Positions 1-34,890 of a DNA stretch of 34,890 nucleotides are shown here, one piece after another. The DNA is from a virus: positions 1 through 34,890 of the IMG/VR virus record IMGVR_UViG_3300028706_000023; one strand, written 5' to 3'. Numbering within the stretch: the stretch's first letter is position 1; every line of letters starts with the position of its first letter. The notes below the pieces were generated by a model that was not told where the DNA came from, did no database searches, and worked only from the letters and a program-made list of their open reading frames with translations. Made by a program: the position numbers and the translations under genes.

Positions 1-175
1 AGACGTAACCAACTTATACCCAACCCACATAGCGCCATCCGCAGCGCCAGTGGGACAGGTGTTGGTTACTGAGCCACAGGTAATACGGGAGCAAGACTAT
101 ATGCGTGTGCAGCCTCCTAGTAAGCCGTATAAGCCTATGAGCTATAGCACGATGCACTGGGTGGCGAGATGCTAG
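1..175 (+). CDS. Hypothetical 60-aa protein, 3' part of a gene spanning the contig ends
   Basis: The frame is open from the first base and stops with TAG at 173-175. Its start lies at the other end of the window (ATG at 34874), and joining the ends over the shared 9 bases gives an uninterrupted 60-residue protein beginning MWSDVTNLYPTH. It is rich in Pro, Val and Tyr and has no recognisable domain. It sits between the S74 fibre gene, whose stop directly precedes its ATG, and the membrane protein gene that it overlaps by 7 bases. This placement makes it part of the late operon. The function is unknown. Confidence 0.7.
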   Translation, partial: DVTNLYPTHIAPSAAPVGQVLVTEPQVIREQDYMRVQPPSKPYKPMSYSTMHWVARC

Positions 176-609
176 CCGAGCTTGCTTTGGCGAATGCTGC
201 CTTTGCCACGATTAAGGCGACTCTAGCTAATGGTAGGGAGCTGCTAGATGCTGGTAAAGCCGTTACTGATTACTTCGGTGCGTCTAGTGCGATAAGCAAA
301 GAGGTGGCCAGCAAAGGTAAGGGTTCTGCCTTAGAAGCGTACCAAGCCCAGCAGCAGCTAATGAAGCAAGAGGAAGAGTTAAAGTTCATGCTCAATAAAC
401 AGGGCTTACTTGGCTACCACGACTTCTTGCAGTTCAAAGCACAGTTTGCCCGTGATCAGAAAGAAGCAGTTAAGGCTAAGGCACGTAAGAAGTACCAGAG
501 ACAGCAAGCACTTGAACAGAATGTAACATTAGGCCTGAAGGTAGGCACTATACTATTAATAACTATGGCCTCACTCTTTGGTGTAGCCCTTTACCTTAAA
601 GGTTCATAA
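169..609 (+). CDS. Late-operon membrane-anchored protein (146 aa), function unknown
   Basis: The first two thirds is predicted helical and highly charged, rich in Lys, Gln and Glu (about residues 45-118, likely coiled coil). It is followed by one hydrophobic stretch at residues 121-143 that looks like a C-terminal transmembrane helix, ending in the short tail LYLKGS. The ATG overlaps the stop of the preceding gene by 7 bases. With the next gene it forms a pair of small proteins that each have a C-terminal membrane helix just upstream of the tail tube genes. A virion-associated or lysis role is possible but not shown by any motif. Confidence 0.75.
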   Translation: MLAELALANAAFATIKATLANGRELLDAGKAVTDYFGASSAISKEVASKGKGSALEAYQAQQQLMKQEEELKFMLNKQGLLGYHDFLQFKAQFARDQKEAVKAKARKKYQRQQALEQNVTLGLKVGTILLITMASLFGVALYLKGS

Positions 610-612
610 AGA

Positions 613-831
613 ATGTCTAACATGAAGGATTTTGAAGCAGGACAACTGGTGAATGCTGTGGAACAATTAGGCAAGGATGTCGAAGACTTAACTAAACTCG
701 TAGCTAAGTTAAATGAGAGACTGGCTGCCCAAGAGTTAGCTCTAGCCAAAGGTAAGGGGATGGCAGCGGGGGCATTAGCCTTAGCTGCCCTCTTAGGTGG
801 TCTAAGTTCATATATAATGGGAAAGATGTAG
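613..831 (+). CDS. Small coiled-coil protein with C-terminal membrane helix (72 aa), holin-like candidate
   Basis: Residues 8-45 form an amphipathic heptad-like region (leucine/valine spacing with many charges). Residues 48-68 are an Ala/Leu/Gly-rich hydrophobic segment that could cross the membrane once, with a basic GKGK just before it. The gene starts 4 bases after the preceding stop; a second ATG at 622 is an alternative start. Size, a single membrane segment and location among late genes fit a holin or spanin-like accessory protein, but single-pass proteins of this kind also occur as virion proteins, so the role is inferred only. Confidence 0.7.
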   Translation: MSNMKDFEAGQLVNAVEQLGKDVEDLTKLVAKLNERLAAQELALAKGKGMAAGALALAALLGGLSSYIMGKM

Positions 832-832
832 T

Positions 833-1510
833 ATGACATATAGAGAAATTATAGATGAGGTCTTACGTAGACTACGTGAAGATCAATTAGGATCTGACTG
901 GTCAGGTAATTTATCCTCATCTAACGGCCCCACAGACTATCAGAAGATGGTAGGTGACTTCGTTAATGATGCTAAGTATGAAGTAGAACACTTCTGGGAT
1001 TGGCAAGTATTACGTGTTACTTCAGCAATAACTACAGTCTCAGATACGATGTCCTACTCTTTGGTAGGCGCGGGTAGGGACTTCAAGGTATTAGATGCTA
1101 TAGATACTACTACAGGTCTACATCTAAATCAGATTAGTTCTGTAGAATTGAATAAGAAAGCATTCCCAATAGCCGATCAAGTTAAGGGTCAGCCTACTAG
1201 CTATGGTTTCAATGGTATTGATTCTAATCTAGATACAGTAGTAGACCTATGGCCTATTCCCGATGATGCTAGGCAGATTAACTTTAATATAGTGAAGCCA
1301 CAAGCTAGTCTACAGTCAGCTACTACTGATCTATACGTGAATGAACAGGCTGTAATATTAGGTGCTTATATGAGAGCCCTATCAGAACGAGGGGAGGATG
1401 GAGGTACTCAGGTATCCACCGCTGCTCAGGAATATGGTAATGTCTTATCTAGAGCAGTACAGATTGATTCTGGTAAGACTCATATGGAGCTAGATTGGTA
1501 TGCCAACTAA
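833..1510 (+). CDS. Tail tubular protein A-like (T7 gp11 family), 225 aa
   Basis: The protein resembles gp11-type adaptor proteins of T7-like phages. It starts MTYREIIDEVLRRL, has the segment WDWQVLR near residue 52 and a middle DLWPIPDDA block, and its length is near the usual 190-230 residues. In this family the protein forms a dodecameric ring joining portal to the tail nozzle. The context supports this, because the next gene is a long gp12-like nozzle protein that it overlaps by 11 bases. The preceding gene's stop is one base upstream of the ATG, and no strong ribosome site is visible, suggesting translational coupling. Confidence 0.8.
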   Translation: MTYREIIDEVLRRLREDQLGSDWSGNLSSSNGPTDYQKMVGDFVNDAKYEVEHFWDWQVLRVTSAITTVSDTMSYSLVGAGRDFKVLDAIDTTTGLHLNQISSVELNKKAFPIADQVKGQPTSYGFNGIDSNLDTVVDLWPIPDDARQINFNIVKPQASLQSATTDLYVNEQAVILGAYMRALSERGEDGGTQVSTAAQEYGNVLSRAVQIDSGKTHMELDWYAN

Positions 1511-3125
1511 ACCATTAGCTCCTCTAGTATTAGACTCAATAGGTGTGTTTGGATTAAATACCCAAGCTAACGCTTCTAGCTTAGATCATCGTTGGTTAGT
1601 CAAAGCAGATAACATCATGATTAACTCTGAGGGTCGTCTGACTTCCCGTAAGGGTATTCGTCAGGTGTCGGAGTCTATAGGTAACTTCCCTGTTAAGTCC
1701 TTACACACCCACCAGCATTTAGATGGCTCACTCTCTCTAATAGGATCAGCTAATAATAAGATATATAAAGCTGATCTATCTGTAGTACCTGCTACAATGA
1801 CAGAGCAGATCTTTGCTAGTACTCCTTATACTGTTACAGGTGATAACTGGCAATGGGTACAGTATGATGATGACTCTATAGGCGTACAAGCAGGACATAG
1901 ACCTATACATTATAATAGTACTACCCATGTATGGGAAGACTTAGAAGACACTTCTAGCTACAATGCTCCTACAGGAATAACCACTTTCGATCCTTCCTGT
2001 ATCTTAGCTAAGTTCGGTCGTCTATGGGCAGCAGGTATGTCTGAGGATAAGGAGACTATCTTATATTCTAGAACACTGGCTCACCATGAATGGAATGGAG
2101 TTGGTTCTGGCACTATTAACATGAGGTCTGTGTGGGGCTTTGACGAGGTTGTCTCCTTAGCTTCATTTAACGGTAAGTTGATTATATTCGGTAGAAATAA
2201 CATAGCTATCTATAATGATCCTTTTGATCCCGATGGTGATGGTTTTGGTTTAGATGAGGTAATACATGGAATCGGATGTGTCGCAAGAGACTCGGTGCAG
2301 GCTTTCGGTGATGATATTCTTTTCTTATCTGCTGACGGTGTTAGGTCGCTTAATCGCACTAAAATACAGGACAAGATGCCCCTAACAGACTTGACTAAAA
2401 ATGTCAAGAATGATATCATTAAAAACATTACATCCTCCCAATCAGAAGATATTAAGTCCCAGTACAACCATACTGGTGGTTATTATATCATCTCATTTAC
2501 TGATCTCAATGAAACTTATATCTTAGACTTTAAGGCTATCAATCCTGATGGCACACCTCGTATAACTAAGTGGAACACTGATGCTATCCGAGCGCCTAAG
2601 TCTTTCCTATCCCTACCAAGCGGTACTCTATACTTAGGGCTGGGTTCCTCCACTTCAAGCCACACTTTTAACGGTGTTATAGCTAAGTATGATGATTACT
2701 ATGATCTAGACTATTCAGGAGCTACTCCCTCTAACCAGACATATCAGACTGTATTTAAAACAGTGTGGATGGACTTCGGTAATCCTTATACAGCCAAGCT
2801 ACTAAAGAAATTTAGTGTTGTTATAGATGGTGGCCGTGAGCAGGACGTTACTGTTAAGTGGTTTAGAGATTACAATGGTACTATTGGAGATTCTTCTACG
2901 TTCAGTCTGACTCCTGTATCTAGCGGCGTTATAGCTTTATTTGGTGATAGCACAAGCCTGTATGGTAATGTGAAGTATGCGCCTCTGTTCTTCCCTAAAG
3001 AGTACAGACTGAACCTAAGTAAGGCAGCTAAAGTAGTGCAGATAGAAATGATTAATTTAATTAAAGGATTTAAAGGCTCATTACAGAGCATGACGGTTCT
3101 AGCTAAAGAAGGTAAAATACGATGA
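1500..3125 (+). CDS. Tail tubular protein B-like (T7 gp12 nozzle family), 541 aa
   Basis: This is a long, beta-rich protein with repeated Trp/Gly/Asp motifs suggestive of a beta-propeller, as in the gp12 nozzle. Typical blocks are an N-terminal ADNIMINSEGRLTSRKG, then KFGRLWAAG near residue 175 and GKLIIFGRNNIAIY near 225. In T7-like phages six copies close the tail tip and take part in DNA ejection. It is shorter than T7 gp12 (about 790 aa) but comparable to versions in marine podophages. Its ATG lies inside the end of the tail tube A gene and its stop overlaps the next ATG by 4 bases, so these genes are one tight tail cassette. Confidence 0.8.
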   Translation: MPTKPLAPLVLDSIGVFGLNTQANASSLDHRWLVKADNIMINSEGRLTSRKGIRQVSESIGNFPVKSLHTHQHLDGSLSLIGSANNKIYKADLSVVPATMTEQIFASTPYTVTGDNWQWVQYDDDSIGVQAGHRPIHYNSTTHVWEDLEDTSSYNAPTGITTFDPSCILAKFGRLWAAGMSEDKETILYSRTLAHHEWNGVGSGTINMRSVWGFDEVVSLASFNGKLIIFGRNNIAIYNDPFDPDGDGFGLDEVIHGIGCVARDSVQAFGDDILFLSADGVRSLNRTKIQDKMPLTDLTKNVKNDIIKNITSSQSEDIKSQYNHTGGYYIISFTDLNETYILDFKAINPDGTPRITKWNTDAIRAPKSFLSLPSGTLYLGLGSSTSSHTFNGVIAKYDDYYDLDYSGATPSNQTYQTVFKTVWMDFGNPYTAKLLKKFSVVIDGGREQDVTVKWFRDYNGTIGDSSTFSLTPVSSGVIALFGDSTSLYGNVKYAPLFFPKEYRLNLSKAAKVVQIEMINLIKGFKGSLQSMTVLAKEGKIR

Positions 3126-3835
3126 GTAATTATACAATAGCAGTTGCTTGGAATAACAAAGATGCTCTCCAAGACTCTGATGTAGATAAGGTCATCTCAG
3201 GTGATGATTTCTGGACTGAGTTCTCAGCAGTACAGACTGCCCTCAACTCTAAAGCTGAACTAACTGGGTCTAATACACAAGCCTTTTCAGCTACTACAGC
3301 TACTGCTGGTACTAGCACTACACAAGTAGCTACTACTGCTTTCGTAGGTACTGCTATTACAGCAGCAGTTCCAACACAGTCTACTATAAATGACTATGCC
3401 TACCCAGTAGGGTCTATCTATACATCTGTTGTGAGTACGGACCCTGCTACCCTATTAGGAGTAGGTACATGGGTAGCCTTTGGTGCTGGTAAGGTCTTAG
3501 TAGGTCTAGATGCTGCTGATACTGACTTCGATACAGTAGAATCATCTACAGGTTCGACAGGCACTGGTGGTACTAAGACTCATACTCTTACAGAAGATGA
3601 AATGCCAGCTCATAATCATAAGGGTAACTTTATGATGGAATCTGACTCACCTTCTAATGACTTCGCATCAGGCACAGATACTTCGGTAGCTAACCCCGAT
3701 GGCAACGTCTTAGACCATACTACCGTAGGCTCCGCGTCTAAATACAACCCTATCGGTTCTACGACAGGTTCAGGCAACGCACATAATAACGTACAGCCCT
3801 ACATCACAGTATACTTTTGGAAACGCACTGCGTGA
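3122..3835 (+). CDS. Tail fibre / baseplate protein with collar-type C-terminal domain (237 aa)
   Basis: The N-terminal third is Thr/Ala/Ser-rich and repetitive (about residues 45-90, TTQVATTAF). The rest carries the hallmarks of phage collar or T4 gp10/gp12-type domains: YPVGSIYTSV near residue 95, GTWVAFGAGKVLVG near 117, then LTEDEMPAHNHKG near 158 and a final HNNVQPYITVYFWKR. In that fold the HxH and histidine-asparagine pairs bind metal in a trimer. A short receptor-binding or tail-tip fibre is the likely role. The gene overlaps the previous stop by 4 bases (ATGA) and shares GTGA with the following HNH gene. Confidence 0.78.
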   Translation: MSNYTIAVAWNNKDALQDSDVDKVISGDDFWTEFSAVQTALNSKAELTGSNTQAFSATTATAGTSTTQVATTAFVGTAITAAVPTQSTINDYAYPVGSIYTSVVSTDPATLLGVGTWVAFGAGKVLVGLDAADTDFDTVESSTGSTGTGGTKTHTLTEDEMPAHNHKGNFMMESDSPSNDFASGTDTSVANPDGNVLDHTTVGSASKYNPIGSTTGSGNAHNNVQPYITVYFWKRTA

Positions 3836-4242
3836 ATCGTATAAAAGACGTTATATGTTCTCATTGTGATGCTACATTCCAAGCAGCCCGTGTGGATGCT
3901 AAGCGATGCCCAGCCTGTAGGGAGGTCTACTTGCAGGCGTATAGACGCAAGCCTTCTACAGTTCAAAGGAAGAAAGATATACATAGGAAAGTAAGAGAAG
4001 AAGCGTTTGCAGGGTATGGTGGTAAATGTACCTGTTGCGGTGAAGATAAATTCGAGTTTTTAGCGCTAGATCATGTTTTTGGTGGTGGCGGTCAGGAGAG
4101 AAAAGTGAAATCAACACATCAGATAGCTAGGAAAGTAATCACACAGGACTTCCCTAAAGAATATCAAATCTTATGTCATAATTGTAATATGGCAAAGGGG
4201 TTCTTTGGTAAGTGCCCACACGAACAAGAGAGGACAGCATAA
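3832..4242 (+). CDS. HNH-type endonuclease with Cys-rich N-terminus (136 aa)
   Basis: Near the N-terminus two CxxC pairs (CSHC and CPAC) could bind zinc. A second zinc-like pair, CTCC, precedes LALDHVFGGG (the conserved D-H of the HNH core). ILCHNCNMAKGF follows with the final His/Asn residues. This matches small free-standing HNH endonucleases common in phages. The likely start is GTG at 3832, overlapping the fibre stop as GTGA; an in-frame TTG at 3817 is possible but lies deeper in the fibre gene. It sits between tail and internal virion genes, where it serves no obvious structural role, so it is probably a mobile homing-type gene. Confidence 0.8.
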   Translation: MNRIKDVICSHCDATFQAARVDAKRCPACREVYLQAYRRKPSTVQRKKDIHRKVREEAFAGYGGKCTCCGEDKFEFLALDHVFGGGGQERKVKSTHQIARKVITQDFPKEYQILCHNCNMAKGFFGKCPHEQERTA

Positions 4243-4243
4243 C

Positions 4244-5308
4244 ATGGCTACGAAACAAGAAGAAGAGCTAGCACGTTTAATCAGAGAAGAGGATAGAGTC
4301 AATGATACTATTTCATCCTTTGATCCTGCTTTTGTAGATCTGACTCGACCTTCTGGAGGCCCTTCAACTCGACCTTCTGTAAGACGTGGTACTGGATCTA
4401 CTACTAATACTGCTAACGACCTATCAACACAAGCTGACCAACAGCAATTAAATAATCAACCTTCTTTCTGGGAGGCTCTAATGGCCTCTGATAAGAGCCC
4501 TAATACCCCTACACAGGCTCAGTTAATGGCTGATCCTTCACTCATGACACCCGCTATGTTTGCACAACAACAGGCAGCGGGTGGTGTTACTAGTAGCACA
4601 GGAGGAGCAGGAGGCCCTATGGTAAATACGCCTACAGTAGGGGAAGGTCAAGGTGATCCAGTCTCACGACTACAAGAAGCACGACAGCCACGAGGACTTA
4701 CTTTCAGTAATCTTTTTGGCAGTACTCGTTTTGACCCTGAGACTGGTGAGTTCATTCAAATGGATGATGACCAATTCAAACAGTTCCAGACGGGACTCTT
4801 AGGGCAACTCACAAGCGCACAGGAAGCCTTTCAGAGCTTTAACCCACAAGATGCAGCCTCAGAGTACCTACGTGGTGTAAACGCCATTAGAGAGCCTCTC
4901 AGGGAGCAACAGACACAATCAGCACTGAGTCGTCTGATTCAGTCAGGGCGTCTAGGTGCATCTTCTGGTACTCGTGCTTTAGCACAGCTAGAACGGGAGC
5001 AGGAGAGTCAGAGATTTACAGAAGGTGTACAGGCTACTCAATTCGGACAGGAGCAACAACAACAGTTAATGGCTAACCAAGCTGGTCTATTTGGCTTGGC
5101 ACAGAATGTAGCCCAACAACAGTTCGGTGGTCAGCAATCAGCATTAGGTGCAGTACCTCTACTACAAGAGATCTACTCATTCCCTGAAGAACCTGCATTC
5201 CAACGTGACTTAGCTCAGATGGGTATTGATGCTCAGAAGAGTGCTACCAACACTGGACTATTTGGTGATATCTTTGGCATGGTAGCGCCTAAACTATTTG
5301 GACTATAA
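4244..5308 (+). CDS. Internal virion protein candidate, Gln-rich (354 aa)
   Basis: The ATG at 4244 comes one base after the HNH stop and follows AGAGAGGACAGC, a usable ribosome site. The protein is low in hydrophobic residues at its N-terminus, Ser/Thr/Gln-rich through residues 40-130, then helical with QQ-rich stretches (QEQQQQL, QNVAQQQFGGQQ). The C-terminus ends in Gly/Phe-rich LFGDIFGMVAPKLFGL. Position directly after the tail genes and before two larger structural-type genes matches the gp14/gp15/gp16 ejection protein block of T7-like phages, where the first protein is also Ala/Gln-rich. The assignment is by context and composition, not by a motif. Confidence 0.65.
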   Translation: MATKQEEELARLIREEDRVNDTISSFDPAFVDLTRPSGGPSTRPSVRRGTGSTTNTANDLSTQADQQQLNNQPSFWEALMASDKSPNTPTQAQLMADPSLMTPAMFAQQQAAGGVTSSTGGAGGPMVNTPTVGEGQGDPVSRLQEARQPRGLTFSNLFGSTRFDPETGEFIQMDDDQFKQFQTGLLGQLTSAQEAFQSFNPQDAASEYLRGVNAIREPLREQQTQSALSRLIQSGRLGASSGTRALAQLEREQESQRFTEGVQATQFGQEQQQQLMANQAGLFGLAQNVAQQQFGGQQSALGAVPLLQEIYSFPEEPAFQRDLAQMGIDAQKSATNTGLFGDIFGMVAPKLFGL

Positions 5309-5320
5309 GGGGATATTTTA

Positions 5321-6343
5321 ATGGCTAATGGATTATTCGGCTCAGGCCCACAATCAAACATACTACAGACAGTACAGGGCTCCTACACAGCTATGCTTAA
5401 TGCTGAGAAGCAGAAGGGCCTAGCTATGCGAGAGGCTATGGGTGCTTTCGGTCAGGCAATAGACCCTAAGACTATCGGTATGAATAAGTTTAAGAAGCAG
5501 TTTACTGGTGCAGACTGGTCTAAGCCTGAGACATACTTTCAGGCTAGTAAGTTCATCTCAGAGTTTGACCCTGCTGGTGCTATGTCTATGGCACAGAATG
5601 GTATGAAGCTACAGGCTCAATTAGCTCCTAAAGCCCCTAAGCAATCGTCTGCTTCTCTCCAAGTAACAGAAGCATTTGGATTGGAAGCAGGTACTCCTGA
5701 ACATAGAGCTAAGATGCAAGAGATCATTAACAACAAGAACACAGTACAGAATAAGCTGAGTCCTTTTGAGCAGACTAAAGCATTATCTGGTTTCATTCAA
5801 GATGATGCTAGTTATAAGTTTGCAAAGCAACGTCTAATTAAAATTAAAGACGCACAGAATGCACTACCACAAGTACGTGAAGGTAATGAAAAAGCAGCTA
5901 CTTTGTTAGAACGTACTGTCTCTGAATCATATAATGCAGACACAAGGGCAGCTTCCGAGATTGACCGTCTAGTAGCAAGTCGTTCTTGGGGAAGAGGTAT
6001 GCGTGATTGGATCAGTAACGGCTTCACAGGTACTCCTTCAGAAGTTACTATAGAAGAATATGAGACTATGATTAATATCGCGGATATTGCTATGCGTGAG
6101 ACAATTAATAATACAGTAGACACTAATGCTTCTCTATATAGCGGTCTTATGGATGCTGATCAGTTGGAGAATGTAGTTAGCTCATTACGTGTCGGTGATA
6201 CAGGAGGTGGTGAAGAGGCCCCTTCTCAACTACCTATTGGAGAGCCTATTGCAAAGGCAGAAGCAGGTACTTCAGATGGAGAACACGTAGGAGAGGACGG
6301 TATTACTTACATAGTTAAAGAGGGTCTTGTATATGTCAAATGA
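5321..6343 (+). CDS. Internal virion protein candidate (340 aa)
   Basis: The gene starts after a short gap containing AAGGGGAT, a good ribosome site. The product is mostly helical, with Ala/Met/Lys-rich early segments (residues 1-110), a middle with many charged residues, and an acidic Gly/Glu-rich region near 290-315 followed by a short C-terminal beta-like end (GITYIVKEGLVYVK). No enzyme motif is visible. It lies between two other probable ejection proteins and its stop overlaps the start of the 878-residue protein by 11 bases. The arrangement fits a gp15-like role in the DNA ejection conduit, inferred from synteny. Confidence 0.62.
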   Translation: MANGLFGSGPQSNILQTVQGSYTAMLNAEKQKGLAMREAMGAFGQAIDPKTIGMNKFKKQFTGADWSKPETYFQASKFISEFDPAGAMSMAQNGMKLQAQLAPKAPKQSSASLQVTEAFGLEAGTPEHRAKMQEIINNKNTVQNKLSPFEQTKALSGFIQDDASYKFAKQRLIKIKDAQNALPQVREGNEKAATLLERTVSESYNADTRAASEIDRLVASRSWGRGMRDWISNGFTGTPSEVTIEEYETMINIADIAMRETINNTVDTNASLYSGLMDADQLENVVSSLRVGDTGGGEEAPSQLPIGEPIAKAEAGTSDGEHVGEDGITYIVKEGLVYVK

Positions 6344-8969
6344 CCTACCAACTATGTCTTTTAAGAATAAACAAGAGGCTCCTAAGAAGGAACTTCCTGT
6401 GATGTCTTTTAAGGGACTGACTAAAGTAACTGAACCTGCACACAGTACAGAACTAAGCGAGCTAGCAGTAGACTCATGGAAGCAAGCTATTGTCACTAAC
6501 GTACTAAGTCTAGTTCCTGATTCTGTACAGAATATGCTACAGGGTAGGTCTGTTATTGATCTAGATGTTACTGTAGGAAGTAAAGAAGCAGAAGCATTAG
6601 ATAGGGCAGACAGAGAAGCAACCGCAGATGCGTTAGGTCTCGATATTAAGAACCTAAAGCCAAAGACTATAGATGAACAGATTGTAGCTGATTTAGCAAT
6701 GGCGGGTGCTGATCCTCTCTCGTTCATTGGAGGCGTAGGTAATAAAGTTGCAAAGCCTATAGTTGCAGGTCTGGAATCAGCCTTTGGGACTCTAACAGGC
6801 ACAGTAGGAGGAGAAGCTGCTTCTAACCTAGCTGTTAGCTTAGGCGCTGAGGAAGGCGGTAAGGTAGCCCAGAGCGCCCGTGTTGTAGGTGGTGGTTTAG
6901 GAGGATCGGCTACTGCTGCTTCTGTAACTGGAGGTGTCAAGGCTGTTACTGCTGGAGGTTCGGCTGCTTTTAACTTTAAAGATAAGCTATCAGGTGACGT
7001 AGGTAAGTCTATAGATGAAGGTGAGACTTATATAGCAACGAGTCAAGTGGCTAACTTCATAAAGGACGCCATCACTGCTGATCCTAAGACCGCAGATAAA
7101 ATAGCTCACGTTGAGAATGTACTCAGTGAGTTCCCTGAATTAGAAATAGGCCCTTGGGTAGCTATGACTGATAATCCTGTATTTCAGGATAACTTACATT
7201 ACCTACTAAAGACCAACCCTTCTTTTCACGGTACTCTTAAAACACAGATAGCAAATGCAGAAGGCGTCATACGTAAGAGACAAGAGCAGTTATTTAAGGA
7301 AGATGGTTTTATTGCAGAGAAGCGGATCTTCAAAGAGCTACAGGCTGGATTAAAGAATGCAAAGAATGTAATAGCTAATGTAGATAAAGCGATACAGACT
7401 ACTACTGAGAGTGTCAGCCCTACACAGGTACGTACACCTGAGCAGCTAGGTAATATCGTAGTTAAGCTAGTTGAGCGTAAAAAGAAAGCAGTACGTACTC
7501 AGATGAGTCCTCTCTATGATAATCTATTTAGGAAAGCAGAGGCAGATGGTATTGTATTTGGAAGAGAACAGACTGAGGCTTTGCATACCTTTGCTACCTC
7601 TGAGGTAAAAGAACTCTTTGGTCTAATGCCTAAGCAGTACCGAGAGACTATTTCAAAGTGGAAGCCTGTTCCTGTAAAGGATGCTGATGGTTCTATCTTG
7701 AAAACAGAAGATGGTGAGACTATAACAGAATACCCAGAAGCCTCACTACGTCAGTTAGACTCGTTTAAACGTAGTATCAATGAAGGACTCCGTAATCCTA
7801 ACATCAAAGGAGATTCTAAGGCCCGTCTTGAGAACTTAAAGAAGGAACTCGATAGCGAGATAGCTAACATGGGTGAGTTTGGATCTAGCTATAAAGGTCT
7901 AGACTTTGAATACTGGAAGCGTCTAGGCATCCCTCTAAACAAGGATGGTATTAAACAGATTTCATCTAAGAAGTTTGCAGACCAAGTAGCTCCTTTATTA
8001 GCTCGTCCAGCACAAGCGCGTGAGTTCTTAGACATGGTAGGTAACATGGGTATTCCTGTTGTGCGAGAGTCTGTACTAGCCCGTTTAGGAGCTAAGGCTT
8101 ACGACAGTAAAACAGGAGAGTTAGACATTCTGGCTCTAGATAAATTTAGGAATGATCCTGCCAATCGTGAGGTAATAGAGATGTCACGCTTAGGTGAGGA
8201 GTTCTCTGATATGTCTACTATGGTATCTGCCTTAGACGAGCAAAGAGCCGCTATCTCTACACAATACATTGAAGGGACTAGAGGACATACCCGTCAATTC
8301 TATGGACGTATGCACGAACAAGGTATTGATGGTGTGATCAGTGATCTACTCACAAGCCCTGCTAAGACTCAAGGCCATCTTAAATTCATTCGTGGTCTTT
8401 CTCCTGATTCTCAGGATATTATAATGACAGGACTAAAAGCAGAACTAGCTTCAAAGGCTATAGGTTCTGGTAAAGGTTCTATGTCATTCATTAAAGACAA
8501 TCAAAGGACTTTTGATGCTATGTTTGGTAAAGGGATGTATAGTGATCTACAGTCCTTAGCTAACGTACAGGATCTCTTAGGCGCATTACCTTTAGAAACA
8601 ATTAAAGTAGCCGCTAAACACTCTAAACTAGATGACTTCTTAAAGAGGAAAACTGGAGTACCTCTGACACAAGTTAACAGCATTGCTCGTGACCGTATTA
8701 TGTCAGGCTTCCAAAAGATATTCGTTATTGTTAACAAGATGAACTCTGCGCGGGTAGACACTAAAGAGGAGCAGATGTTGATTGAACTGTTCACTAAGAA
8801 AGGGGTGTTGAAAGACATTAAGCAGAAAGCAGATACTCTTAAATTAAATGTCAATAAGCCAGAGGCTATAAGGGCCTTTGCTACTTCCATCAATAAAGCT
8901 ATCAGTAGGGGTGCTTATATGGGAATTGAAGCAGCAGAAGAAGAGAATACTAGGGAGAGGGCACGATAA
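6333..8969 (+). CDS. Large internal virion protein (878 aa)
   Basis: This is the longest gene of the genome. The chosen ATG at 6333 lies inside the end of the previous gene and gives MSNDLPTMSFKNK. A short PxMSFK motif occurs twice at the start (residues 6-10 and 21-25). Residues about 115-215 are Ala/Gly/Val-rich and weakly hydrophobic (GGVGNKVAKPIVAGLESAFG and following), possibly membrane-interacting. The remainder is long, charged, helical sequence typical of gp16-like ejection proteins. No transglycosylase motif is seen here; that activity appears to be on the next gene instead. The identification rests on size, composition and position. Confidence 0.7.
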   Translation: MSNDLPTMSFKNKQEAPKKELPVMSFKGLTKVTEPAHSTELSELAVDSWKQAIVTNVLSLVPDSVQNMLQGRSVIDLDVTVGSKEAEALDRADREATADALGLDIKNLKPKTIDEQIVADLAMAGADPLSFIGGVGNKVAKPIVAGLESAFGTLTGTVGGEAASNLAVSLGAEEGGKVAQSARVVGGGLGGSATAASVTGGVKAVTAGGSAAFNFKDKLSGDVGKSIDEGETYIATSQVANFIKDAITADPKTADKIAHVENVLSEFPELEIGPWVAMTDNPVFQDNLHYLLKTNPSFHGTLKTQIANAEGVIRKRQEQLFKEDGFIAEKRIFKELQAGLKNAKNVIANVDKAIQTTTESVSPTQVRTPEQLGNIVVKLVERKKKAVRTQMSPLYDNLFRKAEADGIVFGREQTEALHTFATSEVKELFGLMPKQYRETISKWKPVPVKDADGSILKTEDGETITEYPEASLRQLDSFKRSINEGLRNPNIKGDSKARLENLKKELDSEIANMGEFGSSYKGLDFEYWKRLGIPLNKDGIKQISSKKFADQVAPLLARPAQAREFLDMVGNMGIPVVRESVLARLGAKAYDSKTGELDILALDKFRNDPANREVIEMSRLGEEFSDMSTMVSALDEQRAAISTQYIEGTRGHTRQFYGRMHEQGIDGVISDLLTSPAKTQGHLKFIRGLSPDSQDIIMTGLKAELASKAIGSGKGSMSFIKDNQRTFDAMFGKGMYSDLQSLANVQDLLGALPLETIKVAAKHSKLDDFLKRKTGVPLTQVNSIARDRIMSGFQKIFVIVNKMNSARVDTKEEQMLIELFTKKGVLKDIKQKADTLKLNVNKPEAIRAFATSINKAISRGAYMGIEAAEEENTRERAR

Positions 8970-8970
8970 G

Positions 8971-9654
8971 ATGGCTGGTGAAATTAATATTGATATCTTT
9001 GGTGGCCTATGGCAACAAGCCAAACAGGAACTACAAGGAATGTGGGATTCCCTATCTAGCCTTACTGAGTCTGAGGAGGATAAGTCTATTCCTGTAGTTA
9101 AGAGCATAGCTAAGGCCATAGAACAGCCAGAAGTACCTGTAGTATTGGAGGCTGGTATCTTTGATGATACTACTGACAGCACTTTAGTAGAGGACTTAGG
9201 ATCTGAGGATTTAGAGTCTCCAGTAATCAGTATAGACAGTGCTATAGACTCTGTAGAGGCTGCGTTCCCTTCTAATGGTATGTTATCTGAGATTGCTACT
9301 GTAGAGTCTAGACGAGGAGAAGATCCTAATACATACCGTGAGGGATATCATGGAGGTATCATGCAGGTAGACGAGGTAGGGTTTAAGGATACTCAGAATG
9401 TCAAGTCCCATCCTAAGTTAAAAGGTAAGTTCAAGAAGATTAAAGAGGAGTTTGGTATTGATTGGACTAAGACTACTTGGGAAAACCTACGTGATCCTCT
9501 CCATAGCGCGATAGCTGCTCGACTCTTTCTAAGTAATAAGTCAGGTGAAATACCAAAGACTGTGGAAGGTAGGGCAGCCTATTGGAAAGAGAAATACAAT
9601 ACAGTTAAAGGAAAAGGGTCTTCTAAAAAATACCTAGAACGTCTAAAGCAGTAA
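8971..9654 (+). CDS. Lytic transglycosylase/lysozyme-like virion protein (227 aa)
   Basis: The N-terminal 95 residues are acidic and variable. The C-terminal half looks like an SLT/goose-lysozyme fold: LSEIATVESRRG places the catalytic Glu at residue 112, GGIMQVDEVGF (about 128-138) matches the GLMQ substrate-groove motif, and a conserved helix AIAARLFLSNK follows near 190. Such enzymes cut the glycan strands of peptidoglycan. Being last in the ejection protein block, it probably opens the cell wall during DNA entry, though it could also serve as the endolysin, since no other cell-wall hydrolase is seen. ATG at 8971 directly follows the upstream stop (TAAG then ATG). The operon ends at the hairpin just downstream. 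Confidence 0.75.
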   Translation: MAGEINIDIFGGLWQQAKQELQGMWDSLSSLTESEEDKSIPVVKSIAKAIEQPEVPVVLEAGIFDDTTDSTLVEDLGSEDLESPVISIDSAIDSVEAAFPSNGMLSEIATVESRRGEDPNTYREGYHGGIMQVDEVGFKDTQNVKSHPKLKGKFKKIKEEFGIDWTKTTWENLRDPLHSAIAARLFLSNKSGEIPKTVEGRAAYWKEKYNTVKGKGSSKKYLERLKQ

Positions 9655-9669
9655 ACCCTAGACAACGTA

Positions 9670-9705
9670 AAAAGCCCCCTCAGACATCACTCTTTGGGGG
9701 CTTTT
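9670..9705. terminator. Bidirectional intrinsic terminator between converging operons
   Basis: AAAAGCCCCC at 9670-9679 pairs perfectly with GGGGGCTTTT at 9696-9705 around a 16-base loop. Because the stem is flanked by A-runs on one side and T-runs on the other, it can stop transcription from both the late plus-strand operon ending at 9654 and the minus-strand operon ending at 9725. Confidence 0.92.
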
Positions 9706-9724
9706 GTTTACCTGCTATTTACTG

Positions 9725-10294
9725 CTAGCCTACGACTTCATCGAATAGGCCATGCTTCACCGCCTCTTCTGCTGTTAACCATACGTTGTTAGGTTTCAAT
9801 AGATGCTTCTCTATGTACTTCCTACTCTTCTTAGTGTGCTTCATGTAGTGCTTCATAATGTTCTCATTGATCTGATCAAATAAAACACTCTCAGCCTCTA
9901 GGTCTGCAAACGTACCTGAACTACCAGCACTAAACTGATGACTGAGGATAGAAGTATTCTTATGTACCTTACGCTTGCCCTTAGCTCCTGTCATAGAGAT
10001 GAGCAGACCACACGATGCAGCCATCCCAGTGGCATACGTAGCGATAGGGAACTTATGACTCTCCATCTTATCTAGTAATGCGAAAGCAGAGTGTAAGTGG
10101 CCTCCTGAACTATTCACTATGATCTCTAGAATATCCTTCTCCTCACGAGGTACGGTATCATACTTATATAAGAATCTTAAGGCTCTCTCTACACTACCTG
10201 AATGAATATCATCCATAAGTAGATGACGCTTAGAGGCCCACATTGGATCATCTTCTAACATTACTTCTGGTCCTAATAGTTCTAACATTTCCAT
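9725..10294 (-). CDS. ClpP-like serine protease (189 aa)
   Basis: Fold landmarks of the ClpP/S14 family are clear: IIVNSSGGHLHSAFALLD (residues 58-75), the nucleophile Ser94 in GMAASCGLL, His119 in SILSHQF and a C-terminal LTAEEAVKHGLFDEV. At the place of the third catalytic residue (Asp171 in E. coli ClpP) the sequence has KPNNVWL, so Asn170 seems to replace Asp. It is the last gene of the leftward block, directly before the terminator, not in the capsid region. This argues against a dedicated prohead protease. It could modify host proteolysis or process a phage protein; the target is unknown. No Clp ATPase gene is present. Confidence 0.85.
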   Translation of the reverse strand: MEMLELLGPEVMLEDDPMWASKRHLLMDDIHSGSVERALRFLYKYDTVPREEKDILEIIVNSSGGHLHSAFALLDKMESHKFPIATYATGMAASCGLLISMTGAKGKRKVHKNTSILSHQFSAGSSGTFADLEAESVLFDQINENIMKHYMKHTKKSRKYIEKHLLKPNNVWLTAEEAVKHGLFDEVVG

Positions 10295-10308
10295 CTTATA
10301 CTTTTCCT

Positions 10309-12162
10309 TTAGAATGTAAGTTCACAACCACCAGCACTACAAGCTGCTTCACCTGATAGGTCTGTATTATCTACTGTCTCAACTACCTTAGTTAGGTCTA
10401 CATCATTGAGGGACTTCTCTAATACTTTGAATCGTTCCTCTGTGATAGTCTCAAACGGTGCTTGTATGTAAGTACCACCATCATAAGGTAACACTGAGAT
10501 ACCGTTGAATGTATTGCGGTTCTTCCACATCCATTCACCTACCAATGACCATTCATTATCCTTCACTGATACAGTACAGGATACGTTATGGGTGTTCTGA
10601 CCTTCTATATGCCCCTCTGCGACCCATTCAGTATTAAACCTACGTACCCTATCAAGTAGCTCTAAAGGGCTCTCAGATCGAAGTATAGAGCCTTGCGGGG
10701 CCTTTTGTGGTATTTCTACTACAGCTTGACTATCTGGATTGAAGTATTCATCCTCAATCAGCTCAGGGTGGTGTTTAACTAAGTGTTGGTACAATGCTTC
10801 ATTCTTACCTAATCGCTGTCTACGGATATAGTATTCATCGTGCCAAGCGTGAATCCCGCTACTAGAGCCGAGTACGCAACTGCTGGTGCCACTTGGCTTA
10901 ACAGTAGTGCAACGAGCAGCAGGGTTAATGCCGATAAGTTCAGCAACTCTCTTGTTCTCTTCTTTAACAGCATTAGCTGCCTCCTTTAAGTCATATTGGA
11001 GGATAACCCCAGATCCAATACCTGTCTGCCCAACACCAATCAATGCTTCCTTCTCTGTGGTATCACGCCATTGCTCACGTAAGTAATGGAAGTTAGTATA
11101 CCCTGCCTGTAGTGTGCCTAAGAATGCAGCGGCCTTACTACGTTCATTTAAGTCTTCTTGAGATGATATATCTGATACGTTTAGCTCACACAAATTGCAG
11201 AATTGATACGGGCGTAACGCGATTTCACAACATGGATTGGTCCCCCAGTCCTTATCATTAGAGAAGTATACCGCAGGTTCGCCAGATCCAGATAGCTCTA
11301 CCCGTTCCCATAGCTTCTCAAACTCACCTTTAGTAACCCGATGTCGTAGGATAACAGCACTATTATTAGAACGTCCTCGTTGTGGGTTCTGTTCCCACCA
11401 ACTACCTACCTTACAGCCTAGCATAGAATTATCATCCATAGAGAATAGACTAATCAAGGCTGCTCTGCGGATACCTCCTGCCAATACTGCATCTGCAATG
11501 TAGCACATGAGGTCATGGGCTTCTAGGGTATTCAGCTTACGTCCGATAGCACCATCTAAGAGTGAACGGAGGTTGTGGATACAGTCTTTTAGCGGTTGAG
11601 GGCCGGGGGCCTTACCACCAGAAGTCACTAACATAGCGCCTTTTGGACGTATATCACGGTAGTCAAACTCTACAGCCATTAAACCATTGAAGTATGATTC
11701 CATCAGCACCTTAACTGCGTCTGCCCACCCTTCGATGTTATCACTAACTAAGAACCTACGGGTACGTTTCTTAGGTCCACGTACTTCAGGTAACTTGCTT
11801 ACGTGGTGACGTTGTACGCTGTACCCTACACCCGTACCACCTAATAGCAAGAACATAGTCTCAGAAAACGCCTCTACATCTTCAACAGGCAAATAAGCAC
11901 AGTTGAACACACGATTAGGGGCAAGCTCAATAGGAGCACCACCAAACTGTAACGAACGCATCGAAGGTAATACCTTCTTCTCGTATACGAATTGATATAC
12001 CTCCTCAATATCCTGCTTAATGTGGGGATACTTACGTTGGTGCATCTCTTTGTTGCGCGTAACCAGTTCTTCCCACGTTTCACGGCGTTGCTCCTCTGGG
12101 ATATACTTTGCATACTTAGAGAATACAGTGATATCCGATAAGATCTTATTACTTGTTTCCAT
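10309..12162 (-). CDS. nrdJ: Adenosylcobalamin-dependent (class II, monomeric type) ribonucleotide reductase, 617 aa
   Basis: The enzyme reduces ribonucleotides to deoxyribonucleotides using B12 to make the thiyl radical. Key residues can be placed: Cys88 in VFNCAY, the NPCCE block with Asn309, Cys311 (radical Cys) and Glu313, and Cys322 in FCNLCELN. Cys311 and Cys322 are 11 apart, as are Cys408 and Cys419 of the Lactobacillus enzyme. The C-terminal tail CSAGGC (Cys608, Cys613) has the CX4C spacing used for re-reduction. At 617 residues it is shorter than the roughly 740-residue bacterial form. Its start overlaps the upstream DUF3310-type gene by 14 bases. The glutaredoxin at 19213-19467 is a likely electron donor. 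Confidence 0.92.
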   Translation of the reverse strand: METSNKILSDITVFSKYAKYIPEEQRRETWEELVTRNKEMHQRKYPHIKQDIEEVYQFVYEKKVLPSMRSLQFGGAPIELAPNRVFNCAYLPVEDVEAFSETMFLLLGGTGVGYSVQRHHVSKLPEVRGPKKRTRRFLVSDNIEGWADAVKVLMESYFNGLMAVEFDYRDIRPKGAMLVTSGGKAPGPQPLKDCIHNLRSLLDGAIGRKLNTLEAHDLMCYIADAVLAGGIRRAALISLFSMDDNSMLGCKVGSWWEQNPQRGRSNNSAVILRHRVTKGEFEKLWERVELSGSGEPAVYFSNDKDWGTNPCCEIALRPYQFCNLCELNVSDISSQEDLNERSKAAAFLGTLQAGYTNFHYLREQWRDTTEKEALIGVGQTGIGSGVILQYDLKEAANAVKEENKRVAELIGINPAARCTTVKPSGTSSCVLGSSSGIHAWHDEYYIRRQRLGKNEALYQHLVKHHPELIEDEYFNPDSQAVVEIPQKAPQGSILRSESPLELLDRVRRFNTEWVAEGHIEGQNTHNVSCTVSVKDNEWSLVGEWMWKNRNTFNGISVLPYDGGTYIQAPFETITEERFKVLEKSLNDVDLTKVVETVDNTDLSGEAACSAGGCELTF

Positions 12163-12373
12163 GATTATCTTCTAACTCTATTAGTAGGTCTATGTAATGT
12201 TTAATTTTCTCTAGGTCTTCTGTGCCATTCTTATCTCTCCATCTAGAGATATACTTAACGACATTACCCTCTATGAACCCTAGCCCATTAGAGTGTATAT
12301 ACTCTATAGGCTGTATGGCTCCCTTCTTCTTATAGTGATCCCCATTGATTTGTTTATCTAATGCACTAGCCAT
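12149..12373 (-). CDS. DUF3310-like protein (74 aa)
   Basis: The sequence has the DUF3310 pattern: INGDHYKKKGAIQPIEYIHSNGLGF, then EGNVVKYISRWRDKNGTEDLEKIKHYIDLLIE. This family is widespread in phages and often sits near nucleotide-metabolism or replication genes; its biochemical role is not established. The ATG at 12373 is preferred because GGAG precedes it at a good distance; the frame extends a few codons further upstream only with a TTG. It overlaps the 53-aa gene upstream by 8 bases and the RNR gene downstream by 14, so all three are probably translated in a coupled way. Confidence 0.85.
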   Translation of the reverse strand: MASALDKQINGDHYKKKGAIQPIEYIHSNGLGFIEGNVVKYISRWRDKNGTEDLEKIKHYIDLLIELEDNHGNK

Positions 12374-12527
12374 GTTCCTCAAACTCCCCTCTGTCTATTA
12401 CCAGCATTAGCTTATCATCAAACCTCTCTAGCAAGTCCTCAGTAGTTATCCCTAAGATTTCTACTAACAGGTCTGTATCATAGTCTCTGATAATATCTTC
12501 TATTAGTTCTTCTACTGTCTTAGCCAT
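12366..12527 (-). CDS. Small acidic protein (53 aa), unknown
   Basis: A short reading frame beginning MAKTVEELIEDIIRDYDTD and continuing with LVEILGITTEDLLERFDDKL ends at TAG 12366-12368. It fills what would otherwise be a gap between endonuclease I and the DUF3310-type gene, overlapping both neighbours by 8 bases. It is strongly acidic and predicted all-helical. The ITTEDLLERFDDKL block looks like a short helix-turn-helix-like hairpin that I recall from other small phage proteins, but I cannot name a family. Tight overlaps on both sides and the Asp/Glu-rich coding pattern support it as a real gene. Confidence 0.7.
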   Translation of the reverse strand: MAKTVEELIEDIIRDYDTDLLVEILGITTEDLLERFDDKLMLVIDRGEFEEHG

Positions 12528-12894
12528 TTTGTTCTTTACTCCATTTGTTCAGTTCTTTTAACTGATCAGAAGCGAACCATTTGATATCATGCTTATCACA
12601 CCAAGTAGCATTGGTTAATTTAGAACCCTTACGTAGTCTAGCATGAGGCTTAGACCAAACAAAGACTAAGATCTTACCTTCCTTTAACATTTGTAGGTGG
12701 ATAGCCTTGTATTTCTGAGTATCTCCTGATCTAAAGAACCCTTTGACTTCAATGTAGATGTTACCCTTTATGAAGTCTGGGTTATAGGTCCTATGGATGG
12801 TGTACTTCATCTTCTCAGACTCATACCCCCACCCATCTAGACCTACGGCTACTCTAGCCTCTAATTTACTTCTGTACTTTGGCAGTTTTGCCAT
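12520..12894 (-). CDS. Endonuclease I-like Holliday-junction resolvase (T7 gp3 family), 124 aa
   Basis: The active-site pattern of T7 endonuclease I is present: Glu12 in SKLEARVA, Asp40 in YNPDF, and Glu49/Lys51 in YIEVKGFF (Glu20, Asp55, Glu65, Lys67 in T7). Length is a little under the 149 residues of the T7 protein. The enzyme cuts branched DNA, resolving junctions before packaging and helping to break down host DNA. It lies in the replication cluster next to a RecB-like exonuclease, which suits joint host-DNA degradation. It overlaps the DUF1737-like gene upstream by 29 bases. Confidence 0.88.
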   Translation of the reverse strand: MAKLPKYRSKLEARVAVGLDGWGYESEKMKYTIHRTYNPDFIKGNIYIEVKGFFRSGDTQKYKAIHLQMLKEGKILVFVWSKPHARLRKGSKLTNATWCDKHDIKWFASDQLKELNKWSKEQNG

Positions 12895-13048
12895 TAGCCT
12901 TACCCTTTAGTAGTGCTTGTGCCATCTGTCCAGTACCGCTTATAAAAGGACTACCATGTAATTCCCAACCTTCATTGAGCCACTTATTCACTAAGTCCTC
13001 AAAACGATCTGGGCGTGGGGTCTGTACTACTTTAAATTCAATTGCCAT
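12866..13048 (-). CDS. DUF1737-like small protein (60 aa)
   Basis: The first 35 residues follow the DUF1737 pattern: an N-terminal strand (EFKVVQTPRPDRFEDLVNKW) then LNEGWELHGSPF, with a conserved Gly-Trp pair. The C-terminus is Lys/Gly-rich. The family is small and uncharacterised, found in both bacteria and phages. It lies 5 bases downstream of the exonuclease gene and overlaps endonuclease I by 29 bases; a GGAG about 13 bases before its ATG may serve as the ribosome site. No enzymatic residues are evident. Confidence 0.75.
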   Translation of the reverse strand: MAIEFKVVQTPRPDRFEDLVNKWLNEGWELHGSPFISGTGQMAQALLKGKANGKTAKVQK

Positions 13049-13053
13049 AATGC

Positions 13054-13902
13054 TTACTTATTCTCCGTTACTTCAATTACTCGTGGGACGTTCCACACTT
13101 CAGTTAAAAACTTAGGTCCATTGCTGTATAAGAATGTACGTAGTTCAGGATAACAGGTTTTCTTAAAATCACAGTAGGAGCATTTAGTAGGTAGCTTCAT
13201 ATTACCTGACTTACCATCTGCTACTGGACTAGCACAAGGCTCTGGCATCTCTGTGCTATTAACTACTTCTTTCAAGTGATCAATGCGGTCTGTGATTGCC
13301 TTACCTTGAGTTAAGTCTATCATGGCTAATGCTAGTTGTCCATTAACTTTATCCATTGCTAACCAACCGCCCTCTTTAACATCTAAGCCATGCCCGTATC
13401 CTTTTAGTTGGTCTACATAGCCAAAGGGATCATCAAACTCTACAGTATTGTCTTTGAACTTCTTGAAGCCAAAGCTAGAGGCTGATTTAACATCAATAAG
13501 TGTACCATCTATAGTACAGTCCATAGAGCCTTTGACTCCATTGACCTCTACCTTACGTTGTTGGTTCTCTACTTTGTGTCCTGATAGTTCTGTAAGTAGT
13601 AATAACATCTCCTCCAGTACGTGACCATATAGGAACTTAATCAACGTAGGGGCGCTCAGAGGTTCCCTCACGGTGCCTTTGGAGTTAAGCCATACCTGTC
13701 TATCAGGTTTGCCTACGGACGACATACGTAAGCGTGTGGTGTCTCCTCTATCTTGGAATAAAGAATCAAATACTACATCAGCAACATTATCACCAAATCG
13801 TTTGAACGCCTTATCTATGTCTACTCCTTTAGATACTTTGCTAGTAGTCATTAGCTCGTAGATATCTTCTACTACTGTTTCTACTGTTTTAGTGTGTTTC
13901 AT
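13054..13902 (-). CDS. PD-(D/E)XK exonuclease, RecB/Cas4-like (282 aa)
   Basis: Nuclease motifs in order are His94 and Glu97 in LYGHVLEEML, Asp128 in GSMDCTIDG, and Asp137-Val-Lys139 in LIDVKSAS, the signature of RecB/Cas4/lambda-exonuclease-like enzymes. Near the C-terminus Cys223, Cys241, Cys244 and Cys250 (PTKCSYCDFKKTC) could hold an Fe-S cluster, as in AddB/Cas4 enzymes. The position between polymerase and endonuclease I corresponds to the gp6 exonuclease of T7-like phages, which removes RNA primers and degrades host DNA. Its first codons ATGAAACACAC overlap the end of the HNH gene by 14 bases. Confidence 0.82.
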   Translation of the reverse strand: MKHTKTVETVVEDIYELMTTSKVSKGVDIDKAFKRFGDNVADVVFDSLFQDRGDTTRLRMSSVGKPDRQVWLNSKGTVREPLSAPTLIKFLYGHVLEEMLLLLTELSGHKVENQQRKVEVNGVKGSMDCTIDGTLIDVKSASSFGFKKFKDNTVEFDDPFGYVDQLKGYGHGLDVKEGGWLAMDKVNGQLALAMIDLTQGKAITDRIDHLKEVVNSTEMPEPCASPVADGKSGNMKLPTKCSYCDFKKTCYPELRTFLYSNGPKFLTEVWNVPRVIEVTENK

Positions 13903-14368
13903 ACTTGTTTCCTTTAGTTAAATTCTCGGATGCTTTGATTATCTGTAAGTTATTCTCTACATGTAACCCTGATACATTCTTACCTTTGAGAGGGATGATA
14001 TGATCTACATGATAACTACGAGGCCCATATTCCTTTATTAAGCGTTTACATTCTTCATATACCTCTTTTATTTTAGATAGGTCTGCCCATTTAGGTGTTC
14101 TTTGTCGCTTACGTTCATAGCGTAGTTTGTTGTACTGGTTAACATACCCCTTATTATCTTTCTTCCATTGTAGCTTACGATGATGTTCTTTAAGTCTGGT
14201 TTCTTCGGAGGAATATACCCTAGCCTCTCTTACCGCATTCCATTTCTGACCATCTATTCTCTTACAGACTACACACCTGTACTTGTGGTTTCTAACACAA
14301 CTAACCAGCCAGTTAGCCCCTTCCACTAAGGGGTCAGAACAATCAGTACAGAATCTAGTGTGTTTCAT
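13889..14368 (-). CDS. HNH homing-type endonuclease inserted between polymerase and exonuclease (159 aa)
   Basis: The N-terminus has zinc-binding-type pairs (CTDC and CVVC), a basic central region (KLRYERKRQRTPKW) and a C-terminal HNH domain: YHVDHIIPLKGKNVSGLHVENNLQII, ending NLTKGN. The gene starts inside the last codons of the polymerase gene (14-base overlap) and its own last codons overlap the exonuclease start by 14 bases. Both borders carry the same 15 bases, GTATGAAACACACTA, so both proteins upstream end in Tyr-Glu-Thr-His. This indicates recent insertion of a mobile endonuclease gene without damaging either neighbour. Confidence 0.88.
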   Translation of the reverse strand: MKHTRFCTDCSDPLVEGANWLVSCVRNHKYRCVVCKRIDGQKWNAVREARVYSSEETRLKEHHRKLQWKKDNKGYVNQYNKLRYERKRQRTPKWADLSKIKEVYEECKRLIKEYGPRSYHVDHIIPLKGKNVSGLHVENNLQIIKASENLTKGNKYETH

Positions 14369-14370
14369 AC
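13890..14370 (-). repeat. 15-bp direct repeat bordering the HNH gene
   Basis: GTATGAAACACACTA (minus strand) occurs at 14356-14370, at the polymerase-HNH overlap, and again at 13890-13904, at the HNH-exonuclease overlap. The two copies are identical over 15 bases and 466 bases apart; three bases (AAC) just upstream also match after a two-base difference. Excising one copy plus the gene would fuse the polymerase stop directly to the exonuclease start with the same overlap. Confidence 0.85.
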
Positions 14371-16082
14371 CAGTTACTTCCTATCTTAGCTTCACCGTCC
14401 AAAGGACAATTCATATTTAATTCAATACCTGCATTGACCATAGCCCTTACAGCTAACTCACCAAAGCGTACTGCATCCTTCTCTATTACTTGAGTCTGGA
14501 TTTCGTCATGGATATTACCTATTAACTTAAAGTCAAGGTTTTCTTTCTTAGCATCCTCATATAATAATACTAGGGCTTTCTTCATCACTATCGCCCCTGC
14601 TGACTGTAAGAGGTAATTAGGTGCTGAATGCTCGCTTTTGACTTTTATCTTTCTACCATCCAAACCCTTCAAGTAACCTCTATTAGATGCTTTCTTTACC
14701 TTAGTGATTAAGTTAGCTAACGAGGGTATATTATCGAATAAGGTAGTCTTTAGCTTCTTACCTGCTGAAGCAGAACCGTTAATTATCTCCCCCATCTTAG
14801 CATCACCAGCCCCATAGCACAGAGCATATATCATCGTTTTGGCCTGATCCCTAGTTTCTAAACCAGCCATGTTCTGATTATAGGTATGTATATCACCATC
14901 TAAGATCTGATTAGTGTAATCCTTATCGTTCATGTAGCTGGCAAGCATTCTCAATTCTAAACCAGAAGCGTCCATACCAACTAGCTTATAACCTTTAGGT
15001 ACAATCCAGCACTCCCTACATTCCTTACCATAAGGACTATATCCAGCAGGAACTTGAGCTACGTTAGGACTACTGTGGCTCATACGGTTTGTCTGTGCGC
15101 CTATGGGGTTAACGTAACCGTGTACTCTACCATCCTCTTCCATTGAATCAATCCAACTAGATACCATACCTACACGCTTCTGTAGTAGGAGATAGTCTTT
15201 GATTAGGATGGCTTCTGGTATGTCTACCCCATCTAAGATCTTCTCGTCTACCATTGGCTTGCCTGTCTCAGTGAACTGCTGAGGCTTCCAACCATAGTGC
15301 ATTAGGTATCGACCTATCTGCTGACGGCTACCTAAGTTAAAGATAGGATATTCAAACACACCATAGCTAAAGTTATCATCATAGTGATAGCCTTTATCCC
15401 TATGCTTCTGCATTATAGCTGCTTCAGTGCCATCCTTCTTCAGAGGGTTCTTAGGGTAGTTCTTCTCTACCCATACTGGTAGTGGTTGGAACCTCTCACG
15501 TACCTTAGCCTCTGCATCTAACATACTCTCTTTGAGTTCAGCTAATAACATGAATGCTTTCTTTTCGTCTAATAACCAACCATTACGTACCTGTTCAGAG
15601 ATAATAGAATGTACGTCCATCTCTAGTTGTATTGATTCAGGAGAGAACCCCTTCGCTTCTACTAAGAGATGTTTATAGACTAATACGTTAACTGCTACAT
15701 CATTGATACAGTATTCTAACATCTCGTCTGTATACTGAGAGAAGTCTGTGAAGTCTCCCTTTAAGTTACCTAACTTCTCACCCCATGCCTTGAGGGAATG
15801 ACCACCCTCCCTTACTGGATTGAATAACCGAGACATCACTAAGGTATCCGTTAGCTTAATGCCTGTGAAGTCACAACCTAATAATCTCTCTAAGACAGGT
15901 ACATCATACCCTAAGATGTTATGGCCTATAATCTCAGCAATACCATCAAGATTAAAGCTGTTAACTTCGTAAGGTGTATAGTGAGTAACCTCATTAGTGT
16001 CAATATCATGACATACAATACACCATAGCTTATCTGGAGTTAGGCCGTTAGCTTCAATGTCAAGTACTATTCTATTACTCAT
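14355..16082 (-). CDS. Family A DNA polymerase with 3'-5' exonuclease, T7-like (575 aa)
   Basis: Proofreading motifs are intact: Exo I DIEANGL (Asp8, Glu10), Exo II HNILGYD (Asp60) and Exo III YCINDVAV (Tyr124, Asp128). Polymerase motif A is GMDASGLELR (Asp371), motif B is RDQAKTMIYALCYG (Arg411, Lys415, Tyr419, Tyr423) and motif C is NIHDEIQ (His525-Asp526-Glu527). Tyr419 corresponds to E. coli Phe762 and T7 Tyr526. At 575 residues it is shorter than T7 gp5 (704). It replicates the genome together with the primase-helicase and SSB of this block. Its end overlaps the inserted HNH gene; the DUF551-like gene ends 2 bases before its ATG. Confidence 0.95.
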   Translation of the reverse strand: MSNRIVLDIEANGLTPDKLWCIVCHDIDTNEVTHYTPYEVNSFNLDGIAEIIGHNILGYDVPVLERLLGCDFTGIKLTDTLVMSRLFNPVREGGHSLKAWGEKLGNLKGDFTDFSQYTDEMLEYCINDVAVNVLVYKHLLVEAKGFSPESIQLEMDVHSIISEQVRNGWLLDEKKAFMLLAELKESMLDAEAKVRERFQPLPVWVEKNYPKNPLKKDGTEAAIMQKHRDKGYHYDDNFSYGVFEYPIFNLGSRQQIGRYLMHYGWKPQQFTETGKPMVDEKILDGVDIPEAILIKDYLLLQKRVGMVSSWIDSMEEDGRVHGYVNPIGAQTNRMSHSSPNVAQVPAGYSPYGKECRECWIVPKGYKLVGMDASGLELRMLASYMNDKDYTNQILDGDIHTYNQNMAGLETRDQAKTMIYALCYGAGDAKMGEIINGSASAGKKLKTTLFDNIPSLANLITKVKKASNRGYLKGLDGRKIKVKSEHSAPNYLLQSAGAIVMKKALVLLYEDAKKENLDFKLIGNIHDEIQTQVIEKDAVRFGELAVRAMVNAGIELNMNCPLDGEAKIGSNWYETH

Positions 16083-16084
16083 TT

Positions 16085-16390
16085 CTACCCCCTATGTCCA
16101 TATTGTTCTACACCATTACCATGCCTAACTGAACACCCTAAAGGATCTTCGTCACAGTTTGGATATGAGTAGCACCCTATGTGTTCATCACAAGAACCAT
16201 CATCCTCTTCTTCAACAGGGATAAGTTCTTCTGGAACAATAGGCACAGGCATCCAATGTGAGATTTTCCACACTTCAAACTCTTCGTTGCTGTAATGCAA
16301 AGCATCTACTTCACCGTTACCATCTACTATCAATACAAACTGGCCTTCATATGGTAGTTTATCACTAACATTAATCCAATTAGAAATCAT
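16085..16390 (-). CDS. DUF551-like protein with Cys-rich tail (101 aa)
   Basis: Residues 1-51 fit the DUF551 pattern: WINVSDKLPYEGQFVLIVDGNGEVDALHY at the start and KISHWMPVPIVPEE at about 43-56. The family is common in phages, and its function is not known. The C-terminal 40 residues are acidic and then contain four cysteines (CDEHIGCYSYPNCDEDPLGC), an extension that could bind metal. The gene overlaps the primase-helicase stop by 11 bases and lies 2 bases before the polymerase start, in a continuous translational chain. Confidence 0.8.
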   Translation of the reverse strand: MISNWINVSDKLPYEGQFVLIVDGNGEVDALHYSNEEFEVWKISHWMPVPIVPEELIPVEEEDDGSCDEHIGCYSYPNCDEDPLGCSVRHGNGVEQYGHRG

Positions 16391-18041
16391 AGGCTTCTGT
16401 CTCCTGTATGATAGGCGCTTGGCCTGCCTCTAGTCTACTAGTCTCACTGTTATAGTACAACCAACCGCCTGTGCCTGTATTACCTGTTCTACGGCACTTA
16501 ACTAGCTGTATCTTAGTAGAGTTCCTAGCGTATTCATCTTCTGACATTTTATCACGCGACAGTAGGATTGTGTTGAATGCAATCTGGTTGATAGATCCAG
16601 AACCCTTCATATCGTACTCGTTTACATCATGTGCATCTTTAGCACTAGGCTTACGCATATGGCTAACTACGATGATACTAACTCCAGTTTCCTTAGCTAG
16701 CTTTAGGCATTTATCCATGAAGTCGTCAATAATACCATTGTCGTTAGAGGTCACGGCGGCCTGTAGTGGGTCTAAGATAAGAACATCACAGTCTAAACCT
16801 TTAACCATATAACGCATCTTAGAGAATAGTTCATCAGCCTCTAGAGCCCCTTGATGGTCTAAGATGTGTAGCTTGTCTGTATCTGCCAACTCTAGGTACT
16901 TCTTATGTAGCATATCATAATCACGGTCTGGCTGTGGTACGTTAGAGATGTTAGTACCAATATGTACTGATAATAGTTTCTCTATTGTCTCACTGACATC
17001 AGACTCTAAGAAGATACATCCAATACGCTTATTAGATTCCATGAGCATATCATACACTAGATTGTATACTACTGTAGTCTTACCTATCGAAGTTAATGCG
17101 CCTAACACTGTAATCTCTCCAGCAGCGATGCCACCATTCATCATGGCATTCAAGGAACCAAACGCTTTAGGTAGGGGAGTTACTTCCTCTGTACCTCTCT
17201 TGATGAATAAGTCCCAGTTATCAGCATCAGACAATGACACTACTCCAGCAGGTCTATGTGTCTTAGCAGACCACCAATTGTCTGTGAACTCTTTGACCTT
17301 ACCTTTCATAAGCATATCAGAAGCATCCTTTAGGGGCATCTGCATTACTTTAACTTTGTTAGGTGAGAATAAACCTACTACATTCTTAGCTGCTTCTTTT
17401 CCTGCATCATCTTGGTCAAAGCATAGGATGACATTTTCATAAGTCTCTAAGAACTCAAGTGATTCCTTGATCCCCTTTACCGCACTACCAGCACCATTCT
17501 TTAGGCTGACTACAGGCCACTTACCGTGAAACATAGAACTAACCGCTAGAGCGTCTAATTCACCCTCTGTGACTGTAATGTAACGACCACCACGGCCATC
17601 AAATACATTCTGTCCGAATAAGCCAGCAGAGCCTAAGTCACCACTACAGAAGAACTGCTTGCCTTTAACCACACGGGTCTTTAGGGCTGTCTTATTACCT
17701 TCACCATCATAGAAGGGGTAGTAGTGCTTAGTGATAGCACCCTTAGCATCATACTCAACAGTAACACCAAACTTATCCATGATGTCTTGAGAGATCCTAC
17801 GGTCTGCTAGAGCACCTCTAGTCCCTTTGATTAGGTCTGCTTGTGTGTATGTCTTATTAGTCATTGTAGGCTTTATCTCCCGTACATTGTTTATATTCGT
17901 ATTCGTATAGTAACCACAACCTATAGAGTAACAAGATGAATGACCATCCTTATATAGGACTAGGTTATCTCTAGAGTTACACTTAGGGCAGGGCCCTTTG
18001 CTCTCTACTTCTGAGTTTTCTCTACTATACTCTCTAGCCAT
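16380..18041 (-). CDS. Bifunctional primase-helicase (T7 gp4-like), 553 aa
   Basis: Domain order is a zinc ribbon (Cys18, Cys21, Cys37, Cys42), a Toprim primase core with TEGELDALA (Glu159) and FDQDDAG (Asp209, Asp211), then a RecA/DnaB-type helicase with Walker A GALTSIGKTT (314-323) and Walker B-like LILDPLQA. The length is close to the 566 residues of T7 gp4. It unwinds DNA 5'-3' and makes primers for the polymerase encoded downstream. The ATG at 18041 is chosen because GGAGAGGA lies just upstream and the zinc ribbon begins soon after; an in-frame ATG 20 codons earlier lies inside the preceding gene. It overlaps that gene by 37 bases. Confidence 0.93.
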   Translation of the reverse strand: MAREYSRENSEVESKGPCPKCNSRDNLVLYKDGHSSCYSIGCGYYTNTNINNVREIKPTMTNKTYTQADLIKGTRGALADRRISQDIMDKFGVTVEYDAKGAITKHYYPFYDGEGNKTALKTRVVKGKQFFCSGDLGSAGLFGQNVFDGRGGRYITVTEGELDALAVSSMFHGKWPVVSLKNGAGSAVKGIKESLEFLETYENVILCFDQDDAGKEAAKNVVGLFSPNKVKVMQMPLKDASDMLMKGKVKEFTDNWWSAKTHRPAGVVSLSDADNWDLFIKRGTEEVTPLPKAFGSLNAMMNGGIAAGEITVLGALTSIGKTTVVYNLVYDMLMESNKRIGCIFLESDVSETIEKLLSVHIGTNISNVPQPDRDYDMLHKKYLELADTDKLHILDHQGALEADELFSKMRYMVKGLDCDVLILDPLQAAVTSNDNGIIDDFMDKCLKLAKETGVSIIVVSHMRKPSAKDAHDVNEYDMKGSGSINQIAFNTILLSRDKMSEDEYARNSTKIQLVKCRRTGNTGTGGWLYYNSETSRLEAGQAPIIQETEAYDF

Positions 18042-18235
18042 TGTGTGTGTTCCTCTCCAGTCATGTAGTGGGATAATACTATAATGATAGCGTCTAAGCA
18101 AAGTCTCTCTTTTATTTTCTCTTCTTCACTTAGATACCAATCACTACAGGTTTCATCTAAGGTAGTATAGTACCCTTTCAACTCTGCAACTACAATACTG
18201 CCTAATACTTCATCTTCAATTTCTAAGTTAGCCAC
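18005..18235 (-). CDS. Hypothetical acidic protein (76 aa)
   Basis: The gene starts with GTG at 18235 behind a strong ribosome site, AAGGAGGGG. The product is acidic and helical (MANLEIEDEVLGSIVVAEL, then EEEKIKERLCLDAIIIVLSHYM). No family is recognised. It is the first gene after a short non-coding gap that contains a long palindrome, and its end overlaps the primase-helicase start by 37 bases, implying translation coupled to the helicase. Confidence 0.75.
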   Translation of the reverse strand: MANLEIEDEVLGSIVVAELKGYYTTLDETCSDWYLSEEEKIKERLCLDAIIIVLSHYMTGEEHTQWLESIVEKTQK

Positions 18236-18257
18236 CTGCCCCTCCTTTGTATATTCA

Positions 18258-18279
18258 AATGTATACTGTAGTGTACATT
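18258..18279. promoter_or_regulatory. 22-bp near-perfect palindrome in an operon gap
   Basis: The arms AATGTATACT and AGTGTACATT match as an inverted repeat with one G-T mismatch, around a 2-base centre. The element sits in the only gap (18236-18296) between thyX and the helicase gene pair, just upstream of the ribosome site of the gene starting at 18235. It could be an operator for a dimeric protein or, in RNA, a processing or stability hairpin. No clear sigma70 promoter was seen beside it. Confidence 0.5.
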
Positions 18280-18296
18280 GTTTAGCTTATGAAACA

Positions 18297-18926
18297 TTAT
18301 TCAGTCAAGGCTGCCCAAGAAATTGGGAACAGTGGCTCGATAATCTCGGAAACGTGTCGAGAAAGTTCCTGAATTTCAACTTGTGCATGACTATCTGTAC
18401 GCTGCTTAACCATACGAGCAAAGGCAGCCAGAGAACCAGTGATGTAGTAGCTGGTGTACATTGACTGAGGTAAGACCATACGTGCCATCTCAGGAGCCAT
18501 ACCATCATGCAGCATTGAATTGTACATACTCTGACACTTACTTAAATAGTTAGTGTAATGCCCATGCCAATATTCAGAATCCATTGGCTCACTACCGCTA
18601 CCCTGCTTGACGCTACCCTCTGGCCGACTACGCCACACCTCTGGCATATAGAACTCAGGAGTACCATCAACATACCTACGACTCACCTCATTACGGGTGA
18701 ATCCTACGATATGCTTGAACTCCTGTCGAGCTACAAAGATAGGCACTGTATAGCGCATGGTGATCTGAGGGTGACTAAAGGGAGTCCAGTGACCATGAGA
18801 TGCTAGATACTTGATTAGCTTTTGATCACTGTAACTTACCTCTGTACTCTCTTTATCGAAGGATACACGCGCAGCGTTAACTACTGTTAGGTCGGAACCC
18901 ATGTGATCTATTAGTTCAGCTTTCAT
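18297..18926 (-). CDS. thyX: Flavin-dependent thymidylate synthase (209 aa)
   Basis: The enzyme makes dTMP from dUMP using FAD and methylene-tetrahydrofolate. The ThyX motif appears as RQEFKHIVGFTRNEVSRRY (residues 68-86 region), a phage-type variant of RHRxxSxNExSxR. WTPFSHPQITMRYTVPIFVARQ before it and the C-terminal Arg-rich VKQRTDSHAQVEIQELS, which holds the dUMP-binding region, also fit. Length is typical of the family (about 210-250). A ribosome site GGGAGGA precedes the ATG. With RNR and glutaredoxin it forms a nucleotide-supply set. Confidence 0.93.
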   Translation of the reverse strand: MKAELIDHMGSDLTVVNAARVSFDKESTEVSYSDQKLIKYLASHGHWTPFSHPQITMRYTVPIFVARQEFKHIVGFTRNEVSRRYVDGTPEFYMPEVWRSRPEGSVKQGSGSEPMDSEYWHGHYTNYLSKCQSMYNSMLHDGMAPEMARMVLPQSMYTSYYITGSLAAFARMVKQRTDSHAQVEIQELSRHVSEIIEPLFPISWAALTE

Positions 18927-18927
18927 C

Positions 18928-19029
18928 TTAGTCCTCCCAGACTGTACCGCGTTGATATAATTGAATAGCTGTGTTCAGGTCACAGTCAAAACCCTGCATG
19001 ATACATTCTATGTGGTCTATGATATACAT
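18928..19029 (-). CDS. Very small protein (33 aa), possible
   Basis: The reading frame MYIIDHIECIMQGFDCDLNT followed by AIQLYQRGTVWED fills the space between the preceding gene, which it overlaps by 13 bases, and thyX, whose ATG follows its stop by one base. The last codons contain the GGAGGA ribosome site of thyX. Composition looks coding (amphipathic helices, no rare residues), and such fillers are common in packed phage operons, but no homolog is recognised and it might be a translational linker. Confidence 0.45.
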   Translation of the reverse strand: MYIIDHIECIMQGFDCDLNTAIQLYQRGTVWED

Positions 19030-19220
19030 TCCAACAACCTCATACCTATTGATGTGATGTACCATACATTAGAATAATCATTTAGTGAATGGCTGTAGGT
19101 TGTAATCTGACCTTCGTAACAAGCCTCTGCGATAGCCTCTGCATTCTCCCTAGCGAAATCACTACGGGTCGTGAAAGGGGTCTGGTGGGCTGTCAGTACT
19201 ACTAATTCTACGTTATCCAT
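19017..19220 (-). CDS. Hypothetical protein (67 aa)
   Basis: Starting at ATG 19220 the product is MDNVELVVLTAHQTPFTTR and continues with an Ala/Glu-rich helix (FARENAEAIAEACYEG) and a C-terminal strand-rich part ending LLECIS. No family is recognised. It overlaps the glutaredoxin gene by 8 bases and the downstream 33-codon frame by 13, consistent with coupled translation. The ATG at 19220 is preferred over one nine codons upstream because the GGAG at a workable distance lies in the glutaredoxin end. Confidence 0.65.
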   Translation of the reverse strand: MDNVELVVLTAHQTPFTTRSDFARENAEAIAEACYEGQITTYSHSLNDYSNVWYITSIGMRLLECIS

Positions 19221-19467
19221 GTTGATTAAAGAACTCCATATAGTCACTATCTTTAGCTAAGTTACCCTGTAGGGTATCCATTACAACGCCATGTTGATTA
19301 GTCTTAACCAATACAGGAATACTACGGAACCCTAAGCCCATTAGAGAATCCCTGTGCTCCATCATATCGGTACTACGTGGCTCGTAGTCAGATAGACCTA
19401 ACTTAAGTAAACGTCCCTTGAGTGCGATACATGCAGGGCAGGCTGCGCCAGTATATAGTTCAATCAT
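19213..19467 (-). CDS. Glutaredoxin-like protein (84 aa)
   Basis: The protein has the thioredoxin-fold start MIELYTGAACPACIALKGRL with the redox pair Cys10-Pro-Ala-Cys13. A cis-proline region RSIPVLV follows near residue 50, and the C-terminal helix is short. Size and motif match phage glutaredoxin/NrdH-type proteins, which hand electrons to ribonucleotide reductase. An RNR with a C-terminal CX4C tail is encoded in the same block. The ATG overlaps the previous stop by 4 bases (ATGA). Confidence 0.85.
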   Translation of the reverse strand: MIELYTGAACPACIALKGRLLKLGLSDYEPRSTDMMEHRDSLMGLGFRSIPVLVKTNQHGVVMDTLQGNLAKDSDYMEFFNQHG

Positions 19468-19949
19468 TTGTATCCTTCCTTTAATCCTGATAGTGGTAAA
19501 TTATAGCAATCACTCCTAAATATAAAACCATTAGAAGGGTCTATATCCCCTTTGTGTTTCTTGATTGCTTGGTTAAAGTATACCTCTTTAGGTAACATCC
19601 CTGCAAACCACAAAACTGAGTAGTCAGACTTAATACGATTGAAGGCATAATAGTCACACGCTTGACTTGTGTTGTAAGAACTGATAGAGCACTCATAATG
19701 AGAATGAGGTATCGACCTACATTGTTTAGACTTAACATCTACCGTCTTTCCATTAGGTAGTATTAGATCATAATCATAGGTGTTAGCCTGTTGCCATCCA
19801 AAGTGGTCGGCTAGGACTATCTCACCTAAGAAGCCTATGACGTTACCCTTGCCTCTAGTGATGGAGTTCCTAAGTACGCCCATCTCTTCTGACATCTCAT
19901 TTGCTTTGGCTATCTGGGCCTCTGTAGGTACTATAGGGACTATTACCAT
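19464..19949 (-). CDS. Probable PD-(D/E)XK nuclease (161 aa)
   Basis: A restriction-endonuclease-like core can be read: Glu43 in GFLGEIVLADHFG, Asp61 in TYDYDLILPNG, and Asp71-Val-Lys73 in KTVDVKSK. A strand SVLWFAGMLPKEVYF follows near residue 115. This arrangement suits small phage nucleases that act on host or branched DNA, but substrate and polarity cannot be told. It lies between a small coiled-coil gene, which it overlaps by 53 bases, and glutaredoxin (4-base overlap). Confidence 0.68.
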   Translation of the reverse strand: MVIVPIVPTEAQIAKANEMSEEMGVLRNSITRGKGNVIGFLGEIVLADHFGWQQANTYDYDLILPNGKTVDVKSKQCRSIPHSHYECSISSYNTSQACDYYAFNRIKSDYSVLWFAGMLPKEVYFNQAIKKHKGDIDPSNGFIFRSDCYNLPLSGLKEGYK

Positions 19950-20067
19950 TGTGTAGTTTTCCTGTCTTTAACCAATTAATGTGTTCTTCCAGTTTCTTAT
20001 TCTGAAAGTGTAGGTGAGCTATTGTTTTTTCTAGCTCTAGTATTCTAGATTGTAAACCTTTACTCAT
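19897..20067 (-). CDS. Small coiled-coil protein (56 aa), probable
   Basis: The frame starting at ATG 20067 reads MSKGLQSRILELEKTIAHLH and continues FQNKKLEEHINWLKTG, with a regular leucine/isoleucine heptad pattern. The C-terminal part (PYSTYRGPDSQSK) lies within the start of the nuclease gene in another frame (53-base overlap), so the true functional part is probably the coiled coil. AAGGTAACAG precedes the ATG as a ribosome site. No family is recognised. Confidence 0.6.
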   Translation of the reverse strand: MSKGLQSRILELEKTIAHLHFQNKKLEEHINWLKTGKLHNGNSPYSTYRGPDSQSK

Positions 20068-20094
20068 TATTAGCTGTTACCTTTATTTTAAGTA

Positions 20095-20124
20095 CAAAAA
20101 AGGAGCAGTTTTACATCAGTGCTC
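20095..20124 (-). terminator. Weak intrinsic terminator candidate downstream of ssb
   Basis: On the minus strand GAGCA (20124-20120) can pair with TGCTC (20107-20103) across a 12-base loop, followed by C and six T residues. The stem is only 5 bp, so termination would be partial. It could lower expression of the genes after the SSB gene. Confidence 0.4.
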
Positions 20125-20189
20125 AGGATGTTGTCGGGTACTACCTACACTACCTTGCGGCGTGTCTTGCTATGTTGATAATGTATTAA

Positions 20190-20591
20190 CTAGAAGTCTG
20201 TATCTTCATCTACATTATCAAACACTAAGGGAATATCACCTGTTCCCATCTCTAGTACCTTGACGCGGTTTGCGTAGGTTGCTAGACCATGTTGGGGGTG
20301 TTTATTACCTTGTTTCCATTGTACTCGTACTTTAGTACCTCGTGGTAGTTCCTCAGCCATCGCTAGAGGTTGACCACTATCGTCTAAAACATCAATGCTA
20401 TAGCCAGACTTAAACTTACGTTGACCTACACCTTGATAGTCTTTGACATTAACGCCCATATCAGCTAGTTTGTTGGATTCTACTTCATCCATACATAGAG
20501 TGACATTATATCCTACATCTTGGCCCTGATACTGGTCCTCAGTCAATACATGACTAAATGCAATATAACCTTCTGTTACTGATAGACTCAT
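20190..20591 (-). CDS. Single-stranded DNA-binding protein, T7 gp2.5-like (133 aa)
   Basis: This is a small OB-fold-type protein with beta-rich segments (YNVTLCMDEVE, RKFKSGYSIDVLDDSGQPL, GTKVRVQWKQGN). Its acidic C-terminal tail ends NVDEDTDF with a terminal Phe, the hallmark by which gp2.5 contacts polymerase and primase-helicase. It is shorter than T7 gp2.5 (232 aa). It has its own long leader upstream (20592-20851) and a terminator-like hairpin downstream, suggesting separate strong expression, as expected for an abundant SSB. AAAGG about 11 bases before the ATG serves as the ribosome site. Confidence 0.78.
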   Translation of the reverse strand: MSLSVTEGYIAFSHVLTEDQYQGQDVGYNVTLCMDEVESNKLADMGVNVKDYQGVGQRKFKSGYSIDVLDDSGQPLAMAEELPRGTKVRVQWKQGNKHPQHGLATYANRVKVLEMGTGDIPLVFDNVDEDTDF

Positions 20592-20851
20592 ACTTTATTA
20601 CCTTTCGTTGATTATGCTTAATTATGCGTTATAACCTTATTGGTTATGTAACTATTATAGTATAGACCTACCCTTATGTGTAATACCTATTAGTTATAAA
20701 GATAGACCTAAAAGAGATAACCTCTCTCTAGGGTATAGCTCTGGCCTCCTAAGTGAAACTCCTTTAGTGTTATACTTAATGTTATTCTTTAAGTGTTAAT
20801 ACTAAGGAATGTTCCTAAGTGCCTAAGAAACTTTAGTGAGTTTAGCATACT
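20592..20851 (-). promoter_or_regulatory. 260-bp leader upstream of ssb with tandem elements
   Basis: This is the second largest gap in the genome and has no convincing gene. Read on the minus strand it holds CTCACTAAAG (within 20830-20841) and ACACTAAAGGAG (20770-20759), each followed by TTTC and CTTAGG. It also has a palindromic CTAAGGAATGTTCCTAAG (plus strand 20802-20819), two copies of TAGGTCTAT, and a perfect TATAAT at 20659-20654 that lacks a good -35 box. Together they suggest a promoter and regulatory leader for ssb and the following genes. Confidence 0.5.
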
Positions 20852-21037
20852 TTAGTCCAAAAGTAAATACTCTACATCATCTAAGTCTACAAATAATCCT
20901 AACTGTTCCTCCAATGGGTTATGTTCTGAGGTTAGGTCTACATCTAAGGTAGTGCCAATAGATACCTTTAGGCACTTGTTACACAAAGTTACATTATCCA
21001 AATCGCTCAATAACTTATCACATGATTTACATCTCAT
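20852..21037 (-). CDS. Small zinc-ribbon protein (61 aa)
   Basis: The N-terminus MRCKSCDKLLSDLDNVTLCN has two CxxC pairs (Cys3/Cys6 and Cys19/Cys22 in LCNKC), typical of a zinc ribbon. The rest is acidic (LTSEHNPLEEQ, VDLDDVEYLLLD). Small proteins of this kind in early phage regions often bind nucleic acids or host transcription factors, but no target can be read. AAGGAG lies 9-10 bases before the ATG. Confidence 0.75.
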   Translation of the reverse strand: MRCKSCDKLLSDLDNVTLCNKCLKVSIGTTLDVDLTSEHNPLEEQLGLFVDLDDVEYLLLD

Positions 21038-21056
21038 GGTCTTTACTCCTTATCTT

Positions 21057-21452
21057 CTAAATCATTAATAGGTCGTCTATCTCTAGATCTGCTTTGATTG
21101 CTGTATCCCGTACTATATCTGCGGTATGGTAGTTAATGTAGTCTATCATTTCCTTACGGTTAGTTAGCTTCCATTTGGCCTCCCAGTAGGTCTGTTCTTG
21201 CTTGAGTTCCACTAAGTCATGTTTACTGGCTTTTATCTCTTCTAGGATATCCATTTTAAGCATCCTCTCTTTGATCTGTTGTTCTTCATCCCATCGTAGG
21301 AATGTTAGCTGATCTAGTAGTCCATCTCGGTCCTTCTCATTTATAATAATATAGCCATTATGGTCTAGGTAGTAGAGTATTAGATCCCCCGTTTCTTGGT
21401 TTACTTCTATCTCTAGGTTTAGTTTTTGTCTACTGTTAGTGTGATTGTTCAT
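21057..21452 (-). CDS. Hypothetical early protein (131 aa)
   Basis: The start at ATG 21452 is preferred because AGGAG lies about 8 bases upstream. A possible ATG six codons earlier lies within the end of the metallopeptidase-like gene and includes that site. The product is strand-rich in its first third (LEIEVNQETGDLILYYLDHNGYI), then charged and helical (LKQEQTYWEAKWKL), ending in acidic LEIDDLLMI. No family is recognised. The start overlaps the upstream gene by 17 bases. Confidence 0.7.
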   Translation of the reverse strand: MNNHTNSRQKLNLEIEVNQETGDLILYYLDHNGYIIINEKDRDGLLDQLTFLRWDEEQQIKERMLKMDILEEIKASKHDLVELKQEQTYWEAKWKLTNRKEMIDYINYHTADIVRDTAIKADLEIDDLLMI

Positions 21453-21975
21453 TAGCTTTATTCTCCTCATATAACTTATCTAGGTATTCATCTATAGGTA
21501 GTTGGTAATAATGTAGGATTGAGTATGCCGTCATTCCCTTCTCAGTCTCCATTATATCCTCAGTTAGTAGTTTAGCGTATTCTAATAGGTCTAGGCTAAA
21601 TCCATACCTCTTTAGGTCGTTGCCTATATCTACCCTAGCGTAGGCCTCAACCTCACAAGGGTGTAGTAGGTAGTCAGCTCTAGAGGACTTTACAGGGTGC
21701 TCTATATCCATGTTAAGTTTATGCTGGTCCCTGTGTACCTGCTCATGGTAAATAGTCTTGTATGCCTCGTATTCTAGTTCTCTAGTCTGTGTTTTGGTTA
21801 GCTTACCCTCCAGACTACTGGCTAATAGGTATAGATAGACATCCCCTGTGTCTGTATCGTACTCACCACCAAAGGCAGCTTGGTTCTTACCTACTAGATT
21901 AGTCTGTTTGTATTCAACTAGGGCCTTACCTTCTAGCTCATAAGTCATTACTTCTAAGAATGTTTTAATCCTCAT
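21436..21975 (-). CDS. HEXXH metallopeptidase-like protein (179 aa)
   Basis: The central helix EAYKTIYHEQVHRDQH carries a zinc-protease signature (His77, Glu78, His81). About 27-29 residues later HPCEVEAYARV offers a third-ligand Glu (Glu108 or Glu110) followed by AYA, as in gluzincin-type peptidases. The N-terminal half is strand-rich (AAFGGEYDTDTGDVYLYLL). The C-terminus is helical and has no signal peptide, so it probably acts in the cytoplasm. It is encoded among small early genes, where host-takeover proteins are usually found. The activity is inferred from the motif only; a catalytically inactive or structural role is possible. Confidence 0.65.
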   Translation of the reverse strand: MRIKTFLEVMTYELEGKALVEYKQTNLVGKNQAAFGGEYDTDTGDVYLYLLASSLEGKLTKTQTRELEYEAYKTIYHEQVHRDQHKLNMDIEHPVKSSRADYLLHPCEVEAYARVDIGNDLKRYGFSLDLLEYAKLLTEDIMETEKGMTAYSILHYYQLPIDEYLDKLYEENKANEQSH

Positions 21976-21978
21976 AAT

Positions 21979-22164
21979 TTAATACTCCTTCTGACTCTTT
22001 AATAGTCTACGCCTAAAGCCCATCCTCTGATACCTCTTTAGGGCCTCTATATTGTCGTATGAGAGGCTTTTGGAGTCAATGTATCCTGCTACATACCAAT
22101 AGAATGAATCTTCGTTAGATGGCTTGTGCAGAGCCTTAAACTCTTCTGTCTTTAATATAGTCAT
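21979..22164 (-). CDS. Hypothetical protein (61 aa)
   Basis: This is a basic small protein with an aromatic patch (DSFYWYVAGYIDSKSLSYD) and an Arg-rich end (YQRMGFRRRLLKSQKEY). No family is recognised. The ATG overlaps the stop of the 41-residue membrane protein as ATGA, and the next gene begins three bases after its stop, so it belongs to a coupled set of small early genes. Confidence 0.65.
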   Translation of the reverse strand: MTILKTEEFKALHKPSNEDSFYWYVAGYIDSKSLSYDNIEALKRYQRMGFRRRLLKSQKEY

Positions 22165-22286
22165 AGGCTAAACCCCAATAATAAACCAGACAATAGGCCA
22201 GCCCATAAGACTAGACCACACAACACTAGATAGAGTAGCTCATAGTCAAGTGATTTTATCAGTTTCTTTAACTTTCTAATCATCAT
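22161..22286 (-). CDS. Tiny single-pass membrane protein (41 aa)
   Basis: The frame from ATG 22286 (or the adjacent ATG 22283) encodes a basic start MMIRKLKKLIKSLDYE and then an unbroken hydrophobic segment LLYLVLCGLVLWAGLLSGLL up to the C-terminus. This is a classic short membrane protein with a positively charged cytoplasmic end. It overlaps both neighbours with ATGA junctions, so translation is coupled. A role at the host membrane (superinfection exclusion, holin-like or takeover) is possible; nothing in the sequence decides. Confidence 0.7.
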   Translation of the reverse strand: MMIRKLKKLIKSLDYELLYLVLCGLVLWAGLLSGLLLGFSL

Positions 22287-22597
22287 AATTCTATTACTCC
22301 AGTTACGTACTTATAGAGGCCATTAGTCTTGGCAACAATATACTTATTGGGTGCTACCTGTACACCAAATAGACCACCTGTTTTAGACTTATATATCTCA
22401 GCCTCTTCTATACCTAATCCCCTCAGCTTTAGACCTAATATACATATTGCATTAGATAGATGACTATCACACATCCCGACTGTTAAGGTAGCGTATGGGT
22501 TCCATTTGCTAGGCGTCTTTAGGTTACAGGGGTTATGTTCAGGAGCACCACCCCACGAAGGGTAAACATTTGTCTGGTATACGTTAGCATTACTCAT
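22283..22597 (-). CDS. Hypothetical early protein (104 aa)
   Basis: The protein has a Pro/Trp/Asn-rich N-terminus (MSNANVYQTNVYPSWGGAPE), three cysteines at spaced sites and a C-terminal half with alternating strands (IYKSKTGGLFGVQVAPNKYIVAK). No family is recognised. It lies one base after the upstream gene and its stop overlaps the start of the small membrane protein gene. Confidence 0.65.
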   Translation of the reverse strand: MSNANVYQTNVYPSWGGAPEHNPCNLKTPSKWNPYATLTVGMCDSHLSNAICILGLKLRGLGIEEAEIYKSKTGGLFGVQVAPNKYIVAKTNGLYKYVTGVIEL

Positions 22598-22598
22598 G

Positions 22599-22808
22599 CT
22601 AAATGCCCCCTCTATAGTCTGTTAGTGCGTGGTCCAGTTCATCTGCTAGTGCCTCTACTAGAGCCAGTGAGCCATCTCTATAATCTACCTCATACCAATA
22701 CACACCACCACCCCCATTAGTTATGATCTTAATATATGATTTATCATCCTGAGTAACTACTAAATTACCCGTCAACTGTTCCATTGCTTCTACTATTTTA
22801 ATGCTCAT
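22599..22808 (-). CDS. Hypothetical early protein (69 aa)
   Basis: This is a short acidic protein with an N-terminal helix, a strand-rich middle (LVVTQDDKSYIKIITNGGGG) and a C-terminal helix (LALVEALADELDHAL). No family is recognised. Its ATG overlaps the upstream stop by 4 bases, and the next gene starts immediately after its stop. Confidence 0.65.
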   Translation of the reverse strand: MSIKIVEAMEQLTGNLVVTQDDKSYIKIITNGGGGVYWYEVDYRDGSLALVEALADELDHALTDYRGGI

Positions 22809-22996
22809 AATTCCACCTTATTATCTCTTAATATCCATGCCTCTAACCATACGCCGCCCCTATTGCTTAACGCCTTAAGGAACAGGTATCGTTTGTTGTT
22901 GTGGTCAAACTCACGCCAATTATAGGGCGTTTCTGTTAGCCTCTTAAACGTCTCTAGCTCCTGCCTGTACTCTTGTATTGTATCGTTTAACATCAT
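22805..22996 (-). CDS. Hypothetical early protein (63 aa)
   Basis: The protein starts with two Met codons (MMLNDTIQEYRQELETFKRL), an amphipathic helix, followed by an aromatic-rich strand region (YNWREFDHNNKRYLFLKAL, WLEAWILRD). No family is recognised. It begins one base after the stop of the Cys-rich 238-residue gene and overlaps the next gene by 4 bases. Confidence 0.65.
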   Translation of the reverse strand: MMLNDTIQEYRQELETFKRLTETPYNWREFDHNNKRYLFLKALSNRGGVWLEAWILRDNKVEL

Positions 22997-22997
22997 T

Positions 22998-23714
22998 TTA
23001 GAATACCTCTTTAGTTTTGATTATCATTGCTGATTTAAACTTTTTAGCCTTTTGGCCGTGTACTGTAATGGCTACGTTAGCGGTATATCCGTCACAGATC
23101 CCACAGTCTTTGCAAGTCATGTTTTGAGTATCCGCTAGGCACTCTATTTCGCCCTTAAGTAGGCCGTCTTGTGGGTATTTAACCCTAAAGGTCTTGCCAC
23201 CTAGCTTCTGTGCTTTCATAGCAGCTTTAGGCGTATCCGCACTAACCTGTAATAGATTTAAGTATCTATCGTCGAAGCCCTTATGTGCTAATTGGTGAGT
23301 GTATCCAGTGTGACTACCGAAGTTAGAGGATAACTCTTCTACTAATTCATAAGGTAATGCTGCAGGATCACCGTATGCGCCTAGTCTAATGCTGGATTGA
23401 CGATTAAAGGCCGGCATACCTACTGTATAATTGCCCTTGTGGTAAGACTTCCAGACCTGCAGGGGCGCTTGGAATACTGTCACATAACAAGCCCCGCCAT
23501 TGTAGTGACGCTGAGGGCAATTACCGCATACACTATAATCATTGCCCGACTTAGTGGCCTTGTGTGGCGCTTCGTCGTGCGGCAATATCCATAGTTGGGC
23601 CATATCGCCTGTCTTGGCGTTGGTAGTTTTCATAGTCAGAACTGCAATAATGTGCTGGCTAGGGTCTAAGGCGCTAGGGCCCTTGTATATAACGTATCCG
23701 CTTGGCTTTTTCAT
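22998..23714 (-). CDS. Conserved Cys-rich phage protein (238 aa), DUF7227-like
   Basis: The layout matches a phage family that I recall as widespread and uncharacterised. It starts with YVIYKGPSALDPSQHIIAVL, then NAKTGDMAQLWIL, a first Cys cluster SVCGNCPQR, ACYVTVFQAPLQVWKSY, RLGAYGDPAALPYELVEEL, GYTHQL, and a second Cys cluster TCKDCGICDG near the end, followed by VAITVHGQ. Some databases label relatives as rolling-circle replication-associated, but no catalytic tyrosine-histidine motif can be claimed here. The two CxxC groups probably bind metal. It is the second gene from the early promoter and overlaps the first by 4 bases. Confidence 0.75.
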   Translation of the reverse strand: MKKPSGYVIYKGPSALDPSQHIIAVLTMKTTNAKTGDMAQLWILPHDEAPHKATKSGNDYSVCGNCPQRHYNGGACYVTVFQAPLQVWKSYHKGNYTVGMPAFNRQSSIRLGAYGDPAALPYELVEELSSNFGSHTGYTHQLAHKGFDDRYLNLLQVSADTPKAAMKAQKLGGKTFRVKYPQDGLLKGEIECLADTQNMTCKDCGICDGYTANVAITVHGQKAKKFKSAMIIKTKEVF

Positions 23715-23962
23715 ACTGTACGCTCCATAAAATCAGTTGCAGCCGCCTGTATATCATTGCCAAAGTAATGCCCACCATTAAAGCTGCCAAACACGTAGAT
23801 CCATGTTACGTACTCACCACGATCAGTCTTTGCCAGTACTACGTCTAACTGCCTAGATTGTGTGGGCTTAGCCTCAAGGATAGTTATGCCCTTACGCGCA
23901 GCAGTGGCGTGCATCTGGCCTGAATCGAACATCTGATTAAATACTTGCATAGTAAACCCCAT
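23711..23962 (-). CDS. First early gene, hypothetical protein (83 aa)
   Basis: The ATG at 23962 lies about 29 bases below the predicted start site of the leftward promoter; a second ATG at 23950 (MQVFNQ) is an alternative start. The product is mixed alpha/beta (KGITILEAKPTQSRQLDVVL, then EYVTWIYVFGSFNGGHYFG). No family is recognised. Being first on the leftward transcript, it is expected to be made earliest after infection. Confidence 0.68.
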   Translation of the reverse strand: MGFTMQVFNQMFDSGQMHATAARKGITILEAKPTQSRQLDVVLAKTDRGEYVTWIYVFGSFNGGHYFGNDIQAAATDFMERTV

Positions 23963-23997
23963 GGCCCTGTGGGCCTGTTTGCGTTGTTGTTGGGTTA

Positions 23998-24025
23998 AGT
24001 ATAAAGATATCTAGAAATCAGACAA
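23998..24025 (-). promoter_or_regulatory. Sigma70-type promoter for the leftward early block
   Basis: On the minus strand TTGTCT (24025-24020) is followed after 16 bases by TATACT (24003-23998), matching the -35 box at 4 of 6 and the -10 box at 5 of 6 positions. Transcription would begin near 23991, about 29 bases ahead of the first early ATG. The ATGCGAC repeats lie directly upstream, where an activator or repressor could act. Confidence 0.6.
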
Positions 24026-24032
24026 TACCTAA

Positions 24033-24162
24033 ATGCGACCACTATGGGTCTATATGCGACATATGCGACATAGCCCCTTAGCATAAAGAGGAACAGGCGC
24101 GAGTAACACAGACAATAATATTATACTTATCTCAATGCGACCCAACCATACCTATATGCGCC
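24033..24162. repeat. Five ATGCG(A/C)C repeats upstream of the early promoter
   Basis: ATGCGAC occurs at 24033, 24054, 24063 and 24135, and ATGCGCC at 24156 (first base of each). All are in the same orientation. The first and second, and the fourth and fifth, are each 21 bases apart (two helical turns). They begin 8 bases above the -35 box of the leftward promoter. Such same-side, same-orientation spacing suits cooperative binding sites or replication iterons. Confidence 0.6.
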
Positions 24163-24271
24163 AATGTATTACCATTCACCCAATGTATACCAGTGTATTC
24201 CCATTTAGTCTCTAGAATACCTGAGAGCCACTCTCATAGCTTCTCTCTTCTGTCAACTCCAGCACTCACTG

Positions 24272-24380
24272 GTCTACTTGTGACTATCATGGGCCACTTA
24301 GTCACACTCTGACTGCATGGTCACGCCTAGACTCACGGGTCAACCTGTGACTGCTGAGAGCTTTTGGGTCATTTCGTGAC
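24272..24380. repeat. Four phased inverted repeats GTCA-N5-TGAC
   Basis: Sites start at 24272 (GTCT variant), 24301, 24339 and 24368; each is 13 bases with half-sites GTCA and TGAC around five variable bases. Spacings are 29, 38 and 29 bases. Sites 1, 3 and 4 share a longer form GGTC(A/T)-N3-4-GTGACT. An extra half-site GTCA follows at 24387. This looks like an operator array for a dimeric DNA-binding protein. Confidence 0.6.
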
Positions 24381-24391
24381 TGATGGGTCAT

Positions 24392-24404
24392 GGGGGGGGC
24401 CCCC
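24392..24404. other. G8C5 homopolymer junction
   Basis: Eight G residues are followed directly by five C residues at 24392-24404, next to the last GTCA half-site. It is unlike anything else in this AT-leaning genome. A role in packaging recognition, replication pausing or protein binding is possible, and a sequencing length error is also possible in such a run. Confidence 0.5.
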
Positions 24405-24578
24405 TAAGTGTGTCTAGCAATAAATGTATATAGGCTCATAGACACAAGAGAAGGAATATTGGGGGTATACAGGAGAGGAATGAGGAATACAAAAGTATAC
24501 AATATATGAATGTTTAATAGACCGTAAGTAGGATTTGGGGGAAGGGGAGGAGGTAAGGGGAATAAGAGTAGATAAGGG

Positions 24579-24607
24579 TTGACTTCTGTCTCTAAATATG
24601 TTATAAT
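24579..24607 (+). promoter_or_regulatory. Strong sigma70-type promoter for the late block
   Basis: TTGACT (24579-24584), a 17-base spacer and a perfect TATAAT (24602-24607) match the bacterial consensus at 11 of 12 positions. Initiation near 24614 would give a leader of about 250 bases before the terminase small subunit gene. This implies that host RNA polymerase transcribes the late genes, in line with the lack of a phage RNA polymerase gene. Confidence 0.8.
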
Positions 24608-24620
24608 AGATACTATTGTG

Positions 24621-24700
24621 TACTTAGGTAGTTTAGAGTAATACCTTTAGATTAAACAATAAGAATAACACTTAATCTACTCTTTATTACCTCCTAAGTA
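24621..24700 (+). promoter_or_regulatory. Long imperfect hairpin in the late leader
   Basis: TACTTAGG (24621-24628) pairs with CCTAAGTA (24693-24700), and TAGATTAA (24648-24655) pairs with TTAATCTA (24672-24679). This makes an 80-base hairpin with an internal bulge and a 16-base loop, beginning only a few bases after the predicted start of transcription. A second hairpin, GATAGC-TTT-GCTATC, lies at 24745-24759. Neither has a T-run, so they are not simple terminators; mRNA stabilisation or a control leader is more likely. Confidence 0.55.
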
Positions 24701-24865
24701 TCAGACGGGTAGAGCTGACTCACTAAAGTGATAAAACGCAACTAGATAGCTTTGCTATCACTACCTAAGAACTAAATGTTAGTCTATATAAACTAATTAT
24801 TGGTCTATACCTAATACAATTTAATAGAATCCCCACCCCAGTGTGGCCAAGAGTCTAGAGAAACA

Positions 24866-25324
24866 ATGTCAGCAGATACAATACCAAAGAAGAAGAAGAC
24901 CAAACACAAAGGTAGTCCCCTACTATACAAAGGAATGCCTCCCCTGAATCCAAAGGGAAGACCTAAAGGAAGTGTAGGTAAATATACACAACTCTCCAGA
25001 GAATTAATGTCTGAGAGAGGGCCTGAGATAGTAGAGAAGGTAATCTCCTTAGCTATGGAGGGTGATACTACTTGCTTGAAGATGTGCTTAGACCGTATCC
25101 TACCACCTAAACGTGATGTAGAGATTAAGCATGAGGGTGGTCAGTCTATCAATATCGTAGTAGAGCAGATAGGCACACAAGCCCAAGAGGCCATTACAGA
25201 TGTAGGTGGTCAGATCATAGAGCATAACTTAGGGGAGTCTGTAAAGGCTGCTACTAAGGCTAATGACGCTGCCTATGATGCCATTAGTGTGTCTGTATTA
25301 GAAGAAGAAGAAGAAGACCAGTGA
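24866..25324 (+). CDS. Terminase small subunit candidate, DUF5681-like (152 aa)
   Basis: The N-terminus is very basic (KKKKTKHKGSPLLYKG) and includes the motif LNPKGRPKGSVGKYTQLSRE that typifies DUF5681-like DNA-binding proteins. The C-terminus is acidic (SVLEEEEEDQ). Placement immediately before the terminase large subunit, with a 4-base GTGA overlap, matches the small terminase position, where the protein recognises phage DNA for packaging. It is the first gene of the late transcript. The family itself is uncharacterised, so the role is inferred from position and charge. Confidence 0.72.
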   Translation: MSADTIPKKKKTKHKGSPLLYKGMPPLNPKGRPKGSVGKYTQLSRELMSERGPEIVEKVISLAMEGDTTCLKMCLDRILPPKRDVEIKHEGGQSINIVVEQIGTQAQEAITDVGGQIIEHNLGESVKAATKANDAAYDAISVSVLEEEEEDQ

Positions 25325-26568
25325 GCAACATACAGGTAAAACTACATCCTGCTCAGATGGAGATCTTCAATAGTCCAGCACGATTTAAAGTAGCAGCTTG
25401 TGGTAGACGATTCGGTAAGTCTTACTTAGCTGCATGGATACTCCTAATCAAAGGCTTACAGTCTACCGATAAGGATATCTTCTATATTGCTCCTACCTTC
25501 CAGCAAGCTAAAGATATCTTGTGGGGTCTACTAAAGGATTTAGGTAGGGATGTAATTAAGTCTACCCATGAGAATACGGCTACTATAACCCTAATCAATG
25601 ATCGTAAGATCTACTTAAAGGGTTCAGACAGACCAGATACCTTACGTGGTGTAGGTCTGAAATACGTAGTAATGGATGAATATGCTTTTATGAAGCCCTC
25701 TGTCTTTGAACAGATCATCCGACCTACCCTAGCTGACGTTAAAGGTGAAGCCTTATTTATAGGTACACCAGAAGGGCGTAACCACTTCTATGATCTATAT
25801 ATGGCAGCAGGGAAGGACGAGGAATGGGAAGCATTCAGTTTTAACTCTACTGATAACCCACTGATAGACCCTAAAGAGATTGAAGTTGCCAGAAGGTCAA
25901 TGTCCTCACAAGCATTCAGACAAGAGTTTGAAGCGTCCTTTGAATCCTTCTCAGGTGGTATCTTCGAAGAAGAGTGGTTCCAACTTAGTCCTGAACCTGA
26001 TTATGGTCATTATGTTATTGCTGTTGACCCTGCGGGTTTTGAGCAATCAGCTAAGGATAGGGGTAATAAAGGCTCTAAACTGGATGAAACAGCCATCGCC
26101 ATAGTTAAGATCTCAGGTGATCAGTGGTGGGTAAAGGATATCCTACACGGTAGATGGAATATTAAGAAGACAGCAGAGAATATACTCGGTTCTGCTGTAG
26201 ATCACGAAGCGTCTACTGTAGGTATTGAAGCAGGGGCCTTGAAGAACGCTATCATGCCCTACTTAGAGGATGAGATGCGTATACAGGGTCGTTGGGTCGT
26301 TATCTCAGATGTAACTCACGGTGGTAAGAAGAAGACAGACCGTATCACTTGGTCCCTACAGGGGCGTCTAGAACACGGTAAGATCAAGTTTAATGAGAAG
26401 AGGGACTGGAGACACTTTGAGGATCAGATGATGTCTTTCCCTAGTCCACAAGTACATGACGACCTACTAGATGCTCTGGCTTATATAGATCAAGTATCAG
26501 TAGCCGATTTCACCAACTCCTTCGATGTGGAAGAGTGGGAACCTCAAGACATAGAAGCAGGATATTAA
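25321..26568 (+). CDS. Terminase large subunit (415 aa)
   Basis: The ATPase has a Walker A CGRRFGKS (Gly28-Ser34), Walker B VVMDEYA (Asp119, Glu120) and the coupling motif FIGTPEGRNHFYD (about 147-158). The nuclease domain has Asp236 in VIAVDPAG, Glu303 in VGIEAGALK and Asp380/Asp381/Asp384 in HDDLLDALAY. The motor pumps DNA into the prohead and cuts it. Length is somewhat short for the family (T7 gp19 is 586). The start is GTG at 25321, overlapping the upstream stop as GTGA; the portal gene follows after 6 bases. Confidence 0.94.
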   Translation: MSNIQVKLHPAQMEIFNSPARFKVAACGRRFGKSYLAAWILLIKGLQSTDKDIFYIAPTFQQAKDILWGLLKDLGRDVIKSTHENTATITLINDRKIYLKGSDRPDTLRGVGLKYVVMDEYAFMKPSVFEQIIRPTLADVKGEALFIGTPEGRNHFYDLYMAAGKDEEWEAFSFNSTDNPLIDPKEIEVARRSMSSQAFRQEFEASFESFSGGIFEEEWFQLSPEPDYGHYVIAVDPAGFEQSAKDRGNKGSKLDETAIAIVKISGDQWWVKDILHGRWNIKKTAENILGSAVDHEASTVGIEAGALKNAIMPYLEDEMRIQGRWVVISDVTHGGKKKTDRITWSLQGRLEHGKIKFNEKRDWRHFEDQMMSFPSPQVHDDLLDALAYIDQVSVADFTNSFDVEEWEPQDIEAGY

Positions 26569-26574
26569 TACATT

Positions 26575-28536
26575 ATGGCATTCGATACAGCACAAGATGA
26601 GTTTAGTGGTTTAGCTTCATGGCTCTCAGAACGACTAGAGTCATGGAAAGCACACCGTGATCAGAACTACCAAAAGAAGTGGGATGAATACTATCGCCTA
26701 TGGCGTGGTATCTGGGCTGAATCAGATAAACTACGTGAGTCTGAGTCTTCCCGTTTAATCTCCCCTGCCCTACAACAGGCAGTAGAAGCCACAGTATCAG
26801 AACTAGAGGAAGCTACCTTTGGTCGTGATAAGTGGTTCGATATCCGTGATGATATCTTAGATGAAGATCCATCAGATGTAGCTTACTTACGTAATGTCCT
26901 ACAAGAAGACCTAGAGCGTGATGGGGCCAAACCTGCTATCTGTGAGGTTTTCCTTAATGGTGCTATCTACGGTACGGGTATCGCTAAGATCCTCGTAGAA
27001 GAGACTACAGACCGTGTACCAGTAGAGAAACCAGTAGAAGGTACTCTAACTTCAGCTCGTGAGATCGTAGAAGTAGCACGTATGGCAGTTCCACTAGAGG
27101 CTGTCTCCCCTAAAGAATTTATAATTGATCCTGCTGCCTTGTCCATAGACACAGCGTTAGGTGTAGCGCAGGAGGTTATTAAACCCCGCTACCACGTTGT
27201 TATGGGCATTGAAGCAGGTACTTATCGTGATGTTGCATTAGGTGCAACGAGTATCGGAGTTCACGACTTCGGGTTTGATCCAGAGAATAATCACAATGGT
27301 GGATCAGAGGATGATCGAGTCAAGATCACTGAGTATTGGGGTCTAGTGCCTAAACGCTATCTAGTTAAAGACGCTACCTCAGGTACTGAGTTTGATTATG
27401 ATACAGATGAGTTAGTAGAGGCTGTAGTTACATTAGCCAATGACTCGATTGTCCTCAGGGCAGAAGCGAATCCTTACTTGATGAAGGATCGTCCTTTCAT
27501 TGCATATCAACATGATCGTGTACCTAATAAGTTCTGGGGTCGTGGTGTATGTGAGAAGGGATATAACCCTCAGAAAGCCCTAGATGCAGAGCTACGTGGT
27601 CGTATTGATGCCCTAGCATTGACTACACACCCTATGATGGCTATGGATGCTACACGTATCCCTCGTGGTACTAAGCTAGAAGTTAAGGCTGGTAAGACTA
27701 TCCTGACTAACGGCGACCCACGTACTGTAATCCAACCGTTTAACTTCGGTAATCTACAGGCGCATACCTTCCAAGAGTCTGCTGAACTAGAGCGTATGAT
27801 CCAAATGGCAACAGGTGCTATGGATTCAGCGACTAGCCCACAGGCCAATGCACGTAATGGTACTGCTTCTGGGATGTCTATGCTTCAGGCAGCTTCTATT
27901 AAGCGTCAGAAGCGTACCCTAGCCAACTTCCAGTCTGACTTTATGATCCCCTTCATCGAGAAAGCTGTATGGCGTAAGATGCAGTTCGATGATGAGCGTT
28001 ATCCTGTACTAGACTATAAGTTTGTACCTTATTCTACTATGGGTATCATGGCTAAAGAGCTAGAGATGACACAGACTATTCAGTTAATGTCTATGTTACC
28101 CCCTGAATCACAAGCATTTAACCTCTTATTGATGTCTGTATTCGAAAATAGTAGCTTAAATAACCGTGAGCAAATGATGCAAGCAGTTCAGCAGATGATG
28201 CAGCCTAACCCACAAGAACAAGAGATGCAGCAACAGGCTATGCAGCTAGAGATGCAGGGTAAACAGGCAGATGTACAGCTTACAGGTGCTAAAGTACAAG
28301 AGACACTAGCAGATGCCTATAAGAAGCAAGCTGAAGCAGCCTCTAAAGTACCTAACGAGACTGATGCAATGGATCGTATCTTAGATCTACAGAAGAAAGC
28401 AGTAGATTTACAGAAGAAATCAGCAGAAGTCACTAATATTGAAGCAGAGACATTGCGGAATATCCCAGAGATGTCTCACTTACAGTCTGAAACAATGCTT
28501 AACCTAGCCAATGCACGTAGGGCTATGGAGAAGTAA
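26575..28536 (+). CDS. Portal protein / head-tail connector (653 aa)
   Basis: The protein follows the terminase gene and has the look of large podovirus portals. It has an N-terminal helical clip region (LASWLSERLESWKAHRDQNY), SRLISPALQQAVEATVSELEEATFG near 60-85, a GVCEKGYNPQKALDAELRGRID block near 325, and a C-terminal Gln/Met-rich helical barrel (residues 535-650, MQQQAMQLEMQGKQAD and similar). Twelve copies would form the ring through which DNA passes and which holds the tail. The ATG is 6 bases past the terminase stop. Confidence 0.85.
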   Translation: MAFDTAQDEFSGLASWLSERLESWKAHRDQNYQKKWDEYYRLWRGIWAESDKLRESESSRLISPALQQAVEATVSELEEATFGRDKWFDIRDDILDEDPSDVAYLRNVLQEDLERDGAKPAICEVFLNGAIYGTGIAKILVEETTDRVPVEKPVEGTLTSAREIVEVARMAVPLEAVSPKEFIIDPAALSIDTALGVAQEVIKPRYHVVMGIEAGTYRDVALGATSIGVHDFGFDPENNHNGGSEDDRVKITEYWGLVPKRYLVKDATSGTEFDYDTDELVEAVVTLANDSIVLRAEANPYLMKDRPFIAYQHDRVPNKFWGRGVCEKGYNPQKALDAELRGRIDALALTTHPMMAMDATRIPRGTKLEVKAGKTILTNGDPRTVIQPFNFGNLQAHTFQESAELERMIQMATGAMDSATSPQANARNGTASGMSMLQAASIKRQKRTLANFQSDFMIPFIEKAVWRKMQFDDERYPVLDYKFVPYSTMGIMAKELEMTQTIQLMSMLPPESQAFNLLLMSVFENSSLNNREQMMQAVQQMMQPNPQEQEMQQQAMQLEMQGKQADVQLTGAKVQETLADAYKKQAEAASKVPNETDAMDRILDLQKKAVDLQKKSAEVTNIEAETLRNIPEMSHLQSETMLNLANARRAMEK

Positions 28537-28539
28537 GAG

Positions 28540-28764
28540 ATGAAGACTGATAAAGAGTTCTTTGATAGTCGATATAGGTTATTTGAGGTAGATGGCTGGA
28601 AGGATTTAGTTGAAGAACTAACCCTGATGGCTGAATCCTTAGATAATGTATCAGCTATTGATGATGAGAAGTCCCTCTACTTAGTTAAAGGGCAATTGTC
28701 TATCCTCAACATGGTCATTACATTAGAGGAACAGACTAAACTAACCGATACGGACAACTCATAA
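28540..28764 (+). CDS. Hypothetical protein between portal and scaffold (74 aa)
   Basis: This is a small acidic helical protein (MKTDKEFFDSRYRLFEVDGW, then EELTLMAESLDNV and SLYLVKGQLSILNMVITLEEQ). It starts 3 bases after the portal stop. No family is recognised. Its position, between portal and scaffold, suggests a role in head assembly, but no motif supports this. Confidence 0.72.
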   Translation: MKTDKEFFDSRYRLFEVDGWKDLVEELTLMAESLDNVSAIDDEKSLYLVKGQLSILNMVITLEEQTKLTDTDNS

Positions 28765-28827
28765 TAAGAGCCTGTGTCATTTTTATTAACTCCACAATCT
28801 ATTTAAGTATAGACGGAGAATACCACT

Positions 28828-29628
28828 ATGGTAAATAGCATTATAGTTGACCCAGAAATGGAAACTTTAGAATCAGTAGAAGATACCACCTCCGATATGG
28901 GTACAGGTGCTATCGAAACTACAGAAGAAGAACAAACACAATCAGAGTATGAATTACCTAGTAAGTTTCAAGGTAAATCAGTCGAAGATATCGTAAACTC
29001 TTACTCAGAACTCGAAAAGGAGTTAGGACGTAAGGGGCAAGAGATCGGAGAACTACGTAAACTATCTGATGAGTTCCTAAAGACCCAGATTCAGGCAAAT
29101 CAACAGAACGTCCAAGAACAAGAGGAAGAGACTGATTTCTTTGAAGACCCTCAAGCGGCAATCAGACGAGAGATTGAGAATCACCCTAAGTTTAAGGAAG
29201 CTGAAAAACAAACTCAACAGCGACAGCAAGAAGCTACCGTTCAGAGTTTAAATCAGCAACATCCAGATGCTCAACAGGTTGTAGAATCTAAAGAGTTTCA
29301 GGAGTGGGTTAGCCAGAGTAAAATCCGTGTACGTCTATTTGAGGAAGCAAATGCCTATGATCTAGATGCTGCTAATGAACTACTCAGTAATTGGAAAGAG
29401 CGTAAGCTCATCTCTAATACACGAGAAGAACAGAGCAACCAAAAAGAATCTAAAGCAAAAGCACTTAAATCAGGCAAAGCGGAGAGTAGGTCATCTGGAG
29501 AGTCCATTGGAGGTAAGAAGATTTACCGTAGATCTGACCTCATTCGTTTAAAACAAACTGACCCTATGCGATATGATGCACTGGCAGATGAAATCTACCA
29601 AGCCTACGCAGAAGGTCGAGTCAAATAA
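28828..29628 (+). CDS. Capsid scaffolding protein (266 aa)
   Basis: Composition is typical of scaffolds: acidic, disordered start (residues 1-45), long charged coiled coil (about 50-185, ELEKELGRKGQEIGELRKL and further), Gln-rich middle (TQQRQQEATVQSLNQQHPD) and a basic Lys/Arg-rich C-terminus that would contact the capsid protein. It is located just before the major capsid gene, as in T7-like and other podophages. GGAG about 10 bases before the ATG is a good ribosome site. Confidence 0.82.
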   Translation: MVNSIIVDPEMETLESVEDTTSDMGTGAIETTEEEQTQSEYELPSKFQGKSVEDIVNSYSELEKELGRKGQEIGELRKLSDEFLKTQIQANQQNVQEQEEETDFFEDPQAAIRREIENHPKFKEAEKQTQQRQQEATVQSLNQQHPDAQQVVESKEFQEWVSQSKIRVRLFEEANAYDLDAANELLSNWKERKLISNTREEQSNQKESKAKALKSGKAESRSSGESIGGKKIYRRSDLIRLKQTDPMRYDALADEIYQAYAEGRVK

Positions 29629-29653
29629 GATTACATATTAGGAGTTAATCAAA

Positions 29654-30514
29654 ATGGCATTAGGAACTAACCACAATACGACCACAACTGCTGCGAAGTT
29701 TATTCCAGAGATTTGGTCTGACGAAGTAATCGCTGGCTACAAGAAGAACCTTGTACTAGCTAATCTAGTAACAAACATGAAGCACATGGGCAAGAAGGGT
29801 GATTCCATCCATATTCCTGCTCCTGCTCGTGGCGCTGCTAACGCTAAAGCTGCAAGCACTCAAGTAACTTTGAATGCACCTTCACACAGTGAAGTAATTG
29901 TAACTATCGACAAGCACTATGAGTATTCAACTTTGATTGAAGATATCGCTGAAGTACAGGCTCTATCCTCTATGCGTAAGTTCTATACTGAAGATGCTGG
30001 TTATGCGTTAGCCACTCAAGTTGATTCTGACCTATTTGGTCTAGTGTCTGCTTTGAATGGTGGCACTCAGTTAGGTGGTGATGGTGGCGGTTCTTCTGCC
30101 GATATCACTGATGCAGGTATCCGTAAGTTCATCCTTACTCTAGATAACAACGATGTTCCTATGGACAATCGTGCTTTGGTTATCCCACCTGTAGCTGCTA
30201 ATGACCTATTGGGCATTAACCGCTTCACTGAACAGCAGTACATCGGTAACGGTGATGCTATCAAGACTGGTAAGATTGGTCAGATTTACGGTGTAGACGT
30301 ATTCGTCTCTAGTAACTGCCCTACTTCAGGTTCTAATCGTGTAGGCGTTATGCTACATAAAGATGCACTTGTGTTGGCTGAACAAATGGGTGTACGCTCA
30401 CAGACTCAGTATCAACAGCAATACTTAGGTGACTTGTTCACCGCTGACACCATCTACGGTGTTAAAGAGTTGCGTGATAACGCTGGTGTAAGCATCTTAG
30501 TACCTTCTACCTAG
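29654..30514 (+). CDS. Major capsid protein (286 aa)
   Basis: The protein follows the scaffold gene with a strong AGGAG ribosome site and is itself followed by a strong terminator, as expected for the most abundant virion protein. It has an N-arm (MALGTNHNTTTTAAKFIPEIW), a DSIHIPAPARGAANAK stretch, a spine-helix-like region, and a C-terminal QTQYQQQYLGDLFTADTIYGV resembling marine podovirus capsid proteins of the HK97 fold. At 286 residues it is small. Coding sequence here is richer in G/C-ending codons than the surrounding genes, consistent with high expression. Confidence 0.85.
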   Translation: MALGTNHNTTTTAAKFIPEIWSDEVIAGYKKNLVLANLVTNMKHMGKKGDSIHIPAPARGAANAKAASTQVTLNAPSHSEVIVTIDKHYEYSTLIEDIAEVQALSSMRKFYTEDAGYALATQVDSDLFGLVSALNGGTQLGGDGGGSSADITDAGIRKFILTLDNNDVPMDNRALVIPPVAANDLLGINRFTEQQYIGNGDAIKTGKIGQIYGVDVFVSSNCPTSGSNRVGVMLHKDALVLAEQMGVRSQTQYQQQYLGDLFTADTIYGVKELRDNAGVSILVPST

Positions 30515-30533
30515 ACTTAACTAGGTAGCATAT

Positions 30534-30560
30534 AAAGCCCCTAAGTGAATAGGGGCTTTT
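30534..30560 (+). terminator. Intrinsic terminator after the capsid gene
   Basis: AAAGCCCCTA (30534-30543) pairs perfectly with TAGGGGCTTT (30550-30559) around a 6-base loop, ending in TTTT. It lies 20 bases past the capsid stop and should separate highly expressed head genes from the following late genes. Confidence 0.9.
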
Positions 30561-30589
30561 ACTCTCCTCCTTCAATAACTGGAAATTAT

Positions 30590-30835
30590 ATGCCCATCTA
30601 CTCTTATAAGTGTGAACAAGAACACGTAACAGATCACTTATGTCCTATGCTTGATCGTAATAAAGCGAAACAATGTAAAGTATGTAGAGCCGATGCGCAT
30701 CTAATTATCGTCCCTGTTAAAGTAGCCCTAGATCCTACAGACCCAGCCTTCGCTGGTACATGGATGTCTTGGGAACGTAAGAGGGCAAAGCAGATGAAAC
30801 AAGAGCAGAAAATACAAGCTAAACGAGAGGGTTAG
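30590..30835 (+). CDS. FmdB-like zinc-ribbon protein (81 aa)
   Basis: The start MPIYSYKCEQEHVTDHLCPM matches FmdB-family regulatory/zinc-ribbon proteins (MPxYxYxC), with Cys8 and Cys29/Cys32 (CKVC) as probable metal ligands. The second residue of the first knuckle may be His12 instead of Cys. The C-terminal third is basic and helical (WERKRAKQMKQEQKIQAKRE). ATG at 30590 is preferred over an in-frame start inside the terminator. Similar small proteins occur next to phage capsid genes; their role there is unknown. Confidence 0.75.
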   Translation: MPIYSYKCEQEHVTDHLCPMLDRNKAKQCKVCRADAHLIIVPVKVALDPTDPAFAGTWMSWERKRAKQMKQEQKIQAKREG

Positions 30836-30842
30836 TAATACT

Positions 30843-31277
30843 ATGTTCGGATTACCCTTAGAAGCCATCACTATGATTCTAAGCGTCTTAGGAGGCGCTG
30901 TGATGAAGATGTGGTCACAGTCACAGCAGGATAAGGCTGAACAACAGAAACAGCTCATGAGCCAATTCTCGGCCTCAGAGGATAGTATACAGAATGCAAG
31001 GCTACATCAGAATCCAAATGCTCAGTGGATCAGGAGATTCCTCGTTGTGTCTTTCATGGGGATGGCGGGATTCATCCTTCTTGCTCCAGTGTTGGGATTT
31101 AATACTGTAGTTCCTGTAGAAGTAACTGAAGGATTTAAGTTCTTATTCTTAGACTTCACTAATACAGCTACAGAATGGGTATCCTTAGAAGGAATGGTTA
31201 CTCCTGAATGGCTACCCCATGCAATCATGGCTGTAGTAGGAATGTACTTCGGTCAGTCAATCGTATCTCGGAGATAA
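30843..31277 (+). CDS. Three-helix membrane protein, holin candidate (144 aa)
   Basis: There are three hydrophobic segments, at residues 5-22, 65-85 and 122-141. A charged Gln/Lys-rich linker (residues 24-60) separates the first two, and a basic end SRR follows the third. The block WIRRFLVVSFMGMAGFILLAP resembles the middle helix of the three-helix holins found in phages and gene transfer agents. A holin forms inner-membrane holes at the end of infection. The location among late genes is compatible, but the nearest cell-wall enzyme gene lies about 13 kb further on around the circle. Confidence 0.65.
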   Translation: MFGLPLEAITMILSVLGGAVMKMWSQSQQDKAEQQKQLMSQFSASEDSIQNARLHQNPNAQWIRRFLVVSFMGMAGFILLAPVLGFNTVVPVEVTEGFKFLFLDFTNTATEWVSLEGMVTPEWLPHAIMAVVGMYFGQSIVSRR

Positions 31278-31284
31278 TACAGAA

Positions 31285-32079
31285 ATGGGAATAGATAGAA
31301 GTCAAGGTACAGTAGTCTCTACCAATCCGTTACAACTAGACAGCACTGACTATGATGCTACAGTAAGGGGTCCTCAAGGTCCTCAAGGCCCTGCTGGACA
31401 TATCGCTGAAGGAGACATCTCTCTCAATGACAGTAGTTACGGTAAATTGAAGATCGGTAATGATGATGACCTACAGATTTATCATGATGGGGCTAACAAC
31501 ATAGGTCACTTCACTTACTCTGAAAACGATAGAATCAGCGTAGATGGCGATGAGGTCAAAATCTATCATCGTGAGATGACCGATACTGACGGAAATGCTA
31601 ATGGATATGGCTCAGTTTTCATCAGTGATTCAGACAGCACTGGCATGGGTGCGGCAGTTGTAGATACGATAGGTGCTGGTCTAGAATATTCAACAAAGTA
31701 CAGCACGTTGTGGTGTTACAACGGTTACTTTGGAGGACAGTTGAGTTATGGCACGTTGTCTCAGATTTCCGACGAGCGTCTTAAATCAGACATACAGCCT
31801 ATCACATCAGCGTTAGATACCATCACGCAGATACAGGGCATCACGTACACTAGAGATGGTAAACCTATGGCTGGTGTGACTGCTCAACAGCTTGAGACTG
31901 TGCTGCCTAATTTAGTACACACCAACGACCCTGATGGCGATTGCCATAAATGCCCTGAAGATGCTGAGGGTAACGAAATTCATGACTACAAGACTGTAGA
32001 GTACATGCCTCTGATCAGTTATCTAGTAGAAGCATTGAAAGAGCTGACAGAAAAAGTTGAGGCTCTAGAGGCTAAATAG
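31285..32079 (+). CDS. Tail fibre with collagen-like repeat and S74 chaperone domain (264 aa)
   Basis: Residues 29-38 are a collagen-like GPQGPQGPAG. The middle is beta-rich with IYHDGANNIGHF-type fibre repeats. The C-terminal 100 residues are an intramolecular chaperone of the S74 peptidase family: Ser162 and Lys167 in SDERLKSDI form the autocleavage dyad, then AGVTAQQLETVLPNLV and EYMPLISYLVEALKELTEKVEALE (coiled coil). The chaperone trimerises the fibre and then cuts itself off before Ser162. The mature part (about 161 residues) would be a short fibre or spike for host recognition. Confidence 0.85.
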   Translation: MGIDRSQGTVVSTNPLQLDSTDYDATVRGPQGPQGPAGHIAEGDISLNDSSYGKLKIGNDDDLQIYHDGANNIGHFTYSENDRISVDGDEVKIYHREMTDTDGNANGYGSVFISDSDSTGMGAAVVDTIGAGLEYSTKYSTLWCYNGYFGGQLSYGTLSQISDERLKSDIQPITSALDTITQIQGITYTRDGKPMAGVTAQQLETVLPNLVHTNDPDGDCHKCPEDAEGNEIHDYKTVEYMPLISYLVEALKELTEKVEALEAK

Positions 32080-32091
32080 AAGGAACAACAG

Positions 32092-32616
32092 ATGGCTAAC
32101 GTACTAGATTTAGAGCTGGAGAACATAAGGAATAAGATTCTCCAGATGTATACTGATTTACTGACTAAAGCATTCTCAGTAGAGAACCCTTCTGCTTCTC
32201 CAGAAGAATTAGAAGAGTTCTTAGCGATGAACTCATTAGGAGAAATCTCTTCTCAGGAAGATGACCTGACAGACCTACTAGATGATCTATCTCCTGTCTC
32301 TGAGATGCCTTACGAAGAACCTAAAGAACACCGAGGTCCTACTAAACAATCAGAGAAGCATGAGAGAGGGGACATCCCCGATACAACTCCTGTACCTATA
32401 CCAGAAGGGATGTTCAGAAAAGCATCTCAAAAACAAGAAGATGTGCCTAACACACGGAAGGTGGAAGACCCTACAGGTCCTCAGAAACGGTCTGCTATAC
32501 ATGAACGACAGAACGTGTTCGACAGAAAGACAGTGAAACAACTACTGGATAAAGAACGCCAACGACTGTTACGCGTAGTAGAGAAACGAAACAAAGAATT
32601 TGGAGTGGTACTATAA
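32092..32616 (+). CDS. Hypothetical charged late protein (174 aa)
   Basis: The N-terminus is helical (LDLELENIRNKILQMYTDLL), the rest highly charged and probably disordered. The motif pattern GPTKQSEKHERGDIPDTTPV recurs in related form as GPQKRSAIHERQNVFDRKTV (about residues 82-101 and 130-149), an internal duplication. The C-terminus is basic (KERQRLLRVVEKRNKEFG). No family is recognised. It lies between the two S74 fibre genes and could be a virion linker. Confidence 0.7.
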   Translation: MANVLDLELENIRNKILQMYTDLLTKAFSVENPSASPEELEEFLAMNSLGEISSQEDDLTDLLDDLSPVSEMPYEEPKEHRGPTKQSEKHERGDIPDTTPVPIPEGMFRKASQKQEDVPNTRKVEDPTGPQKRSAIHERQNVFDRKTVKQLLDKERQRLLRVVEKRNKEFGVVL

Positions 32617-32618
32617 TT

Positions 32619-32864
32619 ATGGCTAGACGCTCAAGACCTCCGATGTATAGGGGCAAATCACTAGCTGGTAAACGACCTACTAATGGACGTAAGAACTGGC
32701 AGAAACAGAAGCTCGCTACGGTATTACATTTCCGTAGGCAGCCAGAAGAAGAAGTAGCTCTTATTGAAGCTAACGCACAACACACATATGTAATTGAAGC
32801 CTTGACTGAATCAGGTGCTTTCTTCTTAACTGAGGCTGGTGAACAGCTCTTATTTACTCCTTAA
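32619..32864 (+). CDS. Hypothetical protein (81 aa)
   Basis: The N-terminal half is very basic (MARRSRPPMYRGKSLAGKRP, GRKNWQKQKL); the C-terminal half is acidic and mixed (EEEVALIEANAQHTYVIEAL). It begins two bases after the preceding stop and ends shortly before the large fibre gene. No family is recognised. Confidence 0.68.
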   Translation: MARRSRPPMYRGKSLAGKRPTNGRKNWQKQKLATVLHFRRQPEEEVALIEANAQHTYVIEALTESGAFFLTEAGEQLLFTP

Positions 32865-32878
32865 AGGAAATATAAAAC

Positions 32879-34873
32879 ATGGCAACTAAAAAAATATCAG
32901 AACTAAGTGCCTTAACTACCCCTGATGGTAGTGAGGAATTAGTTGTAAACGATAGTGGTACGACTAAGAAAATAGCAATCGAGGACTTGTTTGCTGGCGA
33001 TAACGTCAAGGCTAAGTTTGGTGCGTCTGATGATCTAGTTATCCACCACGACACCTCAAATGGTTCTACTATTGAGCATAGTGGCGCATTAGACTTGCTA
33101 ATCAAAAGTGATAGTGATATCACCCTTATGGATGGCTCACAAACCTATATGACCGCCTCGTCAAGTACAGGTGGTGTTCACTTAAACCATATACTTGGTG
33201 GTATGTCTACATCAGAAAAACTGAAAACGACATCCACAGGCGTAGACGTTACAGGTACGGTGACTAGTGATGGGCTTGTTGTAGATTCCACTAGTCCTAC
33301 TCTTATTCTGAAAGACTCAGACGGAGCAGGAACCACAGCAAGTGGCTCTATTAAGTTTAATGACAGTGATAATTCAACGTCAGCGAAGATAGGTTATCTA
33401 AGCTCTAGTAATTCAGACTTTGATATATTCCAAGCTGAGAATGCTACCATCACTATGTGGACTAACAGCACACAAAGTCTTACAGTAGGAGGTAATGGTG
33501 ATGTTAGATTCTTTGATACAGCAGGTAGTGCCACCAAATTCCTTTGGGACTCTAGTGCGCAAGAGACTACTGTTACTGCATTAAACAACACCGCCACAAC
33601 ATACCCATTAAAGATTAAAAACTCGGCTGGATCATTAACTACTGGTTATGGTGCTTATGGCATGGCTATGCCTGCTGGTTCTGCATATACGATGGACATT
33701 AATGGTGATCTGATTATTGATGCGGTTAACGTGGGCATTGGTACTAGCTCGCCAACTGCTAAGTTAGATGTAGTTGGCTCACCCAGCATTACGACATTCA
33801 CGGGCGCTACTGAGTTAGGCATTGTTGTTAAAGGTTCAACAGGTGCAACTGATTACAGTGGTATGGATTTTAAAGGCAACTCGCAAGCTAACCCTATTGC
33901 AAGAATAGGCGCCCTCACAACAGGCATGGGCAGCTATCTTTCTTTTGGAACGTCAAACTCCTACGCCAGTGGCATTACAAATACTGCTATGACGATAGAC
34001 TATACCGGCAACGTGTTGGTGGGGACAACTACCAGCCCTTCATCTACTCAGGGAGGGCTGGAAATAGCTACTAACGCTTTGGGTGGAGGCTCTACACAAT
34101 TACATAACAGTTGTGGTACATACACGACTACATATAATCATCTTGTATTGTATAACGGAAATGGAATAGTTGGTAGTATATCTACAAACGGCTCCACCAC
34201 ATCCTACAACACATCCTCAGACTACCGCCTCAAAGAAGCTGACGTACCAATGACAGGTGCTACAGAGCGAGTCAAAGCACTACGCCCTATCAACTTCGCA
34301 TGGAAGGCTGATGGCTCACGAGTCGATGGATTCTTTGCACATGAGCTAGCAGAGGTAGTACCAGAAGCAGCCACAGGCACTAAAGATGCCATGATGGATG
34401 AAGAGTATGAAGTAACTGCCGCTACGGGTGATGTGTTTACCGCAGGCGTTGCAGAAGTTACTACTGAATCACAAGTCATGGAAACAGTTGAGACAGGTTC
34501 CTACGTTAACCTAGCTGGTGAGACTATTGTTGAAACCACAGAGCAAGGCGTAACTACTGAGCTAATCGAGACTGTTGTACAACGTCAAGATATTGATGGT
34601 GTATCCACTGAGGTTGAGGTTCAGGTGACTACTCAAGTTCCAACTATGGAAACTGTAATCACTACAGAAGCAGTAGCCGAAGTTATCCACAGCGCAGCCG
34701 TTGAGCAGCCTGAGACACTAGAGGAAGGTCAGCAATGGCGTGAGACTACAGCAGCAGTTATGGGTACTCGTAGTGTTCCTGATATGCAAGGCATAGACCA
34801 AGCGAAACTTGTGCCACTACTTACAGCAACCATTCAGGAGTTAATAGCTCGCATTGAAGTATTAGAAGCCTAA
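32879..34873 (+). CDS. Large tail fibre with S74 chaperone domain and atypical insert (664 aa)
   Basis: The N-terminus (KKISELSALTTPDGSEELVV) is the adhesion start seen in many marine phage fibres. Residues about 40-440 are Gly/Ser/Thr-rich beta repeats (for example DLVIHHDTSNGSTIEHSG and SLTVGGNGDVRFFD). The S74 chaperone begins with Ser447 and Lys452 in SSDYRLKEADVP and is followed by LRPINFAWKADG, FAHELAEVVPEA, and the end QGIDQAKLVPLLTATIQELIARIEVLEA. Between these, residues about 506-632 form a long Thr/Glu/Val-rich insert not usual for S74 domains. The expected product is a trimeric receptor-binding fibre released by autocleavage. AAAGGAAATATAAAAC is the ribosome site region. Confidence 0.87.
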   Translation: MATKKISELSALTTPDGSEELVVNDSGTTKKIAIEDLFAGDNVKAKFGASDDLVIHHDTSNGSTIEHSGALDLLIKSDSDITLMDGSQTYMTASSSTGGVHLNHILGGMSTSEKLKTTSTGVDVTGTVTSDGLVVDSTSPTLILKDSDGAGTTASGSIKFNDSDNSTSAKIGYLSSSNSDFDIFQAENATITMWTNSTQSLTVGGNGDVRFFDTAGSATKFLWDSSAQETTVTALNNTATTYPLKIKNSAGSLTTGYGAYGMAMPAGSAYTMDINGDLIIDAVNVGIGTSSPTAKLDVVGSPSITTFTGATELGIVVKGSTGATDYSGMDFKGNSQANPIARIGALTTGMGSYLSFGTSNSYASGITNTAMTIDYTGNVLVGTTTSPSSTQGGLEIATNALGGGSTQLHNSCGTYTTTYNHLVLYNGNGIVGSISTNGSTTSYNTSSDYRLKEADVPMTGATERVKALRPINFAWKADGSRVDGFFAHELAEVVPEAATGTKDAMMDEEYEVTAATGDVFTAGVAEVTTESQVMETVETGSYVNLAGETIVETTEQGVTTELIETVVQRQDIDGVSTEVEVQVTTQVPTMETVITTEAVAEVIHSAAVEQPETLEEGQQWRETTAAVMGTRSVPDMQGIDQAKLVPLLTATIQELIARIEVLEA

Positions 34874-34890
34874 ATGTGGTCAGACGTAAC
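34874..34890 (+). CDS. 5' end of the junction-spanning 60-aa gene
   Basis: ATG directly follows the fibre stop (TAAATG) and runs off the window after five codons (Met-Trp-Ser-Asp-Val). The last nine bases AGACGTAAC equal bases 1-9 of the window, and the frame continues from base 10 to the stop at 173-175. Confidence 0.7.

Follow-up and report, generated by a model that had tools for sequence, protein, structure and literature searches.

A doubled gene overlap flanks an HNH endonuclease gene between the DNA polymerase and exonuclease genes of a marine phage: a probable case of intergenic homing

Introduction

Phage genes are tightly packed, with overlapping ends, and how a mobile gene could get in between two of them while sparing both is not self-evident. 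The question is raised by the phage of IMG/VR record IMGVR_UViG_3300028706_000023, a marine phage known only from this record, of which the whole stretch analyzed (34,890 nucleotides) is referred to here as the window. A gene encoding an HNH endonuclease lies between the genes for a family-A DNA polymerase and a PD-(D/E)XK (Cas4-like) exonuclease, and the overlap is present twice, with each copy serving two genes.

Results

Organization of the polymerase–exonuclease junction

All three genes are on the minus strand. The polymerase gene (14355..16082; PF00476, E=1e-46; phrog_17) ends with the codons IGSNWYETH and a TAG stop, the HNH gene (13889..14368; 159 aa) starts MKHTRFC and ends KGNKYETH followed by TAA, and the exonuclease gene (13054..13902; phrog_1990 Cas4-domain exonuclease, 2e-40, and a weak PF12684 match) starts MKHTKTVET. 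As the original prediction had it, the same 15 bases, GTATGAAACACACTA, lie at both borders of the HNH gene, in exact minus-strand copies at 14356-14370 (left) and 13890-13904 (right). The left copy holds the end of the polymerase (YETH-stop) and the HNH start (MKHT), and the right copy the end of the HNH gene (YETH-stop) and the exonuclease start (MKHT), again as predicted; the two overlaps are 14 nt each and each falls within one copy. There is no further site in the window with two or fewer mismatches to GTATGAAACACACTA, and the two sites with three mismatches are the number expected by chance. Gene overlap per se is ordinary here, as six of the ten adjacent gene pairs on the minus strand of this cluster overlap.

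The HNH protein has a CxxC...CxxC arrangement in its N-terminal half and an HNH motif in its C-terminal part (YHVDHIIPL..HVENNLQ..N..KGNKYETH). Its assignment to nucleases with an HNH (beta-beta-alpha metal) core draws on a weak PF01844 match (E=0.0018, just under the gathering threshold), matches to phrog_26577 (1.7e-20), phrog_1035 endonuclease VII (2.7e-11) and phrog_144 HNH (1.3e-7), the invariance of H120, D122, H123, N140 and N149 among 23 relatives, and a predicted structure (pLDDT 84) with a C-terminal strand-strand-helix. A Foldseek search with this model gave no significant match, the best being the Gme HNH nickase (E 0.28), and a profile search of the PDB with the protein gave no credible match. 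The gene has its own start and stop codons and its neighbors are intact, such that it stands between conserved genes as a gene of its own, outside any intron or intein; no Rfam RNA was matched at 12500-16500, and thus no group I intron is recognized there. Elsewhere in the window, a second HNH-like ORF (3817-4242, plus strand; CxxC motifs and LALDHVFGGGG..LCHNCNMAKG) overlaps the 3′ end of the gene at 3122-3835 and has no Pfam or NCBIfam match, and a ClpP-like protease gene (9725-10294, minus strand; PF00574, E 6e-31) adjoins a ribonucleotide reductase gene.

Two Shine-Dalgarno-like sequences can be read at the borders, AGGAAG (14377..14382, minus strand) within the polymerase IGSN codons, 8 nt before the HNH ATG, and AAAGGA (13910..13915, minus strand) within the C-terminal HNH codons KGN, 7 nt before the exonuclease ATG. 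Translational coupling at both borders is plausible, given the presumed function of these sites. The start of the next ORF overlaps the 3′ end of the HNH gene in 46 of 72 members of the HNH family.

Junctions lacking the HNH gene

Searches of viral contigs with the polymerase, HNH and exonuclease yielded 105 distinct polymerase–exonuclease junctions; 28 are empty, and the other 77, among them that of the window, are occupied. Exonuclease-homologous residues read into the polymerase in 19 of the empty junctions, 13 of them in the frame seen in the window. Comparison with HNH-free phages was capable of refuting an insertion, and matching junction sequence is present in several of them. In L203 and L205, whose polymerase and exonuclease are 54% and 51% identical to those of the window, the polymerase ends NWYETH-stop, the exonuclease starts MKHTDTLVED, and the two genes overlap directly through TTGGTATGAAACACACTGATACATTAG in the same frame as in the window, with 14 of 15 nt matching; the L349 junction is the same. 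The Pelagibacter phage HTVC115P (MN698247), the nearest isolated phage by polymerase (50%), similarly has a direct overlap in this frame between the polymerase gene and gene 26 with GAAACACACTAAGACATTAG, within the longer stretch GAAACACACTAAGACATTAGATAC, although it has no HNH gene and its annotated exonuclease start is further upstream, inside the polymerase gene. The L037 group, also HNH-free, has the overlap in this frame too, and it shares GAAACACACTA with HTVC115P. Open-licence full texts on pelagiphages gave nothing useful on this junction.

In a comparison of the 20 bases that follow CACT, HTVC115P and the right border in the window agree at 15 positions, whereas the left border, which leads into the HNH gene, agrees with the right at only two; the most natural reading of the right copy is thus as the former polymerase tail, which has stayed joined to the exonuclease. 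The closest HNH-free relative found, L183 (polymerase 67%), has a short gap and no overlap between the two genes, and the ancestral state of the exact lineage of the window is therefore taken from remoter phages (50–54% polymerase identity). The same junction minus the gene is seen in L203, L205, L349, the L037 group and HTVC115P, and in a second type of phage in L246–L252. The expectation that removing the gene together with one copy would restore a direct polymerase–exonuclease overlap is borne out by the first of these sets, in frame, and their direct overlaps indicate that the junction was an overlapping one when the gene arrived and that the overlap has been kept on both sides. Insertion into a direct overlap is thus supported by these sequence comparisons.

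How unusual is the doubled overlap?

At only one of the 77 distinct occupied junctions, that of the window, does the exonuclease start repeat at least 8 nt of the polymerase end from the same junction (15 nt). The others have 4–7 nt, similar to controls in which polymerase ends and exonuclease starts were swapped, and none of the 5852 swapped pairings reaches 15 nt. These controls, together with the lack of any other window site with up to two mismatches, rule out general codon bias at unrelated gene ends as the source of the repeat, which the original prediction had named as a possible refutation. Copies of at least 11 nt of a polymerase's own tail within 2.5 kb downstream occur in three of 186 distinct polymerase 3′ contexts, compared to one case in the upstream control: the window (15 nt), L079 (11 nt, at a gene start) and L189 (11 nt, 2.1 kb away), the last probably by chance.

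The L079-type junction is instructive. In L080 the polymerase end GGAGTGAAACACACTGA is followed by an ORF without a Pfam match and then by AATAATGAAACACACTAAG, which starts a PD-(D/E)XK-like gene, so that in L079 and L080 an 11-nt copy flanks an insert with no recognized nuclease domain; in L076 a gene related to that at the L079/L080 junction overlaps the polymerase gene directly. Any insertion into an overlap that leaves a viable phage should thus double it, and doubling does not by itself prove homing.

A site where nuclease genes are exchanged

L004 and L005 are 98–99% identical in the polymerase (last 900 nt) and exonuclease (first 800 nt) genes, with 96–100% identity beside both edges of the insert and a local drop to 66% some 2.3 kb upstream of the polymerase stop. 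Between the polymerase stop and the exonuclease ATG, however, they carry unrelated nucleases, an EndoVII-type gene (PF02945) in L004 and an HNH gene in L005. EndoVII genes are recognized at this junction in L003, L004 and L013 (PF02945), with similar proteins in L008–L011, and further nucleases recognized at such junctions are of the GIY-YIG (T5orf172) and PD-(D/E)XK-like classes. The comparisons support the view that the junction is a mobile site and a nuclease hot spot.

The closest kin of the window HNH (48–63% identity) overlap the polymerase 3′ end in the second phage type, whose polymerase is about 32% identical to that of the window and in which a 5′-3′ exonuclease gene (PF02739) follows. 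There, the HNH gene starts within the polymerase codons NYAEIH-stop and the ATG of the next gene lies within the HNH codons KSNKY; the two overlaps differ in sequence, i.e. there is no duplication. Sister lineages vary in the presence of the gene, with L101 having it and L251 and L252 lacking it (100/100 fork). In the full-length HNH tree the window and L005 genes pair with support of 97/91, but the path from the window is shorter to the second-type genes (0.77) than to L005 (0.98), even though the L005 polymerase is 76% identical, and the pair is not recovered in a tree of the nuclease half. That the closest kin occupy the polymerase 3′ end in phages of a different kind is consistent with horizontal transfer into a favored site, and together with the L004/L005 exchange it provides indirect evidence, from sequence comparison, that the gene moves independently of its neighbors; between the phage types, HNH identity is 60–63% and polymerase identity about 32%.

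Other arrangements were also seen. L103 and L104 have two tandem HNH genes of this family between the polymerase and 5′-3′ exonuclease genes. In the HNH-free second-type phages L246, L248, L251, L252, L266, L268 and L271, the polymerase stop and the next ATG are 19–21 nt apart, and this leader resembles the last HNH codons, KSNKY (CAAAGAGTAATAAATATG) or KKGNKY; as between a scar of HNH loss and a pre-existing leader, the tree requires four changes and favors neither. In Erwinia phage RF1 (L291) a related HNH gene (2968-3471) is upstream of a DNA polymerase I gene; the annotated start of the latter overlaps the HNH 3′ terminus and comes after the AAGGGGAAC codons of the HNH gene.

Age of the insertion

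Four-fold degenerate sites of the polymerase and exonuclease genes differ by 37–50% between the window and L005, and the right copy, deleted or altered in relatives, remains intact in the window. These observations point weakly to a date after the window/L005 split for the insertion, or at the least for the doubling, the comparison offering about 11 free sites, with zero changes. The proposal that the repeat could be used to date the event does not hold up further than this; the 15 identical bases are too short and the left copy is under dual coding constraint, so that comparing the two copies gives a weak bound at most.

Discussion

We consider that a free-standing HNH homing endonuclease gene was inserted into an overlapping polymerase–exonuclease junction with doubling of the overlap; intergenic homing is the best explanation and a reasonably probable one, in which we infer the cleavage, the repair route and the translation signals. 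In the starting phage, the polymerase and exonuclease genes would have overlapped by TATGAAACACACTAA, and the HNH-free junction of the window lineage would have read ..TGGTATGAAACACACTAAAACAGTAG... Most likely, the endonuclease cut or nicked an allele without the HNH gene, in or close to the conserved 3′ end of the polymerase gene, and the HNH gene may then have been copied into the junction during repair. On the left, joining could have used polymerase homology as far as the stop codon, and on the right the short stretch GTATG, common to the HNH gene end (..AACAAGTATG) and the overlap start (..AACTGGTATG). Resolution of both ends on the same overlap would account for its now being present twice. 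The polymerase would thereby have retained its C-terminal ETH, the overlap would have become the HNH start, the exonuclease would have kept its own MKHT start, and the HNH codons KGN would supply it with a new Shine-Dalgarno-like sequence. Several observations count against this scheme, namely the absence of an overlap in L183, the 11-nt copy around an insert with no recognized nuclease domain in L079/L080, the second-type HNH insertion that left no duplication, the supported window/L005 pair, which leaves room for the gene having resided there longer and L005 having lost its right copy afterwards, and the structure search with no significant match.

The main rival is that illegitimate recombination placed the HNH gene at the junction without any action of its enzyme, and that the doubling reflects the survival of insertions that spared both neighbors. 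A clean insertion into an overlap necessarily doubles or rebuilds it, the L079/L080 pattern surrounds a gene with no recognized nuclease domain, and many different genes take the same polymerase end as their start; yet most junctions are occupied, nearly all classified inserts are nucleases (EndoVII, HNH, GIY-YIG or PD-(D/E)XK), and alleles swap between backbones of 98–99% identity, above the expectation for rare accidental gain, and we regard this explanation as unlikely, though it deserves serious weight. Less probable still is long residence of the HNH gene, which would have come down together with the polymerase and exonuclease genes from an ancestor shared with L005, the right copy then decaying in L005 and staying intact in the window. 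The supported pairing of the two HNH genes would fit, as would the L005 exonuclease start, ATGAATAAAAC, which equals ATGAAACACACTAAAAC of the window minus ACACAC. However, the pair is lost when the nuclease half is analyzed alone, the two HNH proteins are 60% identical, well under the 73–76% of polymerase and exonuclease, and the right copy is unchanged in spite of the divergence at four-fold sites.

The direct repeat bounds the insert exactly, as it would if staggered nicking at both ends of the overlap and fill-in had produced a 15-nt target-site duplication like that of a transposon. Such duplication is not known for HNH homing enzymes; the repeat is the polymerase–exonuclease overlap, whose limits are explained without a stagger, the HNH gene fills the insert and does not encode a transposase, and the second-type kin lack such a repeat, all of which make this route very improbable. 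Chance, or convergence between a pair of gene starts that each require a Shine-Dalgarno sequence and ATG and end in TAA, has next to no likelihood: polymerase ends are indeed conserved (NWYETH-stop) and many next genes start MKHT, but neither the swapped pairings nor the rest of the window offers a comparable match.

Of the 57 stretches of viral contigs that contain TGGTATGAAACACACTR, 51 lie at the 3′ end of a polymerase gene (30–61% identity); the sequences after ATGAAACACACT in these stretches are varied, and many different next genes start MKHT at the conserved polymerase end. We speculate, while holding it short of likely, that the polymerase 3′ end (codons G-x-N-W-Y-E-T-H-stop, which also read Shine-Dalgarno, spacer and ATG-AAACACACT) is a docking site giving incoming genes immediate translation; that the HNH family, with its own 3′ mimic (K-G/S-N-K-Y codons as Shine-Dalgarno, spacer and ATG), is a translationally self-contained mobile cassette; and that an N-terminal MKHT in genes displaced from the polymerase is a fossil of past adjacency.

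Among known systems, the free-standing HNH and GIY-YIG homing endonuclease genes of T4 (mob and seg; intronless homing) are likewise intergenic nuclease genes beside conserved genes, and several of them overlap the upstream ORF, by 20 bp (segC), 11 bp (segF), 23 bp (mobA) and 24 bp (mobC), but at the window junction both borders overlap through one duplicated sequence, and the review describing the T4 genes makes no mention of duplication (PMC2988022). Among the homing endonuclease genes at exchange boundaries and in HEG islands (ICP1 and others), nucleases of different classes also replace each other at one place near essential genes, and IPA-HNH genes are near DNA polymerase in 29% of cases; these are other phage groups, for which overlap structure at the base level is not treated (PMC10448857). 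The F-CphI/DHHRN homing family carries an EndoVII motif, and EndoVII-motif nucleases can be homing enzymes (PMC6083498). EndoVII genes occupy the window-type junction in relatives, although the window gene encodes an HNH protein for which EndoVII is only the second-best PHROG match.

The HNH gene of the window is probably mobile, and its locus probably preserves the clean trace of a gene insertion at a place with a turnover of different nuclease genes. Since this one junction exists in related phages as empty, swapped and doubled alleles, it offers a single site at which the steps of intergenic homing can be tested.
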